64,000 nt of DNA from Nocardioides acrostichi (lineage in GTDB: Bacteria; Actinomycetota; Actinomycetes; Propionibacteriales; Nocardioidaceae). The notes beneath the pieces are model-generated. The model saw only the letters and a list, made by a program, of their open reading frames with translations, had not been told where the DNA came from and made no database searches. Positions 1 through 64,000 of the stretch are shown here, piece after piece. A program made the position numbers and the translations under genes. How positions within the stretch are numbered: the first letter of the stretch is position 1; each line of letters starts with the position of its first letter. The stretch covers positions 1 through 64,000 of the forward strand of contig NZ_JADIVZ010000006.1 of NCBI RefSeq assembly GCF_015319165.1, read 5' to 3'.

Positions 1-218
1 GCCTCACCACCGTCGGCGAGCATCACCGCGACGTCTCCCAGCACACGGCCGCGGTCGTGGCCCGGGTTGAAGTTGCGGCGAGCCATCGCCGCCGAGAGGT
101 TTCCGGTGGGGCCCGTCCGGTCGGCCAGGAGCCTCGTCGCGACGCTGCCCGCGTGGGCCACCACGCCGACACCATCACCGGTCACGGACAGACCCGCCGA
201 CCACGAAGTACGCTTCAC
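1..218 (-). CDS. IS1380-family transposase, N-terminal part (runs off window)
   Basis: Read leftward from a GTG at 216-218, this frame stays open to the window edge (about 72 residues). It contains GDGVGVVAHAGSVATRLLAD, followed by a stretch ending HDRGRVLGDVAVMLADGGE. That pattern (VVSHAG...LLADL...HDPGRVL.DLAV.LADG) is typical of the N-terminus of actinobacterial IS1380-family transposases. The DDE catalytic residues would lie outside the window, so intactness cannot be judged. The frame was found by hand translation and gives no long ORF inside the window. It sits next to an ISL3 remnant and an AT-rich glycan block, which suggests a mobile-element-rich junction. Confidence 0.6.
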   Translation of the reverse strand, partial: MKRTSWSAGLSVTGDGVGVVAHAGSVATRLLADRTGPTGNLSAAMARRNFNPGHDRGRVLGDVAVMLADGGE

Positions 219-361
219 CTACCGAGTGCCTCTCTGCTGGGACTACTTGAACCGTCGCAAGTCCAAGTTTCCCCTGCAGTGCAGGCACTTCGGTGCTTCT
301 ACGCGCCGATCACGCTGCGGAATCGTGAACGATCCGGGCTAAGCCGACACATCGGTGCAGG

Positions 362-763
362 TCAGCGCGCTTCACACCTCAAGAACCAGTGCAAGTGACC
401 CAAGTCAGGACAGACGGTACAGGCGTAGCGACGGACCCGGACCTCGAGCACGGTCGGTCGCCAGCCCAGCGGCTCGTGGGCAAGGCGGCGCAACACGGTG
501 TCGTGGACGCGGCCCTCGCATCCACACTCGCGGCACCAGCCATCCACGCCGTCGGAGTCAGCAATGACACGGCAAGCCAGAACCGCACGTTGAGGCTCGA
601 GGCGTTGCCCGACGACTTCGAGGCCGAGGTCATCGAGACGGCAGAACGTGGTCAGGTCAGCGCGTGCGGACCCGCAAGGGGTCGCCGCGGCGGTAGCGTC
701 AGGCAACGTCGAGGTCTTCCGGATGGGTGTGTAGAAACTTCCATCCTCGGAAGACCTCGACAC
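362..763 (-). pseudogene. ISL3-family transposase, 5' fragment
   Basis: The reading frame contains TFCRLDDLGLEVVGQRLE, then the N-terminal zinc-binding region (CRVI..WCRECGCEG) and RRYACTVC. These are hallmarks of actinobacterial ISL3 transposases, which are normally about 400-450 residues. After RRYACTVC the family sequence is lost and the frame ends 15 residues later in unrelated sequence (break near position 409), so only about the first 80 family residues remain. The catalytic domain is missing and the copy should be inactive. The true start is probably shortly before TFCRLDD, so the listed 5' end is only the frame limit. Confidence 0.7.
708..761 (-). repeat. Putative left end of the ISL3 element with nested inverted repeat
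   Basis: GTCGAGGTCTTCC at 708-720 is repeated exactly in inverted orientation at 749-761, and ggatgg/ccatcc arms (721-726/741-746) nest inside. The structure lies just upstream of the ISL3 transposase fragment, where the element end is expected. ISL3 termini often carry a GG(T/C)CTTCCG-like motif. The exact boundary and a target-site duplication could not be established. Confidence 0.5.
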
Positions 764-871
764 CTATCTGGGCACCGACGCGCCGTCAGCTCACCGACAC
801 CCCGCACACTCTCGATTGCGAAGAGCCGGATAAGGTGCCGCGAGGCCTCAAGGCAGGCCCGGGTTATCAAT

Positions 872-2032
872 TCAAGAGAGTCGTCGGAAAGCTGCTGAAG
901 ACGACCAAGCTGCCATCAGAACCGTACCAGCCAAGAAGCCCGCCGCCGCTCCCGTAGCGCCGAACGCAGCACTGCCGAAAAGCGCAGAGACCAGACCGAC
1001 CGGACCAGTCACCAGGCGGCTTTTGGCCAACCAAGCGGCGCGACCAGCCGCTCGCAACCGCCATACCACTGGCGCCAAGGCGCTACCAAAGCTCCGCTCG
1101 GCCGTTACAAACAGGAGCAGTATCGCTCCCACGTGGCGCCAGTTCTCTCCAAGCAGAAGAAGAGTCAGTGAGCCTGGCAGAAGGATTACAGACACGGCAA
1201 TACACGGAGCTAGCATGGAGAATAGCAGCGCGAGACGAGACAGCTGAGGACGGCTCATCCTCGCAACGCGCGGACCGTAAAAGACCTGCATTCCCATAAC
1301 GACCACCCCCACCGGGGCCATGACAGTCAAGACTAGCCGATAGGTGCCAGCTGCCTGTGCAGATGCCAGGACTGCCAAAGATATTGTGACCAAGTAGGAG
1401 ATCCCCTGACTGGCGACAAATTCAAGTATCAGACCTGGGGAAACGCGAGACGCCAATCGCATATACCGTAGACCTTGCGCCAGCCTGAATACTGTCGGTA
1501 AGCACACTAACGGTCCCGCTACGAGCGCAGATAGCGACCAACCCGCTAGTAGGGCATAGAGATGGTTGGTACCCAAAAAGATAAGTAGTGTTGTGAACGC
1601 AATTTGGCTCACGAGCCACATTAGGTCGATGATAAGCAGGAATCGGAACGCTTGGGCAAGGTACATTTTGGCCCGCGCGGCCTCTTGAGTCAGCACTAGT
1701 CCTGCAGCTCCAAGACATGCGGCCAGTGCAGGGGTTGCCAAAGTCATCCCGACCCCGAAGCCCAGAAGGCCAAGTCCTAGTCCTGCCGTCAGAAAGATCG
1801 GGCCAACCGCCAGTGGCGCTAATGCCAAAGTTGCTCGATCGAGCAGACCAAAAAGCGCGACATCAGAAGACGTGGCACGCACTAGGCCCAGGCCCAACAA
1901 ATAGACCGAGTATCCAACGACTAGCTTCCCAAAGCTTTCAGGATCTAGCAGGTGGGCCGATGCAACAACGAATAGAAAATTCGAGATGCTGAGCACGGCC
2001 TGATCGGCAAAAGCGATCAATCGCGCGGCCAA
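872..2032 (-). CDS. Polysaccharide flippase-like (Wzx/MATE-type) membrane protein
   Basis: A 386-residue, highly hydrophobic protein with roughly ten or more membrane segments and short loops, for example NFLFVVASAHLLDPESFGKL near the N-terminus. Proteins of this kind in glycan clusters translocate lipid-linked oligosaccharide across the membrane (Wzx/oligosaccharide flippase). The TTG start at 2030-2032 directly follows the TAA of the upstream glycosyltransferase, so the two genes are likely co-transcribed. Base composition is much less GC-rich than the rest of the window, which suggests recent acquisition. It is slightly shorter than many Wzx proteins. The family call rests on topology and context rather than a diagnostic motif. 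Confidence 0.65.
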   Translation of the reverse strand: MAARLIAFADQAVLSISNFLFVVASAHLLDPESFGKLVVGYSVYLLGLGLVRATSSDVALFGLLDRATLALAPLAVGPIFLTAGLGLGLLGFGVGMTLATPALAACLGAAGLVLTQEAARAKMYLAQAFRFLLIIDLMWLVSQIAFTTLLIFLGTNHLYALLAGWSLSALVAGPLVCLPTVFRLAQGLRYMRLASRVSPGLILEFVASQGISYLVTISLAVLASAQAAGTYRLVLTVMAPVGVVVMGMQVFYGPRVARMSRPQLSRLALLFSMLAPCIAVSVILLPGSLTLLLLGENWRHVGAILLLFVTAERSFGSALAPVVWRLRAAGRAAWLAKSRLVTGPVGLVSALFGSAAFGATGAAAGFLAGTVLMAAWSSSAAFRRLS

Positions 2033-3145
2033 TTATTCGACCTCGCGTTTGCAGTGCAGTTGTAGGAACTGGTCCCAGGTCTCGCCTACAAGATTCCGGT
2101 TTAGCTTTTCTTTGACAATCTGTTTCGCTCCGCTCCGCTTTCGATCTAGTTCTCCCAAGTAGTCGCGCTTCCATGACCGCAAACCGTCCGAAAGTCTCTC
2201 CCACGGAACGAACCAGCCACAATCAAATTCATTGATATCTCGCGCGAGCTCACATTCCGAATGGCCAATAAAGAGAACGGGCTTTCCCGCCGCCCAAGCA
2301 CTGTATGCTTTCGACGGCAATGACGTCCCCGTAAACCGTGCCGCAAGCACCACGAGATGCACGGCAGCAGAGGCGGCCACATTTTGATAACTGCTGTGAT
2401 CCATACGTTCCGAAATCACAAAGTGTTCGGGCAGATCTAGGTCGAGTTCACCCAAATCACTTACGGCCGCGCGCACCGAGATGCCCCTGCCTGGTTCTGG
2501 AATCTGCAGCTGCGCCAGGTGAGCAAGAACGTCCCTCAGTGGGCTTCTAGGACCCACGTAGCCCCCATAGAATAGATCCGTACCACCGCTTGTCTCTGCG
2601 GTATCCGAGAGGACCGTCACGGGCAGAGGGACTATCGTCGATGTCAGTCCCATGCTTGATAGCCGATCGGCCATGCAACTACTTAGTGTTACACGCTCGT
2701 CCGACTTTGCCAACCCCCACCTTTCCAATCGTGCTACAAATCCGCTAGACGTGGCGGCATGGAATATGTCCATGGTCCAGTTGACCGACCTGTATCCATG
2801 GCGACCGAAAAGTCTGGCCAACCATGGAACCATCGGAATACCCGCAGGGGAATCTACGGTGATGACAAAATCATAGTTCTTTCCGTTCCGAGCGAGATGT
2901 ATAAGGGCGAAAAGGAGGAAAGCAAGGTTCGCAAGTTGTCCGCGCCGGTGGTGCCATAACCAGACTCGGAACCCGAATATCTGGCTCTGGTTACGCGCGG
3001 CGCCCGAACCTGGCCGCGGAGGCTCCCAGCAAACAAGGCGGACATCATGCCCCCGCGTAGCCAACTCTTGAGCCAGCGTATCGATGTACTCTGTAACAGC
3101 CGACCCAGCGCCCTTAACATGGTTGCGCATAATGGCAATTTTCAA
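2033..3145 (-). CDS. Glycosyltransferase (GT4-like)
   Basis: A GT-B-type glycosyltransferase of about 370 residues. The N-terminal Rossmann half starts KIAIMRNHVKGAGSAVTEY and carries GHDVRLVCWEPP. The C-terminal half has TSLPSKAYSAWAAGKPVLFI, comparable to the donor-binding region of GT4 enzymes, though the usual E-x7-E is not clean. I prefer the TTG at 3143-3145 because AAGGA lies about 8 bases upstream and the protein then begins at the first beta strand. A longer frame reaches 3202. It is the middle gene of an operon-like run 5085 to 872. Sugar specificity is unknown. GC content is low for this genome. Confidence 0.65.
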   Translation of the reverse strand: MKIAIMRNHVKGAGSAVTEYIDTLAQELATRGHDVRLVCWEPPRPGSGAARNQSQIFGFRVWLWHHRRGQLANLAFLLFALIHLARNGKNYDFVITVDSPAGIPMVPWLARLFGRHGYRSVNWTMDIFHAATSSGFVARLERWGLAKSDERVTLSSCMADRLSSMGLTSTIVPLPVTVLSDTAETSGGTDLFYGGYVGPRSPLRDVLAHLAQLQIPEPGRGISVRAAVSDLGELDLDLPEHFVISERMDHSSYQNVAASAAVHLVVLAARFTGTSLPSKAYSAWAAGKPVLFIGHSECELARDINEFDCGWFVPWERLSDGLRSWKRDYLGELDRKRSGAKQIVKEKLNRNLVGETWDQFLQLHCKREVE

Positions 3146-3232
3146 GACGCCAATCCTTTGTCTTAGAAATTCGGGCCCTTGTGTAGTTCCAAGAGATTTC
3201 AATTAGTCATGGATGTCGCGTTGGCAAAGTGA

Positions 3233-4351
3233 CTAGATGGAATCCATCAACGCGCCCATCTTCGCTAGCCAGACGTCCTCAGTGAACATTCGGTTGAAAT
3301 ACTTGAGACAAGCTGACCGATCGCTGCGCCTCATGTCGCCCAGGGCAGCACGGACGGACTCGGACCGATAAGGATCCAGCAGAACTCCTGCACCAGCCCC
3401 GACAAAGCCGTTTGCGCTCGTCACGGCTGGCCCGAATGCGACCGGCGTGCCCACGGCTAGAGCTTCTATCGCCACGGTTGGGATACCCTCCTGCCATAAG
3501 CTGGGAACCAGTAGTCCTTCAGCTCGTGCAAGTGCTTCCCTCAGGACCGCGCGAGGCACAGTGCCGCACCAAGTGACATTGGGCAACTTCTTGGTCACAG
3601 ACTTATACTCGGCTTCGCGAGAACCAGCCCCGTAGATGGACAGCAACTCATCGCTTGGCCAGTTCTCTAAAAGTTGCCGCAGGCCCTTCTCGTGCGTTAA
3701 GCGACCTGCAAAGACCCACCCCCTCCGCCGCTTCGTTGTCGTGATTGAGATACGACGGGTGAAGTTTGGGATGAGGTGGACGGCTCCAGTGGTTCGCGGC
3801 TCGAAGAACGTCCTCGCTGACTCGTTCAGGACCACCACGTGCTTTGAGAGTCGCAGGATGGATTGAAGAGATCCCGTCCGGTGTGTCGCGATCGCCAGTG
3901 GCACAGATGCTGCGCGGCTACGGTAGCAACCGTGTTTCACGGCATTAATGGTACGCGTGTTGACACACAGGGTACATGGCTGACCGTCTCGAAAGAGCGT
4001 CCCCGCGGCGCAGACGGTGCGATAGTTGTGCAAAGTCGAGATGGTTTGTGCCCCGTACGTCTGCAGCCAATTTGTACCAAGGTTCGGGAAAGTATTGTGC
4101 AAAAGCACTACGTCAGGATCGATTTCGCGAAGTTCGTCATGAATGGAAGAGTCTCGTCCCGTGGCGACCCTCCAAGCAGAGGTAGCCATATATAAGGGCC
4201 GTTCAGACATCTCGTCTGTGCGCCGCCAGACGCGATGAACCTCATTACCTTGGCGCTCAAGAAGTCTCGTCTGATCTAAGACCACCTCATTTTCCCCGCT
4301 CGGCGTGGAAGAGTCGTAGAAGCTGTGGACCACTGCGACGCGCCGAGCCAT
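3233..4351 (-). CDS. Glycosyltransferase family 4
   Basis: About 372 residues of a typical GT4 enzyme. The N-terminal strand is RRVAVVHSFY followed by SGENEVVLDQTRLL, and the donor-binding region is VFAGRLTHEKGL then EGIPTVAIEALAVGTPVAF. A cluster of cysteines (VCAAGTLFRDGQPCTLC) is also seen in related GTs that act on lipid-linked intermediates. The ATG at 4349-4351 overlaps the upstream TAA (TAATG), which argues for translational coupling and against the longer frame reaching 4426. It probably adds one residue of the repeat unit after the TagA-like enzyme. Donor and acceptor cannot be read from sequence. Confidence 0.75.
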   Translation of the reverse strand: MARRVAVVHSFYDSSTPSGENEVVLDQTRLLERQGNEVHRVWRRTDEMSERPLYMATSAWRVATGRDSSIHDELREIDPDVVLLHNTFPNLGTNWLQTYGAQTISTLHNYRTVCAAGTLFRDGQPCTLCVNTRTINAVKHGCYRSRAASVPLAIATHRTGSLQSILRLSKHVVVLNESARTFFEPRTTGAVHLIPNFTRRISITTTKRRRGWVFAGRLTHEKGLRQLLENWPSDELLSIYGAGSREAEYKSVTKKLPNVTWCGTVPRAVLREALARAEGLLVPSLWQEGIPTVAIEALAVGTPVAFGPAVTSANGFVGAGAGVLLDPYRSESVRAALGDMRRSDRSACLKYFNRMFTEDVWLAKMGALMDSI

Positions 4352-5085
4352 TACCGTTTCCACTTCCGAATATCTCGGACCATCAACATTAAGAATGTTG
4401 AGTTCCCAATCAGATACCGACGCCACAATCGTCGGGGCTCAGAAATCAGTCGGAAGAGCCATTCCAAGTGGAGTGCAATCAGCAGGTTCGGGGCGGGTCG
4501 CTTGGTCCCTGCCGAAAAGTCGAAGGCTGCGCCGACCGCAACCGTGGTGACACCCAGACGCTCATGAATGCGTCCTGCTTCTCGATCTTGCTTTGGTGTG
4601 CCGAGAGCAACCCATACTATATCGGGCGCAGTCCGCTCGATCAGCAGATCCTGGGCGCTCCGACTCTCGGACGTCATTTCGCCGAATGGCGGCGCATGGG
4701 TGCCCACTATCTTCGCGTCCGGATATTTTTCAGAAAGTTTTTGAGCCAGCTGCTCTAAGGTTTCGTCAGTCGTGCCGAGTAAAAAGTGTCGAACACTCTC
4801 AAGTTGACCCCGGTCCATACACGCCTCAAAAAGCCAAGGTCCGCGGACTTGCTGCGTCTCCTTGTAGCCCTTACGTCGGAGATACCACGCCAGCGGGGAG
4901 CCGTCCGGGAGGTTGATCCCGCGCGCCTGCAAGATAGTCCAATAGGCGGGGTCGCTTGAAGCGCTATAGAAGGTTCCGGAATTGATCAGTCGAAATGTGT
5001 TCGGGGCATCTTTATCTATCACTAATCTAACGGCGGAGTCTGGATCCCCCACAAAGACGGGTACGTCGCAGAAGTAGCCAGGCAT
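4351..5085 (-). CDS. WecG/TagA/CpsF-family glycosyltransferase
   Basis: At 244 residues the length is typical of the WecG/TagA/CpsF family (GT26). It has the family landmarks in order: LINSGTFYSASSDP, LPDGSPLAWYLR (near residue 60), WVALGTPKQDREAGR and VGAAFDFSAGTKRPAPNLL near the C-terminus. Members transfer ManNAc or related sugars onto undecaprenyl-linked GlcNAc early in teichoic acid, enterobacterial common antigen or exopolysaccharide synthesis. Here it is first in the leftward operon and overlaps the next glycosyltransferase by one base. The gene is AT-richer than the genome average, as is the whole 872-5085 block. Confidence 0.85.
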   Translation of the reverse strand: MPGYFCDVPVFVGDPDSAVRLVIDKDAPNTFRLINSGTFYSASSDPAYWTILQARGINLPDGSPLAWYLRRKGYKETQQVRGPWLFEACMDRGQLESVRHFLLGTTDETLEQLAQKLSEKYPDAKIVGTHAPPFGEMTSESRSAQDLLIERTAPDIVWVALGTPKQDREAGRIHERLGVTTVAVGAAFDFSAGTKRPAPNLLIALHLEWLFRLISEPRRLWRRYLIGNSTFLMLMVRDIRKWKR

Positions 5086-5181
5086 GAGAGAAGGCTACAG
5101 CGTGTTCCAGCGGAGCCGCCTCGTTGGGCCGTCTGTGGGGGAAGGCCATGTCGTTGTCATCCAGGACCGGTCCGCCAGCAA

Positions 5182-6225
5182 TCAAACATCGCTGTCACGG
5201 TGAATTTGTGCTGACGACGTGGTGTTTCCCCCAACCTTCGGAGGGGACGCGTAGTTCCAAGTGTCAAGCTCCCGAAGGGTCGGGCGTCCCATAAACGGCA
5301 GCCCTTGCTGGCGACGCAACATGCCCCAGATCAACGGGACGAGTACGATCATCGCGAGCCCAACTAGTGCCACCACCACTGGGTGCGTTGAGTCTTTGCC
5401 CAACGGTGCCCATCCCGCCTTGTCGAGCAAGGCCACCCCAGACATGGTCAGCACCACGACGATGCCGCGACGGATGATGGATTGCGGCACCTTCGGAGCG
5501 ATCCGCGCCCCTAGCAGCGTTCCCGGCACGGAGCCGACGGTAAGCGGGATCGCGATCGACCAGTCCAGCCCGTGAATCGCGATGTTCGAGATGGCCGCGG
5601 CCAGCACGAGCGGCACGGCCTGCACCAGGTCGGTGCCGACCAGCTTCACGGCCGAGAGGCCGGGGTAGAGCATGAGCAGGGCGATCATGATGACCGAGCC
5701 GGACCCGACGCTGGTCACACCGACGAGCAGACCGCCGAGCATGCCCACCAGGAGAGTCGGGATCGGGCGGATCTTCGGATTGGGGTCACCCGGGTCTCCT
5801 CCGGACCGTACGCGGCGCAGGTTCAGGTAGAGCCGGGCCGCATAGGTGGCCGCCGCGAAGAGCAGGGCGAAGCCGATGCTCAGCTTGAGCACGTTGTCGA
5901 GTTCTTCGGGGTCGGAGGTGAAGTGATTGACCAGCCAGGGCCCGAGGAAGGCCATGGGCACGGAGCCCGCGATCAGCCAGCCGGCCAGCTTGAAGTTCGG
6001 CGAGCCCTCCTTCGCATGCATCGCCGCCCCGCCGGTCTTATAGACCGCGGCGGCGGTGAGGTCGGCGGTGACGATCGTCGCCGCCTCGCCGCTGCCCACG
6101 CCCAGGAAGATGAGTGCGGGGGTCATCAGCGCTCCCCCACCCATGCCGGTCAGGCCGACGACGATGCCGACGAGAAAGCCGGCGACCAGGATCGAGAGGG
6201 CGGTGAGGGTGATGAGGTCGGCCAT
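5182..6225 (-). CDS. Sulfite exporter TauE/SafE-family permease
   Basis: A 347-residue membrane protein of the TauE/SafE (DUF81) family, with several helices and the two related halves usual for this family: VGIVVGLTGMGGGALMTPALI at the N-terminus and LVGMLGGLLVGVTSVGSGS in the middle. Family members move small anions such as sulfite, sulfoacetate or sulfate-related compounds. The start abuts the stop of the APS-kinase fusion gene (6226), so the two are almost certainly co-transcribed and a role in sulfur uptake or export is likely. Codon use returns to the GC-rich norm here, marking the end of the AT-rich block. Confidence 0.85.
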   Translation of the reverse strand: MADLITLTALSILVAGFLVGIVVGLTGMGGGALMTPALIFLGVGSGEAATIVTADLTAAAVYKTGGAAMHAKEGSPNFKLAGWLIAGSVPMAFLGPWLVNHFTSDPEELDNVLKLSIGFALLFAAATYAARLYLNLRRVRSGGDPGDPNPKIRPIPTLLVGMLGGLLVGVTSVGSGSVIMIALLMLYPGLSAVKLVGTDLVQAVPLVLAAAISNIAIHGLDWSIAIPLTVGSVPGTLLGARIAPKVPQSIIRRGIVVVLTMSGVALLDKAGWAPLGKDSTHPVVVALVGLAMIVLVPLIWGMLRRQQGLPFMGRPTLRELDTWNYASPPKVGGNTTSSAQIHRDSDV

Positions 6226-8247
6226 CTAGGCCTCCTTGCCAAAGAGATGGTGCGAGGAGAGAGCACTCACGACCTGCTGGACGAGAGTGTCGATCTGAGT
6301 GGCGGCTGCTTCGGCGGCCTCGTCGCCGCGGCGGTAGGGGTCGGCGACGTCGAGCGCCGGGTCGGCGACACCGCGAGTCTGGCCGAGATCGTGGAGGAGG
6401 TCTGCCCCGCGGAGGTCGTGCTCGGCGGAGGCGGCGGCGAACTGCCCGAGAGTGAAGACCTTGCGGAAGACCTCGGGGTATTCGCTGAGGATGAAGCTGC
6501 GGTGATCGTTCTCCGCCACCAGCACGACGTCGGCCCAGGCCAGGTGGTCCCGGGTCAGCGGCTTGCTCTTGAAGGCTTCGACGCCGCTGATGCCGCGAGG
6601 GGTGAGCGTGGCAGCCATGACGCCGTCCATCTCGTGGGCGCGGAAGCCGTGGGTGCCGGCGCTGTCGAAGGCGAGCGTCGGGTCGCCTGCCGCGTGGTGC
6701 TCAGCGGCCAGCTGCATGAAGGGGCTGCGGCAGATGTTGGCGGTGCAGACGAAGAGGACGTTGAGGGGTTTCGACACGCCTTCGCCTTCGGCATCCGGCG
6801 GCTCAACCACCGGTGCGGCGCCCTGCGTGGGTTCTGGGGTGGGGTTTGCTGTGAGATCGGCGGGTTTCGACACGGTCGTCGCTGGCGCTCCTCCAGGCTC
6901 AACCACCGAAGACGGGGTCGCTGGCGCTCCTCCCGGCTCAACCACCGAAGACGGGGTCGCTGGCGCTCCTCCCGGCTCAACCACCGAAGACGGGGTCGCT
7001 GGCGCTCCTCCCGGCTCAACCACCGGTGGGTTTGGCTCGACCACCGATAGGTCGAGGTAGCCGGAGGTCTTCAGGGCCTGGACGACATCGTCGAGGGCGT
7101 CGTCGATGGTGCGGCCGGTGGTGTCGACGACCACGCCGGCATCGGTGGGGATCTCGTAGGGCGAGGAGATGCCCGTGAACTCCGGGATCTCGCCGCGGCG
7201 AGCCTTGGCGTAGAGGCCCTTGCGATCGCGGCGCTCGCACTCCTCCAGCGGGGTGGCGACGTGCACCAGGAAGAACGCTCCCCCGGCCTCGTCGACCATG
7301 GCGCGCACCTGGTCGCGGGTCTCGGCGAAGGGTGCGATCGGGCTGCACACGGCCAGGCCGCCATGGCGCGAGATCTCGGCGGCCACCCAGCCGATGCGGC
7401 GGATGTTGGTCTCCCGGTCCTCCTTCGAGAAGGTCAGGCCCGCGGAGAGGTTGCGGCGCACGACGTCGCCGTCGAGGGAGGTGATGGTGCGGGTGCCCTG
7501 CTCGAGGATCCGGTCCATGAGAGCTCGAGCCAGGGTGGACTTGCCCGAGCCGGAGAGACCCGTGAAGAAGAGCACCAGGCCACGCTCGTCGGCCGGCGGC
7601 TGGTCGAAGTCGATGACGGCGGCGATGTCGTCGGGGAACTCGTCGTCCTCGGTCTCCGCTAGCGCGTAGACGGGATCGGCGCCCGCGTAGGTGGCCAGCA
7701 CCTGCACACCCAGCGCGTGGTCGGCGTCGGCATCGCCGTGCGTCGCGAGCGGGACGGCGACGACCACGGCGTCCGGGAGCCTCGCCGCCGCGAGCCGCGT
7801 GGCCCGCAGCAGAGCGACCGGGCTCAACGACGGCGTGCCCGCGCCGACGAGGGCGACCAGGGCGAGCGAGCCCCGGCTCGACAGTTCCTCGAGCTGCGAC
7901 GAGGTGATCGGGCCCGCGACCGGCACGAACGTGCGACCCGGGTACGCCTCGCGCACCTGGGCGGGAGTGAGGTAGTGGTCGCGGAACGGGCCGTACTGCG
8001 CATGGGTGAGAGCCTCGATCCCACCCCCGGGCACGGCGACCCGCGCCAAGGGGAGGCCCTCGGGGTCCACGATCTCGACGGCACCCGCCTCCACGGCGGC
8101 GAGCCGGACGTCGTCGGGCAGCGTGAGCGTGATCGGTGAGCCCGGCTCGTCGAAGCGCGTCAGCGGCGCGAGCGCCCCGCTCGTGAGCAGCTCGAGGTCG
8201 TCGAGCTCACGCGGGCTCGGGCAGTGCTGTGGAACGGCCGGGGACAT
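6226..8247 (-). CDS. ATP-sulfurylase-like / APS kinase (CysC) / low-MW tyrosine phosphatase fusion
   Basis: About 673 residues in three parts. Residues 10-200 resemble ATP sulfurylase (LTSGALAPLTRF, VAVPLATHGDADADHALG), but I see no HxxH nucleotide-binding motif, so this part may be non-catalytic. Residues 225-395 are a complete APS kinase with Walker A GLSGSGKST, LDGDVVRRNL and FTGISSPYE; it makes PAPS. Residues 405-495 are a Pro/Ala/Val linker with VVEPGGAPATPSS repeated in tandem. Residues 495-673 are a low-molecular-weight tyrosine phosphatase with the P-loop VCTANICRS and a late ADPYRRGDE acid loop. I chose the ATG at 8245-8247 because GGAG lies 5 bases upstream; a GTG at 8253 is in frame. 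The linker is made of the dispersed repeat also found in nearby intergenic DNA. The gene is coupled to the TauE-like permease. Confidence 0.85.
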   Translation of the reverse strand: MSPAVPQHCPSPRELDDLELLTSGALAPLTRFDEPGSPITLTLPDDVRLAAVEAGAVEIVDPEGLPLARVAVPGGGIEALTHAQYGPFRDHYLTPAQVREAYPGRTFVPVAGPITSSQLEELSSRGSLALVALVGAGTPSLSPVALLRATRLAAARLPDAVVVAVPLATHGDADADHALGVQVLATYAGADPVYALAETEDDEFPDDIAAVIDFDQPPADERGLVLFFTGLSGSGKSTLARALMDRILEQGTRTITSLDGDVVRRNLSAGLTFSKEDRETNIRRIGWVAAEISRHGGLAVCSPIAPFAETRDQVRAMVDEAGGAFFLVHVATPLEECERRDRKGLYAKARRGEIPEFTGISSPYEIPTDAGVVVDTTGRTIDDALDDVVQALKTSGYLDLSVVEPNPPVVEPGGAPATPSSVVEPGGAPATPSSVVEPGGAPATPSSVVEPGGAPATTVSKPADLTANPTPEPTQGAAPVVEPPDAEGEGVSKPLNVLFVCTANICRSPFMQLAAEHHAAGDPTLAFDSAGTHGFRAHEMDGVMAATLTPRGISGVEAFKSKPLTRDHLAWADVVLVAENDHRSFILSEYPEVFRKVFTLGQFAAASAEHDLRGADLLHDLGQTRGVADPALDVADPYRRGDEAAEAAATQIDTLVQQVVSALSSHHLFGKEA
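6768..7042 (-). repeat. Intragenic cluster of the dispersed 44-bp repeat and 39-bp derivatives
   Basis: Two full 44-bp units beginning GTTTCGACACG and ending GGCTCAACCACC lie at 6768-6811 and 6864-6907. Three near-identical 39-bp tandem copies follow at 6908-7024 and a degenerate end at about 7032-7042. Read on the minus strand they encode VVEP...VSKP and the 13-residue VVEPGGAPATPSS unit inside the fusion-protein linker. Identical ends and unit length occur at 9649-9841 and 15135-15414 outside genes. Confidence 0.85.
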
Positions 8248-8253
8248 GCTCAC

Positions 8254-8326
8254 TCCAGTATCTTGACAGGCTTAGTCGTGTTTGGCGCGTCCGGGCGCGC
8301 CGACGTCTCACCGTAGGATCTCGCCC
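8254..8326. promoter_or_regulatory. Divergent intergenic region between the CysC fusion and the DUF2516 gene
   Basis: These 73 bases separate two divergently transcribed genes and must carry promoters for both. A GGCGCG/CGCGCC inverted repeat sits at about 8285-8302. GGAG for the leftward gene is near 8253-8256. I see no clear -10/-35 pair and no known operator. Confidence 0.35.
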
Positions 8327-8614
8327 ATGCTCAACACCGCAGCCTTCGACAACGGCTTCTACCTCGTCGTGGGTTTCGCTCTGGTGGTGCTCAAGCTGTT
8401 CGCCTTCGTCGACGCGCTGTTGCACTCCAACCCCGAGTACGAGGCCGCCGGCAAGCTCACCAAGCCGGCCTGGTGCACGATCCTCGGCATCGGCCTGGCC
8501 GTGCAGCTGATTCTGGGCGGCCTCGTCGACCTCCTCACTCTGGCCTTCGCCATCGCCGCCATCGTCTACATCGTCGACGTGCGACCCGCGATCCGGGGGC
8601 TGCGCCGACGCTGA
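8327..8614 (+). CDS. DUF2516 family small membrane protein
   Basis: A 95-residue protein with two to three hydrophobic segments (FYLVVGFALVVLKLFAFVDA, then TILGIGLAVQLILGG and TLAFAIAAIVYIV) and a basic C-terminus RGLRRR. The motif LKLFAFVDAL...KLTKPAWCTIL matches the actinobacterial DUF2516 family, whose function is unknown. I chose the ATG at 8327-8329 over the longer frame from 8282 because the protein then begins at the expected family start. It is transcribed away from the CysC fusion and stands alone before the cupin gene. Confidence 0.8.
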   Translation: MLNTAAFDNGFYLVVGFALVVLKLFAFVDALLHSNPEYEAAGKLTKPAWCTILGIGLAVQLILGGLVDLLTLAFAIAAIVYIVDVRPAIRGLRRR

Positions 8615-8721
8615 GACGCGCAGTGATGCGGCTCACTCGTCTAGTCCCGAAGGCGTGTCGGCCCGATCCCGGCTAGCGTGATGCCAGTTCTTTGCCGAGG
8701 CAACACGCACGGGGGTCAGAC

Positions 8722-9078
8722 GTGAGCGCCGATTTCGAGATCCGGCCGTGGGGCGAGTGGCATGTGCTCGACGAGGGCGACGGCTTCAAGGTCAAGCGGA
8801 TCGAGGTCAACGCCGGGCAACGCCTGAGCTACCAGACCCACGAGCACCGGGCCGAGACGTGGGTCGTCGTACACGGCACGTGCACGGCCGTCATCGACGG
8901 CGAGACCGTCGTCGCGACCCCTGGGCAGTGCATCGACGTGGCCGTCGGCCAGGCGCACCGCATCACCAACATGCACGACGACCTGCTCGTGATCGTCGAA
9001 GTGCAGCGTGGCTCCTACACCGGCGAGGACGACATCTGCCGACTCGAGGACGACTACGGGCGATCGCCGGCCAACTGA
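8722..9078 (+). CDS. Phosphomannose isomerase type II C-terminal cupin domain protein
   Basis: 118 residues consisting of a single cupin: FEIRPWGEWHVL, then VNAGQRLSYQTHEHRAETWVV and TPGQCIDVAVGQAHRI. This is the mannose-6-phosphate isomerase domain normally fused behind GDP-mannose pyrophosphorylase (ManC/AlgA), with the metal-binding H-x-H-x5-E pattern (THEHRAE) and a later His. Here it stands alone without a nucleotidyltransferase. It could supply mannose-6-phosphate for GDP-mannose, which the Gmd-like enzyme at 31794 would use. The GTG at 8722 is preferred because GGGGG lies 6 bases upstream; a longer frame starts at 8692. Confidence 0.8.
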   Translation: MSADFEIRPWGEWHVLDEGDGFKVKRIEVNAGQRLSYQTHEHRAETWVVVHGTCTAVIDGETVVATPGQCIDVAVGQAHRITNMHDDLLVIVEVQRGSYTGEDDICRLEDDYGRSPAN

Positions 9079-9122
9079 CGCGCCACCCGGCCACCTATGG
9101 CCCCGTCAGAGAGTCGTGTTCA

Positions 9123-9605
9123 ATGGACGGCATGAGTCTGCGACGCACCGGCCCGGCACTCGCCTCGATCGCGCTGCTGGCGGGAGGTGTGCTCAGCGGG
9201 TGCAGCTCCGACGACGAGCCGGGTAAGGCTGACTCCTCCGCCTCGGCCATCCCGTCCGACTTCATCAGCGACTCCGCCTCACCCAACGGCGAGGACGGGT
9301 TGCCTGCCGACTTTCCACGCGAGGCCGTGCCACTGCTCGACGGGAACCTGGGTTCGGTCGTACACAAGACAGCCCCCAAAGAGCCCGACTGGACCGTACT
9401 GATCACCGTGAACGCCACCCCGGCGGCGGCCCTCGACGACGCCATCAAGAAGCTCAAGGCCGAGGGGTGGGTGGCCAAGACGACGGTCGACAGCGCCGGC
9501 GAGGCGCCGCAGTTGCTGCGCAACGGCAAGGGCGTGATCGTGCTCAAGGCGACCCAGCAGAGCGACCAGGCCGGCGTGGTCTACAGCATCGACCACGTGA
9601 AGTAG
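9123..9605 (+). CDS. Putative lipoprotein, function unknown
   Basis: About 160 residues with a short basic N-terminus, a hydrophobic stretch (LASIALLAGGVL) and a lipobox LSGCSS, so export and lipid attachment are expected. The mature part is a Ser/Asp-rich linker followed by a small alpha/beta domain (FPREAVPLLDGNLG, DDAIKKLKAEGWVAKT, GKGVIVLKATQ, VVYSIDHVK). I do not recognise a family. The start is ATG 9123 or ATG 9132; neither has a strong ribosome-binding site. It lies just before the 9.6-9.9 kb repeat cluster. Confidence 0.7.
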   Translation: MDGMSLRRTGPALASIALLAGGVLSGCSSDDEPGKADSSASAIPSDFISDSASPNGEDGLPADFPREAVPLLDGNLGSVVHKTAPKEPDWTVLITVNATPAAALDDAIKKLKAEGWVAKTTVDSAGEAPQLLRNGKGVIVLKATQQSDQAGVVYSIDHVK

Positions 9606-9927
9606 GCGCCTCCCGGCCTTCGCGGAAGGTTGCCTTGCGGCTCACTGGGTTTCGACTCGCTCGTCGCTAGCGCTCCTTGCGGCTCAACCACAGGCGGAGG
9701 TGGCTCAACCACCGGCGTAGGGCCTGCCTTCGGCATCCGCCGGCTTAACCACCGGCGGGGTGGGGGTCTCGGATGAGGTCGCCCCTCGGATCACGGGAGT
9801 TCGACGCGCTCGCCGCTAGCGCTCCTCACGGCTCAACCACCCGCGTAGTGCTTAGCCTTCGGCCCATGGGCGTCGGCTTCCACCTCGCCGGGTCTCAAGG
9901 AAGCTCGACCACCGGTCGTTGGCGGGT
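9606..9927. repeat. Intergenic repeat cluster (dispersed GTTTCGAC...GGCTCAACCACC element)
   Basis: This 322-base gap between convergent genes has no credible gene. It holds copies of the dispersed 44-bp element: GTTTCGACTCG...GGCTCAACCAC at 9649-9691, GTTCGACGCG...GGCTCAACCACC at about 9799-9842, and degenerate copies ending in GGCTCAACCACC or GGCTTAACCACC near 9702-9752. Two copies carry a palindromic CGCTAGCG core. The element ends match the linker-coding repeats at 6768-7042. No obvious terminator for either flanking gene was seen. Confidence 0.75.
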
Positions 9928-11337
9928 TCAGGCGTCGGAGGACTTGCTCTTCTTGCGGCGAGGCTCGGGAGCATCGGGGGCGTAGCCATATCCGTATCCA
10001 TAGCCGTAGCCACCACGGCGTGCGTTGGCCGGTGTCATGTTGAGCACTGCTCCGCTGATGTGGGCCCCCACTCCCTCCAGCCGGTCGGCTGCCTCTTCGA
10101 GCTGGTCGCGAGTCGTGCCGCCGAACTTCGCGACCACGATCGCGCCGTCGACCTGGCTGGCGATCAAGGCAGCGTCGACCACGGGGAGCAGCGGCGGCGC
10201 GTCGAAGATGACGACGTCGTAGGTCGCGCGCACCTCGGTCAGCAAGGTCGCCATGGCGTGGGACTGGATGAGCTCCGCCGGATTCGGCGGGATGGCCCCG
10301 CTGGGGAGCACGTCGAGCCCGCTCTCCTCGTGGCGTTGCACGGCGTCCTTCCAACCCACGCGACCCAGCAGCGCCGTCGTGACGCCGATGGCGTTGTCGA
10401 TGCCCAACTGCGCCGACGCCTTGGGCCGACGCAGGTCGCCCTCTATCAGCAGCGTGCGCGCCCCGGCACTGGCCAGGGTCAGTGCCAGGTTGATGGACGT
10501 CGACGTCTTGCCCTCGCTAGGCAGAGCGGAGGTGACGACGTAGACCTTGTTCTGCGCGTCAACGTCGACGAACTGCAGGTTGGTGCGCAGCACCCGGAAA
10601 GCCTCGACCCGGGGAGCATGCGACGGCAGGGCCGTCACCAGGCCACTCTTCTTGGCGCTGCTGTCGAAGGGAACGCGACCGAGCAGCGTGGACGACAGCG
10701 CCTCGAGATCCTCCGGCGTCTTCACCGTGGTGTCGAGCACCTCGCGGAGCACGGCCAGCCCGACGCCCAGCAGCAGGCCGAGCACGACGGCGAGACCCAG
10801 GTTGCGGACGGGCTGGGGAGACGAGGGGGCCGTCGGGAGAGCTGCATCGTCGACGACCGTGGCCTTGATCGGTGCCGTCGTCTTGCCCGGCGGGGTCTCC
10901 AACTGACGAATGAGGTCGCTGAGTGATTCCGCGTAGGCCTGTGCGATGGCCTGCGCCTGGGCCGGTGACGGATCGGTGGCGGTGATCTCCAGCACGACCG
11001 TCTCCGGGACGACCGTGGCGCTCACCTCGCCGATGATCTGACCAGAAGTCTCGTCGAGCCCGAGATCAGAGATGACCGTATTGGCGAGTTGGTCCTTCGT
11101 GACCAGATCGGCGTAGGACTGCACGCGCTGCTGGGAGAAGAGCCCACCCTGGTAGGCGCTGCTCGCCGTGGAGTCGTCGCCACCGGTGCTGGTGGTGACG
11201 AAGAGACTCGCGCTCGAGGTGTACTGCGGCGTCGAGAGGAACGTGAAAGCCGCCCCGGCGCCGACCACGACCAACACGGTGACCGCGATGAGCAGCCAGC
11301 GCCGCCGGATGATCCGCAAGTAGTCCTTCAGCTCCAC
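9928..11337 (-). CDS. Polysaccharide co-polymerase / bacterial tyrosine kinase (Wzc/CapAB-like)
   Basis: A 469-residue Wzz-kinase fusion. It has a cytoplasmic start, TM1 at about 13-33, an extracellular Wzz domain, TM2 at about 180-198, then the BY-kinase: Walker A SALPSEGKTSTS (about 269-280), Walker A' LLIEGDLRRP and Walker B VVIFDAPP. The C-terminus is a tyrosine cluster GGYGYGYGYGYAPD near residues 441-455, the autophosphorylation tail that controls chain length. The GTG start has GGAGG upstream. It is 39 bases downstream of the DUF4012 gene and probably co-transcribed with it. A second kinase of the same type lies at 27238; the nearest tyrosine phosphatase domain is in the CysC fusion. 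Confidence 0.88.
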   Translation of the reverse strand: MELKDYLRIIRRRWLLIAVTVLVVVGAGAAFTFLSTPQYTSSASLFVTTSTGGDDSTASSAYQGGLFSQQRVQSYADLVTKDQLANTVISDLGLDETSGQIIGEVSATVVPETVVLEITATDPSPAQAQAIAQAYAESLSDLIRQLETPPGKTTAPIKATVVDDAALPTAPSSPQPVRNLGLAVVLGLLLGVGLAVLREVLDTTVKTPEDLEALSSTLLGRVPFDSSAKKSGLVTALPSHAPRVEAFRVLRTNLQFVDVDAQNKVYVVTSALPSEGKTSTSINLALTLASAGARTLLIEGDLRRPKASAQLGIDNAIGVTTALLGRVGWKDAVQRHEESGLDVLPSGAIPPNPAELIQSHAMATLLTEVRATYDVVIFDAPPLLPVVDAALIASQVDGAIVVAKFGGTTRDQLEEAADRLEGVGAHISGAVLNMTPANARRGGYGYGYGYGYAPDAPEPRRKKSKSSDA

Positions 11338-11376
11338 GTCGTCCTCCGGTGCTGGATGGTGGTGATGCGATCGGTG

Positions 11377-13119
11377 TCAGCCACAGCTCGACCTCGCGGC
11401 GGTGTAGCCCCCGGACCCGTCGATGCTGGGCGTGCTCCAGACGCCGGTGGCGCCATTGGCCGGAGCGGTGGTGCGGAGTACGAGGTCGGACGTCGTGCCG
11501 GGCTGGATAGGGACGAAAACCGTGCCCACCACCCGGTCGCCGAACTGCTGGTACTTGATCTGGGTGGGAGCGCCGTTGAGCTGGGCGTCACCGAAGCGGC
11601 CGCCGGGCGGGGTGTAGAGACGCACGGTGAGGATCTGGGTGCCCTGCGGGTAGCCGGGAGGCGCCTCGCCGACGATGTACCGCGGCTGCGTCGCAACGGA
11701 CTTGGGTGCTGTCGATCGCAGCTGGAGGTGCATGGTGCCGGCCTGGGTGTCGTCGCTGCAGTACGTCGCGTCGAGCCGGGCGGAGTAGCGCAGATAGTAG
11801 GAGAGCTTGTCGGCCTGACCGTCGTTGATGCCCACGAAATAGGTGCCGGCATCGGCCTCGCTCGTCAGGGATCGACCCAGCACGGCCGTGCCCTCGAGCT
11901 CGGCAGCCACCTCCTTGTCGTCGACGGCGACGAGCGCTCGACCCTGGTCGGCGGCGTCGCGCAGCGCGGGGAGAAGTTTGCGGGGTTCCACGGAGCCTGA
12001 CGTAGCGGTGGAGAAGACCTGCTGGGCCGCCTGCTGGAAGAAGGCATCCTGCTTGGCGGGATCCTCGAACCGCAGGTACACCTGGTGGAGGAGTTCGTCA
12101 ACGATGTTGTCGGAGGTCAGCTGCACCCCCTGCACGGTCACGGGCTGCATGCCGCGCATCAGGTAGGAGAGTGCGACCGTGTCGAGCGTCATGACTCCAT
12201 CGAGCTGGTCGGAGGGGTAGCGCTCCTCCCAGCGAGCCGTCCACAACTGAGCCGCACGCTGGAAGTCGGGCGTGAAGTTGGCGTCGAGGAAGTAGGTGCC
12301 CAACTTCTCGGTGTAGAGGCTCTTCTCGCCGGGCGAGAGGGAGAGCACCGGCGACGGTCGCTCGCCGAAGCTGTTGCCGGCAACCTGCCGGACGAGTTGG
12401 ACCTTGCCGTCGTCGGCTCGGAGTAGGGCAGCCGAGCCGGGAAGGCCCCCCGTCGCGCGGATCTCGGCGTTGTTCTGGAAGACGAGCAGGTACTCCTTCG
12501 GCCCGTCTGCTCCGAGCATCGAGGGCATGACCGTGACGGCCTTGTCGGCCGCGCTCAGCGCTCGGTCGGCGGTGCCGACCTCGCTGGCGAGGTCGTCGTA
12601 CTGGGTCTTGAACCGGCCGACGAAGCCCGAGGAGTCCTCCGCGCTCAGCTGATCGTCGGCCTGGGCCATGGCCGCGGCAGCCGTGCCGATGGGCCGCTGC
12701 AACTGCTTGACGGTGGCCAGGTCGATGCGCCCGTTCTTCGGCGCGAGGTCGTCGATCGAGTCCGCCGCTTGGAGCAGCTGGTCGATGCCGGTGCCGGAGA
12801 GATCCGAGACGACGCCACTGACGGTGCGCACGCCGCGGGCGTCGTCACCGATCACCGGGAGGTGCGTCAGCAGACCCCACGAGACACCGTCGGTTCGCTT
12901 CGCCGCGCTGGTGCTGCGGTCGGCCAGGTCGTCGAGGTAGGGCTTGGCCTTCTCGGTGTCACCGTTCTCGAGCGCGGAACGCGCCGAGCGGGCGTCACCC
13001 ACCGCTGCGTTGAGATCTCCGACGACGCGCACCGTGAGGTAGGCGTACCAGAGCACCGCAGCCACGACGAGGACAGCCAGCACGAGCAGCCCGATGCGCC
13101 ACGGGCGACGAGAGACCAT
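11377..13119 (-). CDS. DUF4012 domain-containing membrane-anchored protein
   Basis: A 580-residue protein with a basic start, one N-terminal membrane helix (RIGLLVLAVLVVAAVLWYAYL, about 8-28) and a large extracellular region matching DUF4012 (EYLLVFQNNAEIRATGGLPGS near the middle, SDQLDGVMTLDTVALSYLM after it). The DUF4012 family is common next to Wzc-type kinases in actinobacterial glycan clusters, and a role in surface-polymer attachment has been proposed but not shown. The N-terminal 200 residues are predicted helical. Gene order suggests an operon with the downstream Wzc-like kinase. Confidence 0.85.
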   Translation of the reverse strand: MVSRRPWRIGLLVLAVLVVAAVLWYAYLTVRVVGDLNAAVGDARSARSALENGDTEKAKPYLDDLADRSTSAAKRTDGVSWGLLTHLPVIGDDARGVRTVSGVVSDLSGTGIDQLLQAADSIDDLAPKNGRIDLATVKQLQRPIGTAAAAMAQADDQLSAEDSSGFVGRFKTQYDDLASEVGTADRALSAADKAVTVMPSMLGADGPKEYLLVFQNNAEIRATGGLPGSAALLRADDGKVQLVRQVAGNSFGERPSPVLSLSPGEKSLYTEKLGTYFLDANFTPDFQRAAQLWTARWEERYPSDQLDGVMTLDTVALSYLMRGMQPVTVQGVQLTSDNIVDELLHQVYLRFEDPAKQDAFFQQAAQQVFSTATSGSVEPRKLLPALRDAADQGRALVAVDDKEVAAELEGTAVLGRSLTSEADAGTYFVGINDGQADKLSYYLRYSARLDATYCSDDTQAGTMHLQLRSTAPKSVATQPRYIVGEAPPGYPQGTQILTVRLYTPPGGRFGDAQLNGAPTQIKYQQFGDRVVGTVFVPIQPGTTSDLVLRTTAPANGATGVWSTPSIDGSGGYTAARSSCG

Positions 13120-13199
13120 GCGTGAACCCTACGAGTCAAAGGGGCGGCGTGCGCGGCAGGGCTCGCCTGATCGGAGCCTCGTACCTCGCCCGGACATGC

Positions 13200-13232
13200 C
13201 ACGAGGCGGACCCCAGCGGGGCCCGCCTCGTG
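13200..13232 (-). terminator. Hairpin terminator of the small secreted protein gene
   Basis: The arms CACGAGGCGG (13200-13209) and CCGCCTCGTG (13223-13232) pair perfectly and enclose CCCC/GGGG after a single A-C mismatch, giving a 14-bp GC-rich stem. It lies 15 bases beyond the leftward stop at 13247 and before the DUF4012 start. There is no U-tract, as is common in actinobacteria. Confidence 0.65.
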
Positions 13233-13246
13233 AGCAGAACGTCAGG

Positions 13247-13687
13247 TCAGCGGTTGCGCTTGTTGAAGTGGTTGCGACCGTTCGGGTTCACGTTGTCGGA
13301 GTTGGCCGAGGTGCCGTACTCAGAAGACTCGGGCGTGTAGTTGGCGATGCACACCGTCTTGCCGGAACGGAATCCGAGGCGGCTCTTCTTCTCGAAGCCG
13401 TTCGAGCCGCTGTAGTTGAACGTGTAGTTGTACGTCGTGTTGTACTTGAGGTTGAAGCAGGTCACCGTGATCCGACCGGCCGGCATCGCGCCGTCCTCGG
13501 CGGTCACCTTGAACTTGAACTTCACCTTGCCCTTGCGGGGCTGCTTGATGGCCTTGAACTGCAGCGTGGTCGGCGTGCAGTCCGAGTACCCGCCGGTGCA
13601 GGCGGCCTGAGCCGAGGTACTGGTGGTGGCTACCAGGCCGAACGAGGCCAGGGCGGCCATCAGCAGGCCGACGATCAGCTTCTTCAT
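13247..13687 (-). CDS. Small secreted protein, function unknown
   Basis: 146 residues with a clear signal peptide (MKKLIVGLLMAALASFGLVA, cleavage near AQA-A). The mature protein is basic and Tyr/Asn-rich, with four cysteines that could form disulfides (AACTGGYSDC..., VTCFN, KTVCIAN) and a C-terminal Asn/Arg-rich tail. The ATG at 13685-13687 is favoured because GGGAG lies 5 bases upstream; an in-frame ATG lies four codons earlier. I cannot assign a family. It is followed by a strong hairpin and so is probably its own transcript. Confidence 0.75.
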   Translation of the reverse strand: MKKLIVGLLMAALASFGLVATTSTSAQAACTGGYSDCTPTTLQFKAIKQPRKGKVKFKFKVTAEDGAMPAGRITVTCFNLKYNTTYNYTFNYSGSNGFEKKSRLGFRSGKTVCIANYTPESSEYGTSANSDNVNPNGRNHFNKRNR

Positions 13688-13885
13688 CGAGACTCCCATG
13701 TGGCGCTGAGCGCCGGTTGTGTACTGGTTCACGAGTACTTGATCACAGGGCGCAACCCTTTGCCAAGCCGAATCCGGCATTTGGACCTGATTCACCCCAC
13801 GAGTTCACCGCAGCGCCGCTCACGAAACCTTCCCGTTACACGGGAGTGGAGATTTCGTGCCTCCGGCATGCGGTTCGGCACGCAC

Positions 13886-13920
13886 GAGGGCCCCGAACGC
13901 TCGTCGCATCCGGGGCCCTC
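13886..13920 (-). terminator. Hairpin terminator after the sseC/cysA2 operon
   Basis: GAGGGCCCCG (13886-13895) and CGGGGCCCTC (13911-13920) form a perfect 10-bp stem with a 15-nt loop, 20 bases beyond the leftward stop of the DUF1416 gene. No U-tract is present. Confidence 0.65.
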
Positions 13921-13940
13921 ACAGGAGGCACGTGGCGTGC

Positions 13941-14240
13941 TCAGCCCACGCTGATGCTCACCTCGGCGACCTGGCCGACCTGGGCGTGCACCTCGCGGTC
14001 GACGGGGTCGGCCTTCGGGGCGAGGGTGCGCAGGGTCCACTGACCGTCGCCGGCGAAGAACCGGAAGTGGCCGGTGGCCGAGGTGGGCACCTCGGCGGTG
14101 AACTCGCCGGTGCGGTCGAGCAGGCGCACGTAGGCGTTCGGCACGGGCTCACCGGCGCGCAGCACCTGACCCTGCACGACCGCCTCCTTGGCGACGTTGA
14201 CGCCGTCGAGGGAGAGGCCGCCCTCGGTTGCTCCACACAT
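13941..14240 (-). CDS. sseC: SseC-type DUF1416 protein
   Basis: 99 residues beginning MCGATEGGLSL and containing AYVRLLDRTGEFTAEVPTSATGHFRFFAGDG. This is the DUF1416/SseC family, a small beta-sandwich protein that in actinobacteria nearly always follows the CysA2-type sulfurtransferase. Its biochemical role is unknown, but the pairing implies sulfur transfer. The ATG at 14238-14240 lies two bases after the sulfurtransferase stop, so the genes are co-transcribed and probably coupled. The length matches the family. The Cys at residue 2 is a conserved feature as far as I recall. Confidence 0.88.
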   Translation of the reverse strand: MCGATEGGLSLDGVNVAKEAVVQGQVLRAGEPVPNAYVRLLDRTGEFTAEVPTSATGHFRFFAGDGQWTLRTLAPKADPVDREVHAQVGQVAEVSISVG

Positions 14241-14242
14241 AC

Positions 14243-15091
14243 TCAGGCCTCCCCGCGCTCGTCGCCGAGGGTGACGGGCACGCCCACCAGCGAGCCGTAC
14301 TCGGTCCAGGAGCCGTCGTAGTTCTTCACGTTGCTCTGCCCGAGCAGCTCCTTGAGCACGAACCACGTGTGGCTCGAGCGCTCGCCGATGCGGCAGTAGG
14401 CGATGGTGTCCTTGCTCCAGTCGACGCCGGCCTCGGAGTAGATCTCCTTGAGCTGCTCGTCGGACTTGAAGGTGCCGTCGTCGTTCGCGGCCTTGCTCCA
14501 CGGCACGCTCACCGCGGTGGGGATGTGGCCCGCGCGCTGGGCCTGCTCCTGCGGGAGGTGGGCCGGGGCGAGCAGCCGGCCGGCGTACTCGTCGGGGCTG
14601 CGCACGTCGACCAGGTTCTGGGTGCCGATCGCGGCGACGACCTCGTCGCGGTAGGCGCGGATCGAGGCGTCCTGCTCGCTCGCGGAGTAGGTGGTGGCCC
14701 CGCGGGAGGGCACCTCGTCGGTCAGCTCGCGGGAGTCGAGTTCCCACTTCTTGCGGCCGCCGTCGAGCAGCTTGACGTCGGCGTGGCCATAGAGGGTGAA
14801 GTACCAGTAGGCGTAGGCGGCGAACCAGTTGTTGTTGCCGCCGTAGAGCACGACGGTGTCGTCGTTGCCGACGCCCTTGGCCGAGAGCAGCGCCTCGAAC
14901 TGGGCCTTGTTCACGAAGTCGCGACGCACCTGGTCTTGGAGATCGGTGGTCCAGTCGAGCTTGATGGCGCCGGCGATGTGGCCCTTGTCGTAGGCGCTGG
15001 TGTCTTCGTCGACCTCCACCAGCACGACCTTCGGGTCGTCCAGGTGGTCCTCGACCCACTGAGCGGAGACGAGCACGTTCTCTCGGGACAT
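14243..15091 (-). CDS. Thiosulfate sulfurtransferase (CysA2/SseA-type rhodanese)
   Basis: 282 residues forming a two-domain rhodanese. The N-terminal domain has VVLVEVDEDTSAYDKGHIAGA and the C-terminal active-site loop reads AYCRIGERSSHTWFVL, with the catalytic Cys and the CRxGxRS/T loop of thiosulfate sulfurtransferases. It would transfer sulfane sulfur from thiosulfate to thiol acceptors. The ATG at 15089-15091 has GGAA a few bases upstream. The open frame continues further upstream only because the 56-bp repeats happen to lack stops in that frame. The operon continues with sseC. A Cys-containing leader peptide lies about 370 bases upstream on the same strand, which suggests cysteine-responsive control. 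Confidence 0.9.
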   Translation of the reverse strand: MSRENVLVSAQWVEDHLDDPKVVLVEVDEDTSAYDKGHIAGAIKLDWTTDLQDQVRRDFVNKAQFEALLSAKGVGNDDTVVLYGGNNNWFAAYAYWYFTLYGHADVKLLDGGRKKWELDSRELTDEVPSRGATTYSASEQDASIRAYRDEVVAAIGTQNLVDVRSPDEYAGRLLAPAHLPQEQAQRAGHIPTAVSVPWSKAANDDGTFKSDEQLKEIYSEAGVDWSKDTIAYCRIGERSSHTWFVLKELLGQSNVKNYDGSWTEYGSLVGVPVTLGDERGEA

Positions 15092-15134
15092 CGGTGTTCC
15101 TTCGGGTTTGGTGTGGGTGGGGGTTGTTCGTTCG

Positions 15135-15414
15135 GTTGCGGGGTTTCGACGCGGCCTCGCCCAGCGGCTCATCCGGCTCAACCACCGGTAGTTGCGGGGT
15201 TTCGACGCGGCCTCGCCCAGCGGCTCGTCCGGCTCAACCACCGGTAGTTGCGGGGTTTCGACGCGGCCTCGCCCAGCGGCTCGTCCGGCTCAACCACCGG
15301 CGGTTGCGGGGTTTCGACGCGGCCTCGCCCAGCGGCTCGTCCGGCTCAACCACCGGCGGTTGCGGGGTTTCGACGCGGCCTCGCCCAGCGGCTCGTCCGG
15401 CTCAACCACCGGCA
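15135..15414 (-). repeat. Five tandem 56-bp repeats upstream of the sulfurtransferase
   Basis: Units start at 15135, 15191, 15247, 15303 and 15359, each exactly 56 bp. Each is the 44-bp dispersed element (GTTTCGACGCGG...GGCTCAACCACC) plus a 12-bp spacer (about GGTAGTTGCGGG). Only a few bases differ between copies. There are no variable spacers, so this is not a CRISPR array. It fills the region between the leader peptide ORF and the sulfurtransferase start, 44 bases from the ATG. Confidence 0.92.
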
Positions 15415-15711
15415 GCACTCGAGACGAGCGAGGGCGGGCGAGTCGGCAGGCGTGACTCAGGAGAGACGACACAGCGCCGAGCGGGTACGGCAGTGGTCGA
15501 CCGCGCGTCGCTTGGTGAGCCAGGTCGTGGACATGGACGCCACGCTAGCCCGGCACCCCGAAGACGCCTCGTTCATCTCGTTGGGTGAGACGGCATTCCG
15601 CATAGTGGACGCCCGCTCGGGGACTCAGCGTTCTCACACCTACGCCCGCCGCGGCGTGACACCATCCTCCTGCCGTCGCGTGGGCCACGGCCGCGGAGAG
15701 GAGCCTGACCG
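15415..15711. other. Divergent regulatory region between the leader peptide and the SGNH hydrolase
   Basis: Apart from the 25-codon leader ORF on the minus strand and its -10-like hexamer, this stretch shows no convincing gene. It must hold the promoter of the rightward SGNH-hydrolase gene; GAGAGGAG lies at about 15696-15703 as its ribosome-binding site. Confidence 0.45.
15457..15534 (-). CDS. Cysteine-containing leader peptide (CysL-like uORF)
   Basis: A 25-codon frame whose product begins MSTTWLTKRRAVDHCRTR and ends SALCRLS. Streptomyces and mycobacterial sulfur-assimilation operons carry leader peptides of the same kind (about 25-30 residues, ...RR.VD.CR..SALCR), thought to sense cysteine by translation-coupled attenuation. 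A TAGCGT -10-like hexamer lies 7 bases before the ATG (15542-15547), fitting a leaderless transcript. The next gene on this strand is the thiosulfate sulfurtransferase. The peptide is too short for routine gene calling. The family match is from memory, not a search. Confidence 0.6.
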   Translation of the reverse strand: MSTTWLTKRRAVDHCRTRSALCRLS

Positions 15712-16710
15712 GTGCCGGTGGAACGCACGCGCGTCGCGTCACGACGCGACCACCTGCGCAGCGCCGCCTTCGTGGCCGGGCTCGTCGTCCTCATGATCGC
15801 GCTGCTGGTCGGCGGCACGCTGCTGCTCGAGCGCTACCTCAGCGCCGACCCCACGCCGGTCGCCGCACCCCAGGTCTCCGACGTGTCGGCGCCCCTGAGC
15901 CGGGCTCAACTGAACGGCCGGCTGCGCTACGTGGCTCTCGGCGACTCCTACAGCGCCGGGCCCGGGCTGCCGCAGCAGGTCGACGCGACGTGCGCGCGGT
16001 CGTCGTCGAACTACCCCTCCCTGCTCGCGAAGCGACTCAGCACCGCGTCGTTCGTCGACGTCACGTGCTCCGGCGCGCGCACCGTCGACATCACCGGCGA
16101 CCAGACGCGCTCCACCGGCACCGTGGCCCCGCAGGCCGACGCTCTCGACGACGACACCGACCTCGTCACGGTGAGCGTCGGAGGCAACGACGACAACGTC
16201 TTCAACGCCCTCGTCACCACCTGCCCCGAGGTCGCCGACACCGACCCCCGCGGGCACCCCTGCCAGACCCAGCTCGCCGGCGCCGGCGGTGCGGCCCTGG
16301 TGCAGCAGACCGACCGGCTCGTCACCCGGGTCTCGGCCGTCATCCGGGCCATCCGCGAACGATCGCCGCGCGCCCAGGTCGTGGTCGTGGGCTATCCCGC
16401 GATCTTCCCGACCCACGGCACCTGCGCCGCGCTGCCCTTCGCCCGCGGCGACGTCACCTGGGCCGCCCAGGTCGTCGACGCCGTCGACGACGGGCTCGCC
16501 GGTGCCGCGCGCAACGAGGGCGTGCGCTTCGTCGACCTGCGACCGGCCAGCGCCGGTCACGACATCTGCTCCCGCAAGCCGTGGATGTCAGGGGTCGAGG
16601 CCGGCGCCGACGGCTCCGCGCCCTGGCACCCCGTGCCCCGGGGCATGCAGGGGGCCGCCACCGCGATCTACGACCAGCTCACCGGCGCGGCGGAGGGCGG
16701 ATCCGAGTGA
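15712..16710 (+). CDS. SGNH/GDSL hydrolase family, membrane-anchored
   Basis: 332 residues with an N-terminal membrane anchor (FVAGLVVLMIALLVGGTLLL, about 20-40), then an SGNH fold: block I ALGDSYSAGPG with the catalytic Ser (about 78), block III SVGGNDDNVF, and a C-terminal APWHPVPRGMQ carrying the catalytic His. Cysteines are paired as in secreted SEST-like lipases and esterases. Likely substrates are acetyl or acyl esters on the cell-surface glycan. The GTG start at 15712 has GAGAGGAG about 8 bases upstream. The stop overlaps the GTG of the following glycosyltransferase (GTGA), so the two form one unit. Confidence 0.85.
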   Translation: MPVERTRVASRRDHLRSAAFVAGLVVLMIALLVGGTLLLERYLSADPTPVAAPQVSDVSAPLSRAQLNGRLRYVALGDSYSAGPGLPQQVDATCARSSSNYPSLLAKRLSTASFVDVTCSGARTVDITGDQTRSTGTVAPQADALDDDTDLVTVSVGGNDDNVFNALVTTCPEVADTDPRGHPCQTQLAGAGGAALVQQTDRLVTRVSAVIRAIRERSPRAQVVVVGYPAIFPTHGTCAALPFARGDVTWAAQVVDAVDDGLAGAARNEGVRFVDLRPASAGHDICSRKPWMSGVEAGADGSAPWHPVPRGMQGAATAIYDQLTGAAEGGSE

Positions 16711-17831
16711 GGCTCGCCATCGACGGCCGCTTCCTCACCCAGCCGCTCACCGGCGTGCAGCGCTACGCCCGCGAGCTGTGCGCCACCCTCGACGCCGCCC
16801 TCGAGGCCGGTGACCCGGTCGCGACCGACCTCGAGGTCACCGTGCTGTGCCCACCTCTCCGGGCCGCTGCTCCCCGGCCCGCCTATCGCCACCTGAGCCT
16901 CCGCGAGGTCGGACGACGCCAGGGCCACGCCTGGGAGCAGCTCGACCTGCCCCGGCACGCCCGCGGCCACGACGTGCTGTTCTGCCCCGGCAACGTGGCC
17001 CCCGTGGCGTCCCTGCGCGGACGCACTTGCACGGTGGTGACCGTGCACGACCTCGCGTTCCGCTACCATCCCGAGACCGTCTCGCGAGCCTTCCGCACCC
17101 TCTACGAGGTGCTCGTGCCCCAGGTGCTGCGGCACGCCGACGCGGTCCTCACCGTCTCGCAGACCGAGCGCGCCCGCATGCTCGAGCACTTCCCCACAGC
17201 CGCCGATCGCCTGGTCGCCGTGGCCAACGGCGGCATCGGCGGGCCCGGGGGCCCACCCGAGCCGCACGACCCCGCCCCGCCCGACGCGCCCTACCTGCTC
17301 TTCGTCGGGGCGCTGAACGCGCGCAAGAACGTGGCCGGTGTCGCCGCGACGGTGCGCACCCTGCTCGAGGAGCGCCCCGACCTGCATGCCGTGTTCGTCG
17401 GCCCCGCACCCGAGGCGTACGCCGCCGTCGACCTCGGCACCGAGCACCCGCGCGTGCACGTCACCGGGCCGGTCAGCGACGCCGCCTTGGCCGCCCACTA
17501 CGAGCACGCCGCCCTCATGCTGTTCCCCTCGTTCCACGAGGCCTCGGGCCTGCCGCCGGTCGAGGCCATGGCCCACGGGTGCCCCGTCGTGGTCTCGGAG
17601 ATACCGGCCCTGCGCGAGCGGTGCGCGGACGCCGCGGTCTACTGCGACCCGCACGACCTGCCCTCCATCGCGGCCGGCGCCCGGCACCTGCTCGACGACC
17701 CGGCCGAGCGGGAGCGCCTGGTGGCGCTGGGCCGCGAGCGGGCCGCGCACTTCACGTGGGACCGGTGCCTGGCCGAGACCCTGGCGGTGCTACGCCGCGC
17801 CGCCGGTGGGCAGGTGCCCGAGCACCCATGA
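16707..17831 (+). CDS. Glycosyltransferase family 4
   Basis: A 374-residue GT4 enzyme. The N-terminus is RLAIDGRFLTQPLTGVQRYA, an acceptor-domain hallmark of mannosyl/rhamnosyl transferases. Mid-protein VTVHDLAFRYHPE and VLTVSQTERARM follow, then LLFVGALNARKNV and the donor-binding stretch FPSFHEASGLPPVEAMAHG with the E-x7-E motif. The GTG at 16707 overlaps the upstream TGA by GTGA, giving tight coupling to the SGNH hydrolase. The 3' end overlaps the converging TagF-like gene by 42 bases. Sugar specificity is unknown. Confidence 0.85.
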   Translation: MRLAIDGRFLTQPLTGVQRYARELCATLDAALEAGDPVATDLEVTVLCPPLRAAAPRPAYRHLSLREVGRRQGHAWEQLDLPRHARGHDVLFCPGNVAPVASLRGRTCTVVTVHDLAFRYHPETVSRAFRTLYEVLVPQVLRHADAVLTVSQTERARMLEHFPTAADRLVAVANGGIGGPGGPPEPHDPAPPDAPYLLFVGALNARKNVAGVAATVRTLLEERPDLHAVFVGPAPEAYAAVDLGTEHPRVHVTGPVSDAALAAHYEHAALMLFPSFHEASGLPPVEAMAHGCPVVVSEIPALRERCADAAVYCDPHDLPSIAAGARHLLDDPAERERLVALGRERAAHFTWDRCLAETLAVLRRAAGGQVPEHP

Positions 17832-18953
17832 CACGTACGCCCAGGTGGCGGCGACGGGCTCACCGGCCACGTCGGCGTGCAGCAGGGCACGGGTGCGGGT
17901 GCGGCGCTCGGCGTGCGGGTCGGCCCCGGCCAGTGCCTCGGCCAGCGCGGCGACCAGGTCGTCACCCGTCGTGAGCACGGGGCCGGGGAACCAGGCCTCG
18001 TGTGGCTCCAGCGCCAGGCCCCGGTCGGCGCGGAAGGACTCCAGATCGGGGCAGAACGCGAGCAGCGGACGATCGACGAGCACGAAGTCGACCCACAGCG
18101 AGGAGTAGTCGGTGACGAAGCAGTCGGCCGCGGCCAGCAACTCGTAGAAGGTGACGCCGAGCCGCTCCAGGTCGGGGTTGCGCGCCAGCTCGACCCCGGG
18201 GCCGGACGGCAAGGACGCCTGGTCGGCCGACGGGTGCGGCCGCACCCACACGGTGGCACCGGAGTCGGCCAACAGCTGCCGCAGGTCGGCCCGCTGCCAC
18301 GGTTGCTCGGCCGCGAGCCGGGCCTCGTCGCCGTCCGCGCGGGGCATGCCGCGCACCGCCGAACGGTAGGTGGGGGCGTAGACGACCAGCGGGCCGCTCA
18401 CGCCCAGCCTCGCCCGCACCGCCTCTCGGCCCCGCAACAGCGCCTGACGCGGACTGCCGACCACGTGCACCCGGTCGGGGTCGATCGCGAACTCCGCCAC
18501 CCGCGAGGTGCGCGAGAGGGTGCTCGAGACCGGCACCCAGTCGAAGTGCCGCGGCGCCTCGCCGGTGAAGGTGCCGATGAGCTTGCCGAACTCGCCGTGC
18601 CACAGCCCCACGACCTGCTTGCCGCGCGGCCGCGGCCGCGCACCGAAGACCCCGTGCGTGGTCACCACGACCCGTGAGCGCAGGTAGCTCAGCATGCCGC
18701 GCACCGAGCGCCGCGACACGATGCGCACGTCGAGCCCCAGCGCCGCGACGCGGCTGCGGGCGGCACCGGGATCCTCGGCGAGCACGATCATCTCGATCTG
18801 CCTCGGAGCACCCCGCAGGAGGGCTACCGTGCTGTCGTCCAGATCCGGGGACGAGTGCAACACCACCCACGGCCGGCTCGCCGTGAGTCGGTCGAGGAGC
18901 ACCACGACCGAGTCCGCGACGCGCCGGCGCCACGGCCGGCGACGTGACTTCAT
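17790..18953 (-). CDS. CDP-glycerol glycerophosphotransferase family (TagF/TagB-like)
   Basis: A 387-residue protein with the C-terminal Glyphos_transf signature: KQVVGLWHGEFGKLIGTF, LVVYAPTYRSAVRG, TVWVRPHPSAD and CFVTDYSSLWVDFVLVDRP. Family members transfer polyol-phosphate units from CDP-glycerol or CDP-ribitol to build teichoic acids or polyol-phosphate-modified glycans. The ATG at 18951-18953 has GGAGAG 5 bases upstream; the open frame continues further upstream without meaning. It is transcribed against its neighbours and overlaps the previous glycosyltransferase tail to tail. No CDP-glycerol synthesis gene is visible in the window. Confidence 0.85.
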   Translation of the reverse strand: MKSRRRPWRRRVADSVVVLLDRLTASRPWVVLHSSPDLDDSTVALLRGAPRQIEMIVLAEDPGAARSRVAALGLDVRIVSRRSVRGMLSYLRSRVVVTTHGVFGARPRPRGKQVVGLWHGEFGKLIGTFTGEAPRHFDWVPVSSTLSRTSRVAEFAIDPDRVHVVGSPRQALLRGREAVRARLGVSGPLVVYAPTYRSAVRGMPRADGDEARLAAEQPWQRADLRQLLADSGATVWVRPHPSADQASLPSGPGVELARNPDLERLGVTFYELLAAADCFVTDYSSLWVDFVLVDRPLLAFCPDLESFRADRGLALEPHEAWFPGPVLTTGDDLVAALAEALAGADPHAERRTRTRALLHADVAGEPVAATWAYVSWVLGHLPTGGAA

Positions 18954-19010
18954 GCAAGCTCTCCCTCGAGGGTCCGAGCCCGCTTCGGCGGGCCGCAGAA
19001 AGGTAACAAG

Positions 19011-20228
19011 ATGACGGCCGCTCCTACGGCGCCCACGCCCGCGAAGCGGGCCGGCAAGTCGGCCGGCGTGATCGCCGTGCAGGGACTCAACTCGATCAAC
19101 ACCGTGATCCAGATGGCGCTGTTCGCCCTCACCCTGCCTCGCACCGACTTCGACGACTACGCCGTGTGGGTCACCAGCGGCATGTTCATGATCGGCCTCG
19201 GCCAGGCGATCGGCACCGAGCGGGTGGTCATCGGTCGCCGCTCCTTCGACGACGGCACCAGCACCTCGGGCGTGATCGCCCTGGCGGTCTGTGCCGTGCA
19301 GGTCGGCGTCTCGCTCGCCCTGGGCAGCCCCGCACTGGTCATCGCCTCGCTCGCGTTCGCGCCCTACGCCGCCTACGACTTCCAGCGCTTCACCCGCTGC
19401 TACGACGAGGCCAAGCGGTTCCTGCGCGTCGACCTCTCCGTGCTCGTCGTGGAGTGCGTCGCCGTGCTCGCCTTGTGGGCCACCCTCGGGCGGCACGCCT
19501 GGCTCGCGGTCGTGTGGTGGGTGCTGGGCGTGCTGCCCTGGTCGCGCCTGGCCGGGCGCGAGGTCCTCCGGCTGCGCCGCGGGGTGCGGGTGCTGCGCGA
19601 CGACCTGCACCAGTGCCTGCCGCTGCTCATGGACGCCGCACTCGCCGGCGTCCCGCTCGTCGTGGCCCTCGCACTGGCCCGCGCCCAGGGCGACGTCGGC
19701 GACGCCTCGGCGGCGCGGATGGCCTTCACCATCCTCGGCCCGGTGACGGTGCTCGGCCTCTCTGCGCGGCGACTCGTCTACGCCGAGGTCGCGAAGGGTC
19801 CGCTGAGTGCCCGCTTCACCGCCGTGTGGGGAGGCATCTGCGTCGCCACCCTCGTGGCGTGCGCCCTGTTGTTGAGCCTCACGCGCACCCCGCTCTACCC
19901 GTGGGCCTTCCCCGGGTTCGTGGGGCTCTCCTGGGTCGCGATCCTCGGCTTCGCGGTCAACCACGCCGCGATGTTCTCCACCCTGTTGCCGGCCGCGAGC
20001 CTGCGCGCCGAGCAACGGGCCCGCGAGGTGGGCATCTCCCGCGTGATCGCGACCGGCAGCGCGGTCGTCGTGGGCGTACTCGTGCTGCCCTTCGACAGCC
20101 CCGCCGACGTCGCCTGGTGCGTGGCCGCCGGCTCCATCGGCTACACCGTGTCGCTCTTCGCCGCCCGCCTGCTGACCCGCTCGAGCATCGTGCCGGTACC
20201 CGAGGCGCAGCCCGAGGCCAGCGCGTGA
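19011..20228 (+). CDS. Flippase-like polytopic membrane protein
   Basis: A 405-residue hydrophobic protein with about ten to twelve membrane segments. A short cytoplasmic N-terminus precedes AGVIAVQGLNSINTVIQMAL, and helical segments continue to a cytoplasmic tail VPVPEAQPEASA. The topology and its place between a TagF-like transferase and a glycosyltransferase suggest a lipid-linked glycan flippase (Wzx type), the second in the window. No single diagnostic motif supports the call. The ATG has AAAGGTAAC upstream. The stop overlaps the next GTG (GTGA), so it is coupled to the following glycosyltransferase. Confidence 0.65.
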   Translation: MTAAPTAPTPAKRAGKSAGVIAVQGLNSINTVIQMALFALTLPRTDFDDYAVWVTSGMFMIGLGQAIGTERVVIGRRSFDDGTSTSGVIALAVCAVQVGVSLALGSPALVIASLAFAPYAAYDFQRFTRCYDEAKRFLRVDLSVLVVECVAVLALWATLGRHAWLAVVWWVLGVLPWSRLAGREVLRLRRGVRVLRDDLHQCLPLLMDAALAGVPLVVALALARAQGDVGDASAARMAFTILGPVTVLGLSARRLVYAEVAKGPLSARFTAVWGGICVATLVACALLLSLTRTPLYPWAFPGFVGLSWVAILGFAVNHAAMFSTLLPAASLRAEQRAREVGISRVIATGSAVVVGVLVLPFDSPADVAWCVAAGSIGYTVSLFAARLLTRSSIVPVPEAQPEASA

Positions 20229-21307
20229 GCCGCACCCTCATCACCGCCGAATGGCTCTCGCCCCTGGGCGGCTCGGAGCGGGTCGTCGAGCACCTCGCCG
20301 CCACCCTGCCCGACGCCCGGGTGTTCGCACCGGTCGTGTTCGCCGACGGAGCGCCGAGCATCGACCGGTCGCGCATCGGTGCCGCGTTCCGGCGCCCCGA
20401 ACGGCTCATGGCACGGCGCGAGGCGGCCGCCGCCATGAACGCCGCCACGTGGCCGACGTGGGGCCGCACCCTCGACCGCCGTGCCGACCTCGTGATCGCC
20501 AGCCACCACATGTCGAGCCACTGGACCGCCTGCTACTCCGACGTGCCGCACGTGGCCTACGTGCACACGCCCGCGCGCTACGCCTGGTTCCCCGAACTCG
20601 ACGACCGGGCCAGCGGCAGCCTGCCCGCCCGGGTGCTGGGCGCGCACATCCGCCGCATGGATCGCCGCGCCGCGCCACGGGTGCGCGCCTACGCCGCGAA
20701 CTCCGAGGCCACCCGGCAGCGCATCCAGCAGGTCTGGCACCGCGACGCCACCGTCATCTACCCGCCCACCGACCTGAGCCGGTTCGACCACGTCACCGCC
20801 CGCGAGGGCGTCGAGCCGTTCCTGCTCGGACTCTCGCGGTTCATCCCCTACAAGCGGGTCGACTACGTCGTCGACGTCGCCGAGGCGGCCGGACTGCCCG
20901 CCGTGCTCGTGGGCCGGGGCCACCTCGAGCCACAGCTGCGTGAGCGGGCCGAGCGCGCGAGCGTGCCGGTGCGCGTCGTCACCGACGCCAGCGACGAGCA
21001 GGTCGCCCAGCTGATGGCCGACGCCGCCGCGCTGGTCTACCCCGCCGTCGAGGACTTCGGTCTCGTGCCGGTCGAGGCGATGGCCGCCGGCACCCCCGTG
21101 CTGGCCCTCGACGAGGCCGGCACGAAGGAGACAGTGCTGCCCGGCGTCTCCGGGGCGCTGCTGCCCGAGCTCGACGCGCGCGCCTGGGCCGACCGGGTCG
21201 CCGAGGTCATGGCGCTCGACGCCGACGGCGTGCGCAAGCGTGCCGCCGACTTCGGCGTCCCCGCCTTCGCCGAGGCGATCAGGGGCTGGGTGGCCCAGCA
21301 CTCCTGA
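20225..21307 (+). CDS. Glycosyltransferase family 4
   Basis: A 360-residue GT4 enzyme. The N-terminus is TLITAEWLSPLGGSERVVEH, followed by VAYVHTPARYAWFPELDD and YAANSEATRQRIQQVW. The C-terminal donor half has LLGLSRFIPYKRVDYVVDVA and YPAVEDFGLVPVEAMAAGTP with the E-x7-E motif. The HTP-R-W-pattern resembles WbaZ-type mannosyltransferases acting on lipid-linked acceptors, so GDP-mannose is a possible donor. The GTG at 20225 overlaps the upstream TGA. Confidence 0.85.
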   Translation: MSRTLITAEWLSPLGGSERVVEHLAATLPDARVFAPVVFADGAPSIDRSRIGAAFRRPERLMARREAAAAMNAATWPTWGRTLDRRADLVIASHHMSSHWTACYSDVPHVAYVHTPARYAWFPELDDRASGSLPARVLGAHIRRMDRRAAPRVRAYAANSEATRQRIQQVWHRDATVIYPPTDLSRFDHVTAREGVEPFLLGLSRFIPYKRVDYVVDVAEAAGLPAVLVGRGHLEPQLRERAERASVPVRVVTDASDEQVAQLMADAAALVYPAVEDFGLVPVEAMAAGTPVLALDEAGTKETVLPGVSGALLPELDARAWADRVAEVMALDADGVRKRAADFGVPAFAEAIRGWVAQHS

Positions 21308-21326
21308 CCGGAGTCGACGCGACGGC

Positions 21327-22154
21327 TCACTCCTGCGGCACGCCCCAGCGCAGCCGCGGCTGGTGGTAGCCCTCGGGCCAGGCGAGCACGTGCTCCTCCT
21401 GGGTCTGCACGAGGTGCCGCAGCAGATCCTCGGCGTCTTCGAAGTCGCGCGGCTCGACGGCGTCGCCCAGGCTCAGCCACAGCCGGCCGTCGCTCTCGCA
21501 GTGGGCGTGCATGGTGACCACGAGACTGTTGGTCGCCGCCGCCAGTCGTGCCGCGCCCGACGAGCCGAGCCGCTTCTCGCCCAGGAACTCGATGACCGAG
21601 GAGCCGGGCACGTCGGTGGCGATGGCCAGGCACTCGCCCCGGGCCAGCAGGCCGCCCAGGTGCTTGCCACCGAGGCCGGCGTCGATGGGCTGGTTGCCGG
21701 TCGAGGTTCCGGCCCGCACGTGCTGCTTGAGGAACGTCGGCGCGGCGGGGCCCAGCATGTCGGGCGACACGACGATGCCCAGGGGGCGGTCGGCCGCCGC
21801 GAGAGCCGCCGAGGCGCCCTCGTAGTGGCCGTGGTGCAGGAAGCTGACGACCACGCCGCGCCCGGTGGCGCGAGCCGCCGTCAGCGAGGCGAGGTTCTGC
21901 ACCTCCTGCCGGCAGATCAGGCGGGGGTGGTAGCGCATCTCCGAGCGCATCACGTCGCGCACCACATAGGCCCGCGCCGCCTCCTCCACGCGATCGGGGG
22001 CGACGGTGCCGAGCAGGAACTCCATCTCCTCGCGCGCCCTGGCCAACGGGCCGGGCTTGTTGCGCTTCGCGAGCAGTCGGGCCCCCACCACGGCGGGCAC
22101 CAGTGCGTCGGGCACGGCCGAGCGCAGCCGCATGGAGGGGGTGACGTCGTTCAT
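21327..22154 (-). CDS. LpxL-like lysophospholipid/glycolipid acyltransferase
   Basis: 275 residues with the active-site pattern H-x4-E in VVSFLHHGHYEGASAAL and later conserved patches (CLAIATDVPGSSVIEFLGEK, VLAWPEGYHQPRLRW). This fits the Lip_A_acyltrans/LpxL-HtrB superfamily, whose actinobacterial members (for example PatA of PIM synthesis) acylate glycolipids from acyl-CoA. There is no lipid A pathway in this kind of organism, so a glycolipid or glycan acylation role is likely. It is transcribed convergently with the preceding glycosyltransferase and lies in the same direction as the sulfotransferase upstream of it. Confidence 0.75.
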   Translation of the reverse strand: MNDVTPSMRLRSAVPDALVPAVVGARLLAKRNKPGPLARAREEMEFLLGTVAPDRVEEAARAYVVRDVMRSEMRYHPRLICRQEVQNLASLTAARATGRGVVVSFLHHGHYEGASAALAAADRPLGIVVSPDMLGPAAPTFLKQHVRAGTSTGNQPIDAGLGGKHLGGLLARGECLAIATDVPGSSVIEFLGEKRLGSSGAARLAAATNSLVVTMHAHCESDGRLWLSLGDAVEPRDFEDAEDLLRHLVQTQEEHVLAWPEGYHQPRLRWGVPQE

Positions 22155-22261
22155 GGGGCGACTCCGCGTCGTCGGGCCGAGGGAGGGAGCAGATGCCGAT
22201 TGGCACCGGGAGCGAGCCCGAACCTAGCCCCTCGCGGACCGCCCCGCAGGCGAAGCCGCGA

Positions 22262-23245
22262 TCAGAGCGCGCCGGTGCGGCGTTCGACGCCCGCCCGCAC
22301 GTCGGCGGTGAGATCGGCGACGCGCCGCCGGTCGTCGTCGGAGAGGACCTTCGACCAGTAGTCGTTGGCCTGCTGCACGTTGCGCCCCTTGTCGTGGGTG
22401 ACGCCGGCCCGCGGCTCACCCGAGCCCTCGTCGGCGTAGTCGCGCGCGATCGCGGCGCGCGCCTCGGGCGTCGTGGTCAGGCCGAGACCGGTGTAGAGGG
22501 TGGCGTAGGTCGCTGCGGGGTCGGCCAGCAGCGCGCGCGAGCCGACCCAGTGCACCAGCGACGACGCGTCGGCCGGCAGCGCGTGGTCGAGGTAGCCGTA
22601 GACCAGCCGCCACAGCAGCGCGCCGATCACGACCGCGTCGTCGGAACCCTGGTGCGGCTCCAGCCCCTCGAGGAAGGACGCCGGGCCTACGGCCTCGCGC
22701 AGGCCACGGACCACGCGCGGCAGGTCGAAGTGCCAGCCCAGGCGCTTGAAGCTCGCTGCGGAGGCCTCCGGGGAGCGCACGGTCACCACCGCGGGAATCG
22801 CGAGCTGCGTGGCCAGCGTCGGCACGAGCAGCGCGGCGAAGGGATCCTTCCAGATCACGGTCCGCACCCGCGGGTCGAGCCGGATGCGCACCGCCGAGGT
22901 GCGGCTGGTGCTGCCCGTGACCTGCTTGACGACGCGCTTCCAGACCGGGTCGTGCGGCCAGATGCCGCGGCGGGTGCGCAGCGACACCCCGAACACGCCG
23001 CGCAACTGCCGCACCAAGGTGGCGTCGTCCTCGACCCGGCCCCTCGGCGGCAGCACGAAGTAGTCGTGCACCGAGGTCAGACCAGATTCGGGGTTGAGCG
23101 GCTCGTAGAGGGACGCCGCACCGGGCGCGTAGCCCAGGGCCGTGCCGACGCCCGTCGTGCCGGAGCGGGGCATGCCCGTGACCACGATGAATCGGCGACG
23201 CCCCTGCGGGAGAGCCGACTGCGTCGCGGCGGCGGGGTCGGGCAT
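22262..23245 (-). CDS. Sulfotransferase family protein
   Basis: 327 residues. The N-terminal 5'-phosphosulfate-binding loop reads RRRFIVVTGMPRSGTTGVGT (about 17-36), followed by LYEPLNPESGL. The 3'-phosphate-binding region is probably PAVVTVRSPEASAASFKRLG. This arrangement is that of PAPS-dependent carbohydrate/tyrosylprotein-type sulfotransferases. It would transfer sulfate from PAPS to a sugar hydroxyl. In the window it sits among glycan genes, and PAPS could come from the APS-kinase fusion at 6226. The ATG at 23243-23245 is the family-consistent start; a much longer open frame upstream is not coding. Confidence 0.8.
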   Translation of the reverse strand: MPDPAAATQSALPQGRRRFIVVTGMPRSGTTGVGTALGYAPGAASLYEPLNPESGLTSVHDYFVLPPRGRVEDDATLVRQLRGVFGVSLRTRRGIWPHDPVWKRVVKQVTGSTSRTSAVRIRLDPRVRTVIWKDPFAALLVPTLATQLAIPAVVTVRSPEASAASFKRLGWHFDLPRVVRGLREAVGPASFLEGLEPHQGSDDAVVIGALLWRLVYGYLDHALPADASSLVHWVGSRALLADPAATYATLYTGLGLTTTPEARAAIARDYADEGSGEPRAGVTHDKGRNVQQANDYWSKVLSDDDRRRVADLTADVRAGVERRTGAL

Positions 23246-23414
23246 GCGCGCAGCGTAGCCAGGCGAGCGCCGGGCGAGCGCTGGGTGAGCACCGGGCGCG
23301 CCGGGGGTCGGCGCAAAGGTTGTCCGGATCCACCACGCCGGCCCTTCGGCTGCGGCAGAATCCTCCCCAACCGGTCGCCCCCGCGGCCGGTCCATGGGGA
23401 GTGGAGAACACCGA

Positions 23415-24575
23415 ATGCCTACCAACGGCCTGCGCCCGGCCTCCGGCCGCCGCATCATCAGCATCCTCAGTGGGCTCGCCGTCGCCGGCACCGCACTGAC
23501 CGCCCTGGGCGTCGCGCCAGCCCAGGCGCGCGACACCTCGCCGGTGCGGGTGACCGACACAGGCGCGGTGCCCGACGATGGAGGCGACGACCTCGCCGCG
23601 TTCCGCAAGGCGGTCTCGCTCGCCCAGCAGCAGGGCCGCGACGTGTACGTGCCCGCCGGCGAGTACGACCTCTCCGGCGTCCTCGTGCTCAACGGGGTGC
23701 GCATGGGCGGCGCCGGGAGCTCCTCGACCCGGCTGGTGTCGACCGACCCCGACAACAGCGCCATCGGACTCACCGGCGACAAGCCGGTGCTGGCCTACCT
23801 GACCCACGTGGTGGCCGGGGCCGAGGGTCGCTCGAACAAGCTCGGTGCCCAGAACATCGTCGTCAAGGACGCCACCTCGTTCGGCGTCGTGAACGTGCGC
23901 GCCTCCGGTGCGCGCGGTGCCGGCATCCTGGTCCGCAACGCCGACCAGGGCCTGATCACCGGGTCGACGATCGTCGACCCGCTCGCCGACGGAATCCACC
24001 TCACCTCGGGCACCACCGGCGTCTACGTGTCGACCAACACCGTGCGCCGCACCGGCGACGACGGCATCGCCGTCGTCTCCTACCTGCGCGACGACGCGCC
24101 GTCGTCCGACATCACCATCACCGGGAACTCGGTGACCGACGGCGCGACCCGCGGCATCTCGGTCGTCGGCGGCAACCGCGTCGCGATCCTCACCAACACC
24201 GTGCAGCGCAGCGGTAGCGCCGGGGTCTACATCGCCTCCGAGGGCGAGTGGGCCACCCAGGGCGTCTCCGACGTACGCGTCGCCGGCAACACCATGCAGG
24301 CCTCGCCGGTGAACACCCGCACCGGCCACGCCTCGATGCTGGTCTACTCCTCGGCCCAGCCGGTCGACAACGTGTGGTTCCAGGGCAACCAGGTCATCGA
24401 CAGCCCGACGTACGCGTTCGGCTCCTGGACGCGCAAGACCCTCGGCGTCTCCAGCGGCTCGATCGGCCATCTGGTCTACGGCGCCAACGTCGTGGTGAAC
24501 GCCGCCTGGGCACCGCTGCGCCTGATGGCCGGCGACATCGAGATCCGCGACAACAACGAGGGCTTCGGGGAGTGA
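23415..24575 (+). CDS. Secreted right-handed parallel beta-helix protein
   Basis: 386 residues with a signal peptide (ISILSGLAVAGTALTALGVA, cleavage near AQA-R). The mature N-terminus VTDTGAVPDDGGDDLAAFRKAV resembles the pectate-lyase-superfamily start, followed by beta-helix rungs (GAGILVRNADQGLITGSTIV, DGIHLTSGTTGVYVSTNTV, GISVVGGNRVAILTNTV). Such proteins act as polysaccharide lyases, epimerases or hydrolases outside the cell. No catalytic residues could be assigned. GGAGTGGAG precedes the ATG at 23415; a frame from 23394 is also open. The stop overlaps the GTG of the Wzy-like gene, so glycan processing and polymerisation genes are coupled. Confidence 0.82.
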   Translation: MPTNGLRPASGRRIISILSGLAVAGTALTALGVAPAQARDTSPVRVTDTGAVPDDGGDDLAAFRKAVSLAQQQGRDVYVPAGEYDLSGVLVLNGVRMGGAGSSSTRLVSTDPDNSAIGLTGDKPVLAYLTHVVAGAEGRSNKLGAQNIVVKDATSFGVVNVRASGARGAGILVRNADQGLITGSTIVDPLADGIHLTSGTTGVYVSTNTVRRTGDDGIAVVSYLRDDAPSSDITITGNSVTDGATRGISVVGGNRVAILTNTVQRSGSAGVYIASEGEWATQGVSDVRVAGNTMQASPVNTRTGHASMLVYSSAQPVDNVWFQGNQVIDSPTYAFGSWTRKTLGVSSGSIGHLVYGANVVVNAAWAPLRLMAGDIEIRDNNEGFGE

Positions 24576-26053
24576 GCACCGCCACGGTCCCGGTACCGGC
24601 CGAGGCCGTGGCGTCCGCCGACGAGCGCCCGGACGAGACCCGCGGCGGGTCGTCCGCGTCGTCGCTGTTCGTGGTCGGCCTGCTGGTCGGCACCCTCGCG
24701 GTGCTGCCGCTGGTGCCGTGGTACCGCGGCATGGACCCGACGATGGTGCTGCTCTCGGTGGTGCACATCGCCGCGTGCAGCATCGGCGCCACCGTGGCGG
24801 TGTTCCGCCGGCTGCGCCCGTGCCTGCTGGTCGCCAGCGTGTTCCCGTACTGCTGGCTGGCGATCCCCGCGGTGTACCAGATCTCCCACGTGCAGGCGGC
24901 ATGGAACGACCCCGGCGTCACCCTCGACGTCAGCGCCACCATGCGGGCCCAGGGGATCATCGCCCTCGGGCAGGTGGCGATCGTGGCCGCCTACGGCCTG
25001 GTGTCGCTCCGGCGCTCCGCGCCTCCCGCCGCCTGGGTCGTCGGCCGAACCGGGCGGATCTGGCTGGCCGTGATCGCGGCCGGCATGCTGCTGTGCGCAT
25101 TGCTGCTGGTGCCGTTCGTCATCTCGGCCGCCGGCGGCGTCGGGGCGCTGTTCTCCTCACGCCAGGGCTTCAACCAAGCGTTGGCCGACAACGGCTACAC
25201 CGACAACACCTCGCCTCTCGCCGCCCTCACCAAACTGGTGCCCGGGGCGTTCGCCACGGTCGCCACCCTGCTGGCCCTCTACCTGGTCCGGGGCAGGGCA
25301 TCACTGCCCCCCGCCAGCCGTCGCGTCAGCATCGCCTTGTGCCTGGTCGGCATCGGGACACTGTGCATCGTCGCCAACCCGTTCGCCTTCAGTCGCTTCA
25401 TCTTCCTGACCTGCTTCGGCCCGGTGGCGATGATGCTGATGCGCCCCCAACGGCAGCGCGCCGCGGTGGCGTGGCTGGTGGGCTGCGTCTTCGCGTTCCT
25501 GCTCGCCTACCCCGCCGCAGACCTGCTCCGCGGCTCCGAGAGCACCTCCGGCGACCAGATCACGGCCTCCCTGCTCGCCGGCAAGGACTACGACGGATTC
25601 CAGCAGGCGATCAACACCGTCAGCTACGTCGACGAGGAGGGCATCTCCTGGGGATCCCACGTCGTCTCGGGCCTGCTCTTCTTCGTGCCGCGCAGCAACT
25701 GGTCGGCCAAGGCCGAGCCGTCGTCCATCACGGTGGCGCAGGATCGCGGCTACTCCTTCACGAACCTCTCCATGCCGATACCGGCCGAGGCCTACCTCGA
25801 CGGCGGCTGGCCGGGCGTCGCGCTGCTCATGGGCGCCCTGGGCGCCCTCTTCGGCCTGCTCGACCGCGCCTGGGCGGCCGGCACCCGGTGGTCCCTGGTG
25901 GCGGCCTACATGACCATGGCCCAGGTCGGTCTGTGGCGCGGCCCCTTCGGCTCCACCATGCCCGTGTTCGGTTTCGCGGTCGGGCTCCTGGTGCTGTCGC
26001 TCGTCCTCGCCGCCCGGCCCTCGCGGCGCATCGAGACCACGACCGGCGGCTGA
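24572..26053 (+). CDS. O-antigen polymerase-like (Wzy-type) membrane protein
   Basis: 493 residues. After a hydrophilic N-terminus of about 30 residues there are ten or more membrane segments and a long extracellular loop in the second half (SESTSGDQITASLLAGKDYD ... SWGSHVVSGLLFFVPRSNW). This large-loop topology and the neighbouring flippase, initiating transferase and co-polymerase genes point to a Wzy-type polysaccharide polymerase. The GTG at 24572 overlaps the beta-helix gene stop. The next gene begins 4 bases after its stop. No catalytic motif is definable in this fast-evolving family. Confidence 0.72.
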   Translation: MSTATVPVPAEAVASADERPDETRGGSSASSLFVVGLLVGTLAVLPLVPWYRGMDPTMVLLSVVHIAACSIGATVAVFRRLRPCLLVASVFPYCWLAIPAVYQISHVQAAWNDPGVTLDVSATMRAQGIIALGQVAIVAAYGLVSLRRSAPPAAWVVGRTGRIWLAVIAAGMLLCALLLVPFVISAAGGVGALFSSRQGFNQALADNGYTDNTSPLAALTKLVPGAFATVATLLALYLVRGRASLPPASRRVSIALCLVGIGTLCIVANPFAFSRFIFLTCFGPVAMMLMRPQRQRAAVAWLVGCVFAFLLAYPAADLLRGSESTSGDQITASLLAGKDYDGFQQAINTVSYVDEEGISWGSHVVSGLLFFVPRSNWSAKAEPSSITVAQDRGYSFTNLSMPIPAEAYLDGGWPGVALLMGALGALFGLLDRAWAAGTRWSLVAAYMTMAQVGLWRGPFGSTMPVFGFAVGLLVLSLVLAARPSRRIETTTGG

Positions 26054-26057
26054 TCCG

Positions 26058-27227
26058 GTGCCAGCTCCACCGCCGGAACCCCCGGACACCGCGCACGGCG
26101 CCGTGACCCGCAGCGAGGCTCCCCCGGCGTCCGAGGCGGGGCCGGTCGTCACCACGCAGGGGCGGCTGGCCGTCATCGACCTGATGCGCGCCGTCGCCGT
26201 GAGCGTGGTCGTGCTCATGCACTCCGGCCTCACGTTCTTGCCGGGCGACGGCGGCGTGGTGCTGTTCTTCGTCGTCAGCGGCTACATCATCACGGCGCTG
26301 CTCATCCGGGAGCGGCAGCGCACGCACCGCTTCGACATCGTGCGCTTCTACCGGAGGCGGGTCCTCAAGCTCGGGCCGCCGCTGCTCGTGACGGTCGTGG
26401 TGCCCTCGCTCGTCTACGCGACCGTCCGACCGCTGGACCTCTCGGCCCTCGCCGCCCAGATCGGCTTCACCTACAACTGGTCCGAGGTCGCCGACCCGGG
26501 CGTCACCGACCGGATCCTGCCCGGCAGCGAGGTCGTGTGGAGCCTGGCGATCGAAGAGCAGTTCTACATCGGTTTTGCCCTGCTGTGGGCGGCGCTGCTG
26601 GTGCTCGGGCGGTGGCGCCCGGCTCTTCTCACCATCGCCCTCGGCGTCGCCGCGGCCTCCCTCGCCACCCGCGTGGCGCTGCTCGCCACCGACCCCGTGG
26701 GCGGCCTGCCCCACGCCACACGAGGCACCGACGGCCGCGTGGAGGCCATCGCCCTCGGCGTGGCGGTGGCGGTTCTGCTGGCCAACGATCGGCCATCGCC
26801 CCTGGCGCTGAGAGCCCGTCGCCTCGGCGGGCACGATACGACGCTGGTGTGCGCCGTCGTGCTCTTCCTCGCGGCGTCGCTGCTGTTTCGCGGCGGCTGG
26901 GTCGAGCCAGCCTTCCGCCCCACCGCACAGGCGCTCGCCGCCGCCGGGCTGATCGGCTGGGCGCTGCTACCCGGCGAGGGCGTGCTGCGCTCGGCGGTCT
27001 CCCGCATCGCCGTCAGCCGACCGGCGCAGGCCGTGGGCCTGGGCAGCTACAGCATCTACCTGGCGCACTACCCCGTCGTGAAGGGCGTCGACGCGCTGCT
27101 CGGCGCAGGCGTGCCCGACGTCGTCGTCCTGCTGCTGAACGTCGGGCTCGGCATGGCCGCCGGACTGCTGGTGTACCGGCTCGTCGAGGTGCCCACGATG
27201 GGCTGGCGCGACCGCCGCCGCTGGTGA
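26058..27227 (+). CDS. Acyltransferase 3 family (O-acetyltransferase-like) membrane protein
   Basis: 389 residues with the Acyl_transf_3 signature: LAVIDLMRAVAVSVVVLMHS near the N-terminus, then FFVVSGYIITALLIRE, RFYRRRVLKLGPP and WSLAIEEQFYIGFALLWA. About ten membrane helices follow. Members transfer acetyl or other acyl groups to sugars during glycan export. It lacks the C-terminal SGNH domain seen in the two larger homologues at 39222 and 44646. It starts with GTG 4 bases after the Wzy-like gene and ends 10 bases from the converging kinase gene. Confidence 0.88.
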   Translation: MPAPPPEPPDTAHGAVTRSEAPPASEAGPVVTTQGRLAVIDLMRAVAVSVVVLMHSGLTFLPGDGGVVLFFVVSGYIITALLIRERQRTHRFDIVRFYRRRVLKLGPPLLVTVVVPSLVYATVRPLDLSALAAQIGFTYNWSEVADPGVTDRILPGSEVVWSLAIEEQFYIGFALLWAALLVLGRWRPALLTIALGVAAASLATRVALLATDPVGGLPHATRGTDGRVEAIALGVAVAVLLANDRPSPLALRARRLGGHDTTLVCAVVLFLAASLLFRGGWVEPAFRPTAQALAAAGLIGWALLPGEGVLRSAVSRIAVSRPAQAVGLGSYSIYLAHYPVVKGVDALLGAGVPDVVVLLLNVGLGMAAGLLVYRLVEVPTMGWRDRRRW

Positions 27228-27237
27228 GCCCGCCCCG

Positions 27238-28596
27238 TTACCGCCGGGACTTGCCCGACTGCTTGTAGCTGTACTGGTAGTAGGCGTTGGAGTCCATGGT
27301 CACCCGGTTCAGCACGACGCCGGCGATCCGGGCGTCGACCGCGCGCAGGCCGAGCAGCGCCCGGCGCAGCTCCGGCGCCTTGGTGCGGTTGGCACGTGCG
27401 ACCACGATGACCGCGTCGGCAGCCGTCGCGACCACGGCCGCGTCGGTCACCGCGACCAGCGGAGGCGTGTCGACGATGACCGAGTCGTACTCCTCCAGCA
27501 GCGACTCGACGAGGCCGCGGAACATCTGCGACTCCAACAGCTCGCTGGGGTTCGGCGGGATCGGCCCGCTCGCCACCACGTCGAAGCCGTGCGCGTGCTG
27601 CATGACGTCGGCCAACGTCGCCTTGCCGGTGACGATCGAGGTGACACCCACGTCGGGCACCAGGCCGAGTAGCTTGGCCACGCTCGGACGACGCAGGTCG
27701 GCGTCGACGAGGATCGTGTGGCGTCCGCTCTGGGCCAGCGAGGCAGCCAGGTTGGCCGCGGTGACGGTCTTGCCATCACCCTGCAGCGCGCTGGTGACGA
27801 GCAGCGAGCGCGGCGGATCATCGGGTGAGAGGTAGCTGATGTTGGTGCGCAGCTTGCGGTAGGACTCCGACCACACCGGGCTGGCGGCCCCCTGCTGGAT
27901 CACCGGCGTCTCGTTGATGTCCGGGTTGACCGGCACCGACGCCAGCGTCGTCAGGCCGGTGGCGGACTCGACGTCGGCGTCGTCCTTGATCGTCGTGTCG
28001 AGGGAGTCGCGCAGCAGGGCCAGGCCGAGGCCGAGCGCCAGGCCGAGCAGGAGACCGGCGGAGAGATTCAAGACGGGCACGGGCGAGCGCGGCGAGGTGG
28101 GCGGCACGGCCTCGCGCGTCAGCGAGACCCGCACCGGGGAGGCGTCGCTGGACTTGATGCGGTCGAGATCCTCCACGACCGTGATGAGGTTCTTCGAGAC
28201 GTCGTTGGCGATCTTGGCGGCCAGCCCCGGGTTCTCGTCGTCGGCGTAGACCTCGATCAGCACCGTGTTCGGGGGCACCTGGGCCGAGACCCGGCCGGCC
28301 AGCTCCTCGGGCGACTCGTCCAGCTCGAGGTCGTCGATGACCGGCTGGAGCACGAGCGGACTGCTCACGAGGTCGGGGTAGGACTTCACGCGGTTGGCGG
28401 CGAACAGGTTGCCCTGGCTCAGCGAGAGGGCGGTGTCGTCGGACGAGGTGTTCGCGAAGGCCACGAAGAGCTGCGCGGTGGCGCGGTACGTGGGGGTCAT
28501 CTGGGTCGTCAGCAGCCCGGCTGCGGCGACGCCGAGGACCACCATGGCGACCAGGATGCGCCAGCGTCGGCGCAGGATCGTGAGGAACTCGACCAT
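27238..28596 (-). CDS. Second Wzc-like polysaccharide tyrosine kinase
   Basis: 452 residues with a Wzz domain between two membrane helices (TM1 about 13-32, TM2 about 178-196), then a BY-kinase with Walker A TSALQGDGKTVTAANLA (about 268-284), Walker A' ILVDADLRRP and Walker B VIVDTPPL. The C-terminal tail NAYYQYSYKQ carries a four-tyrosine cluster for autophosphorylation. It should control chain length of the glycan made by the surrounding genes. It shares domain order with the kinase at 9928 but differs in sequence and tail. Transcribed convergently with the acyltransferase. Confidence 0.88.
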   Translation of the reverse strand: MVEFLTILRRRWRILVAMVVLGVAAAGLLTTQMTPTYRATAQLFVAFANTSSDDTALSLSQGNLFAANRVKSYPDLVSSPLVLQPVIDDLELDESPEELAGRVSAQVPPNTVLIEVYADDENPGLAAKIANDVSKNLITVVEDLDRIKSSDASPVRVSLTREAVPPTSPRSPVPVLNLSAGLLLGLALGLGLALLRDSLDTTIKDDADVESATGLTTLASVPVNPDINETPVIQQGAASPVWSESYRKLRTNISYLSPDDPPRSLLVTSALQGDGKTVTAANLAASLAQSGRHTILVDADLRRPSVAKLLGLVPDVGVTSIVTGKATLADVMQHAHGFDVVASGPIPPNPSELLESQMFRGLVESLLEEYDSVIVDTPPLVAVTDAAVVATAADAVIVVARANRTKAPELRRALLGLRAVDARIAGVVLNRVTMDSNAYYQYSYKQSGKSRR

Positions 28597-28899
28597 GGGA
28601 GGCGGAAGCTCTTTTCAGGGGCGGGAGCGGACCGGCGCGAAGGCGATCCGGCGGGGGCCAGGCCACCCTAGGCGAGAAGGGCTCGACCGCAGGCCCGAAT
28701 GCACGGACAGCTCCCCTGCGTCCAGCGTTCGCGCAAGGTCCGACGCGATCTGTCGCTCCGGTCTGGACCGCACGCCGTTCACCCGTAACCCACCAGTAGT
28801 TCCACCGTTCGACACCGTGAATCTCCCGACCCGCACCCCAGCGTGTCGTCCCCCCGGCGCGGGCCCCACACTCCCGCGTCCCCCACCGTGAGGGACACG
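28597..28899. promoter_or_regulatory. Divergent intergenic region between the kinase and the sigma-like gene
   Basis: About 300 bases between two divergent genes. No ORF here looks coding. It should carry promoters for both; the AGGGA site at 28891-28895 serves the rightward gene. I saw no known operator or riboswitch. Confidence 0.4.
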
Positions 28900-30357
28900 A
28901 TGACCACTCCCCTGCACTTCACGACCGACCAGGACGCCGCCACCAGCAGCGACCCCGCCCTGGTGATGCGCGCCCGCCTGGGCGATGCGCCGGCCATCGC
29001 CGAGCTGGAGCGTCGGCACGCCGAGCCCATGCGCCGCTTCCTCACCTCGGTCGGCCTCGTCGACACGGTGCGACCCGAGCTGCGGCTCGGCTCCCTCGAG
29101 GCCGAGAGCGGCCTGCCCGTGCGGGCGCAGTGGCTCGCGTCGTTCGCGCAGGCACCGGCCCGCGCCGAGGACGACGCCTTCTGGCTCGCCCGCTTCAACG
29201 AGCTCAGCACCTCGTGGCAGGTGGCGCTGTGGCACTCCGAGGTCGAGGGCGACTCCCAGGCCGACATCGCCCACCTGCTCGGCACCGGCGTCGCCGAGGC
29301 CGGCCTCACGGTGCGGATGGCGCGCAGCGGCCTGCTGAACCAGGCGGTCGAGTGGACTCCCGGAGGCGTGACCCAGCAGTGCATCGATCTCGCCGTCATG
29401 GTGCGGGGCGCGGCGTCCTCCGACCGCGAGATCCTGAACCTGGTCGGCACCCACGGCCGCCACTGCGACGAGTGCATGGTCATCGTGCGGCGGGCCATGA
29501 CCTTCGCCACCGGGCTTCGCCTGGCGCTGCTCCGAGCCGTCGCGGGCGAGCTGGCGGGCGCCTACAGCGTCTTCCGACCCGTCGCCCGGCGCGCGGCCGC
29601 GCAGCGCGACGTGCCCGCCGCGGTCACGAAGGTCGCGCGGCCCACCCTCGTCAGCGCCGCCATGGTCGGCGCGGCCGCCATCGCCGTCGCGGCCATGACC
29701 CTCGGCCCCACCGTCGTGGGCCCGAACGGTCCCGTCAGCGTCCAGGCCGCCGAGGTGGTGCGGCCCGGCGCCCTGCTCCTCCCGGCGGCGGCCACGACCG
29801 ACGCCGGCAACAACACCGAGCAGCTGCTCGACCAGGCACGAGCATCCATCGCCGCGTCGCGTGCTCGGGGCGCGGGCGCCGGAGACGGCTCGGGCGCGGG
29901 CGCCGACCACGGGGGCGCGGCGGGTCACGGCTCTGCCAGCACGGCGGGCACGGACCCGACCGGCACCACCGACCCGACCGGCACGACCGACCCGACCTCG
30001 CCCTCCGGCGGGACCGACCCCGGTGCCCCCTCCGGGCCCAGCACGCCGAGCACCCCCGACCCCAGCGGACCCTCCAACGGGGCCGGTGACACCGGCGGCA
30101 GCCAGGGCAACGGGCTCCCCGACGTGCAGGCCACGGCCGGCCCGGTCACGGTCGACACCGGCGGCGACGGACCGAGCGTCACGGTCGACAATCCGCTCGG
30201 CGGGGGCGACGTGACCGTGCCGCCAGTGCCCGGCGTCGGCGACGTGGTCGGCGGGGTCGGAGGCGCTGTGGGTGGCGCTGTGGGTGGCGCTGTGGGTGGC
30301 GCTGTGGGTGGCGGTATCGGCAGTGCTGTCGGCTCCCTGCCCGGGCTGGCTGACTGA
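28900..30357 (+). CDS. ECF sigma-like / anti-sigma zinc finger / membrane fusion with repetitive tail
   Basis: 485 residues. Residues 20-55 (DPALVMRARLGDAPAIAELERRHAEP) match ECF sigma region 2 start. Residues 100-145 (STSWQVALWHSEVEGDSQADIAHLLG) match the sigma-4 helix-turn-helix. The -10-binding part of region 2 is poorly conserved. Next comes HGRHCDEC, the H-x3-C-x2-C of zinc-binding anti-sigma domains. A membrane helix (AAMVGAAAIAVAAMTLGPTV) and an exported Thr/Pro/Gly-rich tail follow, with TGTTDPT copies and four VGGA repeats. The ATG at 28900 has AGGGA 4 bases upstream. One base separates its stop from the start of the initiating sugar transferase, implying control or sensing tied to glycan synthesis. 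Confidence 0.7.
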   Translation: MTTPLHFTTDQDAATSSDPALVMRARLGDAPAIAELERRHAEPMRRFLTSVGLVDTVRPELRLGSLEAESGLPVRAQWLASFAQAPARAEDDAFWLARFNELSTSWQVALWHSEVEGDSQADIAHLLGTGVAEAGLTVRMARSGLLNQAVEWTPGGVTQQCIDLAVMVRGAASSDREILNLVGTHGRHCDECMVIVRRAMTFATGLRLALLRAVAGELAGAYSVFRPVARRAAAQRDVPAAVTKVARPTLVSAAMVGAAAIAVAAMTLGPTVVGPNGPVSVQAAEVVRPGALLLPAAATTDAGNNTEQLLDQARASIAASRARGAGAGDGSGAGADHGGAAGHGSASTAGTDPTGTTDPTGTTDPTSPSGGTDPGAPSGPSTPSTPDPSGPSNGAGDTGGSQGNGLPDVQATAGPVTVDTGGDGPSVTVDNPLGGGDVTVPPVPGVGDVVGGVGGAVGGAVGGAVGGAVGGGIGSAVGSLPGLAD

Positions 30358-30358
30358 G

Positions 30359-30982
30359 ATGTCACCGGTCCTCCGCGCTCTCGGTTCCGGCCTCTACGGG
30401 GCACTCAACGCACTGGCGGCGCTGTCGCTCGTCGTCCTCGTCTCGCCGCTGCTGGCTGTGGTGGCCATAGCGGTGCGCCTCGGCGACGGCGGCCCCGTGT
30501 TCTTCCGCCAGCAACGCATCGGTCGCTACGGCGTGCCCTTCTCGGTCTACAAGTTCCGCACGATGCGTGTGGACGCCGAAGCCCAGCTCGCCGCCCTGGT
30601 CGCCGAGAGCGGGGGCTCGATGGGCGCGTTCGTCAAGCTCAAGAAGGATCCTCGCGTCACCCGCGTCGGGCAGATCCTGCGAGCGACCTCCCTCGACGAG
30701 CTCCCGCAGCTGTTCAACGTGGTGCAGCGGCACATGAACCTGGTGGGTCCGCGGCCCCAGGTGCAGGCCGAGGTCGACACCTACCTGGACCTGCACTACC
30801 GGCGCCTGCTCGTGCGGCCCGGCATCACCGGGCTGTGGCAGGTCAGCGGGCGCAACGACCTCTCGGTCGAGCAGTCCCTGCACCTCGACGACCACTACGT
30901 GCGCCGCTGGACGCCGATGCTCGACCTGGTCGTGCTCCTGCGCACCGTGCGAGTGGTGCTGGAGCGGCGCGGCGCCTACTGA
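30359..30982 (+). CDS. Initiating sugar transferase (polyprenyl-phosphate hexose-1-phosphate transferase, WbaP/PglC core)
   Basis: 207 residues, the size of a minimal monotopic phosphoglycosyl transferase. It has a single N-terminal hydrophobic segment (LVVLVSPLLAVVAIAVRL), then FRQQRIGRYGVPFSVYKFRTM, LRATSLDELPQLFNVV (with the catalytic D-E pair) and LVGPRP followed by RPGITGLWQVSGRND. It transfers a sugar-1-phosphate to undecaprenyl phosphate and starts the repeat unit. The ATG at 30359 follows the sigma-like gene by one base. This is the only initiating transferase in the window. Confidence 0.9.
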   Translation: MSPVLRALGSGLYGALNALAALSLVVLVSPLLAVVAIAVRLGDGGPVFFRQQRIGRYGVPFSVYKFRTMRVDAEAQLAALVAESGGSMGAFVKLKKDPRVTRVGQILRATSLDELPQLFNVVQRHMNLVGPRPQVQAEVDTYLDLHYRRLLVRPGITGLWQVSGRNDLSVEQSLHLDDHYVRRWTPMLDLVVLLRTVRVVLERRGAY

Positions 30983-30988
30983 GATCGA

Positions 30989-31558
30989 GTGGCCGGTGTG
31001 GCCCGACCACCGGTGCGGCCACCCGGCACACTGGGCCAGGTGGAGACCTCCTCAGCGGTGCGCCGCTCGCTCGCGCGTCGCGCCGTCCGAGTCTTCGGCG
31101 ACCAGCCGGTGCAGCGCGAGGTCGTCACGAGCATCGTCGACGCGGCCCGATGGACGGGTTCTGCCCGCAACCGCCAGCCGTGGCGATTCGTGGCCGTCTA
31201 CGACCCGCAGGTCAAGGCGGCGCTGGCCCGGCTCGGACAGTATGCGGCTCACCTCGCGGCCGCGCCGGTCGTGCTGGTCGTGCTGAGCCCCGCCGAGACG
31301 ATGCTCGACACCGAGTTCGACGTCGGGCGGGTGGTGCAGTCGATCACCACCCTCGCCGCCGCGTCGGGGCTGGGCAGCTGCCCGGTGAGCCTCTACCCCG
31401 AGGCTTCGTCGCGTGCTGCCGCCGACCTCGTCGGCGGCGAACCCGACTGGACAGCGCGTCACGCCGTGGCCCTGGGCCACCCCGGCGAGCCGCCGCGCGG
31501 CGTCTCGGCGCTTCCTGCCGGTCGGCTGGCGACCACGCAGCTGCTGCGCTTCCGCTGA
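30989..31558 (+). CDS. Nitroreductase family protein
   Basis: 189 residues resembling FMN-dependent nitroreductases: SSAVRRSLARRAVRVFGDQP near the N-terminus (FMN phosphate-binding RRS/R), ARWTGSARNRQPWRFVAV and a late VALGHPGEPPRG. It is somewhat short and the usual second Arg pair is modified. Substrate unknown. The GTG at 30989 is listed; a GTG at 31040 that would start at ETSSAVRRS is also possible. It follows the sugar transferase by 6 bases, so it may be part of the operon, but a direct role in glycan synthesis is not evident. Confidence 0.75.
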   Translation: MAGVARPPVRPPGTLGQVETSSAVRRSLARRAVRVFGDQPVQREVVTSIVDAARWTGSARNRQPWRFVAVYDPQVKAALARLGQYAAHLAAAPVVLVVLSPAETMLDTEFDVGRVVQSITTLAAASGLGSCPVSLYPEASSRAAADLVGGEPDWTARHAVALGHPGEPPRGVSALPAGRLATTQLLRFR

Positions 31559-31793
31559 GCACAGCACCCCCGGCCAGAGGCCGACCACACACCCCCGCCG
31601 CCGGCGTGCGGTCACCGCGAGTGGTGTGCCCACGAAGCTCCTGCACGGTTCGTCTCGTCAGGGTGCGTGCATTCCCAGGCGGCGACGCGTTGGCGTACCG
31701 GGGTATTTCGAGTGTTGCCACTGCAGCGAGGCGCGTGTCCTGGCGGCGCCAACTGCTCGATGACTCCGGGAGCGCGCCACTAGGCTGCCGCCC

Positions 31794-32813
31794 ATGCCCC
31801 GCACCGCGCTGATCACCGGCGTCGCCGGCCAGGACGGCGTGTACCTAGCGCGGCACCTGAAGGCGCTCGGCTACCACGTGGTCGGCACGCTGCGACCGGG
31901 TTCGCGCTGGGCGCCGACGACGCTCGGGCGCGCCTACGCCTACCTCGACGGCGTCCAGCTCGTCGACCTCGACCAGCGCGACCACGAGGGGTGGGCCGCG
32001 GTGCTGGCCGGGCTGCGGCCCGACGAGATCTACAACCTGGCCGGGTTCACCTCGGTCGGGGCGTCGTGGGGCGCGGCGCAGGTCGTGGCGGAGAGCAACG
32101 GCATGGCCGTGCTGCGCATGCTCGAGGAGCTGATCCGCTTCCGTGACCGGCACGGCTGGGCGCCGCGGTTCTTCCAGCCCTCCAGCTCGGAGATGTTCGG
32201 CGTCACCGACCAGCAGCCGCAGACCGAGAACACCCCGCACCATCCGCGCTCGCCCTACGCCGCGACCAAGTCGTTCGCCCACCACCTGGTGGTGAACTAC
32301 CGCGAGTCCTACGGACTGTTCACCTCCACCGGCACGCTCTACAACCACGAGAGTCCGCTGCGGAGTCCGGAGTTCGTGACCCGCAAGATCTCCCGCGGCG
32401 TCGCCGAGATCGCGCTCGGACGACGCAGCACGATCACGCTGGGCAACCTCGACGTCCGCCGCGACTGGGGGTTCGCGGGCGACTACGCCCGCGCCATGCA
32501 CCTGACCCTCCAACGCGACGAGCCGGCCGACTTCATCATCGCCACCGGAGTGTGCCGCGCCCTCTCCGACGTGCTCGCCCTCGCCTTCGAGGCGGCCGGC
32601 ATCGCCGACGTGGAGTCCCACCTGGGCCAGGATCCGGCGCTGATGCGGCCGGCCGATGTCGCGCAACTCGTCGGCGACCCGACCAAGGCGCGCGAGGAGC
32701 TCGGGTGGGAGCCGACCGTCTCCTTCGAGCGGGTGATGCAGCACATGGTCGAGGTCGACATGCGCCGCGTGAGCGACGGCGTGGAGGACTCCGCCGGCTT
32801 CCTTCACCCATAA
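31794..32813 (+). CDS. GDP-mannose 4,6-dehydratase-like NAD-dependent epimerase/dehydratase
   Basis: 339 residues of the short-chain dehydrogenase superfamily. The NAD-binding start is ALITGVAGQDGVYLARHLKA, followed by EIYNLAGFTSVG, the catalytic region QPSSSEMFG, SPYAATKSFAHHLVVNYRES (YxxxK) and TLYNHESPLRSPEFVTRKI. The GVAGQDG loop, SSSEMFG and NHESPLR are hallmarks of GDP-mannose 4,6-dehydratase, which makes GDP-4-keto-6-deoxymannose for GDP-fucose, GDP-rhamnose or GDP-perosamine. The partner reductase or aminotransferase is not in the window. It stands 236 bases after the nitroreductase gene, so it may have its own promoter. Confidence 0.85.
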   Translation: MPRTALITGVAGQDGVYLARHLKALGYHVVGTLRPGSRWAPTTLGRAYAYLDGVQLVDLDQRDHEGWAAVLAGLRPDEIYNLAGFTSVGASWGAAQVVAESNGMAVLRMLEELIRFRDRHGWAPRFFQPSSSEMFGVTDQQPQTENTPHHPRSPYAATKSFAHHLVVNYRESYGLFTSTGTLYNHESPLRSPEFVTRKISRGVAEIALGRRSTITLGNLDVRRDWGFAGDYARAMHLTLQRDEPADFIIATGVCRALSDVLALAFEAAGIADVESHLGQDPALMRPADVAQLVGDPTKAREELGWEPTVSFERVMQHMVEVDMRRVSDGVEDSAGFLHP

Positions 32814-32964
32814 GGGTTTTCCTCATGAAACTTGGGTGAGATCGGTCGTCCCAAGTGTCACTTCTACCCCAGGAGTCACAGGCTCCGAGCGTTTGTCCAG
32901 ACTGGTGCCGACTCGTTGTCGAAAGGTCTGCCGTTCCCGCCTCGGAGTGCTTAACCTTCTCCTC

Positions 32965-34599
32965 GTGTCTCTCCCCCGCCGCACGCGCGCTCGGCTGTTC
33001 GCCGGCGCCCTGGTCGCCGGCCTGACCCTCAGCCAAGGCTTCGCCGTGGCCCACGGTGAGGACGTCGCCCCCACGGACTCCCCCACCACCACCGAGCCCG
33101 CCGTCAGCCCGGCCGTCGATGCCACCGACGCCGCGTCCGACGTCGCCTCGGACGCTTCCTCGGACGCCGCGACGGCCACGGCCGAGTCCAGCGGCACGCC
33201 GACCAGGCCGGCCGCAGCGTCTTCGTCGTCCTCGGCTGCCGCGAGCGACGCACCGGCCACGCCGACCCAGGCTCCACGTGAGACCAGCGCACCCGCAGAC
33301 CCCACCAGCACCGCGCCGACGTCGTCTGCCTCGACGCCCGCCGGCGTCATGACGGTCACCTCGCCGGTGCTCGACAGCACCACCGACGGCGACTTCGCCG
33401 GCCCGGTCGAGCTCTCCGGCGTCACCGCCGGCCACTACGACATCGCGATCACCCGCGACCTCGGCTGCGTCGCCCTGCCCGGCACCTCGCCGTGCGAGAC
33501 CACCGCCTCGGTCGACGTGCCCGCGGGCACGGACTCCGTCGAGGTTCCGCTGGCCACGGGACTCGGGCGCGACGGTGCCTACACCGTGAGCGTCACGGGA
33601 GCGGCCAGCACGACGTCCCACTTCACGATCGCCGGCGCCACGAACGACGACCTCGGCTGGGTGAGCGTCGACTCGCCGAGCGAGGGGGCGTTCGTGCCGA
33701 CGGGCACTGCCACCGTGCCGGTGACGATCGGGTTCAACGACCTGCCCAGCACCGCTCCCCAGACCTTCACGCTCGAGACGACGCTGCCCTCGCGCAAGGT
33801 CGTGCGCAGCACCGTGACGCCGTCCGAGCCGCAGGTCGACCTGCCGAGCAGGCGCGGCCCCTATCACCTGCGGGTGCTCGACTCCGACGGCGTGCTCTAC
33901 GCCGTCTCCTCGTTCGTGGTGAGCGACCAGCCGCTGATGTCGGGCCTGGTCAGCACCACCGGCCCGGCGTTCTACCCGCTCGTGCACGACGGTTACCTCG
34001 ACGCCGTCCGACTGCGCGCTTACCTCAACGCCCCCGCCGCGCTGGGCTGGGTCGTGTACGACCACAGCGGCCAGCCGGTGCGCGTGGAGCGCGCCGGTGA
34101 CGTGTCGTCGTCGGCCCGCCAGTTCGTGCGCTGGAACGGACGCCTGGCCACCGGCAAGATGGCGGCCCCCGGCCGCTACACGCTCTCGGTGACCGCGACC
34201 GGTACCGACGGACGCCAAGACACCCGCACCGTGCCCGTGCGGGTGCGGACGGGCCACCGGACCGTGACCCGGCACATCGAGGTGCAGGGCTCGGCCCCCG
34301 ACACGCGCGCCAACCATGGCTGCTCGGTCTCCAAGCAGGGTGGACTCGGCCTCGTCGTCGACTGCACCCAGCCCGACACCTCGGCCTGCTTCACCTACGA
34401 CGTGAAGCTGCCCGCCGGCGCGACCGCCGGCCGCGTGCTGCGCTCGCGCTGGCGCTGGGACTCCACCTGGCGGGGCATGGACGAGATGTGGACCCAGAAG
34501 TCCGCGCGCCGCGCCACCTACGCGGTGTGCGTGGATGGTCCGGGCAAGTACTCCATCGACTACCTGCGGTGGCAGTACACCCTGCGCAAGCAGGTCTGA
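32965..34599 (+). CDS. Large secreted protein with Ser/Thr/Ala-rich linker and FlgD-like beta domains
   Basis: About 544 residues with a signal peptide (RLFAGALVAGLTLSQGFAVA, cleavage near AHG). A low-complexity segment rich in Ala, Ser, Thr and Pro (about 35-130) precedes several beta-sandwich segments (MTVTSPVLDSTTDGDFAGPV; later ARQFVRWNGRLATGKMAAPG and RYTLSVTATGTDGR, which resembles a FlgD Ig-like repeat). The C-terminus has paired cysteines. Function unknown; probably cell-surface or glycan-associated. The GTG at 32965 is chosen as the codon just before the signal peptide; no clear ribosome-binding site is present, so a leaderless or longer form (to 32836) cannot be excluded. Confidence 0.65.
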   Translation: MSLPRRTRARLFAGALVAGLTLSQGFAVAHGEDVAPTDSPTTTEPAVSPAVDATDAASDVASDASSDAATATAESSGTPTRPAAASSSSSAAASDAPATPTQAPRETSAPADPTSTAPTSSASTPAGVMTVTSPVLDSTTDGDFAGPVELSGVTAGHYDIAITRDLGCVALPGTSPCETTASVDVPAGTDSVEVPLATGLGRDGAYTVSVTGAASTTSHFTIAGATNDDLGWVSVDSPSEGAFVPTGTATVPVTIGFNDLPSTAPQTFTLETTLPSRKVVRSTVTPSEPQVDLPSRRGPYHLRVLDSDGVLYAVSSFVVSDQPLMSGLVSTTGPAFYPLVHDGYLDAVRLRAYLNAPAALGWVVYDHSGQPVRVERAGDVSSSARQFVRWNGRLATGKMAAPGRYTLSVTATGTDGRQDTRTVPVRVRTGHRTVTRHIEVQGSAPDTRANHGCSVSKQGGLGLVVDCTQPDTSACFTYDVKLPAGATAGRVLRSRWRWDSTWRGMDEMWTQKSARRATYAVCVDGPGKYSIDYLRWQYTLRKQV

Positions 34600-34668
34600 G
34601 GGCTCTTCCCGCGCGGCCTGGCGCTGGTTCTCCACAGGCTGCGCGGTTGACGGTGGCGCGATCGGGGT

Positions 34669-34727
34669 AGGCCTTCCTACGGTTGGACGTGCGCCCACCC
34701 GTGGGCGCGACCATCTCGGGAAGGCCT
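34669..34727 (+). promoter_or_regulatory. Nested hairpins that could mask the lipoprotein ribosome-binding site
   Basis: AGGCCTTCC (34669-34677) is complementary to GGAAGGCCT (34719-34727), which contains the ribosome-binding site of the DUF6318 gene. A second perfect inverted repeat GCGCCCAC/GTGGGCGC (34691-34698/34701-34708) nests inside. The duplicate gene at 36237 keeps the GGAAGGCCT arm but not the upstream arm. It could be a translational switch or a terminator of the preceding gene. Confidence 0.45.
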
Positions 34728-34730
34728 CAC

Positions 34731-35291
34731 ATGCTCCGCACTCGACGACTCGCGACCCCACTCGCAGCCGCCCTGCTCATCGCCGCGTTGGGTGCCTGCG
34801 GGGGTGATCCGGAACCGAAGTTCGAGCCCACCGAGTCCACCAGCCCCACCCCCTCGGACGACACCACCACCGACGCCGCGGACGTCAAGGAGCCGTGGGA
34901 GAGCCGTAAACCGTCGGGGGCACTCGCCTTCGCCAAGCACTGGACACAGAGTTTTTCCGAGGCGTTTCAGACTGGGGACGCCAGCGACTTCAAGGCACTT
35001 GGATCGCCCAAGTGCTCAACCTGCAAGACCTACCTCAACATCATCGATGATGCATACAGCGATGGCGGAAAGATCACGGGTAAGGCCTGGCATCTATCTG
35101 ATTTGTCCTTCGGCGCCGTTCCCGACACGAACCTCAAGGTTGTCGTCGCCGGCTCCATGAAGACGAGCAAGCAGGTAACGCGCCACCCAGACGGCGAGTC
35201 GACCACCTTCCCAGCGGAAACCTTTCGAGTCACCTTCAACCTCGAGTGGAAGGACGGCGCTTGGATCACCAACGAGGTGACGCGGCAATGA
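34731..35291 (+). CDS. DUF6318-like lipoprotein, copy 1
   Basis: 186 residues with a lipoprotein signal (PLAAALLIAALGACGGD, lipid-attached Cys at about 23), an acidic Thr/Ser/Pro linker (about 25-52) and a C-terminal domain with LGSPKCSTCKTYLNII and an end strand FNLEWKDGAWITNEV. The arrangement matches the actinobacterial DUF6318 family, whose function is unknown. GGAAGG precedes the ATG at 34731. Its stop overlaps the ATG of the next gene (ATGA). The first 57 codons and the ribosome-binding site are almost identical to copy 2 at 36237, after which the two proteins differ strongly. Confidence 0.8.
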   Translation: MLRTRRLATPLAAALLIAALGACGGDPEPKFEPTESTSPTPSDDTTTDAADVKEPWESRKPSGALAFAKHWTQSFSEAFQTGDASDFKALGSPKCSTCKTYLNIIDDAYSDGGKITGKAWHLSDLSFGAVPDTNLKVVVAGSMKTSKQVTRHPDGESTTFPAETFRVTFNLEWKDGAWITNEVTRQ

Positions 35292-36145
35292 GGCGACTCG
35301 CAACCTTCGTGGTGTGCGCGACTGCAACGTTCGCGATCTCACCATCTGCTTCATCCGACCCACAGCCACCGCCCCCGACGGCAGCGGCAGGGCACAATGA
35401 CCAGGGGTTTGGCGTCAGCATGCACCAGGCGGACAACCCAACCACCCCGCCTCCCGACGGCGTTCAGAGCGACGCAGCAGGCGACCCCTTAACGGGAACC
35501 ACAACGATTCACATGTGTGCCGGGGGTGCGGAGCAGATCGACACGTGGGCTATGCACGGATGCACCGGTCCGCAAGTGTGCTCTAACGGCACTGAGATCA
35601 CGACCACCGTCGCAACGTACGAGTCGGGCGCAGAATCGACGAGCCAAACGGTATGCGATCCCCAGAGCGGGAACGCGGAAGCACCCACCGTCACCCCCGC
35701 GCTCGTGGCCCGCGCGTTCAAACGCGTGCCCCTGCCCACACCCGAACTCATCGTTCAACCGCCGAACGGCCGGACCCTGGTCAACATCGACACGATCTTC
35801 CGCACCGAGGCCGCACCGTTCCGCCGCACCGTCACGCTCCTCGGCCACCGCGTGACCTTCGACATCAAGGCCCAGGAGTTCCGCTGGACCCTCGGCGATG
35901 GGCACACCATGACCACCACCGAACCCGGCGTCGCCTATGCCGAGCAGACCCCGAGATCCCAGTACGTCGCCTACCGCTACACCACTGCCGGCAAGGTCCA
36001 CCTCGGGCTGACCACCGTGTGGGGTGCCGACTGGAGCCTCGACGGCGGACCCTTCCAACCCGTGCCCGGCACCGTCCAGATGGACGCCCCGACCCAACCC
36101 CTCGAGATCCTCGAAGCACGACCCCAACTCGTCAGCTACCACTAG
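35288..36145 (+). CDS. Secreted partner protein, copy 1 (PKD-like beta domain)
   Basis: 285 residues with a signal peptide (LATFVVCATATFAISPSASS), a variable Cys-containing N-terminal region (IHMCAGGAEQIDTWAMHGC) and a C-terminal domain from about residue 137 that begins ALVARAFKRVPLPTPELIVQ. This includes EFRWTLGDGHTMTTTEPGV and GADWSLDGGPFQPVPGTV. The WTLGDG and final beta pattern resemble a PKD-type fold. It is translationally coupled to the DUF6318-like gene by ATGA. The C-terminal half and 3' untranslated DNA are almost identical to copy 2 at 36794, while the N-terminal half is different. Function unknown. Confidence 0.78.
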   Translation: MRRLATFVVCATATFAISPSASSDPQPPPPTAAAGHNDQGFGVSMHQADNPTTPPPDGVQSDAAGDPLTGTTTIHMCAGGAEQIDTWAMHGCTGPQVCSNGTEITTTVATYESGAESTSQTVCDPQSGNAEAPTVTPALVARAFKRVPLPTPELIVQPPNGRTLVNIDTIFRTEAAPFRRTVTLLGHRVTFDIKAQEFRWTLGDGHTMTTTEPGVAYAEQTPRSQYVAYRYTTAGKVHLGLTTVWGADWSLDGGPFQPVPGTVQMDAPTQPLEILEARPQLVSYH

Positions 36146-36236
36146 GCCCACGGGCGCCACGGTCGCGGATCGAGTCCACCAAGCGAACCGAATCCACGAC
36201 CCGCCCCCGTAACGAACAACCTCGGGAAGGCCTCAC

Positions 36237-36797
36237 ATGCTCCGCACTCGACGACTCGCGACCCCACTCGCAGCCGCCCTGCTCATCGCCGCGCTGGGCG
36301 CCTGCGGGGGTGATCCGGAACCGAAGTTCGAGCCCACCGAGTCCACCAGCCCCACCCCCTCGGACGACACCACCACCGACGCCGCGGACGTCAAGGAGCC
36401 GTGGGAGAAGAAGACACCGCAGGGGGCCATGGCTTTTACACAACACTGGGTCGATGAGTTCAATCAAGCATCGAGAACCGGCAAGACCGGGGATCTCAAG
36501 CAACTGAACGATGCCGCTTGCACCTCTTGCAAGACGCTCACCGACATCATCGACGGCGTCTACGGCCAGGGCGGCAACGTTAAGAGCGATCCTTGGCAGT
36601 TCACCGATAGCAGCGTTGGGGTCATTGATCGGTCAGGCCCGCGTCTTTCGGTCACCGGAACCATGACTATCCCGAAGCAACGAGTTGACGACGGGCTCGG
36701 CGAGACCAAGACCTTTGCTGCAGCCAAGCGGACCTACTACTTCGACGTCGCCTGGGAGCGGGGCTCCTGGACCGTCCTGGAGGTGTCCAAGAAGTGA
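36237..36797 (+). CDS. DUF6318-like lipoprotein, copy 2
   Basis: 186 residues. The lipoprotein signal, lipobox and acidic linker are near-identical to copy 1 (34731). The C-terminal domain has the same layout but different sequence: DAACTSCKTLTDIIDGVYG in place of KCSTCKTYLNIIDDAYS, and a final YYFDVAWERGSWTVLEVS. The same GGAAGG site precedes the ATG. The stop overlaps the next ATG (GTGAAG frame, 36794). The equal length and retained C-x2-C show that both copies are intact and constrained rather than one decaying. Confidence 0.8.
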   Translation: MLRTRRLATPLAAALLIAALGACGGDPEPKFEPTESTSPTPSDDTTTDAADVKEPWEKKTPQGAMAFTQHWVDEFNQASRTGKTGDLKQLNDAACTSCKTLTDIIDGVYGQGGNVKSDPWQFTDSSVGVIDRSGPRLSVTGTMTIPKQRVDDGLGETKTFAAAKRTYYFDVAWERGSWTVLEVSKK

Positions 36798-37663
36798 AGT
36801 ACTTTGGGTTGCTGCTGACACTTGCCCTTCTCCTGCGTCCCACGGTCGCCTCGGCAGACCCGCCCGACCCCTCTGGCGGCCCGTCACCTGTGACTCCGGT
36901 CGTGCACGCAGGGACCGCCGGATACGACGCCGGCGTCAAGGACGCAGGATCACCACCAACTCAAGACGGGGAGATCCACAACTCTGGATCCGTCGCCACG
37001 TCTGATCCGATTGTTTCCGTGTCGAGCACGACCCAATGCCTTGACGCCGCCAGTGTCGAGAGTCTCGCGGCCCTGCACGGGTGCACAACGCTTGCTACCT
37101 GTGCCGACGGCACCACGATGACGGTGACGGTCGGCATGTTCGCTAGTGGCGCGATGGCTGTGATCGGCGATTCATGTCCAACAAGCGGCAGCGCACAAGC
37201 ACCCGCCGTCACGCCCGCGCTCGTGGCCCGCGCCTTCAAACGCGTACCCCTGCCCACACCGGAGCTCATCGTTCAACCGCCGAACGGCCGGACCCTGGTC
37301 AACATCGACACGATCTTCCGCACCGAGGCCGCACCGTTCCGCCGCACCGTCACGCTCCTCGGCCACCGCGTGACCTTCGACATCAAGGCCCAGGAGTTCC
37401 GCTGGACCCTCGGTGATGGGCACACCATGACCACCACCGAACCCGGCGTCGCCTATGCCGAGCAGACCCCGAGATCCCAGTACGTCGCCTACCGCTACAC
37501 CGCTGCCGGCGAGGTCCACCTCGGGCTCACCGCCGTGTGGGGTGCCGACTGGAGCCTCGACGGCGGACCCTTTCAACCCGTGCCCGGCACCGTCCAGATG
37601 GACGCCCCGACCCAACCCCTCGAGATCCTCGAAGCACGACCCCAACTCGTCAGCTACCACTAG
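36794..37663 (+). CDS. Secreted partner protein, copy 2 (PKD-like beta domain)
   Basis: 289 residues starting with GTG, with a signal peptide (YFGLLLTLALLLRPTVASA). The N-terminal region differs from copy 1 but keeps paired cysteines (CLDAASVESLAALHGCTTLA). From TPALVARAFKRVPLPTPEL to the C-terminal QLVSYH it is nearly identical to copy 1. The GTG overlaps the stop of lipoprotein copy 2. A long hairpin follows the stop. The gene pair is therefore a second copy of the 34731-36145 cassette, with a diversified middle. Confidence 0.78.
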   Translation: MKYFGLLLTLALLLRPTVASADPPDPSGGPSPVTPVVHAGTAGYDAGVKDAGSPPTQDGEIHNSGSVATSDPIVSVSSTTQCLDAASVESLAALHGCTTLATCADGTTMTVTVGMFASGAMAVIGDSCPTSGSAQAPAVTPALVARAFKRVPLPTPELIVQPPNGRTLVNIDTIFRTEAAPFRRTVTLLGHRVTFDIKAQEFRWTLGDGHTMTTTEPGVAYAEQTPRSQYVAYRYTAAGEVHLGLTAVWGADWSLDGGPFQPVPGTVQMDAPTQPLEILEARPQLVSYH

Positions 37664-37674
37664 GCCCACGGGCG

Positions 37675-37723
37675 CCACGGTCGCGATCTCGGGTCACCGG
37701 GTGGCCCGGGATCGCGACCGTGG
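37675..37723 (+). terminator. Long hairpin terminator after the duplicated cassette
   Basis: CCACGGTCGCGATC (37675-37688) pairs perfectly with GATCGCGACCGTGG (37710-37723). Inside, GGGTCACC and GGTGGCCC extend the stem with one mismatch. It begins 12 bases after the copy-2 stop. Copy 1 retains only the left arm after its stop, so only the second copy can terminate transcription here. Confidence 0.7.
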
Positions 37724-37846
37724 CCGCCTCCGTCGCCATGCTGCCCGGTCGGTCTAGACCAGGTGGGCACCGCTCATGTTTCGGCATTGAAAGCAACCAA
37801 CGCGGGGTAACACTGGGTTTACAGGTTCACAAGGAGGTGGGCTCCC

Positions 37847-37984
37847 ATGGAGATCGTGATCGGCGTCGTCGCCGTCAGTTGGTTGGCAGTCTCGGTTCCC
37901 CTGGCCATCGCCTTCGGTCGCGCGTTCCGCGACGGTGGCGAGTCCCCCGCACCCGTGGAGTCCCCCGAGGCCACCGCGGCCTGA
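37847..37984 (+). CDS. Small single-pass membrane protein
   Basis: A 45-codon gene with a perfect AAGGAGGTG ribosome-binding site 8 bases before the ATG. The product begins MEIVIGVVAVSWLAVSVPLA, a single hydrophobic helix, then a short basic segment GRAFRDG and an acidic Pro-rich tail ending EATAA. It is too short for standard ORF tracks, but the Shine-Dalgarno strength and GC-rich third positions support it. Function unknown. It lies between the duplicated secreted cassette and the MoaD gene, which runs the other way. Confidence 0.65.
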   Translation: MEIVIGVVAVSWLAVSVPLAIAFGRAFRDGGESPAPVESPEATAA

Positions 37985-38005
37985 TCTCGACGCCGGACCG
38001 ACCGG

Positions 38006-38269
38006 TCAGCCACCGGCGAACGGCGGCAGGAACTCCACGGTCGAGCCGGGTTCGACCATGACCCGCGCCGGGTCGCCGCTGCCCACCGGCTCCTCGCCGA
38101 TCAGGCAGGAGCACACCGCCAGCACGCGCTCGAGCCCTCCCTGAGGGTGCAGGCCCACCGCTCGCGCGCGCACCTCGGCGAGCGACAGTGCGCCGTCCAC
38201 CGGCAGGTCGTCGTGATCGACACCGGCCGCGTGCTTGGCACCGGCCCAGTACCGCACCGTGATGATCAT
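38006..38269 (-). CDS. MoaD/ThiS family sulfur-carrier protein
   Basis: 87 residues starting MIITVRYWAGAKHAAGV and ending STVEFLPPFAGG. This is the ubiquitin-like fold of MoaD/ThiS with the C-terminal Gly-Gly that is thiocarboxylated. It would supply sulfur for molybdopterin or a related pathway. The ATG at 38267-38269 is preferred: GGAAGG lies 7 bases upstream, whereas the GTG two codons earlier has none at proper spacing. It is divergent from the GlnR-type regulator, an arrangement I recall from other actinobacteria. Confidence 0.87.
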   Translation of the reverse strand: MIITVRYWAGAKHAAGVDHDDLPVDGALSLAEVRARAVGLHPQGGLERVLAVCSCLIGEEPVGSGDPARVMVEPGSTVEFLPPFAGG

Positions 38270-38417
38270 CGCCACACCTTCCAGATGATCTCTGTCTCAC
38301 TCACGCCGATGCCCTCCACTGTGTCCGGCCGGTTTCGGTACCATCACCAACAATCGCCCGGAGCTCAACGTCGTGTTTCGGTCCTCAGTGCAGTCATCCC
38401 TATCGAGGAATCCCGCC

Positions 38418-39164
38418 ATGAGTGACCTTCTGCTTCTCACCAACGCCCTCCAGCCGTCGGCGGAGGTGATCCCCGGGCTCGCACTGCTGGGCCACCAGGT
38501 GAAGATCCTGCCAGCCGAGGGCAGCGCTCTCCTCGAAGCCCCCGACAGCGACCTGCTGCTCGTCGACGGCCGCCAAGACCTCGCCCACGCCCGCGACCTC
38601 TGCCGACTGATCCGCACGACCGGCACCGAGGTGCCGATCCTCCTCATCACCACCGAGGGGGGCCTCGCCGTCGTCGCCCACGACTGGGGCATGGACGACG
38701 TCGTGCTGCACACCTGCGGTCCCGCCGAGCTCGAGGCGCGCATCAAGCTCGCCATCGGCCGACTGACCGCACGCCGCGAGGCCGACGACCCCGAGGCGCA
38801 CGTGATCCGCTCCGGCGACGTCGTCGTCGACGACGCCACCTACACCGCCAAGATCGGACGCCGCCCGCTCGACCTCACCTTCAAGGAGTTCGAGCTGCTC
38901 AAGTTCCTCGCGCAGCACCCGGGCCGGGTGTTCACCCGCCAGCAGTTGCTCCAGGAGGTCTGGGGCTACGACTACTTCGGCGGCACCCGCACCGTCGACG
39001 TGCACGTGCGGCGGCTGCGCGCCAAGCTCGGCCCCGAGAACGAGACGCTCATCGGCACCGTGCGCAACGTCGGCTACCGGTTCGTCGTGCCGGCCAAGGA
39101 GTCTGCGGCCGAGGCCGACTCGCGCGCCACCGAGAAGGCCGAGCGCGCCTCCCTCCACCGCTGA
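38418..39164 (+). CDS. glnR: GlnR-type winged-helix response regulator
   Basis: 248 residues. The receiver-like domain starts [20 protein letters not shown] and has [20 protein letters not shown] and [19 protein letters not shown]. The C-terminal OmpR-type DNA-binding domain has [20 protein letters not shown] and [20 protein letters not shown]. This closely matches Streptomyces GlnR from memory. GlnR is an atypical (phosphorylation-pocket-degenerate) regulator that controls nitrogen assimilation genes. The ATG at 38418 has GAGGAA 7 bases upstream; the longer frame from 38373 is not supported. Neighbours moaD and mshD match the usual actinobacterial order. Confidence 0.88.
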
Positions 39165-39221
39165 GACTCGACCCCGGTAACTCGACCCCGGTAACTCGAC
39201 CCCCAGACTCAACCCCCAGAC

Positions 39222-41315
39222 TCAACCCCTGAGGTCGCGCACCCACGGCTCGAACAGCCCCGCCATCGAACGGCTGCGCGTGGCCGAGGGGTGGTCGTCG
39301 TCGAAGTAGTTGACGACGCCGCCGGACGACGCCCGGCACGACTGGTCGTCGCACAGAGCGGGCGCGGGGTCGACCAGGGTCGCGCCGGTGGCGCCGACCA
39401 GGTTCTCGACCATGCTCAGGGCCGGGGCGTCGTACCGGGTCTCGGCCGCGCGCGTGACGTCGCACGAGCCGGGCACCCAGGGGAGCCCGACGCACTGCGG
39501 CACCAGCCGACGCATCTCAGGGATCGGCGCCACGACGGCCACCCGGGCTCCGTCGCCTTGCATCGTCTCGACCGCGCGGGTCAGCTCGTCGGGCAGCACC
39601 CCACGCGCCCAGCCCCACAGCTCCAGCCGCGAGGAGTCCCGCTCAGCGACCGACAGCGGGTGTTCCCCGAGCTGCTCTGTCCACCGCCCGGCCACGACCA
39701 CCCCCACGGGACGTCGCGCCGCGGTGTCGTCGACGAGGTCGAGCACCCGGCGGTTCAGGGCGAGGCACCGACCGTGTCGCGCACGGTCCTGGGCCAGGGA
39801 CTCGGCGGTGAGGTCGATGCGGCGCACGCCGGGTGGGCAATCCGGCTCGGAGAGGTCGACCAAGCCGACCCCCGTGCCGCGCAGCGCCTGCTCCAGCGCG
39901 GGCAGCATCGACCAGGCGTGGGAGTCGCCGGTGACGAACACGACCGGTGAATCGGCGGTGGCGGGCGTGAGCAGACGACAGGCGCGGCCGTCGGTGCCCA
40001 TCGGGTCGGCCGCAGTCTGACCGCACGACGCGGGCAGCTGCGGGTAGTCGGCCTCCGCCGTCGCCACGCTGGCCCAGTAGCCCGGCTGCGGGGCGTAACG
40101 CGCCTGCGCCGACACCAGTCCGGCGACCAGGGCCACGACGGCCACGCTGACCAACGCCCCCACCAGCGAGCGACGCGTCGTCAGGCGGCCCGTGAAGCGC
40201 CCGCGGCGCACCGGCGTCTCGACGTAGCGCAGGCTCAGGGAGGCGAGCCCCAACCCCACCAGCACCGCTCCGACGCGCACCCACCACGGGTCGGTGCCCA
40301 GCCACCACAGCGAGGCGAGCACCAGGAGCGGCCAGTGCCAGAGGTACCAGCCGTACGACACCCGCCCCAGCGCCACGGCGGGCCGGCTGCACAGCAGGCG
40401 ACGCACCAACGCGCCGACCCCGCCGACTCCACCGACCCCGCCTGCCCCACCGGCCGTGCCGGTGATGACCGCGAGCGCGAACGCCACCGGGAGCAGCCCC
40501 CACGCCCCGGGCACCCCCTGCGCCGGGAGCGGCCGCACCACCAGCAGCACCAAGAGCGGCACCGACGCGAGGGCCAGCACGTCGCGCAGCCGACGCGGCA
40601 GCACACCCGGGTCCGGCAGCAGCAGCGCCAGCGTCGCACCGGCGCCGATCTCGTAGAAGCGAGAGGGCAGCAGATAGAAGCCGGCCTGGTCGTAGTGGCG
40701 ACTCAGCCACACGGCGACGACCACGCTCAGCACCGAGCAGACCGGCACCAGCACGGCCAGCGAGCGGGCCGTGCTCCACCCCGGGCGCAGACGCGCGAGC
40801 ACCGCGGCCACGAGCACGAGCAGCGGCAGCCCGAGGTAGAACTGCTCCTCGACCCCGAGCGACCAGGTGTGCAGCAACAGCTCGGAGCCGTCGCCCTCGG
40901 GAGAGAAGTAGCTGACCGGCGCGACCGCCCAGAAGTACACGTTGCTCAGTGACCCGGACGCCGCCACGGCCGACATCGCGACCCGGCCGCGCGCGCCGTC
41001 GGGGTCGACCACCAGCACCGAGGCGAGCAGCACGAACACGTAGACCAACACCGCCGCCGGCAGCAGTCGACGGGCCCGACGGGCGTAGAACGCCGCCCAT
41101 CGCACACGACCGCCGCCGCCCAGCTCGGCGCGCACCAATCCGACGATGAGGAAGCCCGAGAGCGTGAAGAACACGTCGACGCCGACGAAGCCGCCGCGAG
41201 TGCCGGGCAGGTCGAGGTGGAAGGCGACCACGAGCAGGATCGCGACGGCGCGCAGGCCATCGAGCTCGGGCCGATAGCGCAGCCGCGAGCCTCCGCCCCC
41301 CGCGGTCGCCCCCAT
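39222..41315 (-). CDS. OatA-like acyltransferase 3 with C-terminal SGNH domain
   Basis: 697 residues. The N-terminal half is an acyltransferase-3 membrane domain (RYRPELDGLRAVAILLVVAF, VFFTLSGFLIVGLVRAEL, HTWSLGVEEQFYLGLPLLV). The C-terminal extracellular half is an SGNH domain with VFVTGDSHAWSMLPALEQAL and a terminal YFDDDHPSATRSRS that supplies Asp and His. This architecture moves acetyl groups across the membrane to peptidoglycan or glycans. The ATG at 41313-41315 gives the expected start at the first helix. Inserted between glnR and mshD and transcribed against both. Confidence 0.88.
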   Translation of the reverse strand: MGATAGGGGSRLRYRPELDGLRAVAILLVVAFHLDLPGTRGGFVGVDVFFTLSGFLIVGLVRAELGGGGRVRWAAFYARRARRLLPAAVLVYVFVLLASVLVVDPDGARGRVAMSAVAASGSLSNVYFWAVAPVSYFSPEGDGSELLLHTWSLGVEEQFYLGLPLLVLVAAVLARLRPGWSTARSLAVLVPVCSVLSVVVAVWLSRHYDQAGFYLLPSRFYEIGAGATLALLLPDPGVLPRRLRDVLALASVPLLVLLVVRPLPAQGVPGAWGLLPVAFALAVITGTAGGAGGVGGVGGVGALVRRLLCSRPAVALGRVSYGWYLWHWPLLVLASLWWLGTDPWWVRVGAVLVGLGLASLSLRYVETPVRRGRFTGRLTTRRSLVGALVSVAVVALVAGLVSAQARYAPQPGYWASVATAEADYPQLPASCGQTAADPMGTDGRACRLLTPATADSPVVFVTGDSHAWSMLPALEQALRGTGVGLVDLSEPDCPPGVRRIDLTAESLAQDRARHGRCLALNRRVLDLVDDTAARRPVGVVVAGRWTEQLGEHPLSVAERDSSRLELWGWARGVLPDELTRAVETMQGDGARVAVVAPIPEMRRLVPQCVGLPWVPGSCDVTRAAETRYDAPALSMVENLVGATGATLVDPAPALCDDQSCRASSGGVVNYFDDDHPSATRSRSMAGLFEPWVRDLRG

Positions 41316-41424
41316 GTTCGGCCACAGTAGGCGACAGCGCCGACAGCCCGAAAGGGCCCAACCGCCGTGTGCACCAGTTGTCACCGACCTGTGTGCCCGC
41401 CGCGGCGCGCGCCACACTGTGCCC

Positions 41425-42318
41425 ATGCCCCACCCCGACCTCGACCCGATCACCCGCACCGCCGACCTCGCCACCGAGTCCGACGGCGCCGCTCCCCTCG
41501 ACGAGGCCGCGCTCATCGCCCTGCGCCGTCACCCCGAGCGGGTGACCGCGTCGGTCGACGACGCCGGGTTCGCGCTGCTCGTGCGCCCGAACGACACCGC
41601 CGACGGCACCGCCACACCCCAGCTGGCGGCCGCCGTGGTGCCCGACGCGCGGCGCCGCGGCGTCGGCGCTCGCCTGGTCGCCGATCTGCTCGACCGCGTC
41701 GACGACACGACACCGCTCCAGGCCTGGTCGCACGCCGACCACCCGGCCGCCGCCCGGCTCGCCGAGCGCCACGGCTTCGCCCGGGTGCGCGAGCTCTGGC
41801 TGATGCGGCGGCCCACCGCCCACCCCCTGCCGGCCCTCGACCTGCCCGACGACGTCCGGATCAGGGGCTACCGGCCCGACGACGAGCAGGCCCTGCTCAC
41901 CGTCAACGCGGCCGCGTTCGCCCACCACCCCGAGCAGGGCGGCATGGATGCTGTCGACCTCGCCGACCGCATGGCCGAGCCATGGTTCGACCCCACCGGC
42001 CTGCTCATCGCCGAGGACGCCGGCAGCGGTGCGCTGCTGGGCTTCCACTGGACCAAGCAGCACGACGCAGCCACCGGCGAGGTGTACGTGGTGGGGGTCT
42101 CGCCTCAGACCCAGGGGCGCGGCCTGGGCCGGCGTCTCACTCTCGCCGGGCTGCACCATCTCGCGGGGCGCGGCGCGACCGAGGTGATCCTCTACGTCGA
42201 GTCCGACAACGGGCCCGCCATCACCGTCTACCGCGATCGCCTCGGCTTCACCCTCGCCCCCAGCGACGTGCACGTGATGTACGAGCGCGGCCCCTCACGT
42301 GAAGGGCGCGTTACCTGA
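41425..42318 (+). CDS. mshD: Mycothiol synthase
   Basis: 297 residues with two tandem GNAT domains. The N-terminal domain has AAVVPDARRRGVGARLVADL and the C-terminal, catalytic domain has VVGVSPQTQGRGLGRRLTLA then LYVESDNGPAITVYRDRLGF. This is the layout of MshD, which acetylates Cys-GlcN-inositol with acetyl-CoA in the last step of mycothiol synthesis. Motifs such as LGFHWTKQHDAATGEVYVVG match MshD closely. The ATG at 41425 is the family start. The next gene downstream is a 27-codon frame, then a terminator. Confidence 0.9.
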   Translation: MPHPDLDPITRTADLATESDGAAPLDEAALIALRRHPERVTASVDDAGFALLVRPNDTADGTATPQLAAAVVPDARRRGVGARLVADLLDRVDDTTPLQAWSHADHPAAARLAERHGFARVRELWLMRRPTAHPLPALDLPDDVRIRGYRPDDEQALLTVNAAAFAHHPEQGGMDAVDLADRMAEPWFDPTGLLIAEDAGSGALLGFHWTKQHDAATGEVYVVGVSPQTQGRGLGRRLTLAGLHHLAGRGATEVILYVESDNGPAITVYRDRLGFTLAPSDVHVMYERGPSREGRVT

Positions 42319-42445
42319 GGAGGTCTCAGGTAACTGTTGCCGACCTGTGGGCCAGACCATATTGAGACCTCACCCCAATGGGGGAAGACTGGGCCGAGGT
42401 CGTGCTCTCGGGCTGTGTGCGACCTGGAATCGGGGAGGTGACCCA

Positions 42446-42529
42446 ATGCTGCGCAGGTTCCGCCGTAAGGTCCGCTGCCGGATGCGACACGGTCAGAACT
42501 GTCCGCACGTCGCGTCGTACCACGGGTAG
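42446..42529 (+). CDS. Short basic Cys-containing ORF with strong ribosome-binding site
   Basis: A 27-codon frame encoding MLRRFRRKVRCRMRHG then QNCPHVASYHG, with eight Arg/Lys in its first thirteen residues, two cysteines and three histidines. CGGGGAGGTG lies 5 bases before the ATG, as strong a site as any in the window. It lies in the 375-base gap between mshD and the YgfZ gene and just before a terminator hairpin. It could be a regulatory peptide, a small basic protein, or chance. No family recognised. Confidence 0.45.
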   Translation: MLRRFRRKVRCRMRHGQNCPHVASYHG

Positions 42530-42611
42530 CGACCGAAGAGGACCACGACGCCGGGTGTGCGGCCCGGCGTCCCCAGCCACACGACGCCACTGCGCGACGT
42601 GAGGAACGCGA

Positions 42612-42650
42612 CGGCCCCCGGGGCGGCTTGAGACTCCCTCCCGGGGGCCG
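42612..42650. terminator. Bidirectional hairpin between mshD region and ygfZ
   Basis: CGGCCCCCGGG (42612-42622) pairs with CCCGGGGGCCG (42640-42650) over 11 bp with a 17-nt loop. It lies between convergent units: mshD plus the short ORF from the left and the YgfZ gene (stop at 42694) from the right, so it may serve both. Confidence 0.7.
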
Positions 42651-42693
42651 CCGCCATGTCTGCCGAGTGAGTCTGGCGAGGGTGTCGCGAGGC

Positions 42694-43659
42694 TCAGCGG
42701 AGTCGGGGACGCACGTGCAGACCGACCTCGGGGTCGACCAGGACCTCCTGCGCGGCAGGCATCGACTCGCCGTCACCGGTGACCTCGAGCGTGACGTCGA
42801 GGGGCACGTTGCGCTTGACCAGGCCGAGCGCGATGGGGCCGAGCTCGTGGTGGCGGGCCGAGGAGCCGACGAAGCCCACCTGCTTCGACGAGGGGCCCGC
42901 ACCCATCAGCAGGGGCGTGCCCGGGGTGGGCAGCCGGTTCTCGGTGCCGTCGAGGTGCAGCAGCGTGAGCCGGCGTGGCGGCCGACCCAGCGTGTGCACG
43001 CGCGCCACCGTCTCCTGCCCGCGATAGCAGCCCTTCTCGAGGTGCACCGCGGGGCCGATCCAGCCCACCTCGTTCGGGATCGTGCGCTCGTCGGTGTCGA
43101 GCCCCAGCCGAGGCTCACCGCGGGCGATGCGCAGCGCCTCGAAGGCCCACATCCCGCAGGCGGGCCCGGCCGCGGCGGCGTAGGCCTCGAGCTCCCCACG
43201 GGGGATCAGCTCCCAGCGGGGTCCGGTGGACGTCGCCCGCCAGGTCGCGGCCAACTCGCCGGTGACGTCGGCGAGCTCCACGCGCGTCATGAACACCATG
43301 CGCTCCAGCCACCCCAGCAGCGCCGCCCCCGCGCCCGGCTCGGTGTGGGCGGTGAACGCGGTGCCGTCGTCGACGCCGGTGAAGGCGTGCTCGACGTGGC
43401 CCTGCGGGCTGAGGACGAGCGCGGAGGTCCACACGCCGGGCTCGAGGCCCTCGAAGTACTGGGTGGTGAGCGAGTGCAGCCAGGTGAGCCGGTCGGGTCC
43501 GCTGACGCGGATCACGTCGCGGTGCGAGTGGTCGACGAAGCCCTCGCCGGAGACCAGGGTGCGCTGCTCGGCGTTGAACGAGCCGTAGTGCGCGGCCACC
43601 GGTGCGTCGAGGCCGTTGCCGGCCACCGCGCCGGGCAGCGTGAGCAGGGGGCTGGTCAT
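42694..43659 (-). CDS. YgfZ/GcvT-like folate-binding Fe-S assembly protein
   Basis: 321 residues of the YgfZ/GcvT fold, starting SPLLTLPGAVAGNGLDAPVA with VIRVSGPDRLTWLHSLTTQ and the diagnostic motif HLEKGCYRGQETVARV (K-G-C-Y-x-G-Q-E). YgfZ binds tetrahydrofolate and helps assembly or repair of some Fe-S enzymes. The ATG overlaps the stop of the upstream Fur-type gene (ATGA, 43656-43659), so the two are co-translated. Length and motif are normal for actinobacteria. Confidence 0.9.
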   Translation of the reverse strand: MTSPLLTLPGAVAGNGLDAPVAAHYGSFNAEQRTLVSGEGFVDHSHRDVIRVSGPDRLTWLHSLTTQYFEGLEPGVWTSALVLSPQGHVEHAFTGVDDGTAFTAHTEPGAGAALLGWLERMVFMTRVELADVTGELAATWRATSTGPRWELIPRGELEAYAAAAGPACGMWAFEALRIARGEPRLGLDTDERTIPNEVGWIGPAVHLEKGCYRGQETVARVHTLGRPPRRLTLLHLDGTENRLPTPGTPLLMGAGPSSKQVGFVGSSARHHELGPIALGLVKRNVPLDVTLEVTGDGESMPAAQEVLVDPEVGLHVRPRLR

Positions 43660-44084
43660 GAAGGATCCTCCGAACAGTCGTGGCAGTGGCCGAACACGGT
43701 GAGGTGCCCGACGTCCGCGGTGAAGCCCTGCTCGGCGAGCACGGCCACGAACGCCTGCGCCTCACCTGCGTCAACAGAGCGGACCCGCTGACACTTCCGG
43801 CACACGAGGTGGAAGTGCTCGTGGTCGGTCACCGAGTGGTAGGTGGGGGCTCGGTCGGAGAGGTGCGTGTGCCGCACCAGGCCGAGCTGTTCGAGCACCT
43901 CGAGGGTGCGGTAGACCGTCGAGGCGTTCACGGCGGACGACGCCTGCCGCACCTCGGCCAGGATCTCCTCGGGGGTGGCATGGCCGAGCCGGTCGACCGC
44001 GCGCAGGATCAACTCGCGCTGGGGCGTGAGCCGATACCCGCTGTTGCGCAGCCGGTCGGCCAGGTCGTCACTCATGCGTGGCAT
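43656..44084 (-). CDS. Fur family transcriptional regulator
   Basis: 142 residues. The DNA-binding domain has NSGYRLTPQRELILRAVDRL and ASTVYRTLEVLEQLGLVRHT. The dimerisation domain has HSVTDHEHFHLVCRKCQRVR and a C-terminal HCHDC with two CxxC pairs that should hold structural zinc. This is a metal- or peroxide-responsive Fur/Zur/PerR-type repressor; the metal cannot be read from sequence. An internal ATG three codons in is also possible. Overlap with the YgfZ gene suggests a link to Fe-S homeostasis. It lies 13 bases after the nitrobindin stop. Confidence 0.88.
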   Translation of the reverse strand: MPRMSDDLADRLRNSGYRLTPQRELILRAVDRLGHATPEEILAEVRQASSAVNASTVYRTLEVLEQLGLVRHTHLSDRAPTYHSVTDHEHFHLVCRKCQRVRSVDAGEAQAFVAVLAEQGFTADVGHLTVFGHCHDCSEDPS

Positions 44085-44097
44085 CCACGGGCGCGAC

Positions 44098-44592
44098 TCA
44101 CGACCGCTGCAGCCGGGCCCACAGGTGGGGCTGGAGCTCCTGGCCCACCGCGGCCATGTCGTAGGCGTAGAGTAGGTCGCCCTCGACGTTGCCGTAGAGC
44201 CGGTGCCCGCCGGTGACCTCCTTGGCGCTCTCGGTGAAGCTCACGCCGGCGGTGTGCAGCTCGACCTTGCCGTCCTCGGCCTGGCCGTACCAGGTCTCGG
44301 AGACACCGCTGGTGTGCACGAGCAGCATCTCGACCTTGCCCGGCTCGGGGCAGCGGAGGAAGCCGGTCTCCTGCGCGGCGTCGCGCACGAATCCACCGTT
44401 CTCGTCGATGATCCAGGAACGGGCGAAGTAGTGGAAGAACGGGCGGCCATCCTGCTGCACCACGACCTCCTGGCCGTAGCTGAACGGCTCGATGGTCGGG
44501 TAGTCGCCGTGGCCGTTGCCGTGCCAGGTGCCCAGCATCCAGGCCAGCGGGCCACAGTTCGCGTGCAGGTTGCTCGGGAGCTCGAAGGGCAT
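44098..44592 (-). CDS. Nitrobindin-like heme-binding FABP-family protein (DUF1794)
   Basis: 164 residues with the nitrobindin start LAWMLGTWHGNGHGDYPTIE (G-x-W-x-G-x-G), beta-barrel strands and the C-terminal QPHLWARLQ that carries a candidate axial His. Bacterial nitrobindins (for example Rv2717c-type) bind ferric heme and can isomerise peroxynitrite to nitrate. Gene order with a Fur regulator and YgfZ downstream on the same strand suggests a short operon related to iron or redox stress. Confidence 0.88.
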   Translation of the reverse strand: MPFELPSNLHANCGPLAWMLGTWHGNGHGDYPTIEPFSYGQEVVVQQDGRPFFHYFARSWIIDENGGFVRDAAQETGFLRCPEPGKVEMLLVHTSGVSETWYGQAEDGKVELHTAGVSFTESAKEVTGGHRLYGNVEGDLLYAYDMAAVGQELQPHLWARLQRS

Positions 44593-44645
44593 GGGGCCAG
44601 CCTAGGCTCCGCCGCCGGAAGGGCCGAACGCGTCGTTGCCTGCAA

Positions 44646-46871
44646 CTATCCGCCGGCACTCGCCCGGCCCGGCCAGCGGCCGTCGGTGGCCTGGTCGACC
44701 GCCTCGCTCAGCAGCGGGGCGAGCTGTTGGCCGAACTGCACCGTGAGGTGGGTGCCGTCGTAGGTCACCGGGGTGTCGCCGACGAATCCGGGGCAGGAGT
44801 CGTCGACGCAGAACCAGGCCAGCGTGTCGAGATAGGTCACGCCGGCGGCCTGCGCGGCGGCGAGCTCGCCGTTCTTGTGATCCTCGTAGAGCTGATCGGG
44901 GCTGCGGGCGCACTGGAGCGGGCCGCCCACGCGGCTCACGCACTCGCGCAGATCCGCGATCGGCGGGGGCGCACCGAGCACCATCACCTCGATGCCGTCG
45001 GGAACCTGCGCCAGGAAGCGGCCCAGCGCATCGCGCGCCACCGACTCCTGGGTGCCACCGATCTCGGATCGCTGCGAGTTCAAAGACTGCTGGCTGGCGT
45101 CGGCGACGATGAGCAGGTCGGGCGGCATCCGGCGCAGGTAGGACTCCACGACCTGGTGGAACGCCGCGCACGCGGGGTAGGCGCTGCCGTCCTCCTCGAT
45201 GTACGACGACAGCACCCACGGGCTGCACTGCGGCAGGGTCAGCTGCTGCACGGCCCAACCGGCGGGCACGAACGCCTTGCGCACGGTGGGCATCCACGAC
45301 CCGGCGACCGAGTCGCCGAACACCGCCACGGTGCGCCGTGCGGTCGGCTTGCCGAAGCGGCACGAGGAGAGGTTGCCGGGGTCGGTCTCCCCGCACCCGT
45401 ACTTCGCCTGCTGCTCCTCCCACGTGGTGTCGGCGATCGACTCGAGCGACGGGTCGAAGGTCGGGAACGCGGTGCGGTCGAGCGCCGCCCGCAGCGCGGC
45501 GGGTTGACCGGTGCCCTGCACGAGGTCGGTGGCGGCCACCGGCGTACCCGGCCCCTGCATCTGGCCCACCACGATCGCGCCCAGCGCGACCACGCCGGCC
45601 ACGCCGGCCCAGCCCCACCGCGGGCTCGGACGCCAGGCCAGCCCGCCCACGGGTCGTCGTCCGGGACGCCGCGAGGTCGGTCGGCGCCGACCCCGCGGCG
45701 CCCTCTTCGCCGTCGGCTTCTTGACGGGCACGGACGGGGCGGCGGCGGCTCGGCGGGCGCGCTCGGTGCGCAGCATCAGCCACGGGGCGCGCCGCATGGG
45801 TCGTTCGACCAGCTCGTAGCCGACCACCGTGAGCAGCACGGACGTCGACAGCGCTGCGACGTAGTAGGCGGGCGAGTCGGTGGCGAAGAACGGCACGAGC
45901 AGCACCTGGACCGGCAGGTGCCAGAGGTAGAGCGAGTAGGACCGGTCGCCGAACCACACCATCACCGGGTTGTGCAGCACCCAGCTCCACGCGGTATCGC
46001 CGTCGAGGCCGCTGATCACGGCGGCGCTCGTGATCGCGACCGGCACCAGCCCCCACGGCGCCGGGAACGGCATCGAGGGTTCGAGGGTGAAGATCGTGAC
46101 CACGAAGACGACGAGGAACACCCACGTGCTGATCTGACGGTAGAGCAGCGGGATGCGGACGAGCCGGGGTGCGGCCACGGCGAGCAGCCCGCCGGCGCCG
46201 AACTCCCAGGCGCGGTCGAACGTGGAGAAGTAGGCCACGGTCGGCTGACTCGCGGAGTGCCACAGCGAGTAACCGAAGCTGAGCACCGTGACCAGTCCGA
46301 GCACCAGGTAGGCCAGGGTCTCCGGCCGCGCCCCGCGCTTGCGTGCCACCACCGCGGCCACGAGCACGAGCAGCGGCCACGCGAGGTAGAACTGCTCCTC
46401 GACCGACAGCGACCAGTAGTGCAGCAGCGGCGAGGCCGCCTGCTGGCTGAAGTAGTCGGTGCCCTCGGCGGCGAAGTGCCAGTTCGCACCGAAGATCGCG
46501 GCCCACAGCGCGTCGACCGCGACGTCGTTGCCGCGGCTGGTCGAGAACACCGCGTAGGTGGCCAGGGTCGTGACCGCGAGCACCAGGAGGGCCATCGGCA
46601 TCAGCCGGCGAGCGCGAGCGAGGTAGAAGACGGCGAAGAACCGCGCGCCGTGGCGGGGCAGCTGCACCAACAGGATGCTGGTGATCAGGTAGCCCGAGAG
46701 CACGAAGAAGAGGTCGAGGGCCGCAAAGACGCCGTGCGGCCAGAGGAAGAGGTGGCCGAGCACGACGCACAGCACGCCGACGCCGCGAACCCCCTGCAGG
46801 TCGACCCGCTGCCCGCTGTAGAGCTGACCGGGGCGCGGGGTGCTGGAGCCCTCCCACGCGCTGGTCGACAT
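44646..46871 (-). CDS. Second OatA-like acyltransferase 3 with SGNH domain
   Basis: 741 residues. The membrane acyltransferase half has VDLQGVRGVGVLCVVLGHLF, FFVLSGYLITSILLVQL and HYWSLSVEEQFYLAWPLLV. A basic cytoplasmic linker (KKPTAKRAPRGRRRPTSRRP) follows, and the extracellular SGNH half has VAVFGDSVAGSWMPTVRK with a final YDGTHLTVQFGQQL that supplies Asp and His. The ATG at 46869-46871 has AGGGA about 6 bases upstream. It resembles the protein at 39222 in architecture only. It probably acetylates a cell-wall polymer. Confidence 0.87.
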   Translation of the reverse strand: MSTSAWEGSSTPRPGQLYSGQRVDLQGVRGVGVLCVVLGHLFLWPHGVFAALDLFFVLSGYLITSILLVQLPRHGARFFAVFYLARARRLMPMALLVLAVTTLATYAVFSTSRGNDVAVDALWAAIFGANWHFAAEGTDYFSQQAASPLLHYWSLSVEEQFYLAWPLLVLVAAVVARKRGARPETLAYLVLGLVTVLSFGYSLWHSASQPTVAYFSTFDRAWEFGAGGLLAVAAPRLVRIPLLYRQISTWVFLVVFVVTIFTLEPSMPFPAPWGLVPVAITSAAVISGLDGDTAWSWVLHNPVMVWFGDRSYSLYLWHLPVQVLLVPFFATDSPAYYVAALSTSVLLTVVGYELVERPMRRAPWLMLRTERARRAAAAPSVPVKKPTAKRAPRGRRRPTSRRPGRRPVGGLAWRPSPRWGWAGVAGVVALGAIVVGQMQGPGTPVAATDLVQGTGQPAALRAALDRTAFPTFDPSLESIADTTWEEQQAKYGCGETDPGNLSSCRFGKPTARRTVAVFGDSVAGSWMPTVRKAFVPAGWAVQQLTLPQCSPWVLSSYIEEDGSAYPACAAFHQVVESYLRRMPPDLLIVADASQQSLNSQRSEIGGTQESVARDALGRFLAQVPDGIEVMVLGAPPPIADLRECVSRVGGPLQCARSPDQLYEDHKNGELAAAQAAGVTYLDTLAWFCVDDSCPGFVGDTPVTYDGTHLTVQFGQQLAPLLSEAVDQATDGRWPGRASAGG

Positions 46872-46954
46872 CGCACGGTCCCTTCCTCGGCGCTTCGCCG
46901 TCATGGCGCGCGAGGATGTCTGGTGCCCCCACGCCGGCCCTTACGGTAACGGCC

Positions 46955-47329
46955 ATGGTGAAGAAACTGGTCATCAAGGCCACGACGGCGCAGAGCGACC
47001 CGGAGCGCACCAACCAGGCGTTCACCGTGGCCGCAGCAGCCGCCGCGGCCGGCGCCGACGTCACGCTCTGGCTCACCGGTGACGCCGCCTGGTACGCCGC
47101 GCCGGAGCGTCCCGAGGGCTGCGGCCCCGACCTCGGACTCCCCCACGCCACCCCCATCGCCGACCTGCTCGCCGCCGTGCTGACGGCCGGCACCGTCGTG
47201 GTCTGCACCCAGTGCGCCGCCCGTCGCGGTCTCACCGAGGCCGACCTCGTCGACGGCGCCACCATCGCCGGCGCCGCCGTCTTCGCCGAGCAGGTGCTCG
47301 CCGACGACGTCCAGGCGTTGGTGTATTGA
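46955..47329 (+). CDS. DsrE-family protein
   Basis: 124 residues with an alpha/beta DsrE-like fold: VKKLVIKATTAQSDPERTNQ, then AAGADVTLWLTGDAAWYAAPE and VVVCTQCAARRGLTEADLVD, and a short C-terminal strand. The C-T-Q-C motif holds the cysteines that act in sulfur relay in related proteins. Role not shown in this organism. It is divergent from the acyltransferase and 84 bases separate the starts. Confidence 0.8.
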   Translation: MVKKLVIKATTAQSDPERTNQAFTVAAAAAAAGADVTLWLTGDAAWYAAPERPEGCGPDLGLPHATPIADLLAAVLTAGTVVVCTQCAARRGLTEADLVDGATIAGAAVFAEQVLADDVQALVY

Positions 47330-47340
47330 GGGGCGGCGCC

Positions 47341-47376
47341 GGGGCGAATTCACCGGACGTCCGGTGAATTCGCCCC
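47341..47376. promoter_or_regulatory. Perfect 36-bp palindrome
   Basis: The left half GGGGCGAATTCACCGGAC (47341-47358) is followed immediately by its exact reverse complement (47359-47376) with no spacer. It lies 12 bases after the DsrE stop and about 140 bases before the coiled-coil gene. It could be an operator for a dimeric regulator or a transcript-ending hairpin. There is no U-tract after it. No match to a known operator is recalled. Confidence 0.7.
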
Positions 47377-47517
47377 TGGGACGATGGAACTCCACCGTCC
47401 CGGGGGCAGAAACGCCGTCCCACCCCGCCTCCGACCCCCGCGACCGATGCGGGACGACGCGGAGCCGCACGGTGGTGTCGGCCTACGCCGACGCTCGGTC
47501 TCGATAGCATCGCGCCG

Positions 47518-50500
47518 ATGACTCAACCCGGGCCGCCCGAGACCCCGCCCACCGGTGATCCCGGGCGGCGCTGGCCCTGGCGTGCTCGCGGCACCTCGCC
47601 CGCCGAGCAGCCGCCCACCCTCGAGGAGCTCGAGGCGCGGCTGGCCGAGCAGGCGGCGGCTGCCGATCGCCTGCTCGGGCTGCGCACCGCGGCCGAGCGG
47701 GCGGCGTCCGAGCAGGCCGCGGAACGGCTCGTCGCCGAGGAGTCGGCGGTCGCCTCTGCGCGAGCGCGGCAGAGCGCCGACGAGACCGCCGCCGAGCAGT
47801 CACGCCAGGCTGCCGAGGCGTACAACGCGCGGGAGGCCGCCGAGCGAGCCGCGGCCGACGCCGTCCGCCTGCGTGAGGAGGCCGAGCAGGCCGCGCAGGA
47901 GGCAGCGCGACTGCGCGAGGAGGCGGAGTCCGCCCTCGCGCGCGCCCACGAGCAGGCCGAGCAGCTCGCCGCGGCCCGCGCCGAGACCGAGGAGCGACTG
48001 GCGCAGTCGCACCGCGCCCGGGAGGCCGCGGAAGCCACGACCGCTGCGCAGGTCGAGAGCGCTCTGACGGCGCAGCAGGCTCGCGAGGGTGCGGAGCGCG
48101 CCGCCGCCGAGCAGGCCGAACAGGCGCAGCAGGCGCACGCCGCCCGGCTGTCGGCCGAGGAGGCGGTGCGCGCCCACGCCGAGGCGGCCACGGCCGCCCA
48201 CTCCGACCGCGAGAACGCCGAGCACGTCGCCCGCGAGGCGGCGGAGGCGGCAGGGGCGGCGCACCGGGCCCACGAGGCCGCCGAGCGCACCGCCTCGGAG
48301 CATGCGGGCGCGCGGGCCGTGGCCGACACCGCGGCGCAGGAGTCCGCCGCGGCCCGCAGTGTCGCCGAGGAGAAGGCCACCGAGCAGGCCCGGCTCGCTG
48401 CCGAGGCCCACGCGGCCCGCGAGGTCGCCGAGCAGGCGGCGCGGGAGCGTGCCGACGAGACGGAGCAGGCGCGGGCGCAGGCCGTGCAGGCCGAGGAGCG
48501 AGCCCGCTTGGTGGGCGAGTTCGCCGAGCAGGCCGCCGAGGATCGCCGGCTGGCCGAGGTGGCCGGCGTGGCGGCGTCCGAGCGCGCCGCCGCGGCCGAC
48601 GACGCGCGCGCCGCCGCCGAGGCGGCGGCCTCCGAGGCCCACGCCGCGCGGGAGCGGGCCGAGCAGGCCGCTCGCGAGCACGCGGACCAGCGCGCGGTCG
48701 CCGACGCCGCGGCCGCCGAGGCGGCTGGCGTGGCCACCGCCGCAGTCGACGAACGGCTGGCTGCCGAGCAGGCGGCCCGCGAGGCCCACGAGCTCGCCGA
48801 GGCCGCGCAGGTGTCGCGTCAGCAGGCCGAGGACGCCGCCCGCGATCGCGCCGCCGAGGCCGGTCAGGCCGCGGCCGCCGAGCACGCCGCACACACGGCG
48901 TCCGCCGCCGCAGCCGACGACGCCTCCGCCGCGCACGCCGCCCGCGAAGCGGCCGAACTGGCCGCCGCCGAGCAGGCCCGGCTGGCCTCCGACGCCCACG
49001 ACGCACGCGCCCTGGCCGACCAAGCTGCGGCGACAGCGGCCGCCTCCGCCGAGGACGCCCACGCGGCCGCCCAGCGCGAGGCCGAGGCCGCCGCCGCCGC
49101 CCACCGGGCCCGAGCCGAGGCCGAGACGGCCGCCGACCACGCGGCCGACTCCGCGCGCGACGCCCACCAGCAGCGCACCCTCGCCGAGGACGCCGGCCGC
49201 GAGCACGCCGCCCAGGCCGCCCAGGCCGCGGCCGCCGAGCACGCCGCGCACACGGCGTCCGCAGCGGCTGCCGACGCCGCCCGTGCCGCGCAGGTCGCCC
49301 GTGAGGCCGCCGAGCAGGCCGCCGCCCAGCAGGCGGGGCTGGCGGCGCAGGCCCACGACCTGCGTGCGGCTGCCGACGAAGCGGCCGCGGAGCAGGCACG
49401 GTCGGCCGCGGAGGCGCACACCGCACGGACCACCGCCGAGCAGGCCGCCACCCACGCCGCCGACGCGCGCGCGGAGGCCGAGGAGTCGGCGACCAGCGCC
49501 GCGGAGCGCGCCTGGGAGGCGCAGGCGCTGCGCGAGCGGGCGGAGGAGGCGGCCCGGGCTCGAGCCGCCGAGGCCGAGGAGGCCGCCGCCAGCGCCGCCG
49601 AGGCGCACGGGCTGGCCGAGCAGCGCGCGACGGCCGCCGTCGAGGCCCACGAGCAGCGGACCGCCGCGGAGGAGGGCGCCGCCGAGCAGTCGCGGCTCGC
49701 CACCCAGGCACACGCCGCGCGGGTCGAGGCCGAGGAGTCGGCCACCGCAGCGCACGCCGCCCGCGAGGCCGCCGAGCACGACGCGCAGGCGCACGCCGAG
49801 GTTGCCGGAGGCGCCGAGAGGCTGCGCGCGGAGGCCGAGCAGCGCACCGCCGAGGTCGAGACCCGGCTGGCCCAGGCGCTCGCCGCCCGCGAGGCCGCCG
49901 AGCAGGCCGCGGCCGAGGCCTTCGCGGCCCGCGCCGAGGCCGAGCGCTCCGCCGCCGATCGGGCCGTCGACCGGCAGAAGGTGGAGGCGTCGATCCGGCA
50001 CCAGGCCGAGCTGGTCGAGGCCGAGATGCGGCAGCGGCTGGACGCCGAGAAGCGCGCCCGCCAGCTCGCCGTCCAACTGGAGCAGGCGCGAGCCGAGCTC
50101 GCCGCCGTGCCCCCGCCGTCACGGTTCTCCGGGCCCATGGCCACCGCCGCCCTCATCCTCGGTCTCGCGCTGCTCGCCGTCGGCGGCTCCATCGCCGCCT
50201 TCGCGTTCGGCGTGCTGTGGGTCGGCATCGTCTGTGCCGTGCTGGCCGTGGTGCTGCTGGTGGTGGCCGACCGACTGCGGCCCTCCGGGGCCCAGGTCAC
50301 GATCGAGGACGACGGCGTCGTCGACATCCGCCACGGCGGCAGCCACCACCGCTTCGACCTCTACGACTCCTCGGTCGCCGTCGAGATGCGTAGCCAGCCC
50401 GGCGCCCGCGGCTGGCAGGTGGTGTTCCCCCGCGACACCCTCTCCCCCGTCGTCATCGACGCCCGGATGGTCGACCCCGAGGTGTTCACCCGCGAGCTAC

Positions 50501-50523
50501 GGCGGTGGCGGCCGGAGCTATGA
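47518..50523 (+). CDS. Large Ala/Glu-rich coiled-coil protein with C-terminal membrane hairpin
   Basis: 1001 residues. After a Pro-rich start (MTQPGPPETPPTGDPG), residues 35-860 are almost continuous coiled coil made of Ala, Glu, Gln and Arg (blocks such as AAREAAELAAAEQARLASD, with AAAAEHAAHTASAAAAD present twice). Two adjacent membrane segments follow (ALILGLALLAVGGSIAAFAF and IVCAVLAVVLLVVADRL, about 875-915), then a soluble C-terminal domain of about 85 residues (VTIEDDGVVDIRHGGSHHRF ... FTRELRRWRPEL) resembling a small PH-like beta domain. Length and layout suggest a membrane-tethered scaffold or tether. No close family is recognised. The ATG at 47518 is the start of the Pro-rich segment. 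Confidence 0.75.
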   Translation: MTQPGPPETPPTGDPGRRWPWRARGTSPAEQPPTLEELEARLAEQAAAADRLLGLRTAAERAASEQAAERLVAEESAVASARARQSADETAAEQSRQAAEAYNAREAAERAAADAVRLREEAEQAAQEAARLREEAESALARAHEQAEQLAAARAETEERLAQSHRAREAAEATTAAQVESALTAQQAREGAERAAAEQAEQAQQAHAARLSAEEAVRAHAEAATAAHSDRENAEHVAREAAEAAGAAHRAHEAAERTASEHAGARAVADTAAQESAAARSVAEEKATEQARLAAEAHAAREVAEQAARERADETEQARAQAVQAEERARLVGEFAEQAAEDRRLAEVAGVAASERAAAADDARAAAEAAASEAHAARERAEQAAREHADQRAVADAAAAEAAGVATAAVDERLAAEQAAREAHELAEAAQVSRQQAEDAARDRAAEAGQAAAAEHAAHTASAAAADDASAAHAAREAAELAAAEQARLASDAHDARALADQAAATAAASAEDAHAAAQREAEAAAAAHRARAEAETAADHAADSARDAHQQRTLAEDAGREHAAQAAQAAAAEHAAHTASAAAADAARAAQVAREAAEQAAAQQAGLAAQAHDLRAAADEAAAEQARSAAEAHTARTTAEQAATHAADARAEAEESATSAAERAWEAQALRERAEEAARARAAEAEEAAASAAEAHGLAEQRATAAVEAHEQRTAAEEGAAEQSRLATQAHAARVEAEESATAAHAAREAAEHDAQAHAEVAGGAERLRAEAEQRTAEVETRLAQALAAREAAEQAAAEAFAARAEAERSAADRAVDRQKVEASIRHQAELVEAEMRQRLDAEKRARQLAVQLEQARAELAAVPPPSRFSGPMATAALILGLALLAVGGSIAAFAFGVLWVGIVCAVLAVVLLVVADRLRPSGAQVTIEDDGVVDIRHGGSHHRFDLYDSSVAVEMRSQPGARGWQVVFPRDTLSPVVIDARMVDPEVFTRELRRWRPEL

Positions 50524-50616
50524 GGCCCGGGGCGGGTCGGCGGGGCGTGCGTTCCAGCTGGCGCCAGCTCGAGCTCCCGCAGTACCGGACCCCCACCCTC
50601 AGCCCGCGGAGTCGGT

Positions 50617-51732
50617 TCAGCCCGGTGTCGAGCCCGGCGCCTGGCCCGGCGTCGAGCCCGGTGTCTGGCCCAGAGCCGAACCCAGCCACGCGGCGATCTC
50701 GTCGACGCAGGCGCGGGCGGTGCGACCGACGCCCACCACGTTGAAGAACCCGTGGATCTGGTCGTCGAAGCGGCGCGTCGTCACCGCGACCCCCGCGGAC
50801 GACAGCAGCCGGGCGTAGCGCTCGCCCTCGTCGCGCAGCGGGTCGAAGCCGGCGGTGCAGACGTACGCCGGGGCGAGGCGGTCGGCGACGGCGGCGAGGT
50901 CGGTGAGCACCAGCGACATCCGCGGGTCGCGACCGGCGTCGGTGTCGCCCGAGGGGTCACCGAGGTAGGCCTCGTTGGCGCGCTCCATGTAGCCCGAGGT
51001 CAGGTAGAACCCCTCGGCGAACAGCTCCGAGGATCGGTTCTCCGGGTCGGACCCGCGGCCGGGGTCGACCGCCGGGTAGACCAGCATCTGCGCGGCGCAC
51101 GGCAGGCCGGTGCGGGCGGCGTGCAGTGCGGTGGCGGCGGCCAGTGTGCCGCCGGCGGAGTCACCACCCACCGCGATGCGCGCCGGATCGGCGCCGAGCT
51201 CGCGGGCATGGTCGACCGCCCAGTGGTACGCCGCCTCGGCGTCGTCGTGCGCGGCTGGGAAGGGGTGCTCGGGTGCGAGCCGGTAGTCGACCGCCAGCAC
51301 CCGCACACCGGCCCCGTGCGCCAGCACCCGGCACGACGCGTCGTGGGTGTCGAGGTCGCCCACGAAGAACCCGCCGCCGTGGAAGAACACCAGCAGCGGC
51401 CCGACGTCGGCGGCCCCCGCCGGCACGTACAGCCGCGCCGGACGACCGCCCGCCGTCAGGTCGCGCACCGACCCGATCGGCTGGTCACCCCCGGCCAGCG
51501 CCGTCTCGTGGCGGGTCTGCGCTCGCGCCCGCCCGGTGGGCAGGGTGTCGGCCGCGGGCAGCCGTGCCGTCTTCTGGAGCCTCAGCATGAGCTGGGTGTC
51601 GACCGCCAGCCGCTGCCCGTCGACCTCCACCGGAGGCCCGGCCAGCCGGCGCTGCACCGCAGGCGGCAACCCCATCGACCTGCTCAGCAGGGCGCGCTCG
51701 ACCGCGGTGCGGCTCCTCTTCAGCATGCTCAT
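50617..51732 (-). CDS. Alpha/beta hydrolase, hormone-sensitive lipase family
   Basis: 371 residues with the HSL-family oxyanion motif LLVFFHGGGFFVGDLDTHD, the nucleophile elbow AVGGDSAGGTLAAATALH, catalytic Asp in TAGFDPLRDEG and His in QIHGFFNVV. Substrate unknown; typical members are short-acyl esterases. The C-terminus is a short Pro/Gly/Thr tail (GQTPGSTPGQAPGSTPG), absent from the family core and encoded by repeated DNA. The ATG at 51730-51732 has AGGG about 9 bases upstream; ATG 51726 and a longer frame to 51759 are alternatives. Divergent from ppk1. Confidence 0.85.
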   Translation of the reverse strand: MSMLKRSRTAVERALLSRSMGLPPAVQRRLAGPPVEVDGQRLAVDTQLMLRLQKTARLPAADTLPTGRARAQTRHETALAGGDQPIGSVRDLTAGGRPARLYVPAGAADVGPLLVFFHGGGFFVGDLDTHDASCRVLAHGAGVRVLAVDYRLAPEHPFPAAHDDAEAAYHWAVDHARELGADPARIAVGGDSAGGTLAAATALHAARTGLPCAAQMLVYPAVDPGRGSDPENRSSELFAEGFYLTSGYMERANEAYLGDPSGDTDAGRDPRMSLVLTDLAAVADRLAPAYVCTAGFDPLRDEGERYARLLSSAGVAVTTRRFDDQIHGFFNVVGVGRTARACVDEIAAWLGSALGQTPGSTPGQAPGSTPG

Positions 51733-51770
51733 CAGCCGCGACCCTAGACGAGTCCACACAGGCCTCGGCG

Positions 51771-51788
51771 CGTCACCTCGCGTTCACC
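51771..51788 (+). promoter_or_regulatory. Candidate Pho box upstream of ppk1
   Basis: CGTCACC (51771-51777) and GTTCACC (51782-51788) are spaced exactly 11 bases apart, the period of PhoP direct repeats (GTTCACC) in actinobacteria. They lie 22-39 bases before the ppk1 ATG. The first repeat differs at two positions, so this is a weak site. Confidence 0.4.
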
Positions 51789-51809
51789 CACCCCTGACAC
51801 ACTGAGGCC

Positions 51810-53954
51810 ATGTCCGCCGAGATCGTCGAGAGCCACGACGCGCCGCCCGAGGAGCCGTTCGACGTCGAGCCGCCCTACGTGCCCGACGAGTCCGCACTCG
51901 AGGGTGTCGAGGAGTTCGGCGACCGCTTCCTCGATCGCGAGCTGTCGTGGTTGCGGTTCAACCAGCGCGTACTCGAGCTGGCCGAGGACGACGCCCTGCC
52001 GCTGTTGGAGCGGGTGCGGTTCCTCGCGATCTTCACCAGCAACCTCGACGAGTTCTTCATGGTGCGGGTGGCGGGCCTCAAACGGCGCATCGCGGCCGGG
52101 GTGGCCGTGCGGGCGGCGTCCGGGATGATGCCCCGCGACGTGCTGGAACAGATCTGGGAGGTCACTCGCGATCTCGCGCAGCGGCAGGCGCGACTCTTCG
52201 CCGACACCATCGTGCCGGGGCTCAAGGCCGAGAACATCGAGCTGGTGCGCTGGGACGAGCTCGACCGCGCCGAGCAGAAGCAGTGCAAGCGACTGTTCAA
52301 GGAGCGGCTGTTCCCGGTGTTGACCCCGCTGGCGGTCGACCCGGCGCACCCGTTCCCGTACATCTCGGGTCTCTCGCTCAACCTCGCGGTGCTGCTGAAG
52401 AACCCCAAGACCGGCAAGGAGCACTTCGCGCGGGTCAAGGTGCCGCCGACGTTCAGCCGGTTCGTGCCGCTGGGCGACCATCGGTTCGTGCCGCTCGAGG
52501 ACGTCATCTCCGAGCACCTGCACCGGCTCTTCCCGGGCATGGAGATCCAGCAGGTGCACTCGTTCCGGGTCACTCGCAACGAGGATCTCGAGGTCGAGGA
52601 GGACGACGCCGAGAACCTGCTCGCGGCCCTGGAGAAGGAGCTGCTGCGCCGTCGGTTCGGGCCGCCGGTGCGGCTCGAGGTCGAGGAGTCCATCGACCCC
52701 GCGGTGCTCGACCTGCTCGTCTCCGAGCTGGGGGTCGACGACGCCGAGGTGGTGCGGCTGCCCGGCCCGCTCGACCTGCGCGGCCTGCACGGCATCGCCG
52801 ACATCGGCCGGGAGGATCTGAAGTACCCGGCGTTCGTGCCCACGACGCACCCGCGGCTGGCGGAGGTCGAGTCCGCCGCGCCGGTCGACGTGTTCAAGGC
52901 GGCCCGTCGCAACGACGTCCTGCTGCACCACCCCTACGACTCCTTCGCCACCTCGGTGCAGCGGTTCATCGAGCAGGCGGCGGCCGACCCGCACGTGCTC
53001 GCGATCAAGCAGACGCTCTACCGCACCTCGGGCGACTCCCCCATCATCGACGCCCTCATCGACGCCGCCGAGGCCGGCAAGCAGGTGCTGGTGATCGTCG
53101 AGATCAAGGCCCGCTTCGACGAGCAGGCCAACATCCGCTGGGCGCGCAAGCTCGAGCAAGCGGGCTGCCACGTGGTCTACGGGCTGGTGGGGCTCAAGAC
53201 GCACTGCAAGCTCGCGATGGTCGTGCGCGACGAGGGCGACGGCATCCGCCGCTACGCCCACGTCGGCACGGGCAACTACAACCCGAAGACCTCGCGCATG
53301 TACGAGGATCTCGGGCTGCTCACGGTCAACGAGGCGATCACCGACGACGTCGGCCACCTCTTCAACAACCTCTCCGGATGGTCGCGCAACGCCTCCTACG
53401 CCGAACTGCTCGTGGCGCCCGACTCGGTGCGCTCCGGGCTGGTCGACCAGGTGCACGCCGAGATCGCCCACCACCGGGCGGGCCGCCCGGCGCGCATCCG
53501 ACTCAAGGCCAACTCCGTGGTCGACGAGGCCGTCATCGACGCCCTCTACCTGGCCTCCCGCGAGGGCGTGCCGGTGGAGCTGCTGGTGCGCGGCATCTGC
53601 GCGCTGCGTCCCGGAGTGCCGGGCCTCTCCGAGAACATCACCGTGCGCTCGGTGCTCGGGCGCTTCCTCGAGCACAGCCGCGTGTTCTGGTTCGAGAACG
53701 GCGGCGACCCGGTCACCTGGATCGGCTCGGCCGACATGATGCACCGCAACCTCGACCGCCGGGTCGAGGTGCTGGTGCGGCTCCCCGACCCGGACTCGCG
53801 CCAGGAGATCGCCGACCTCCTCGATCTCGCCTTCGACTCCGGGACCGCCGCCTGGCTGCTCGGCGCCGACGGCATCTGGACCCGCAACGACGGCTCGGTG
53901 CACCTCCAAGAGGAGCTCATCGCGCGTCAGCGCGGGCGTCGTCAGTCCAGCTGA
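51810..53954 (+). CDS. ppk1: Polyphosphate kinase 1
   Basis: 714 residues. The N-terminal region has [20 protein letters not shown] and [20 protein letters not shown], the standard start of PPK1. The catalytic core has [38 protein letters not shown] with the autophosphorylated His of the first HKD motif, and [11 protein letters not shown] with the second His. It makes long-chain polyphosphate reversibly from ATP. The ATG at 51810 follows a possible Pho box. DUF47 and PiT genes downstream make this a phosphate-handling block. Confidence 0.93.
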
Positions 53955-54028
53955 GGCCACCGAGGCTGCGTCGACGCGGCCGACCCCCTACGCTGTCGCT
54001 GCATCTGTCCCCCGCCGAGAGGTCATTC

Positions 54029-54646
54029 GTGGCGCTCCGCTTCCGTCCCGTCGAGACGGCCTTCTACGACGACTTCAGCGCCCAGGCCCAGCACCTGGTC
54101 CGTGGCGCTTCACTGCTGGCAGAGATGTTCAGCGGCCACGCCGACCGCGAGAAGATCGCCGACGACATGCGGCGCGCCGAGCACGACGCCGACGAGACCA
54201 CGCACGCGATCGTTCGCCGGGTGAACTCGACGTTCGTGACCCCGCTCGACCGCGAGGACATCTACGCCCTCGCCTCCGGCCTCGACGACGTCATGGACAT
54301 GATGGACGAGGTCGTCGACATGATCGTCCTCTACGAGGTCGAGACCATCCCCGACGGCATCTCCGAGCAGGTCGACCTCATCATCCGGTGCGCCGACCTC
54401 ACCGCGGCCGCCATGCCGAACCTGCGCTCCATGCAGTCGCTCTCGGAGTACTGGATCGAGATCAACCGCCTCGAGAACGCCGGCGACCGCAACCACCGAC
54501 GCATCCTGGCCAGCCTGTTCTCCGGCGAGTACGAAGCTCTCGAGGTGCTCAAGCTCAAGGACGTCGTGGAGGCGCTCGAGGGCGCCATCGACGCCTTCGA
54601 GAAGGTGGCGAACACGGTCGAGCAGATCGCCGTCAAGGAGTCCTGA
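54029..54646 (+). CDS. DUF47 family PhoU-like protein
   Basis: 205 residues, all-helical, starting FRPVETAFYDDFSAQAQHLV with MRRAEHDADETTHAIVRRVN, TFVTPLDREDIYALASGLDD and IEINRLENAGDRNHRRILA. These are DUF47 (YkaA/PhoU-like) motifs with repeated E-x3-D metal-binding patterns. DUF47 proteins are usually paired with PiT-type phosphate permeases and are thought to regulate them. The GTG at 54029 has GAGAGG about 6 bases upstream. The stop TGA is immediately followed by the GTG of the PiT gene. Confidence 0.9.
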   Translation: MALRFRPVETAFYDDFSAQAQHLVRGASLLAEMFSGHADREKIADDMRRAEHDADETTHAIVRRVNSTFVTPLDREDIYALASGLDDVMDMMDEVVDMIVLYEVETIPDGISEQVDLIIRCADLTAAAMPNLRSMQSLSEYWIEINRLENAGDRNHRRILASLFSGEYEALEVLKLKDVVEALEGAIDAFEKVANTVEQIAVKES

Positions 54647-55648
54647 GTGGCGCTAGCGATCGTCGTCACGGTCGTGGTCGTGGCTCTCGCCTTCGACTAC
54701 ACCAACGGGTTCCACGACGCGGCGAACGCCATCGCCACGTCGGTGTCGACCCGTGCCCTGACCCCGCGCATCGCGCTCGCGATGGCGGCGGTCATGAACT
54801 TCGTCGGCGCCTTCTTGGGCCAGGAGGTCGCCAACACCGTCGGGTCGGTCATCTCGCCGCCGTCGGGAAGTCACGGGCTCGTCATCGTGCTCGCCGGACT
54901 CGTCGGCGCGATCGCGTGGAACCTGCTCACCTGGTACTTCGGCCTGCCGTCGTCGTCGTCGCACGCCCTCATCGGCGGGCTGGTCGGAGCGGCCGTCGCC
55001 TCGGGGTCGCTGGTGAAGTGGCGCGTGATCGTCGACAAGGTGGTGATCCCGATGCTGGTCTCGCCCGTGGTCGGCTTCGTCGCCGCGTTCGCACTGATGG
55101 TCGCGATCATGTGGATCTTCCGGCGCCGCAACCCGCACCGCACCCAGCGCGGGTTCCGGATCGCCCAGACGCTCTCCGCGGCCGCGATGGCGCTGGGGCA
55201 CGGCCTCCAGGACGCCCAGAAGACGATGGGCGTCATCTTCCTCGCCCTGCTGACCGGCGGCTACGTGAGCGCGGACGACGGGCTGCCGGTGTGGGTGATC
55301 ATCGCCGCGGCCACCGCGATCTCGGCCGGAACCTGGTCGGGCGGCTGGCGGATCATGCGCACGCTGGGCCGTCGCATCATCCACCTCGACCCAGCCCGCG
55401 GCTTCGCCTCGGAGTCGGTCGCGGCGGGCGTCCTCTACACGACCGCGTTCGTGTTCGAGGCCCCCATCTCCACGACCCACATCATCACCTCCTCGGTGAT
55501 GGGCGCGGGCGCCACCAAGCGGTTCTCCGCCGTGCGCTGGGGCGTGGCCCGCTCGATCGTCGTCGCCTGGGTGCTCACCGCCCCCGCCGCCGCGCTCGTC
55601 GCCGCCGGTGTCTACGGGCTCTGCCGAGCGGTCTTCCAGCTGCCGTGA
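54647..55648 (+). CDS. pit: PiT-family inorganic phosphate transporter
   Basis: 333 residues with two repeated PiT signatures: FDYTNGFHDAANAIATSVST at the N-terminus and, in the second half, ISTTHIITSSVMGAGATKRF. About ten membrane helices, with ALGHGLQDAQKTMGVIFLAL in the middle (the second inverted half). It imports phosphate with a cation as a low-affinity system. The GTG start is adjacent to the DUF47 stop, so they form one operon with coupled translation. The 3' end overlaps a converging hypothetical frame. Confidence 0.92.
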   Translation: MALAIVVTVVVVALAFDYTNGFHDAANAIATSVSTRALTPRIALAMAAVMNFVGAFLGQEVANTVGSVISPPSGSHGLVIVLAGLVGAIAWNLLTWYFGLPSSSSHALIGGLVGAAVASGSLVKWRVIVDKVVIPMLVSPVVGFVAAFALMVAIMWIFRRRNPHRTQRGFRIAQTLSAAAMALGHGLQDAQKTMGVIFLALLTGGYVSADDGLPVWVIIAAATAISAGTWSGGWRIMRTLGRRIIHLDPARGFASESVAAGVLYTTAFVFEAPISTTHIITSSVMGAGATKRFSAVRWGVARSIVVAWVLTAPAAALVAAGVYGLCRAVFQLP

Positions 55649-55992
55649 GGTGACCGGCCGGTCGCGGTTCTCCGGTTCGCCAGGGCCGCCGCGTCGCGGG
55701 CCTCGGGGATGCCGGTGAGCGCCGGGCAGGTCATCACCGGCGGGGTCATCGGCTCGATCGGCACGAGGTCGTCGAAGCCGGCCCTGTCGAGCACCACCAG
55801 GGCGACGTGTCGCCCGCAGCGGCCGTGGGTCCGACCCGGGGTCGGCCCGTACGGCCCGTCGGGTCGACGAGACACGCACCCTCGAGCCCCGGGCGAGCCG
55901 GGTGCCACGGCTCGGCCGGGGCTCGAGTGCGCATGCACCCAGACTGCCCGCGATCGCCGCGGCGCGTGGTCCGTCGTCCACAGGGGGCTCAC
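55612..55992 (-). CDS. Hypothetical protein
   Basis: A 126-codon frame in the gap between the PiT gene and pstB, overlapping the PiT gene by 37 bases. The second half (RHVALVVLDRAGFDDLVPIE, then PMTPPVMTCPALTGIPEARD) has strongly GC-rich third positions and reads like real protein. The first half looks less natural, and another frame at the same place reads LEGACLVDPTGRTGRP, so a frameshift is possible. No family recognised. Treat as tentative. Confidence 0.35.
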   Translation of the reverse strand: MSPLWTTDHAPRRSRAVWVHAHSSPGRAVAPGSPGARGCVSRRPDGPYGPTPGRTHGRCGRHVALVVLDRAGFDDLVPIEPMTPPVMTCPALTGIPEARDAAALANRRTATGRSPHGSWKTARQSP

Positions 55993-56023
55993 GGCTGGGG
56001 TAGCCCCACAGCGCAGAGCCAGA

Positions 56024-56803
56024 TCAGCCGAAGCGGCCGGAGATGTAGGCCTCGGTGGCGTCGTTGTCGGGAGCGGTGAACATCTTCTTGGTGGGGTTGA
56101 ACTCCACCAGGTGGCCGGGCTCGCCGGTGGCCTTGAGGTTGAAGAAGCCGGTGTCGTCGGAGACGCGGGCGGCCTGCTGCATGTTGTGGGTGACGATGAC
56201 GATCGTGTAGTCGGACTTCAGTTCGTGGATGAGGTCCTCGATCGCGGACGTCGAGATGGGGTCGAGGGCCGAGCAGGGCTCGTCCATGAGCAGCACCTCG
56301 GGCTCGACCGCGATGGCGCGGGCGATGCACAGTCGCTGCTGCTGACCACCGGAGAGGCCCATACCGGGCTTGTCGAGGCGGTCCTTGACCTCCGACCACA
56401 GGTTGGCGCCGCGCAGCGACTTCTCGACCAGCGCGTCGGCCTCGGACTTCTTGACCTTCTTGGCGTTGAGGCGCTTGCCGGCGAGCACGTTGTCGTAGAT
56501 CGACATCGTCGGGAACGGGTTCGGCCGCTGGAAGACCATGCCGATCTGGCGGCGCACGGCGACCGGGTCGACCGACGGGTCGTAGAGGGACTGCCCGTCG
56601 ACGACGACCTTGCCCTCGACGCGGGCTCCCGGGATCACCTCGTGCATGCGGTTGAGCGAACGCAGGAACGTCGACTTGCCACAGCCCGACGGCCCGATGA
56701 ACGCGGTCACCGAGCGGGCTTTGACGGTCATGTTGACGCCCTCGACCGCGAGGAAGTCGCCGTAGTAGATGTTGAGGTCAGAGACGTCGATGCTCTTGGC
56801 CAT
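56024..56803 (-). CDS. pstB: Phosphate ABC transporter ATP-binding protein PstB
   Basis: 259 residues with all ABC motifs: Walker [20 protein letters not shown]-loop [18 protein letters not shown], signature [16 protein letters not shown], Walker [14 protein letters not shown] and H-loop [13 protein letters not shown]. The phrase [14 protein letters not shown] and the RPNPFP motif are typical of PstB. The ATG at 56801-56803 lies 21 bases after the pstA stop. It energises phosphate import by PstA/PstC. Last gene of the pstSCAB operon. Confidence 0.95.
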
Positions 56804-56823
56804 GGGTCTGTCTCCTAGGGCTC

Positions 56824-57915
56824 TCAGCGCCCGGTCTTGGGGGCGAAGATCTTGCCGATGATGCGCGCGGTCAGGTTCAGGACCATCACGAGTATGACGA
56901 GGATCAGCGCAGCACCCCACGCGAGCTCGAGCAAGTCGGCGCCCTGTTTGTACTTGCTGACGATGAACACCGGCAGCGTCTGCATCCGGCCGCTGAACAG
57001 GTTCGTGTTCATGTAGTCGACCGTGCCGACGGCCACGAGCAGCGGCGCGGTCTCACCGATGACGCGGCTGACCGCCAGCATCACGCCGGTGAGGATGCCG
57101 CCGAACGCGGTGGGCACGACGACCTTGAGGATGGTGCGCCACTTCGGCACGCCGAGCGCGTAGGAGGCCTCACGCAGATCGGCGGGCACCAGCCGCATCA
57201 TCTCCTCGCCCGAACGGACGACGGTGGGGATCATCAGCAACGACAACGCGACCGACCCCATGAACCCGATGCGGGTGCCGACGCTGCCGAACTGCGTGAA
57301 CAGCGCGACGGCGAAGAGGCCCGCGACGATCGAGGGGATGCCCGTCATCACGTCGACGAGCACCGTGATGATGCGCGCCATCCGGCTCTTGGCGCCGTAC
57401 TCGACCAGATAGATGGCCGTGAGCAGGCCGATCGGCACCGAGATGATGGTCGCGCCGAGGGTGATGAGCAGCGTGCCGACGATGGCGTGCAGCACGCCGG
57501 CTCCCGGCATCTGCTTGAAGGTGACCGGGTCGAGCGTGGTCGTCTGGTCCTTCGTCAGGAACGCCCAGTTGATCGCCGGCAGGCCCTGGATGACGGTGTA
57601 GGCGAGCACCCACACCAGGGGCACCAGCGCCAGGGTGACGGCGTAGGTCACGAGCAGTGTGACGAGCCGGTCGACCGCGGCACGGCGCCCTTCGACCTGC
57701 AACGACCACAGCGGCAGCAGCACGACGAGCAGGAGGCCGGCCACGAAGGGCACGGAGTACCACGAGGCACCCGTGAGCAGCGGTCCGCCGAGCACGGCCA
57801 GCGCGAGGGCCAAGACGCCGACGATCAGCGTCGCCTGCCGGGGCAGCCGCGCGCGGACCAGGGAGGGCGGTGGAAAGGTCGTGTCGGTGGCGACGTCGCT
57901 CAGGTCGGTACTCAC
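56824..57915 (-). CDS. pstA: Phosphate ABC transporter permease PstA
   Basis: 363 residues with six or more membrane segments and the conserved permease EAA loop [20 protein letters not shown]. Further PstA features are [18 protein letters not shown] and [19 protein letters not shown]. An extended N-terminal region with additional hydrophobic segments (about 35-110) is longer than in E. coli PstA but common in actinobacteria. The GTG start at 57915 overlaps the pstC stop (GTGA), so the permease subunits are co-translated. Confidence 0.92.
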
Positions 57916-58865
57916 TGGAACTTCCTCTCCGAGCGGATCACGACCCACCGGGCGGCGAAGTTGACCAGGAACGTGAAGACGAACAGCACCAGGCCGGTGG
58001 CCAGGAGCACCACCTGGAGGTCGATGTTCTCGCCCTGGAAGTTCTGGGCGATGTTCGAGGCGATCGTGGCCGGGTTGTCGGAGGTCAGCAGGTGCCAGGT
58101 GATCTTCGGCCCCGAGGCGTTGAGCACCAGCAGTACCGCCATGGTCTCGCCCAGCGCCCGACCCAGGCCGAGCATGGTGCCCGCGATGATGCCCGAGCGC
58201 GAGTGCGGGAGCACCGCGTAGCGGATCATCTCCCAGCGGGTCGCGCCGAGGGCCAGGGCGGCCTCCTCGTGCAGGCGGGGGGTCTGGCCGAACACCTCGC
58301 GGCAGATCGCCGTCGTGATCGGCAGCACCATGATGGCCAGCACGATCGCGGCCAGGAAGACGGTGCGCCCGGTGGCGCTGACCTCACCGGCGAAGAAGGG
58401 GATGAAGCCCAGGTGCTCGTTGAGCCACCGCTGGATCGGCAGCAGCGCCGGACCCAGCGCCTTGAGGCCCCAGAGGCCGAACACGACCGACGGCACGGCG
58501 GCCAACAGGTCGATGAGGTAGGCGATGACGGTCGAGAGCGGACGCGGCGCGTAGTGGGTGAGGAACAGCGCCACCCCCACGGCGAACGGCACCGCGATGA
58601 TCATCGCGAGCACGGCCACCAGTGCGGTGCCGAAGAGCAGGCCCGCGGCGTAGGGCACGAAGCTGGTGTAGGGCTGGTAGAGACCCGTGGCGGCGCTGAA
58701 GCCAGCCGCGCCGCGGATGGCCAAGAAGATGAAGACGCCCGCGAGGGCGACCATGATGCTGGCTCCGGCGGCGAAGGCGAGACCGTGGAAGACGCGGTCG
58801 CCGCGCTGGCTCCCGCCAGACAGCGTGTCCGACACCTCGGCAGGCTCGGTCGTCGTGAGGTTCAC
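57912..58865 (-). CDS. pstC: Phosphate ABC transporter permease PstC
   Basis: 317 residues with the PstC pattern: DRVFHGLAFAAGASIMVALA, IAYLIDLLAAVPSVVFGLWG (the family's PSVVFG motif) and the EAA loop EAALALGATRWEMIRYAVLP. It forms the channel with PstA. GTG start at 58865. A hairpin sits between pstS and this gene, so expression is probably lower than that of pstS. Confidence 0.93.
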   Translation of the reverse strand: MNLTTTEPAEVSDTLSGGSQRGDRVFHGLAFAAGASIMVALAGVFIFLAIRGAAGFSAATGLYQPYTSFVPYAAGLLFGTALVAVLAMIIAVPFAVGVALFLTHYAPRPLSTVIAYLIDLLAAVPSVVFGLWGLKALGPALLPIQRWLNEHLGFIPFFAGEVSATGRTVFLAAIVLAIMVLPITTAICREVFGQTPRLHEEAALALGATRWEMIRYAVLPHSRSGIIAGTMLGLGRALGETMAVLLVLNASGPKITWHLLTSDNPATIASNIAQNFQGENIDLQVVLLATGLVLFVFTFLVNFAARWVVIRSERKFQ

Positions 58866-58915
58866 GCGGACTCGTACCCCGTTCTAGACGTGTGACCCGG
58901 GTGCACGACGCGGGG

Positions 58916-58948
58916 ACGCGGTGGGCCGGACGAGCCGACCCACCGCGT
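58916..58948 (-). terminator. Hairpin between pstS and pstC (partial terminator)
   Basis: ACGCGGTGGG (58916-58925) and CCCACCGCGT (58939-58948) form a 10-bp stem with a 13-nt loop, 30 bases after the pstS stop and about 50 before the pstC start. Such hairpins let binding protein be made in excess over the permease. It is inferred from position. Confidence 0.55.
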
Positions 58949-58977
58949 GCCGCGGTCGTGCGGAGGACACCAGTGTG

Positions 58978-60087
58978 TCAGGAACCGATCTTGTCGATTT
59001 GCGCCTGCGCCAGATCGGCGATGTCCTGCGGCAGCGGGGCGGAGTAGGCGTTCGCCGCAGCGGCCTTCTGCCCGTCCGAGGAGACCATGTAGGTCAAGAA
59101 GCCCTTGACGATCTCGGCCGTGTTGGCGTCGTCGTAGGTCGGGCACGCGATCTCGTAGGAGGTCAGGAAGATCGGGTAGGTGCTCGGGTCGGTGCTGGTG
59201 CGGTTGAGCGAGTACGTGATGATCGACTCCGGCGTGCCGGAGGTCTGCTCCGAAGCGGCGAGAGCCGCCGCGGCTCCGTCGGCCGACGGAGCGACGTACT
59301 CGTCGCCGACCTTGATCTTGGCGATGCCCAGGCCCGAGCCCTGCACGCCCGAGTCGTCCGCGTAGCCGATGGTGCCCTGACCGGCCTTGACGGCGTCGAC
59401 CAGACCGGAGGTGCCCTCACCGGACTCGCCCTTGGTCGTGGGCCAGTCGGAGCTGTGCTCGTCGGCCCAGGCGCCGTTCGAGGCCTGCGAGAGGTAGTCG
59501 GTGAAGTTGTCGGTGGTGCCCGAGGAGTCCGAGCGGTGCACGGGGACGATCTTCGTGCTCGGCAGGTCGGCGTCGGGGTTGTCGGCCTTGATGGCCGCGT
59601 CGTCCCACGTGGTGATGGAGCCGTTGAAGATGTTGGCGATCGTCTCCGGCGAGAGCTGGAGGTCGTCGACACCGTCGAGGTTGTAGACGACGTCGACCGG
59701 CGAGATGAACACGGGGATCTCGACGACGTCGGCGCCGCAGGTCTCGGAGGCGTCCTTGATCTCGTCGTCGTCGAGCGCGGAGTCGGTGCCGGCGTAGAGG
59801 TAGGCGCCGGAGATGAAGTTCTCGCGGCCGGTGCCCGAGCCCACGGGGTCGTAGCTGAGCTTGACGTCGGGGTTGGCCTGACCGAAGCCGGCGCGCCAGG
59901 CCTCCTGGGCCTGCTGCTGCGCCGAGGAGCCGCCGCCGGCGACCTCGCCGGAGAGGCCGGACGCCGCGGAGGAGCTGCCGTCCGACGAGGTACCCGAGTC
60001 GTCGGAGCCGCAGGCCGCCAAGCCGAAGGCAAGGGACAGGGCAGCAACGCCGGGCACGATCACACGGCGCAGAGAGGTGGTACGCAC
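58978..60087 (-). CDS. pstS: Phosphate-binding lipoprotein PstS
   Basis: 369 residues with a lipoprotein signal (VIVPGVAALSLAFGLAACGS; lipid-attached Cys at about 26), a Ser-rich linker and the PstS core: LSGEVAGGGSSAQQQAQEAW, LSYDPVGSGTGRENFISG, IVPVHRSDSSGTTDNFTDYL and GTIGYADDSGV. The SDSSGTT loop binds phosphate. GTG start at 60087 with AGGAGAAG upstream. A Pho-box-like direct repeat lies about 75-92 bases before the start. First gene of the leftward pstSCAB operon. Confidence 0.95.
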   Translation of the reverse strand: MRTTSLRRVIVPGVAALSLAFGLAACGSDDSGTSSDGSSSAASGLSGEVAGGGSSAQQQAQEAWRAGFGQANPDVKLSYDPVGSGTGRENFISGAYLYAGTDSALDDDEIKDASETCGADVVEIPVFISPVDVVYNLDGVDDLQLSPETIANIFNGSITTWDDAAIKADNPDADLPSTKIVPVHRSDSSGTTDNFTDYLSQASNGAWADEHSSDWPTTKGESGEGTSGLVDAVKAGQGTIGYADDSGVQGSGLGIAKIKVGDEYVAPSADGAAAALAASEQTSGTPESIITYSLNRTSTDPSTYPIFLTSYEIACPTYDDANTAEIVKGFLTYMVSSDGQKAAAANAYSAPLPQDIADLAQAQIDKIGS

Positions 60088-60161
60088 TGGAACTTCTCCT
60101 GGATGTCTAGGGGATACGTCGGAGAAGGTAGGGAGGCCAGATGACCGGATGCTCGGGAGCC

Positions 60162-60179
60162 GGTGAACGGCGAATGAAC
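60162..60179 (-). promoter_or_regulatory. Candidate Pho box upstream of pstS
   Basis: On the minus strand GTTCATT and GTTCACC follow each other with an 11-base period (plus-strand aatgaac at 60173-60179 and ggtgaac at 60162-60168). This matches the PhoP direct-repeat consensus (GTTCACC) known in Streptomyces and relatives. It ends about 75 bases before the pstS start. Confidence 0.65.
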
Positions 60180-60212
60180 AGGCTCCGGAGGCTCTTGTGA
60201 AGACCGCCACAC

Positions 60213-61139
60213 TCAGCTGGAGTGGTGTTGCTCTGTGGCCACGACCTGGCCCTTGCGCAGGTGCGCGACGAGCATCTCTCCGGGCGCCAGCCGCGGGTCG
60301 GGCAGGCCCAGGGCGGCGAAGACCTCGGGCAGCACCGGCCGGTGGCTGCACAGCACCGCTCCTCCGCGATCGCCGCGGACGCCGGCCACCAGCTCCTCGA
60401 CCAGACCCACGATGGCCGCGGGATCGACGTCCTCCTCGGAGAGGCAGGGGCGCAGGTCGGGCTCGAGGTCGGCCGCGGCCGCCCACGGGGCCACCGTCTC
60501 GAGGCAGCGCAACGACGGCGACGTGAGCACCCGGCGAGCGTCGTACGCCGCCAGCAGCGGCACCAGCGTGCGGGCCTGCACCGTGCCGTCTCGACCCAGC
60601 GGACGGCGCTGGTCGGCACCGCGCCAGCTCTTGCGCGGGCGGGCCTCGGCGTGGCGCAGCACCACGAGCGGGTGGCTGCGGCGGTGGCTGCCCACGGCCT
60701 CGGCGAGCAGCTCGCGGTCGCGCTCGTAGCTGAGCAGGTCGCCGGCGGTGTCGAAGCCGACCCAGCGGACGTCGTCGATCTCCTTGTTCGGCTCGTACCC
60801 GGACACGTCGGTGGCGGCGTGGTCGTCGCCGAGAGTGCGGGCGTGCCAGTAGTGCACGACCTTCGTGCGGCCACTGCCGGCCGGCCCGGTCGGGTAGCGC
60901 AGGATCGGCAGCGGAGCCCCGAGCCGCACTCGCACGCCGGTCTCCTCCTCGACCTCTCGCACCGCGGTGGCGACAGGGTGCTCACCGGGGTCGACCTTGC
61001 CCTTGGGGAAGGACCAGTCGTCGTAGCGGGGGCGGTGCACGAGCAGCACCTCGCGGCCCTTGCGGACCACCACCGCGCCGGCCGCGGTCACCACCGCGGC
61101 GGTCGTCCCGGAGCCGTCGGCGGATGCGCTGCTGGGCAT
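60213..61139 (-). CDS. Nudix hydrolase fused to SixA-type histidine phosphatase (MutT1-like)
   Basis: 308 residues. The N-terminal Nudix domain has the full box GKVDPGEHPVATAVREVEEE with TGV following (G-x5-E-x7-REVEEETGV). The C-terminal half is a histidine phosphatase with PLVVLRHAEARPRKSWRG (RHA) and AVLCSHRPVLPEVFAALG. The same architecture is known from mycobacterial MutT1, which acts on 8-oxo-dGTP and diadenosine polyphosphates. The ATG at 61139 is 17 bases from the divergent DUF3352-like gene start. Next to pst and ppk it may link nucleotide polyphosphate and phosphate metabolism. Confidence 0.9.
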   Translation of the reverse strand: MPSSASADGSGTTAAVVTAAGAVVVRKGREVLLVHRPRYDDWSFPKGKVDPGEHPVATAVREVEEETGVRVRLGAPLPILRYPTGPAGSGRTKVVHYWHARTLGDDHAATDVSGYEPNKEIDDVRWVGFDTAGDLLSYERDRELLAEAVGSHRRSHPLVVLRHAEARPRKSWRGADQRRPLGRDGTVQARTLVPLLAAYDARRVLTSPSLRCLETVAPWAAAADLEPDLRPCLSEEDVDPAAIVGLVEELVAGVRGDRGGAVLCSHRPVLPEVFAALGLPDPRLAPGEMLVAHLRKGQVVATEQHHSS

Positions 61140-61156
61140 GCCCGTAGTCTCGCACC

Positions 61157-62251
61157 GTGTCTCGCAGGCTCGCCCAGACCCTCGTCGCCGCCGGCGTCCT
61201 GGTGCTCGTCGTGGTCCTCGGCGTGGCGACCGTCGCGGTGGTGCGGCACCTGCGCGCTCCCGACACCGACTTCGGCCGAGCGGTGCAGATGGCGCCCCCG
61301 GAGGCGCAGCGTTACACCTTCACCGACTGGGCCGGCGTGCGCGACGCGCTCGACCTGCGGGACTCCTCCGACTCGCTCGGTGCGCTGCTGCGACGCGGCT
61401 TCAGTCAGGATCTGACCTCCGCCTCCGGTCTGCTCGACTCCGCGAAGCTGCTGGACTCCACCTTCGGCTGGTCGCCGGCCACGGCGCAGTGGGAGCTGCT
61501 GGCCCAGGCCGAGGAAGGATCGGTCGAGATCGTGCGCCTCGACCCCGGCACCGACTTCGACGACCTCGCCGACCGGCTTCGCGCGCTCGGCTACACCGCG
61601 CCGTCCGATGCCGAGGGCGGGGAGACCTCCGGCGGAGTGTGGGTCGGCGGCGACGACGTGCTCGGCCAGGTCACGACCCGCGCCGACGAGACCGGCAACC
61701 CGATGCTCCAGAACTTCGCTCTCGACGCCGACGCCGGACTCGTCTTCACCAGCAACACCTCCTCCTACCTCCAGCACGCCGTGCGCACGGCGTCGTCGCA
61801 GGACGGTCCGAGCGACCAGGGGCTGCGCGACGCCGTCTCGGCGCTGGGCACCGAGCCGCTCTCGGCGATCGGCTACACCGGCGACCAGGTGTGCAGCGAG
61901 CTCGCGATGGGGCAGGCCGACGCCGACGCGCAACAGACCGGCGCGCGGCTCGTCACCGAAGCGGGCGGAGTGTCTCCGCTGGCCGGGTTCGTGATCGCCG
62001 ACCTCGGCGGCCGCGCGCTGCGTGTGGAGATGTCGTTCGAGTCCGACCAGCAGGCCCGCGACGACGTCGACCCGCGCGCGAAGCTCGCCGCCGGCCCCGC
62101 CCCCGGGCAGGGCGGCAGCTTCGCCGAGCGGTTCAGCGTCGACGAGGCCAGCGCCACCGGCACGGTGATCACCCTCGACCTCACGGCCAAGCCCCAGGCC
62201 TACGCCCTCTCCGACCTCTCGTCCGGGCCGGTGCTGTTCGCAACCTGCTGA
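61157..62251 (+). CDS. Membrane-anchored extracellular protein (DUF3352-like)
   Basis: 364 residues with one N-terminal membrane helix (TLVAAGVLVLVVVLGVATVA, about 8-28) and an extracellular domain that starts APPEAQRYTFTDWAGVRDAL. Mid-protein YTAPSDAEGGETSGGVWVGG and VFTSNTSSYLQHAVRTASS suggest the DUF3352-like repeated alpha/beta fold, but the match is weak. A Cys pair (QVCSEL and the final ATC) might form a disulfide. Function unknown. The GTG is divergent from the Nudix-SixA gene across 17 bases, so the two starts share a promoter region. The stop is 34 bases before the 22-bp repeat array. Confidence 0.65.
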   Translation: MSRRLAQTLVAAGVLVLVVVLGVATVAVVRHLRAPDTDFGRAVQMAPPEAQRYTFTDWAGVRDALDLRDSSDSLGALLRRGFSQDLTSASGLLDSAKLLDSTFGWSPATAQWELLAQAEEGSVEIVRLDPGTDFDDLADRLRALGYTAPSDAEGGETSGGVWVGGDDVLGQVTTRADETGNPMLQNFALDADAGLVFTSNTSSYLQHAVRTASSQDGPSDQGLRDAVSALGTEPLSAIGYTGDQVCSELAMGQADADAQQTGARLVTEAGGVSPLAGFVIADLGGRALRVEMSFESDQQARDDVDPRAKLAAGPAPGQGGSFAERFSVDEASATGTVITLDLTAKPQAYALSDLSSGPVLFATC

Positions 62252-62284
62252 CGTGGCGGCGCCGCGGGAGTTCCGCCTGAAGTT

Positions 62285-62383
62285 GTGACGGGTCACGTGG
62301 AAATTCGCGACGGGTCACGTGGAAATTCGTGACGGGTCACGTGGAAATTCGTGACGGGTCACGTGGAAATTCGTGACGGGTCA
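62285..62383. repeat. Tandem 22-bp repeats with a palindromic core
   Basis: GACGGGTCACGTGGAAATTC-type units start at 62287, 62309, 62331, 62353 and 62375, exactly 22 bp apart; the last is cut short. Most units contain GTGACGGGTCAC, an inverted repeat with a 2-base spacer. The array fills the gap between convergent genes and ends on the stop codon of the P-type ATPase (62381-62383). Confidence 0.92.
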
Positions 62384-64000
62384 GCGGAAACGACGCAGGC
62401 GCAGGCTGTTGCCGACGACGCAGACCGACGAGGCGGCCATGGCGGCGCCGGCGAGCATGGGGTTGAGCAGGCCGGCGGCGGCCAGCGGGATCGCCGCCAC
62501 GTTGTACCCGAACGCCCACACCAGGTTCGCGCGGATCGTGCCGAGCGTGCGCCGGGCCAGCCGGACGGCGTCACTCACCGCCAGCAGGTCGCCGGAGACG
62601 AGCGTGAGGTCGCTGGCCTCGATGGCGACGTCGGTGCCGGTGCCGACGGCGATGCCGAGGTCGGCCTGCGCGAGAGCCGCGGCGTCGTTGACGCCGTCGC
62701 CCACCATCGCGACACCACGGGCGCCGTGCGGACCCTCGGCCTGGAGCGCCTTCACCTGGTCGACCTTGTCGACGGGCAGCACCTCGGCCACCACGCGCTC
62801 GATGCCCACCTCGGCGGCGACCTGCCGGGCCGCGACCTCGGAATCGCCGGTGAGCAGCACGGGCTCCAGCCCGAGCGCCCGCAGCCGCGCGATCGCCTCG
62901 GCCGAGGTCGGCTTGACGGTGTCGGCCACCGCGAGCACTCCACGCGCGGCGCCCTCCCACCCGACGAGGACGGCGGTGGCGCCTCGCCCGGCCGCCGCAC
63001 GGACCGCCTCACGCAGGTTCTCCGACACCGCGAGTCCCTCGGAGTCGAGGAGCTGCGGGCGACCGATCACGGCCGGCGTGCCGTCGACCGAGCCGACCAC
63101 GCCCAGCCCCTCCCGGTTAGCGAAGTCGCCCAGTGATCCGAGCTCGGAGGCCGGGAGCGCTGCCGCGATGGCCCGCGCCACCGGGTGCTCCGAGCCGGAC
63201 TCGAGCGTGGCGGCCACCCGTCGCACCTGCGACTCCTCCGCGCCCTCGCCCGCTACCACGTCGACCAGACTCATCTGCCCGGTCGTGACGGTGCCGGTCT
63301 TGTCGAGCACCACCACCTCGATGCGCCGCGCCTGCTCGAGCACCTCCGGGCCGCGCACCAGGATGCCCAGCTGCGCGCCCCTCCCGGTGCCGACCATGAG
63401 CGCGGTCGGCGTGGCCAGTCCGAGGGCGCACGGGCAGGCGATGATGAGCACGGCGACCGCCGCCGCGAGCGCGTGGGTGATGCCCCCCGGCGTGCCGGCG
63501 CCGGCGACGAGCCATCCGACGGCGGTGAGCGCGGCGAGGCCGATCACGATCGGCACGAACACCGAGGAGACCCGGTCGGCGAGGCGCTGCGCCTCGGCCT
63601 TGCCCTGTTGGGCCTCCTCGACCAGCCGCGCCATCTGCGCGACCTGGGAGTCGGCCCCCACGCGAGTGGCGCGCACGAGCAGCAGTCCACCCACGTTGAC
63701 GCACCCGCCGACCACCTCGCTCTCGGGCCCCACCTCGACCGGCACCGACTCGCCGGTGACCATCGCGGTGTCGACCGCCGAGGTGCCCTCGACCACCACC
63801 CCGTCGGCTCCGATGCGCTCGCCGGGCCGGACGACGAGCAGGTCGCCCGCGGCGACCTCGGCCGCGGGCACACTCATCTCGGCGCCGTCGCGGCGCACCG
63901 TCACGTGCTTGGCGCCGGCCTCCAGCAGTTCGCGCAGCGCGGATCCGGCGCGCCGACGGGCGCGCTTCTCGGCGTACCGGCCGGCCAGCATGAACGTGGT
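62381..64000 (-). CDS. Copper-type heavy-metal P-ATPase (5' end outside window)
   Basis: At least 540 residues of a P1B-type ATPase. It has the phosphatase motif TGES, the metal-binding CPC in [20 protein letters not shown], the phosphorylation site [18 protein letters not shown], the HP motif in [13 protein letters not shown] and the hinge [20 protein letters not shown]. The CPC followed by the family's YN ([15 protein letters not shown]) and M-x2-S ([15 protein letters not shown]) residues in the last helices point to copper(I) export. The N-terminal metal-binding domain, if any, lies beyond position 64000. The stop is immediately preceded by the 22-bp repeat array. Confidence 0.93.

Follow-up and report, generated by a model that had tools for sequence, protein, structure and literature searches.

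Short dispersed palindromic repeats that lie in frame within genes have been described in Rickettsia and other bacteria (PMC3733652). In the Rickettsia RPE and the intragenic GTAG/CGTC REPs, the in-gene copies occur singly or in groups, as they do in the locus described here, and encode up to 82 aa; we recognized no sequence tag shared by those elements and ours, and our actinobacterial hosts lie outside the coverage of that paper. The RAYT-type REPs likewise have many dispersed, mostly intergenic copies in common with the Nocardioides repeat, although no RAYT transposase turned up in the genomes searched (see below). On the protein side, the APS kinases of Thiobacillus denitrificans and Entamoeba carry a dead ATP-sulfurylase (ATPS)-like domain (PMC13213808): the T. 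denitrificans protein (3CR8), the Entamoeba histolytica APS kinases and the Aquifex aeolicus SAT/APSK (2GKS) all display an N-terminal ATPS fold followed by an APS kinase, as here, and the T. denitrificans and Entamoeba proteins have lost the sulfurylase motifs. Two further points of reference are the Wzb/Wzc-type pairs, in which an intact low-molecular-weight protein tyrosine phosphatase (LMW-PTP) is found near a Wzz/AAA_31 BY-kinase in an exopolysaccharide (EPS) locus, and the REP13E12/DUF222-HNH repeats of Mycobacterium (mentioned in PMC10589994), which are multicopy HNH genes in an actinobacterium.

In the window, i.e., the entire 64,000-nucleotide stretch of Nocardioides acrostichi DNA that was analyzed (positions 1 to 64,000 of contig NZ_JADIVZ010000006.1), a minus-strand ORF at 6226..8253 codes for a fused protein of 675 aa from a GTG at 8253, or 673 aa from an ATG at 8247, with no stop codons inside the frame. 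We consider it likely that this is a genus-wide protein combining an inactive ATPS-like domain, an APS kinase (CysC), a disordered linker and a Wzb-type PTP, whose pre-existing joint has been repeatedly invaded by repeats. The preliminary description of this DNA knew of no standard CysC–PTP fusion, and the open-access literature that we searched likewise yielded no report of the fusion or of the 46-bp repeat discussed below. Nor did that literature yield the repeated invasion of the linker or the HNH association, while in-frame palindromic repeats were already known.

The CysC domain (7123..7584, minus strand; residues 224-377) has the P-loop GLSGSGKST and matches the Pfam model APS_kinase (PF01583) with an E-value of 2.2e-56 over model positions 1-152 of 152; it also scores 185 bits against TIGR00455, for which the cut-off is 138.7. 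Its P-loop and downstream motifs form invariant columns across the relatives. The PTP domain (6256..6765, minus strand) displays the CTANICRS P-loop and the DPYRRG acid loop and matches LMWPc (PF01451) above the cut-off (7.8e-16, residues 499-609). Both PTP motifs are nearly or fully invariant, with C7, R13, D142 and P143 conserved in all 29 aligned rows; by its motifs, the domain is an intact LMW-PTP and is predicted to be an active phosphatase. In a model of the full-length protein, the three domains are well folded, and the pLDDT of the linker falls below 50. Thus, the ORF, the Pfam matches and the motifs uphold the original call of a single continuous frame with an ATPS-like domain, a full CysC and a full LMW-PTP. 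A sequencing error or frameshift as the source of the fusion was rejected, given that the fused frame is kept across species. Immediately downstream lies a gene of the TauE/SafE sulfite/sulfonate exporter family (5182..6225, minus strand; PF01925, 9e-44), a conserved neighbor at 66 of 80 loci. The last codon of the fused ORF abuts the ATG of this gene, making a shared transcript probable.

No Pfam model matches the first 215 residues of the protein, where the N-terminal ATPS-like domain lies (7588..8223, minus strand). A profile built from 33 relatives matches ATP sulfurylases in the PDB (1r6x, 2.3e-4), and an AlphaFold2 model of the domain (pLDDT 94.7) retrieves in Foldseek searches the ATP sulfurylases of yeast (1j70; E 2.7e-10, query TM-score 0.71) and Aquifex (2gks; E 3.0e-10). 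The HxxH nucleotide-binding motif is visible in none of the 33 aligned relatives. Hence, in agreement with the fold and the motif loss originally proposed, we classify the domain as ATPS-like rather than as an ATP sulfurylase, and it is probably catalytically inactive. The genome has a gene for a true CysN at another locus (G000:C10:32713-33939, 570 bits), which renders the N-terminal domain dispensable for sulfurylase activity; that activity would come from CysN together with CysD. By analogy with the APS kinases of T. denitrificans and Entamoeba, the N-terminal domain might serve as a structural or assembly domain. At ~215 aa, the Nocardioides ATPS-like domain is shorter than its counterparts in those two proteins and 2GKS, and none of the three has a C-terminal LMW-PTP.

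The genomic context of the PTP is that of an EPS-type locus, which in the window also holds glycosyltransferases, a WecG/TagA/CpsF gene (4351-5085) and a BY-kinase-type chain-length regulator with Wzz, GNVR and AAA_31 domains (9928..11337, minus strand), the proposed substrate of the PTP. There is a second BY-kinase-type gene (Wzz and ParA/AAA_31) in the window at 27241-28614, and genomes of the genus usually have one or two BY-kinases each. Wherever a PTP attached to CysC and a BY-kinase were both detected, the two lie on the same contig within ~40 kb (1.7 to 37 kb; 16 of 16 genomes), as against one of five genomes with a lone CysC (Fisher p 8e-4), the ~40-kb limit having been set after the data were seen. 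Moreover, in four genomes with no PTP at this locus (G001, G003, G011 and G015) a separate LMW-PTP adjoins the BY-kinase, and the closest unfused PTP loci without a neighboring CysC, mostly from other genera, show a BY-kinase in the fetched flanks in eight of nine cases. From these neighborhoods, the PTP is probably a Wzb-like partner of an exopolysaccharide BY-kinase, differing from the known Wzb/Wzc pairs in being fused to an APS kinase. It would dephosphorylate the BY-kinase of the nearby locus, while CysC would make PAPS for a sulfated polysaccharide or for sulfate assimilation, its supply being physically tied to chain-length control. Among the 20 window genes scanned, we found no sulfotransferase that would use the PAPS. 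Should this proposal be right, PAPS synthesis and a polysaccharide-assembly phosphatase reside in one chain throughout the genus, suggesting coordinated sulfate activation and EPS assembly.

CysC and PTP are separated by a linker (6778..7014, minus strand) that is predicted to be disordered (residues 414-492; model residues 411-489). It contains a 39-bp tandem array (6878..7025, plus strand; 3.8 copies, 99% identical by TRF), the minus strand of which encodes VVEPGGAPATPSS. Three repeat copies had been counted here initially; the three identical units are indeed present (6916-6947, 6955-6986 and 6994-7025), and they are joined by a fourth, near-complete copy of the 46-bp dispersed repeat that is the last of the array (6863..6908, plus strand; VVEPGGAPATTVSKP) and by a different fifth, which represents a second subtype at the border between linker and PTP (6767..6812, plus strand; VVEPPDAEGEGVSKP). 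The peptide specified by this fifth copy recurs in the linkers of the HNH nucleases considered below. The linker had also been described as a 44-bp repeat trimmed to 39 bp. That it is a dispersed repeat lying in frame with a unit divisible by three holds up, but the element is ~46 bp long, and the 39-bp unit consists of the last 31 bp of the element plus 8 bp (AAGACGGG); hence, it is not a simple trimmed copy.

The dispersed element, GGTTTCGAC...CAACCACCG, has 224 perfect copies of its general pattern in the 4.33-Mb genome of N. acrostichi (123 forward and 101 reverse), with none for a reversed control pattern and a chance expectation of 0 in the window. The majority of the 71 repeat clusters inspected in this genome lie outside genes. 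Related patterns are found in 26 genomes of the genus, at 1 to 271 copies each, and essentially nowhere outside it. Two subtypes of the G013 type show clear hairpin potential (z of -3.8 and -2.6), and that of the N. acrostichi subtypes is weak (-0.3 to -1.0). A RAYT transposase as the mobilizer of the repeats was rejected, as Y1_Tnp (PF01797) is absent from the 39 genomes searched, the control being positive in five genomes. An intergenic array of the 46-bp family in the window (15142..15411, plus strand) comprises five units with a period of 56 bp, which is not a multiple of three. This array immediately precedes a rhodanese/mercaptopyruvate sulfurtransferase gene, whose annotated start is probably too early, since the longest ORF called there extends into the array.

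The fusion itself is widespread in the genus. The gene is present in 36 Nocardioides genomes, 23 of which have the fused form, six the PTP as a separate next gene and seven no PTP at that position. A larger set of 95 distinct sequences, which was fetched via the PTP and is biased toward loci having one, comprises 63 fused, 25 adjacent and seven CysC-alone forms. Named genomes retrieved in a search place the family in Nocardioides, with matches that include Pimelobacter simplex and some MAGs, and no plasmid record matched the cysC-ptp locus. A fusion unique to N. acrostichi was, accordingly, discarded in view of the 62 other distinct Nocardioides sequences. When the tree is rooted with four other genera, parsimony places the fused state at the base with 10 changes, although the weak support of the basal branches (52-74) leaves the fusion-first order uncertain. 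One lone CysC (L012) terminates in ...RTAPVVEQEGAR followed by a stop, and we infer that this end, which resembles a linker, may be the remnant of a lost PTP.

These sequences bear directly on whether the repeat made the joint or invaded it. A perfect GGTYGAG-N8-34-TCGARACC element occurs in 26 of the 63 fused linkers and one with at most a single mismatch in 31, as against expectations of 0.00 and 0.32, respectively, from dinucleotide shuffles; in about half of the linkers, some of which are very short, no element can be recognized by the pattern. The 35 perfect elements, from 26 species, fall into five classes of orientation and frame: 23 reverse VVE, five forward GFE, three reverse GR, two reverse W/RLSS and two forward VS. 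A single inherited insertion does not suffice to explain these classes, which point to several independent entries. Further, the linker element of one species (G008) is letter-for-letter identical to many of its dispersed repeats, and that of another (G013) is nearly identical to dispersed copies in the same genome. As judged from these comparisons, the linker is a recurrent landing site, rewritten by resident repeats; since about half of the linkers hold no recognizable element, their sequences also reflect drift and low-complexity growth of other kinds. The initial proposal that the repeat serves as an in-frame domain joiner is not sustained, as the same fusion recurs in 62 other Nocardioides sequences with about half of the linkers lacking a recognizable element, which is in part the outcome that the initial description itself named as speaking against its proposal, namely a common fusion with unrelated linkers. 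Because it occurs both with and without the repeat, the repeat is not required to create it.

A stronger version of that proposal would have the repeat create the fusion by inserting between adjacent cysC and ptp genes, removing the stop and providing an in-frame joiner, with the repeat-free linkers having lost it by drift. The many linkers with elements favor this scenario, as does the arrangement of the unfused ptp genes, which directly adjoin or overlap cysC, such that a short insertion could fuse the two. We regard it as unlikely, given that very short, element-free fused linkers exist (L049, L077 and L120), that the orientation and frame of the elements vary between species, and that, by parsimony, the genus started out with the fused form, which thus predates the species-specific subtypes. 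An equally improbable account holds that the linker peptide is selected for a function of its own, as a Pro/Ala/Glu-rich tether or binding motif, with the DNA repeats being just a convenient source. Consistent with this, 23 of the 35 elements share a single frame giving acidic, Pro/Ala-rich VVE... peptides, and the tandem units stay in frame; against it, the linkers range from ~10 to over 100 aa with no conserved composition, other frames are tolerated (GFE..., W/RLSSDER... and VSR...), and at least six species have no linker insert, the genes being separate. Least probable of all is that the frame is open without yielding a single chain, and that translation starting within the gene, past the linker, produces a free PTP such as about a quarter of the species encode in a separate adjacent gene. 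Against this, stop codons are absent from the linker in 63 species, multiples of three are strictly kept, and on inspection of the PTP border no start codon accompanied by a ribosome site stood out; processing or internal starts could still give two products.

Returning to the invasion of a pre-existing joint, we propose that the linker is under little constraint on length or sequence, and that a species-specific, REP-like dispersed repeat would enter it repeatedly, in either orientation and in several frames. Only those insertions whose net length is divisible by three and that can be read through without a stop would survive, and some inserted copies would afterward expand into tandem arrays in steps of one full in-frame unit (39 bp in this linker and 42 bp in treY, see below). 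The repeat would thereby lengthen and rewrite the existing joint without being needed for making it. This sets the Nocardioides system apart from the RPE and REPs, in that the linker of one protein appears to have been struck independently in many species by species-specific subtypes, with PF01797 absent from the genomes searched. The locus thus offers a natural replicate experiment, with one joint in dozens of species, each with its own repeat, from which the rules of frame, orientation and unit length for turning selfish DNA into coding sequence can be counted.

Comparable in-frame arrays are seen in other genes of the N. acrostichi genome. The treY gene, coding for maltooligosyl trehalose synthase, features seven in-frame copies with a 42-bp period (L041:4650-4966, i.e., G000:C4:74650-74966) that encode the peptide VVEPGGAPATSVSP; the TreY model TIGR02401 matches in two stretches flanking the insert (7e-214 overall). 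Likewise, ten near-identical HNH-nuclease ORFs of 524-650 aa (L045, L130, L139, L140, L155, L157, L159, L162, L168 and L169) have two conserved domains, separated by a linker with arrays of VVSTRSAVDGLTAQPP in forward and VVEPPDAEGEGVSKP in reverse orientation. The second domain is an HNH endonuclease (PHROGs, 2.7e-6). Within genes, all 38 spacings between neighboring copies in the same orientation are divisible by three, as opposed to 30 of 149 in intergenic regions (Fisher 2.5e-21); the 38 in-gene spacings are not independent, since ten of the 12 genes that contribute them are paralogues. The initial remark on the divisibility of the 39-bp unit is therefore borne out and can be extended: selection keeps the repeat units in frame.

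The multicopy HNH family obtains no name from Pfam or NCBIfam. It parallels the DUF222-HNH genes of Mycobacterium but differs from them in having no match to PF02720, in its in-frame linker arrays and in being flanked by dispersed repeats. At 13 of its 14 loci in the N. acrostichi genome, a repeat is found within 350 bp outside the gene, as compared to 1.7% of random placements. The sole paralogue without flanking repeats (L186:575-2008, i.e., G000:C23:210774-212207) is also missing the linker array. In a distant Nocardioides (G034; L173-L180), HNH homologues with 39-46% identity bear the repeat particular to that species, VSRLAGARTSTTG, as an in-frame part of the same linker, with additional repeat copies upstream. 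Counts of DUF222 (PF02720) and of the repeat per genome bear no simple relation by eye, two genomes (G018 and G036) having more than 30 PF02720 matches each and zero copies of the repeat pattern; we accordingly confine the association to the multicopy HNH family and do not extend it to DUF222 genes in general. We tentatively suggest, as a possibility that we rate below even chances, that the repeats and the multicopy HNH genes constitute one RAYT-free mobile system, in which the nuclease would cut at or spread the repeats, and selection would leave inside cysC-ptp and treY only read-through copies in multiples of three. Alternatively, the nuclease may merely home into the repeats. The link between repeat and HNH gene provides a testable candidate for REP-like spread in bacteria without a known REP transposase.

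Two other repeats were seen in the window. An Ala/Glu-rich ORF of 1051 aa at 47368-50523 has long, degenerate internal repeats with a period of ~357 bp and no Pfam match. Further along, a tandem array of the 22-bp unit GTGACGGGTCACGTGGAAATTC (62285-62390, 4.9 copies) separates an E1-E2 ATPase gene from a gene at 61148-62251 that belongs to no Pfam family.
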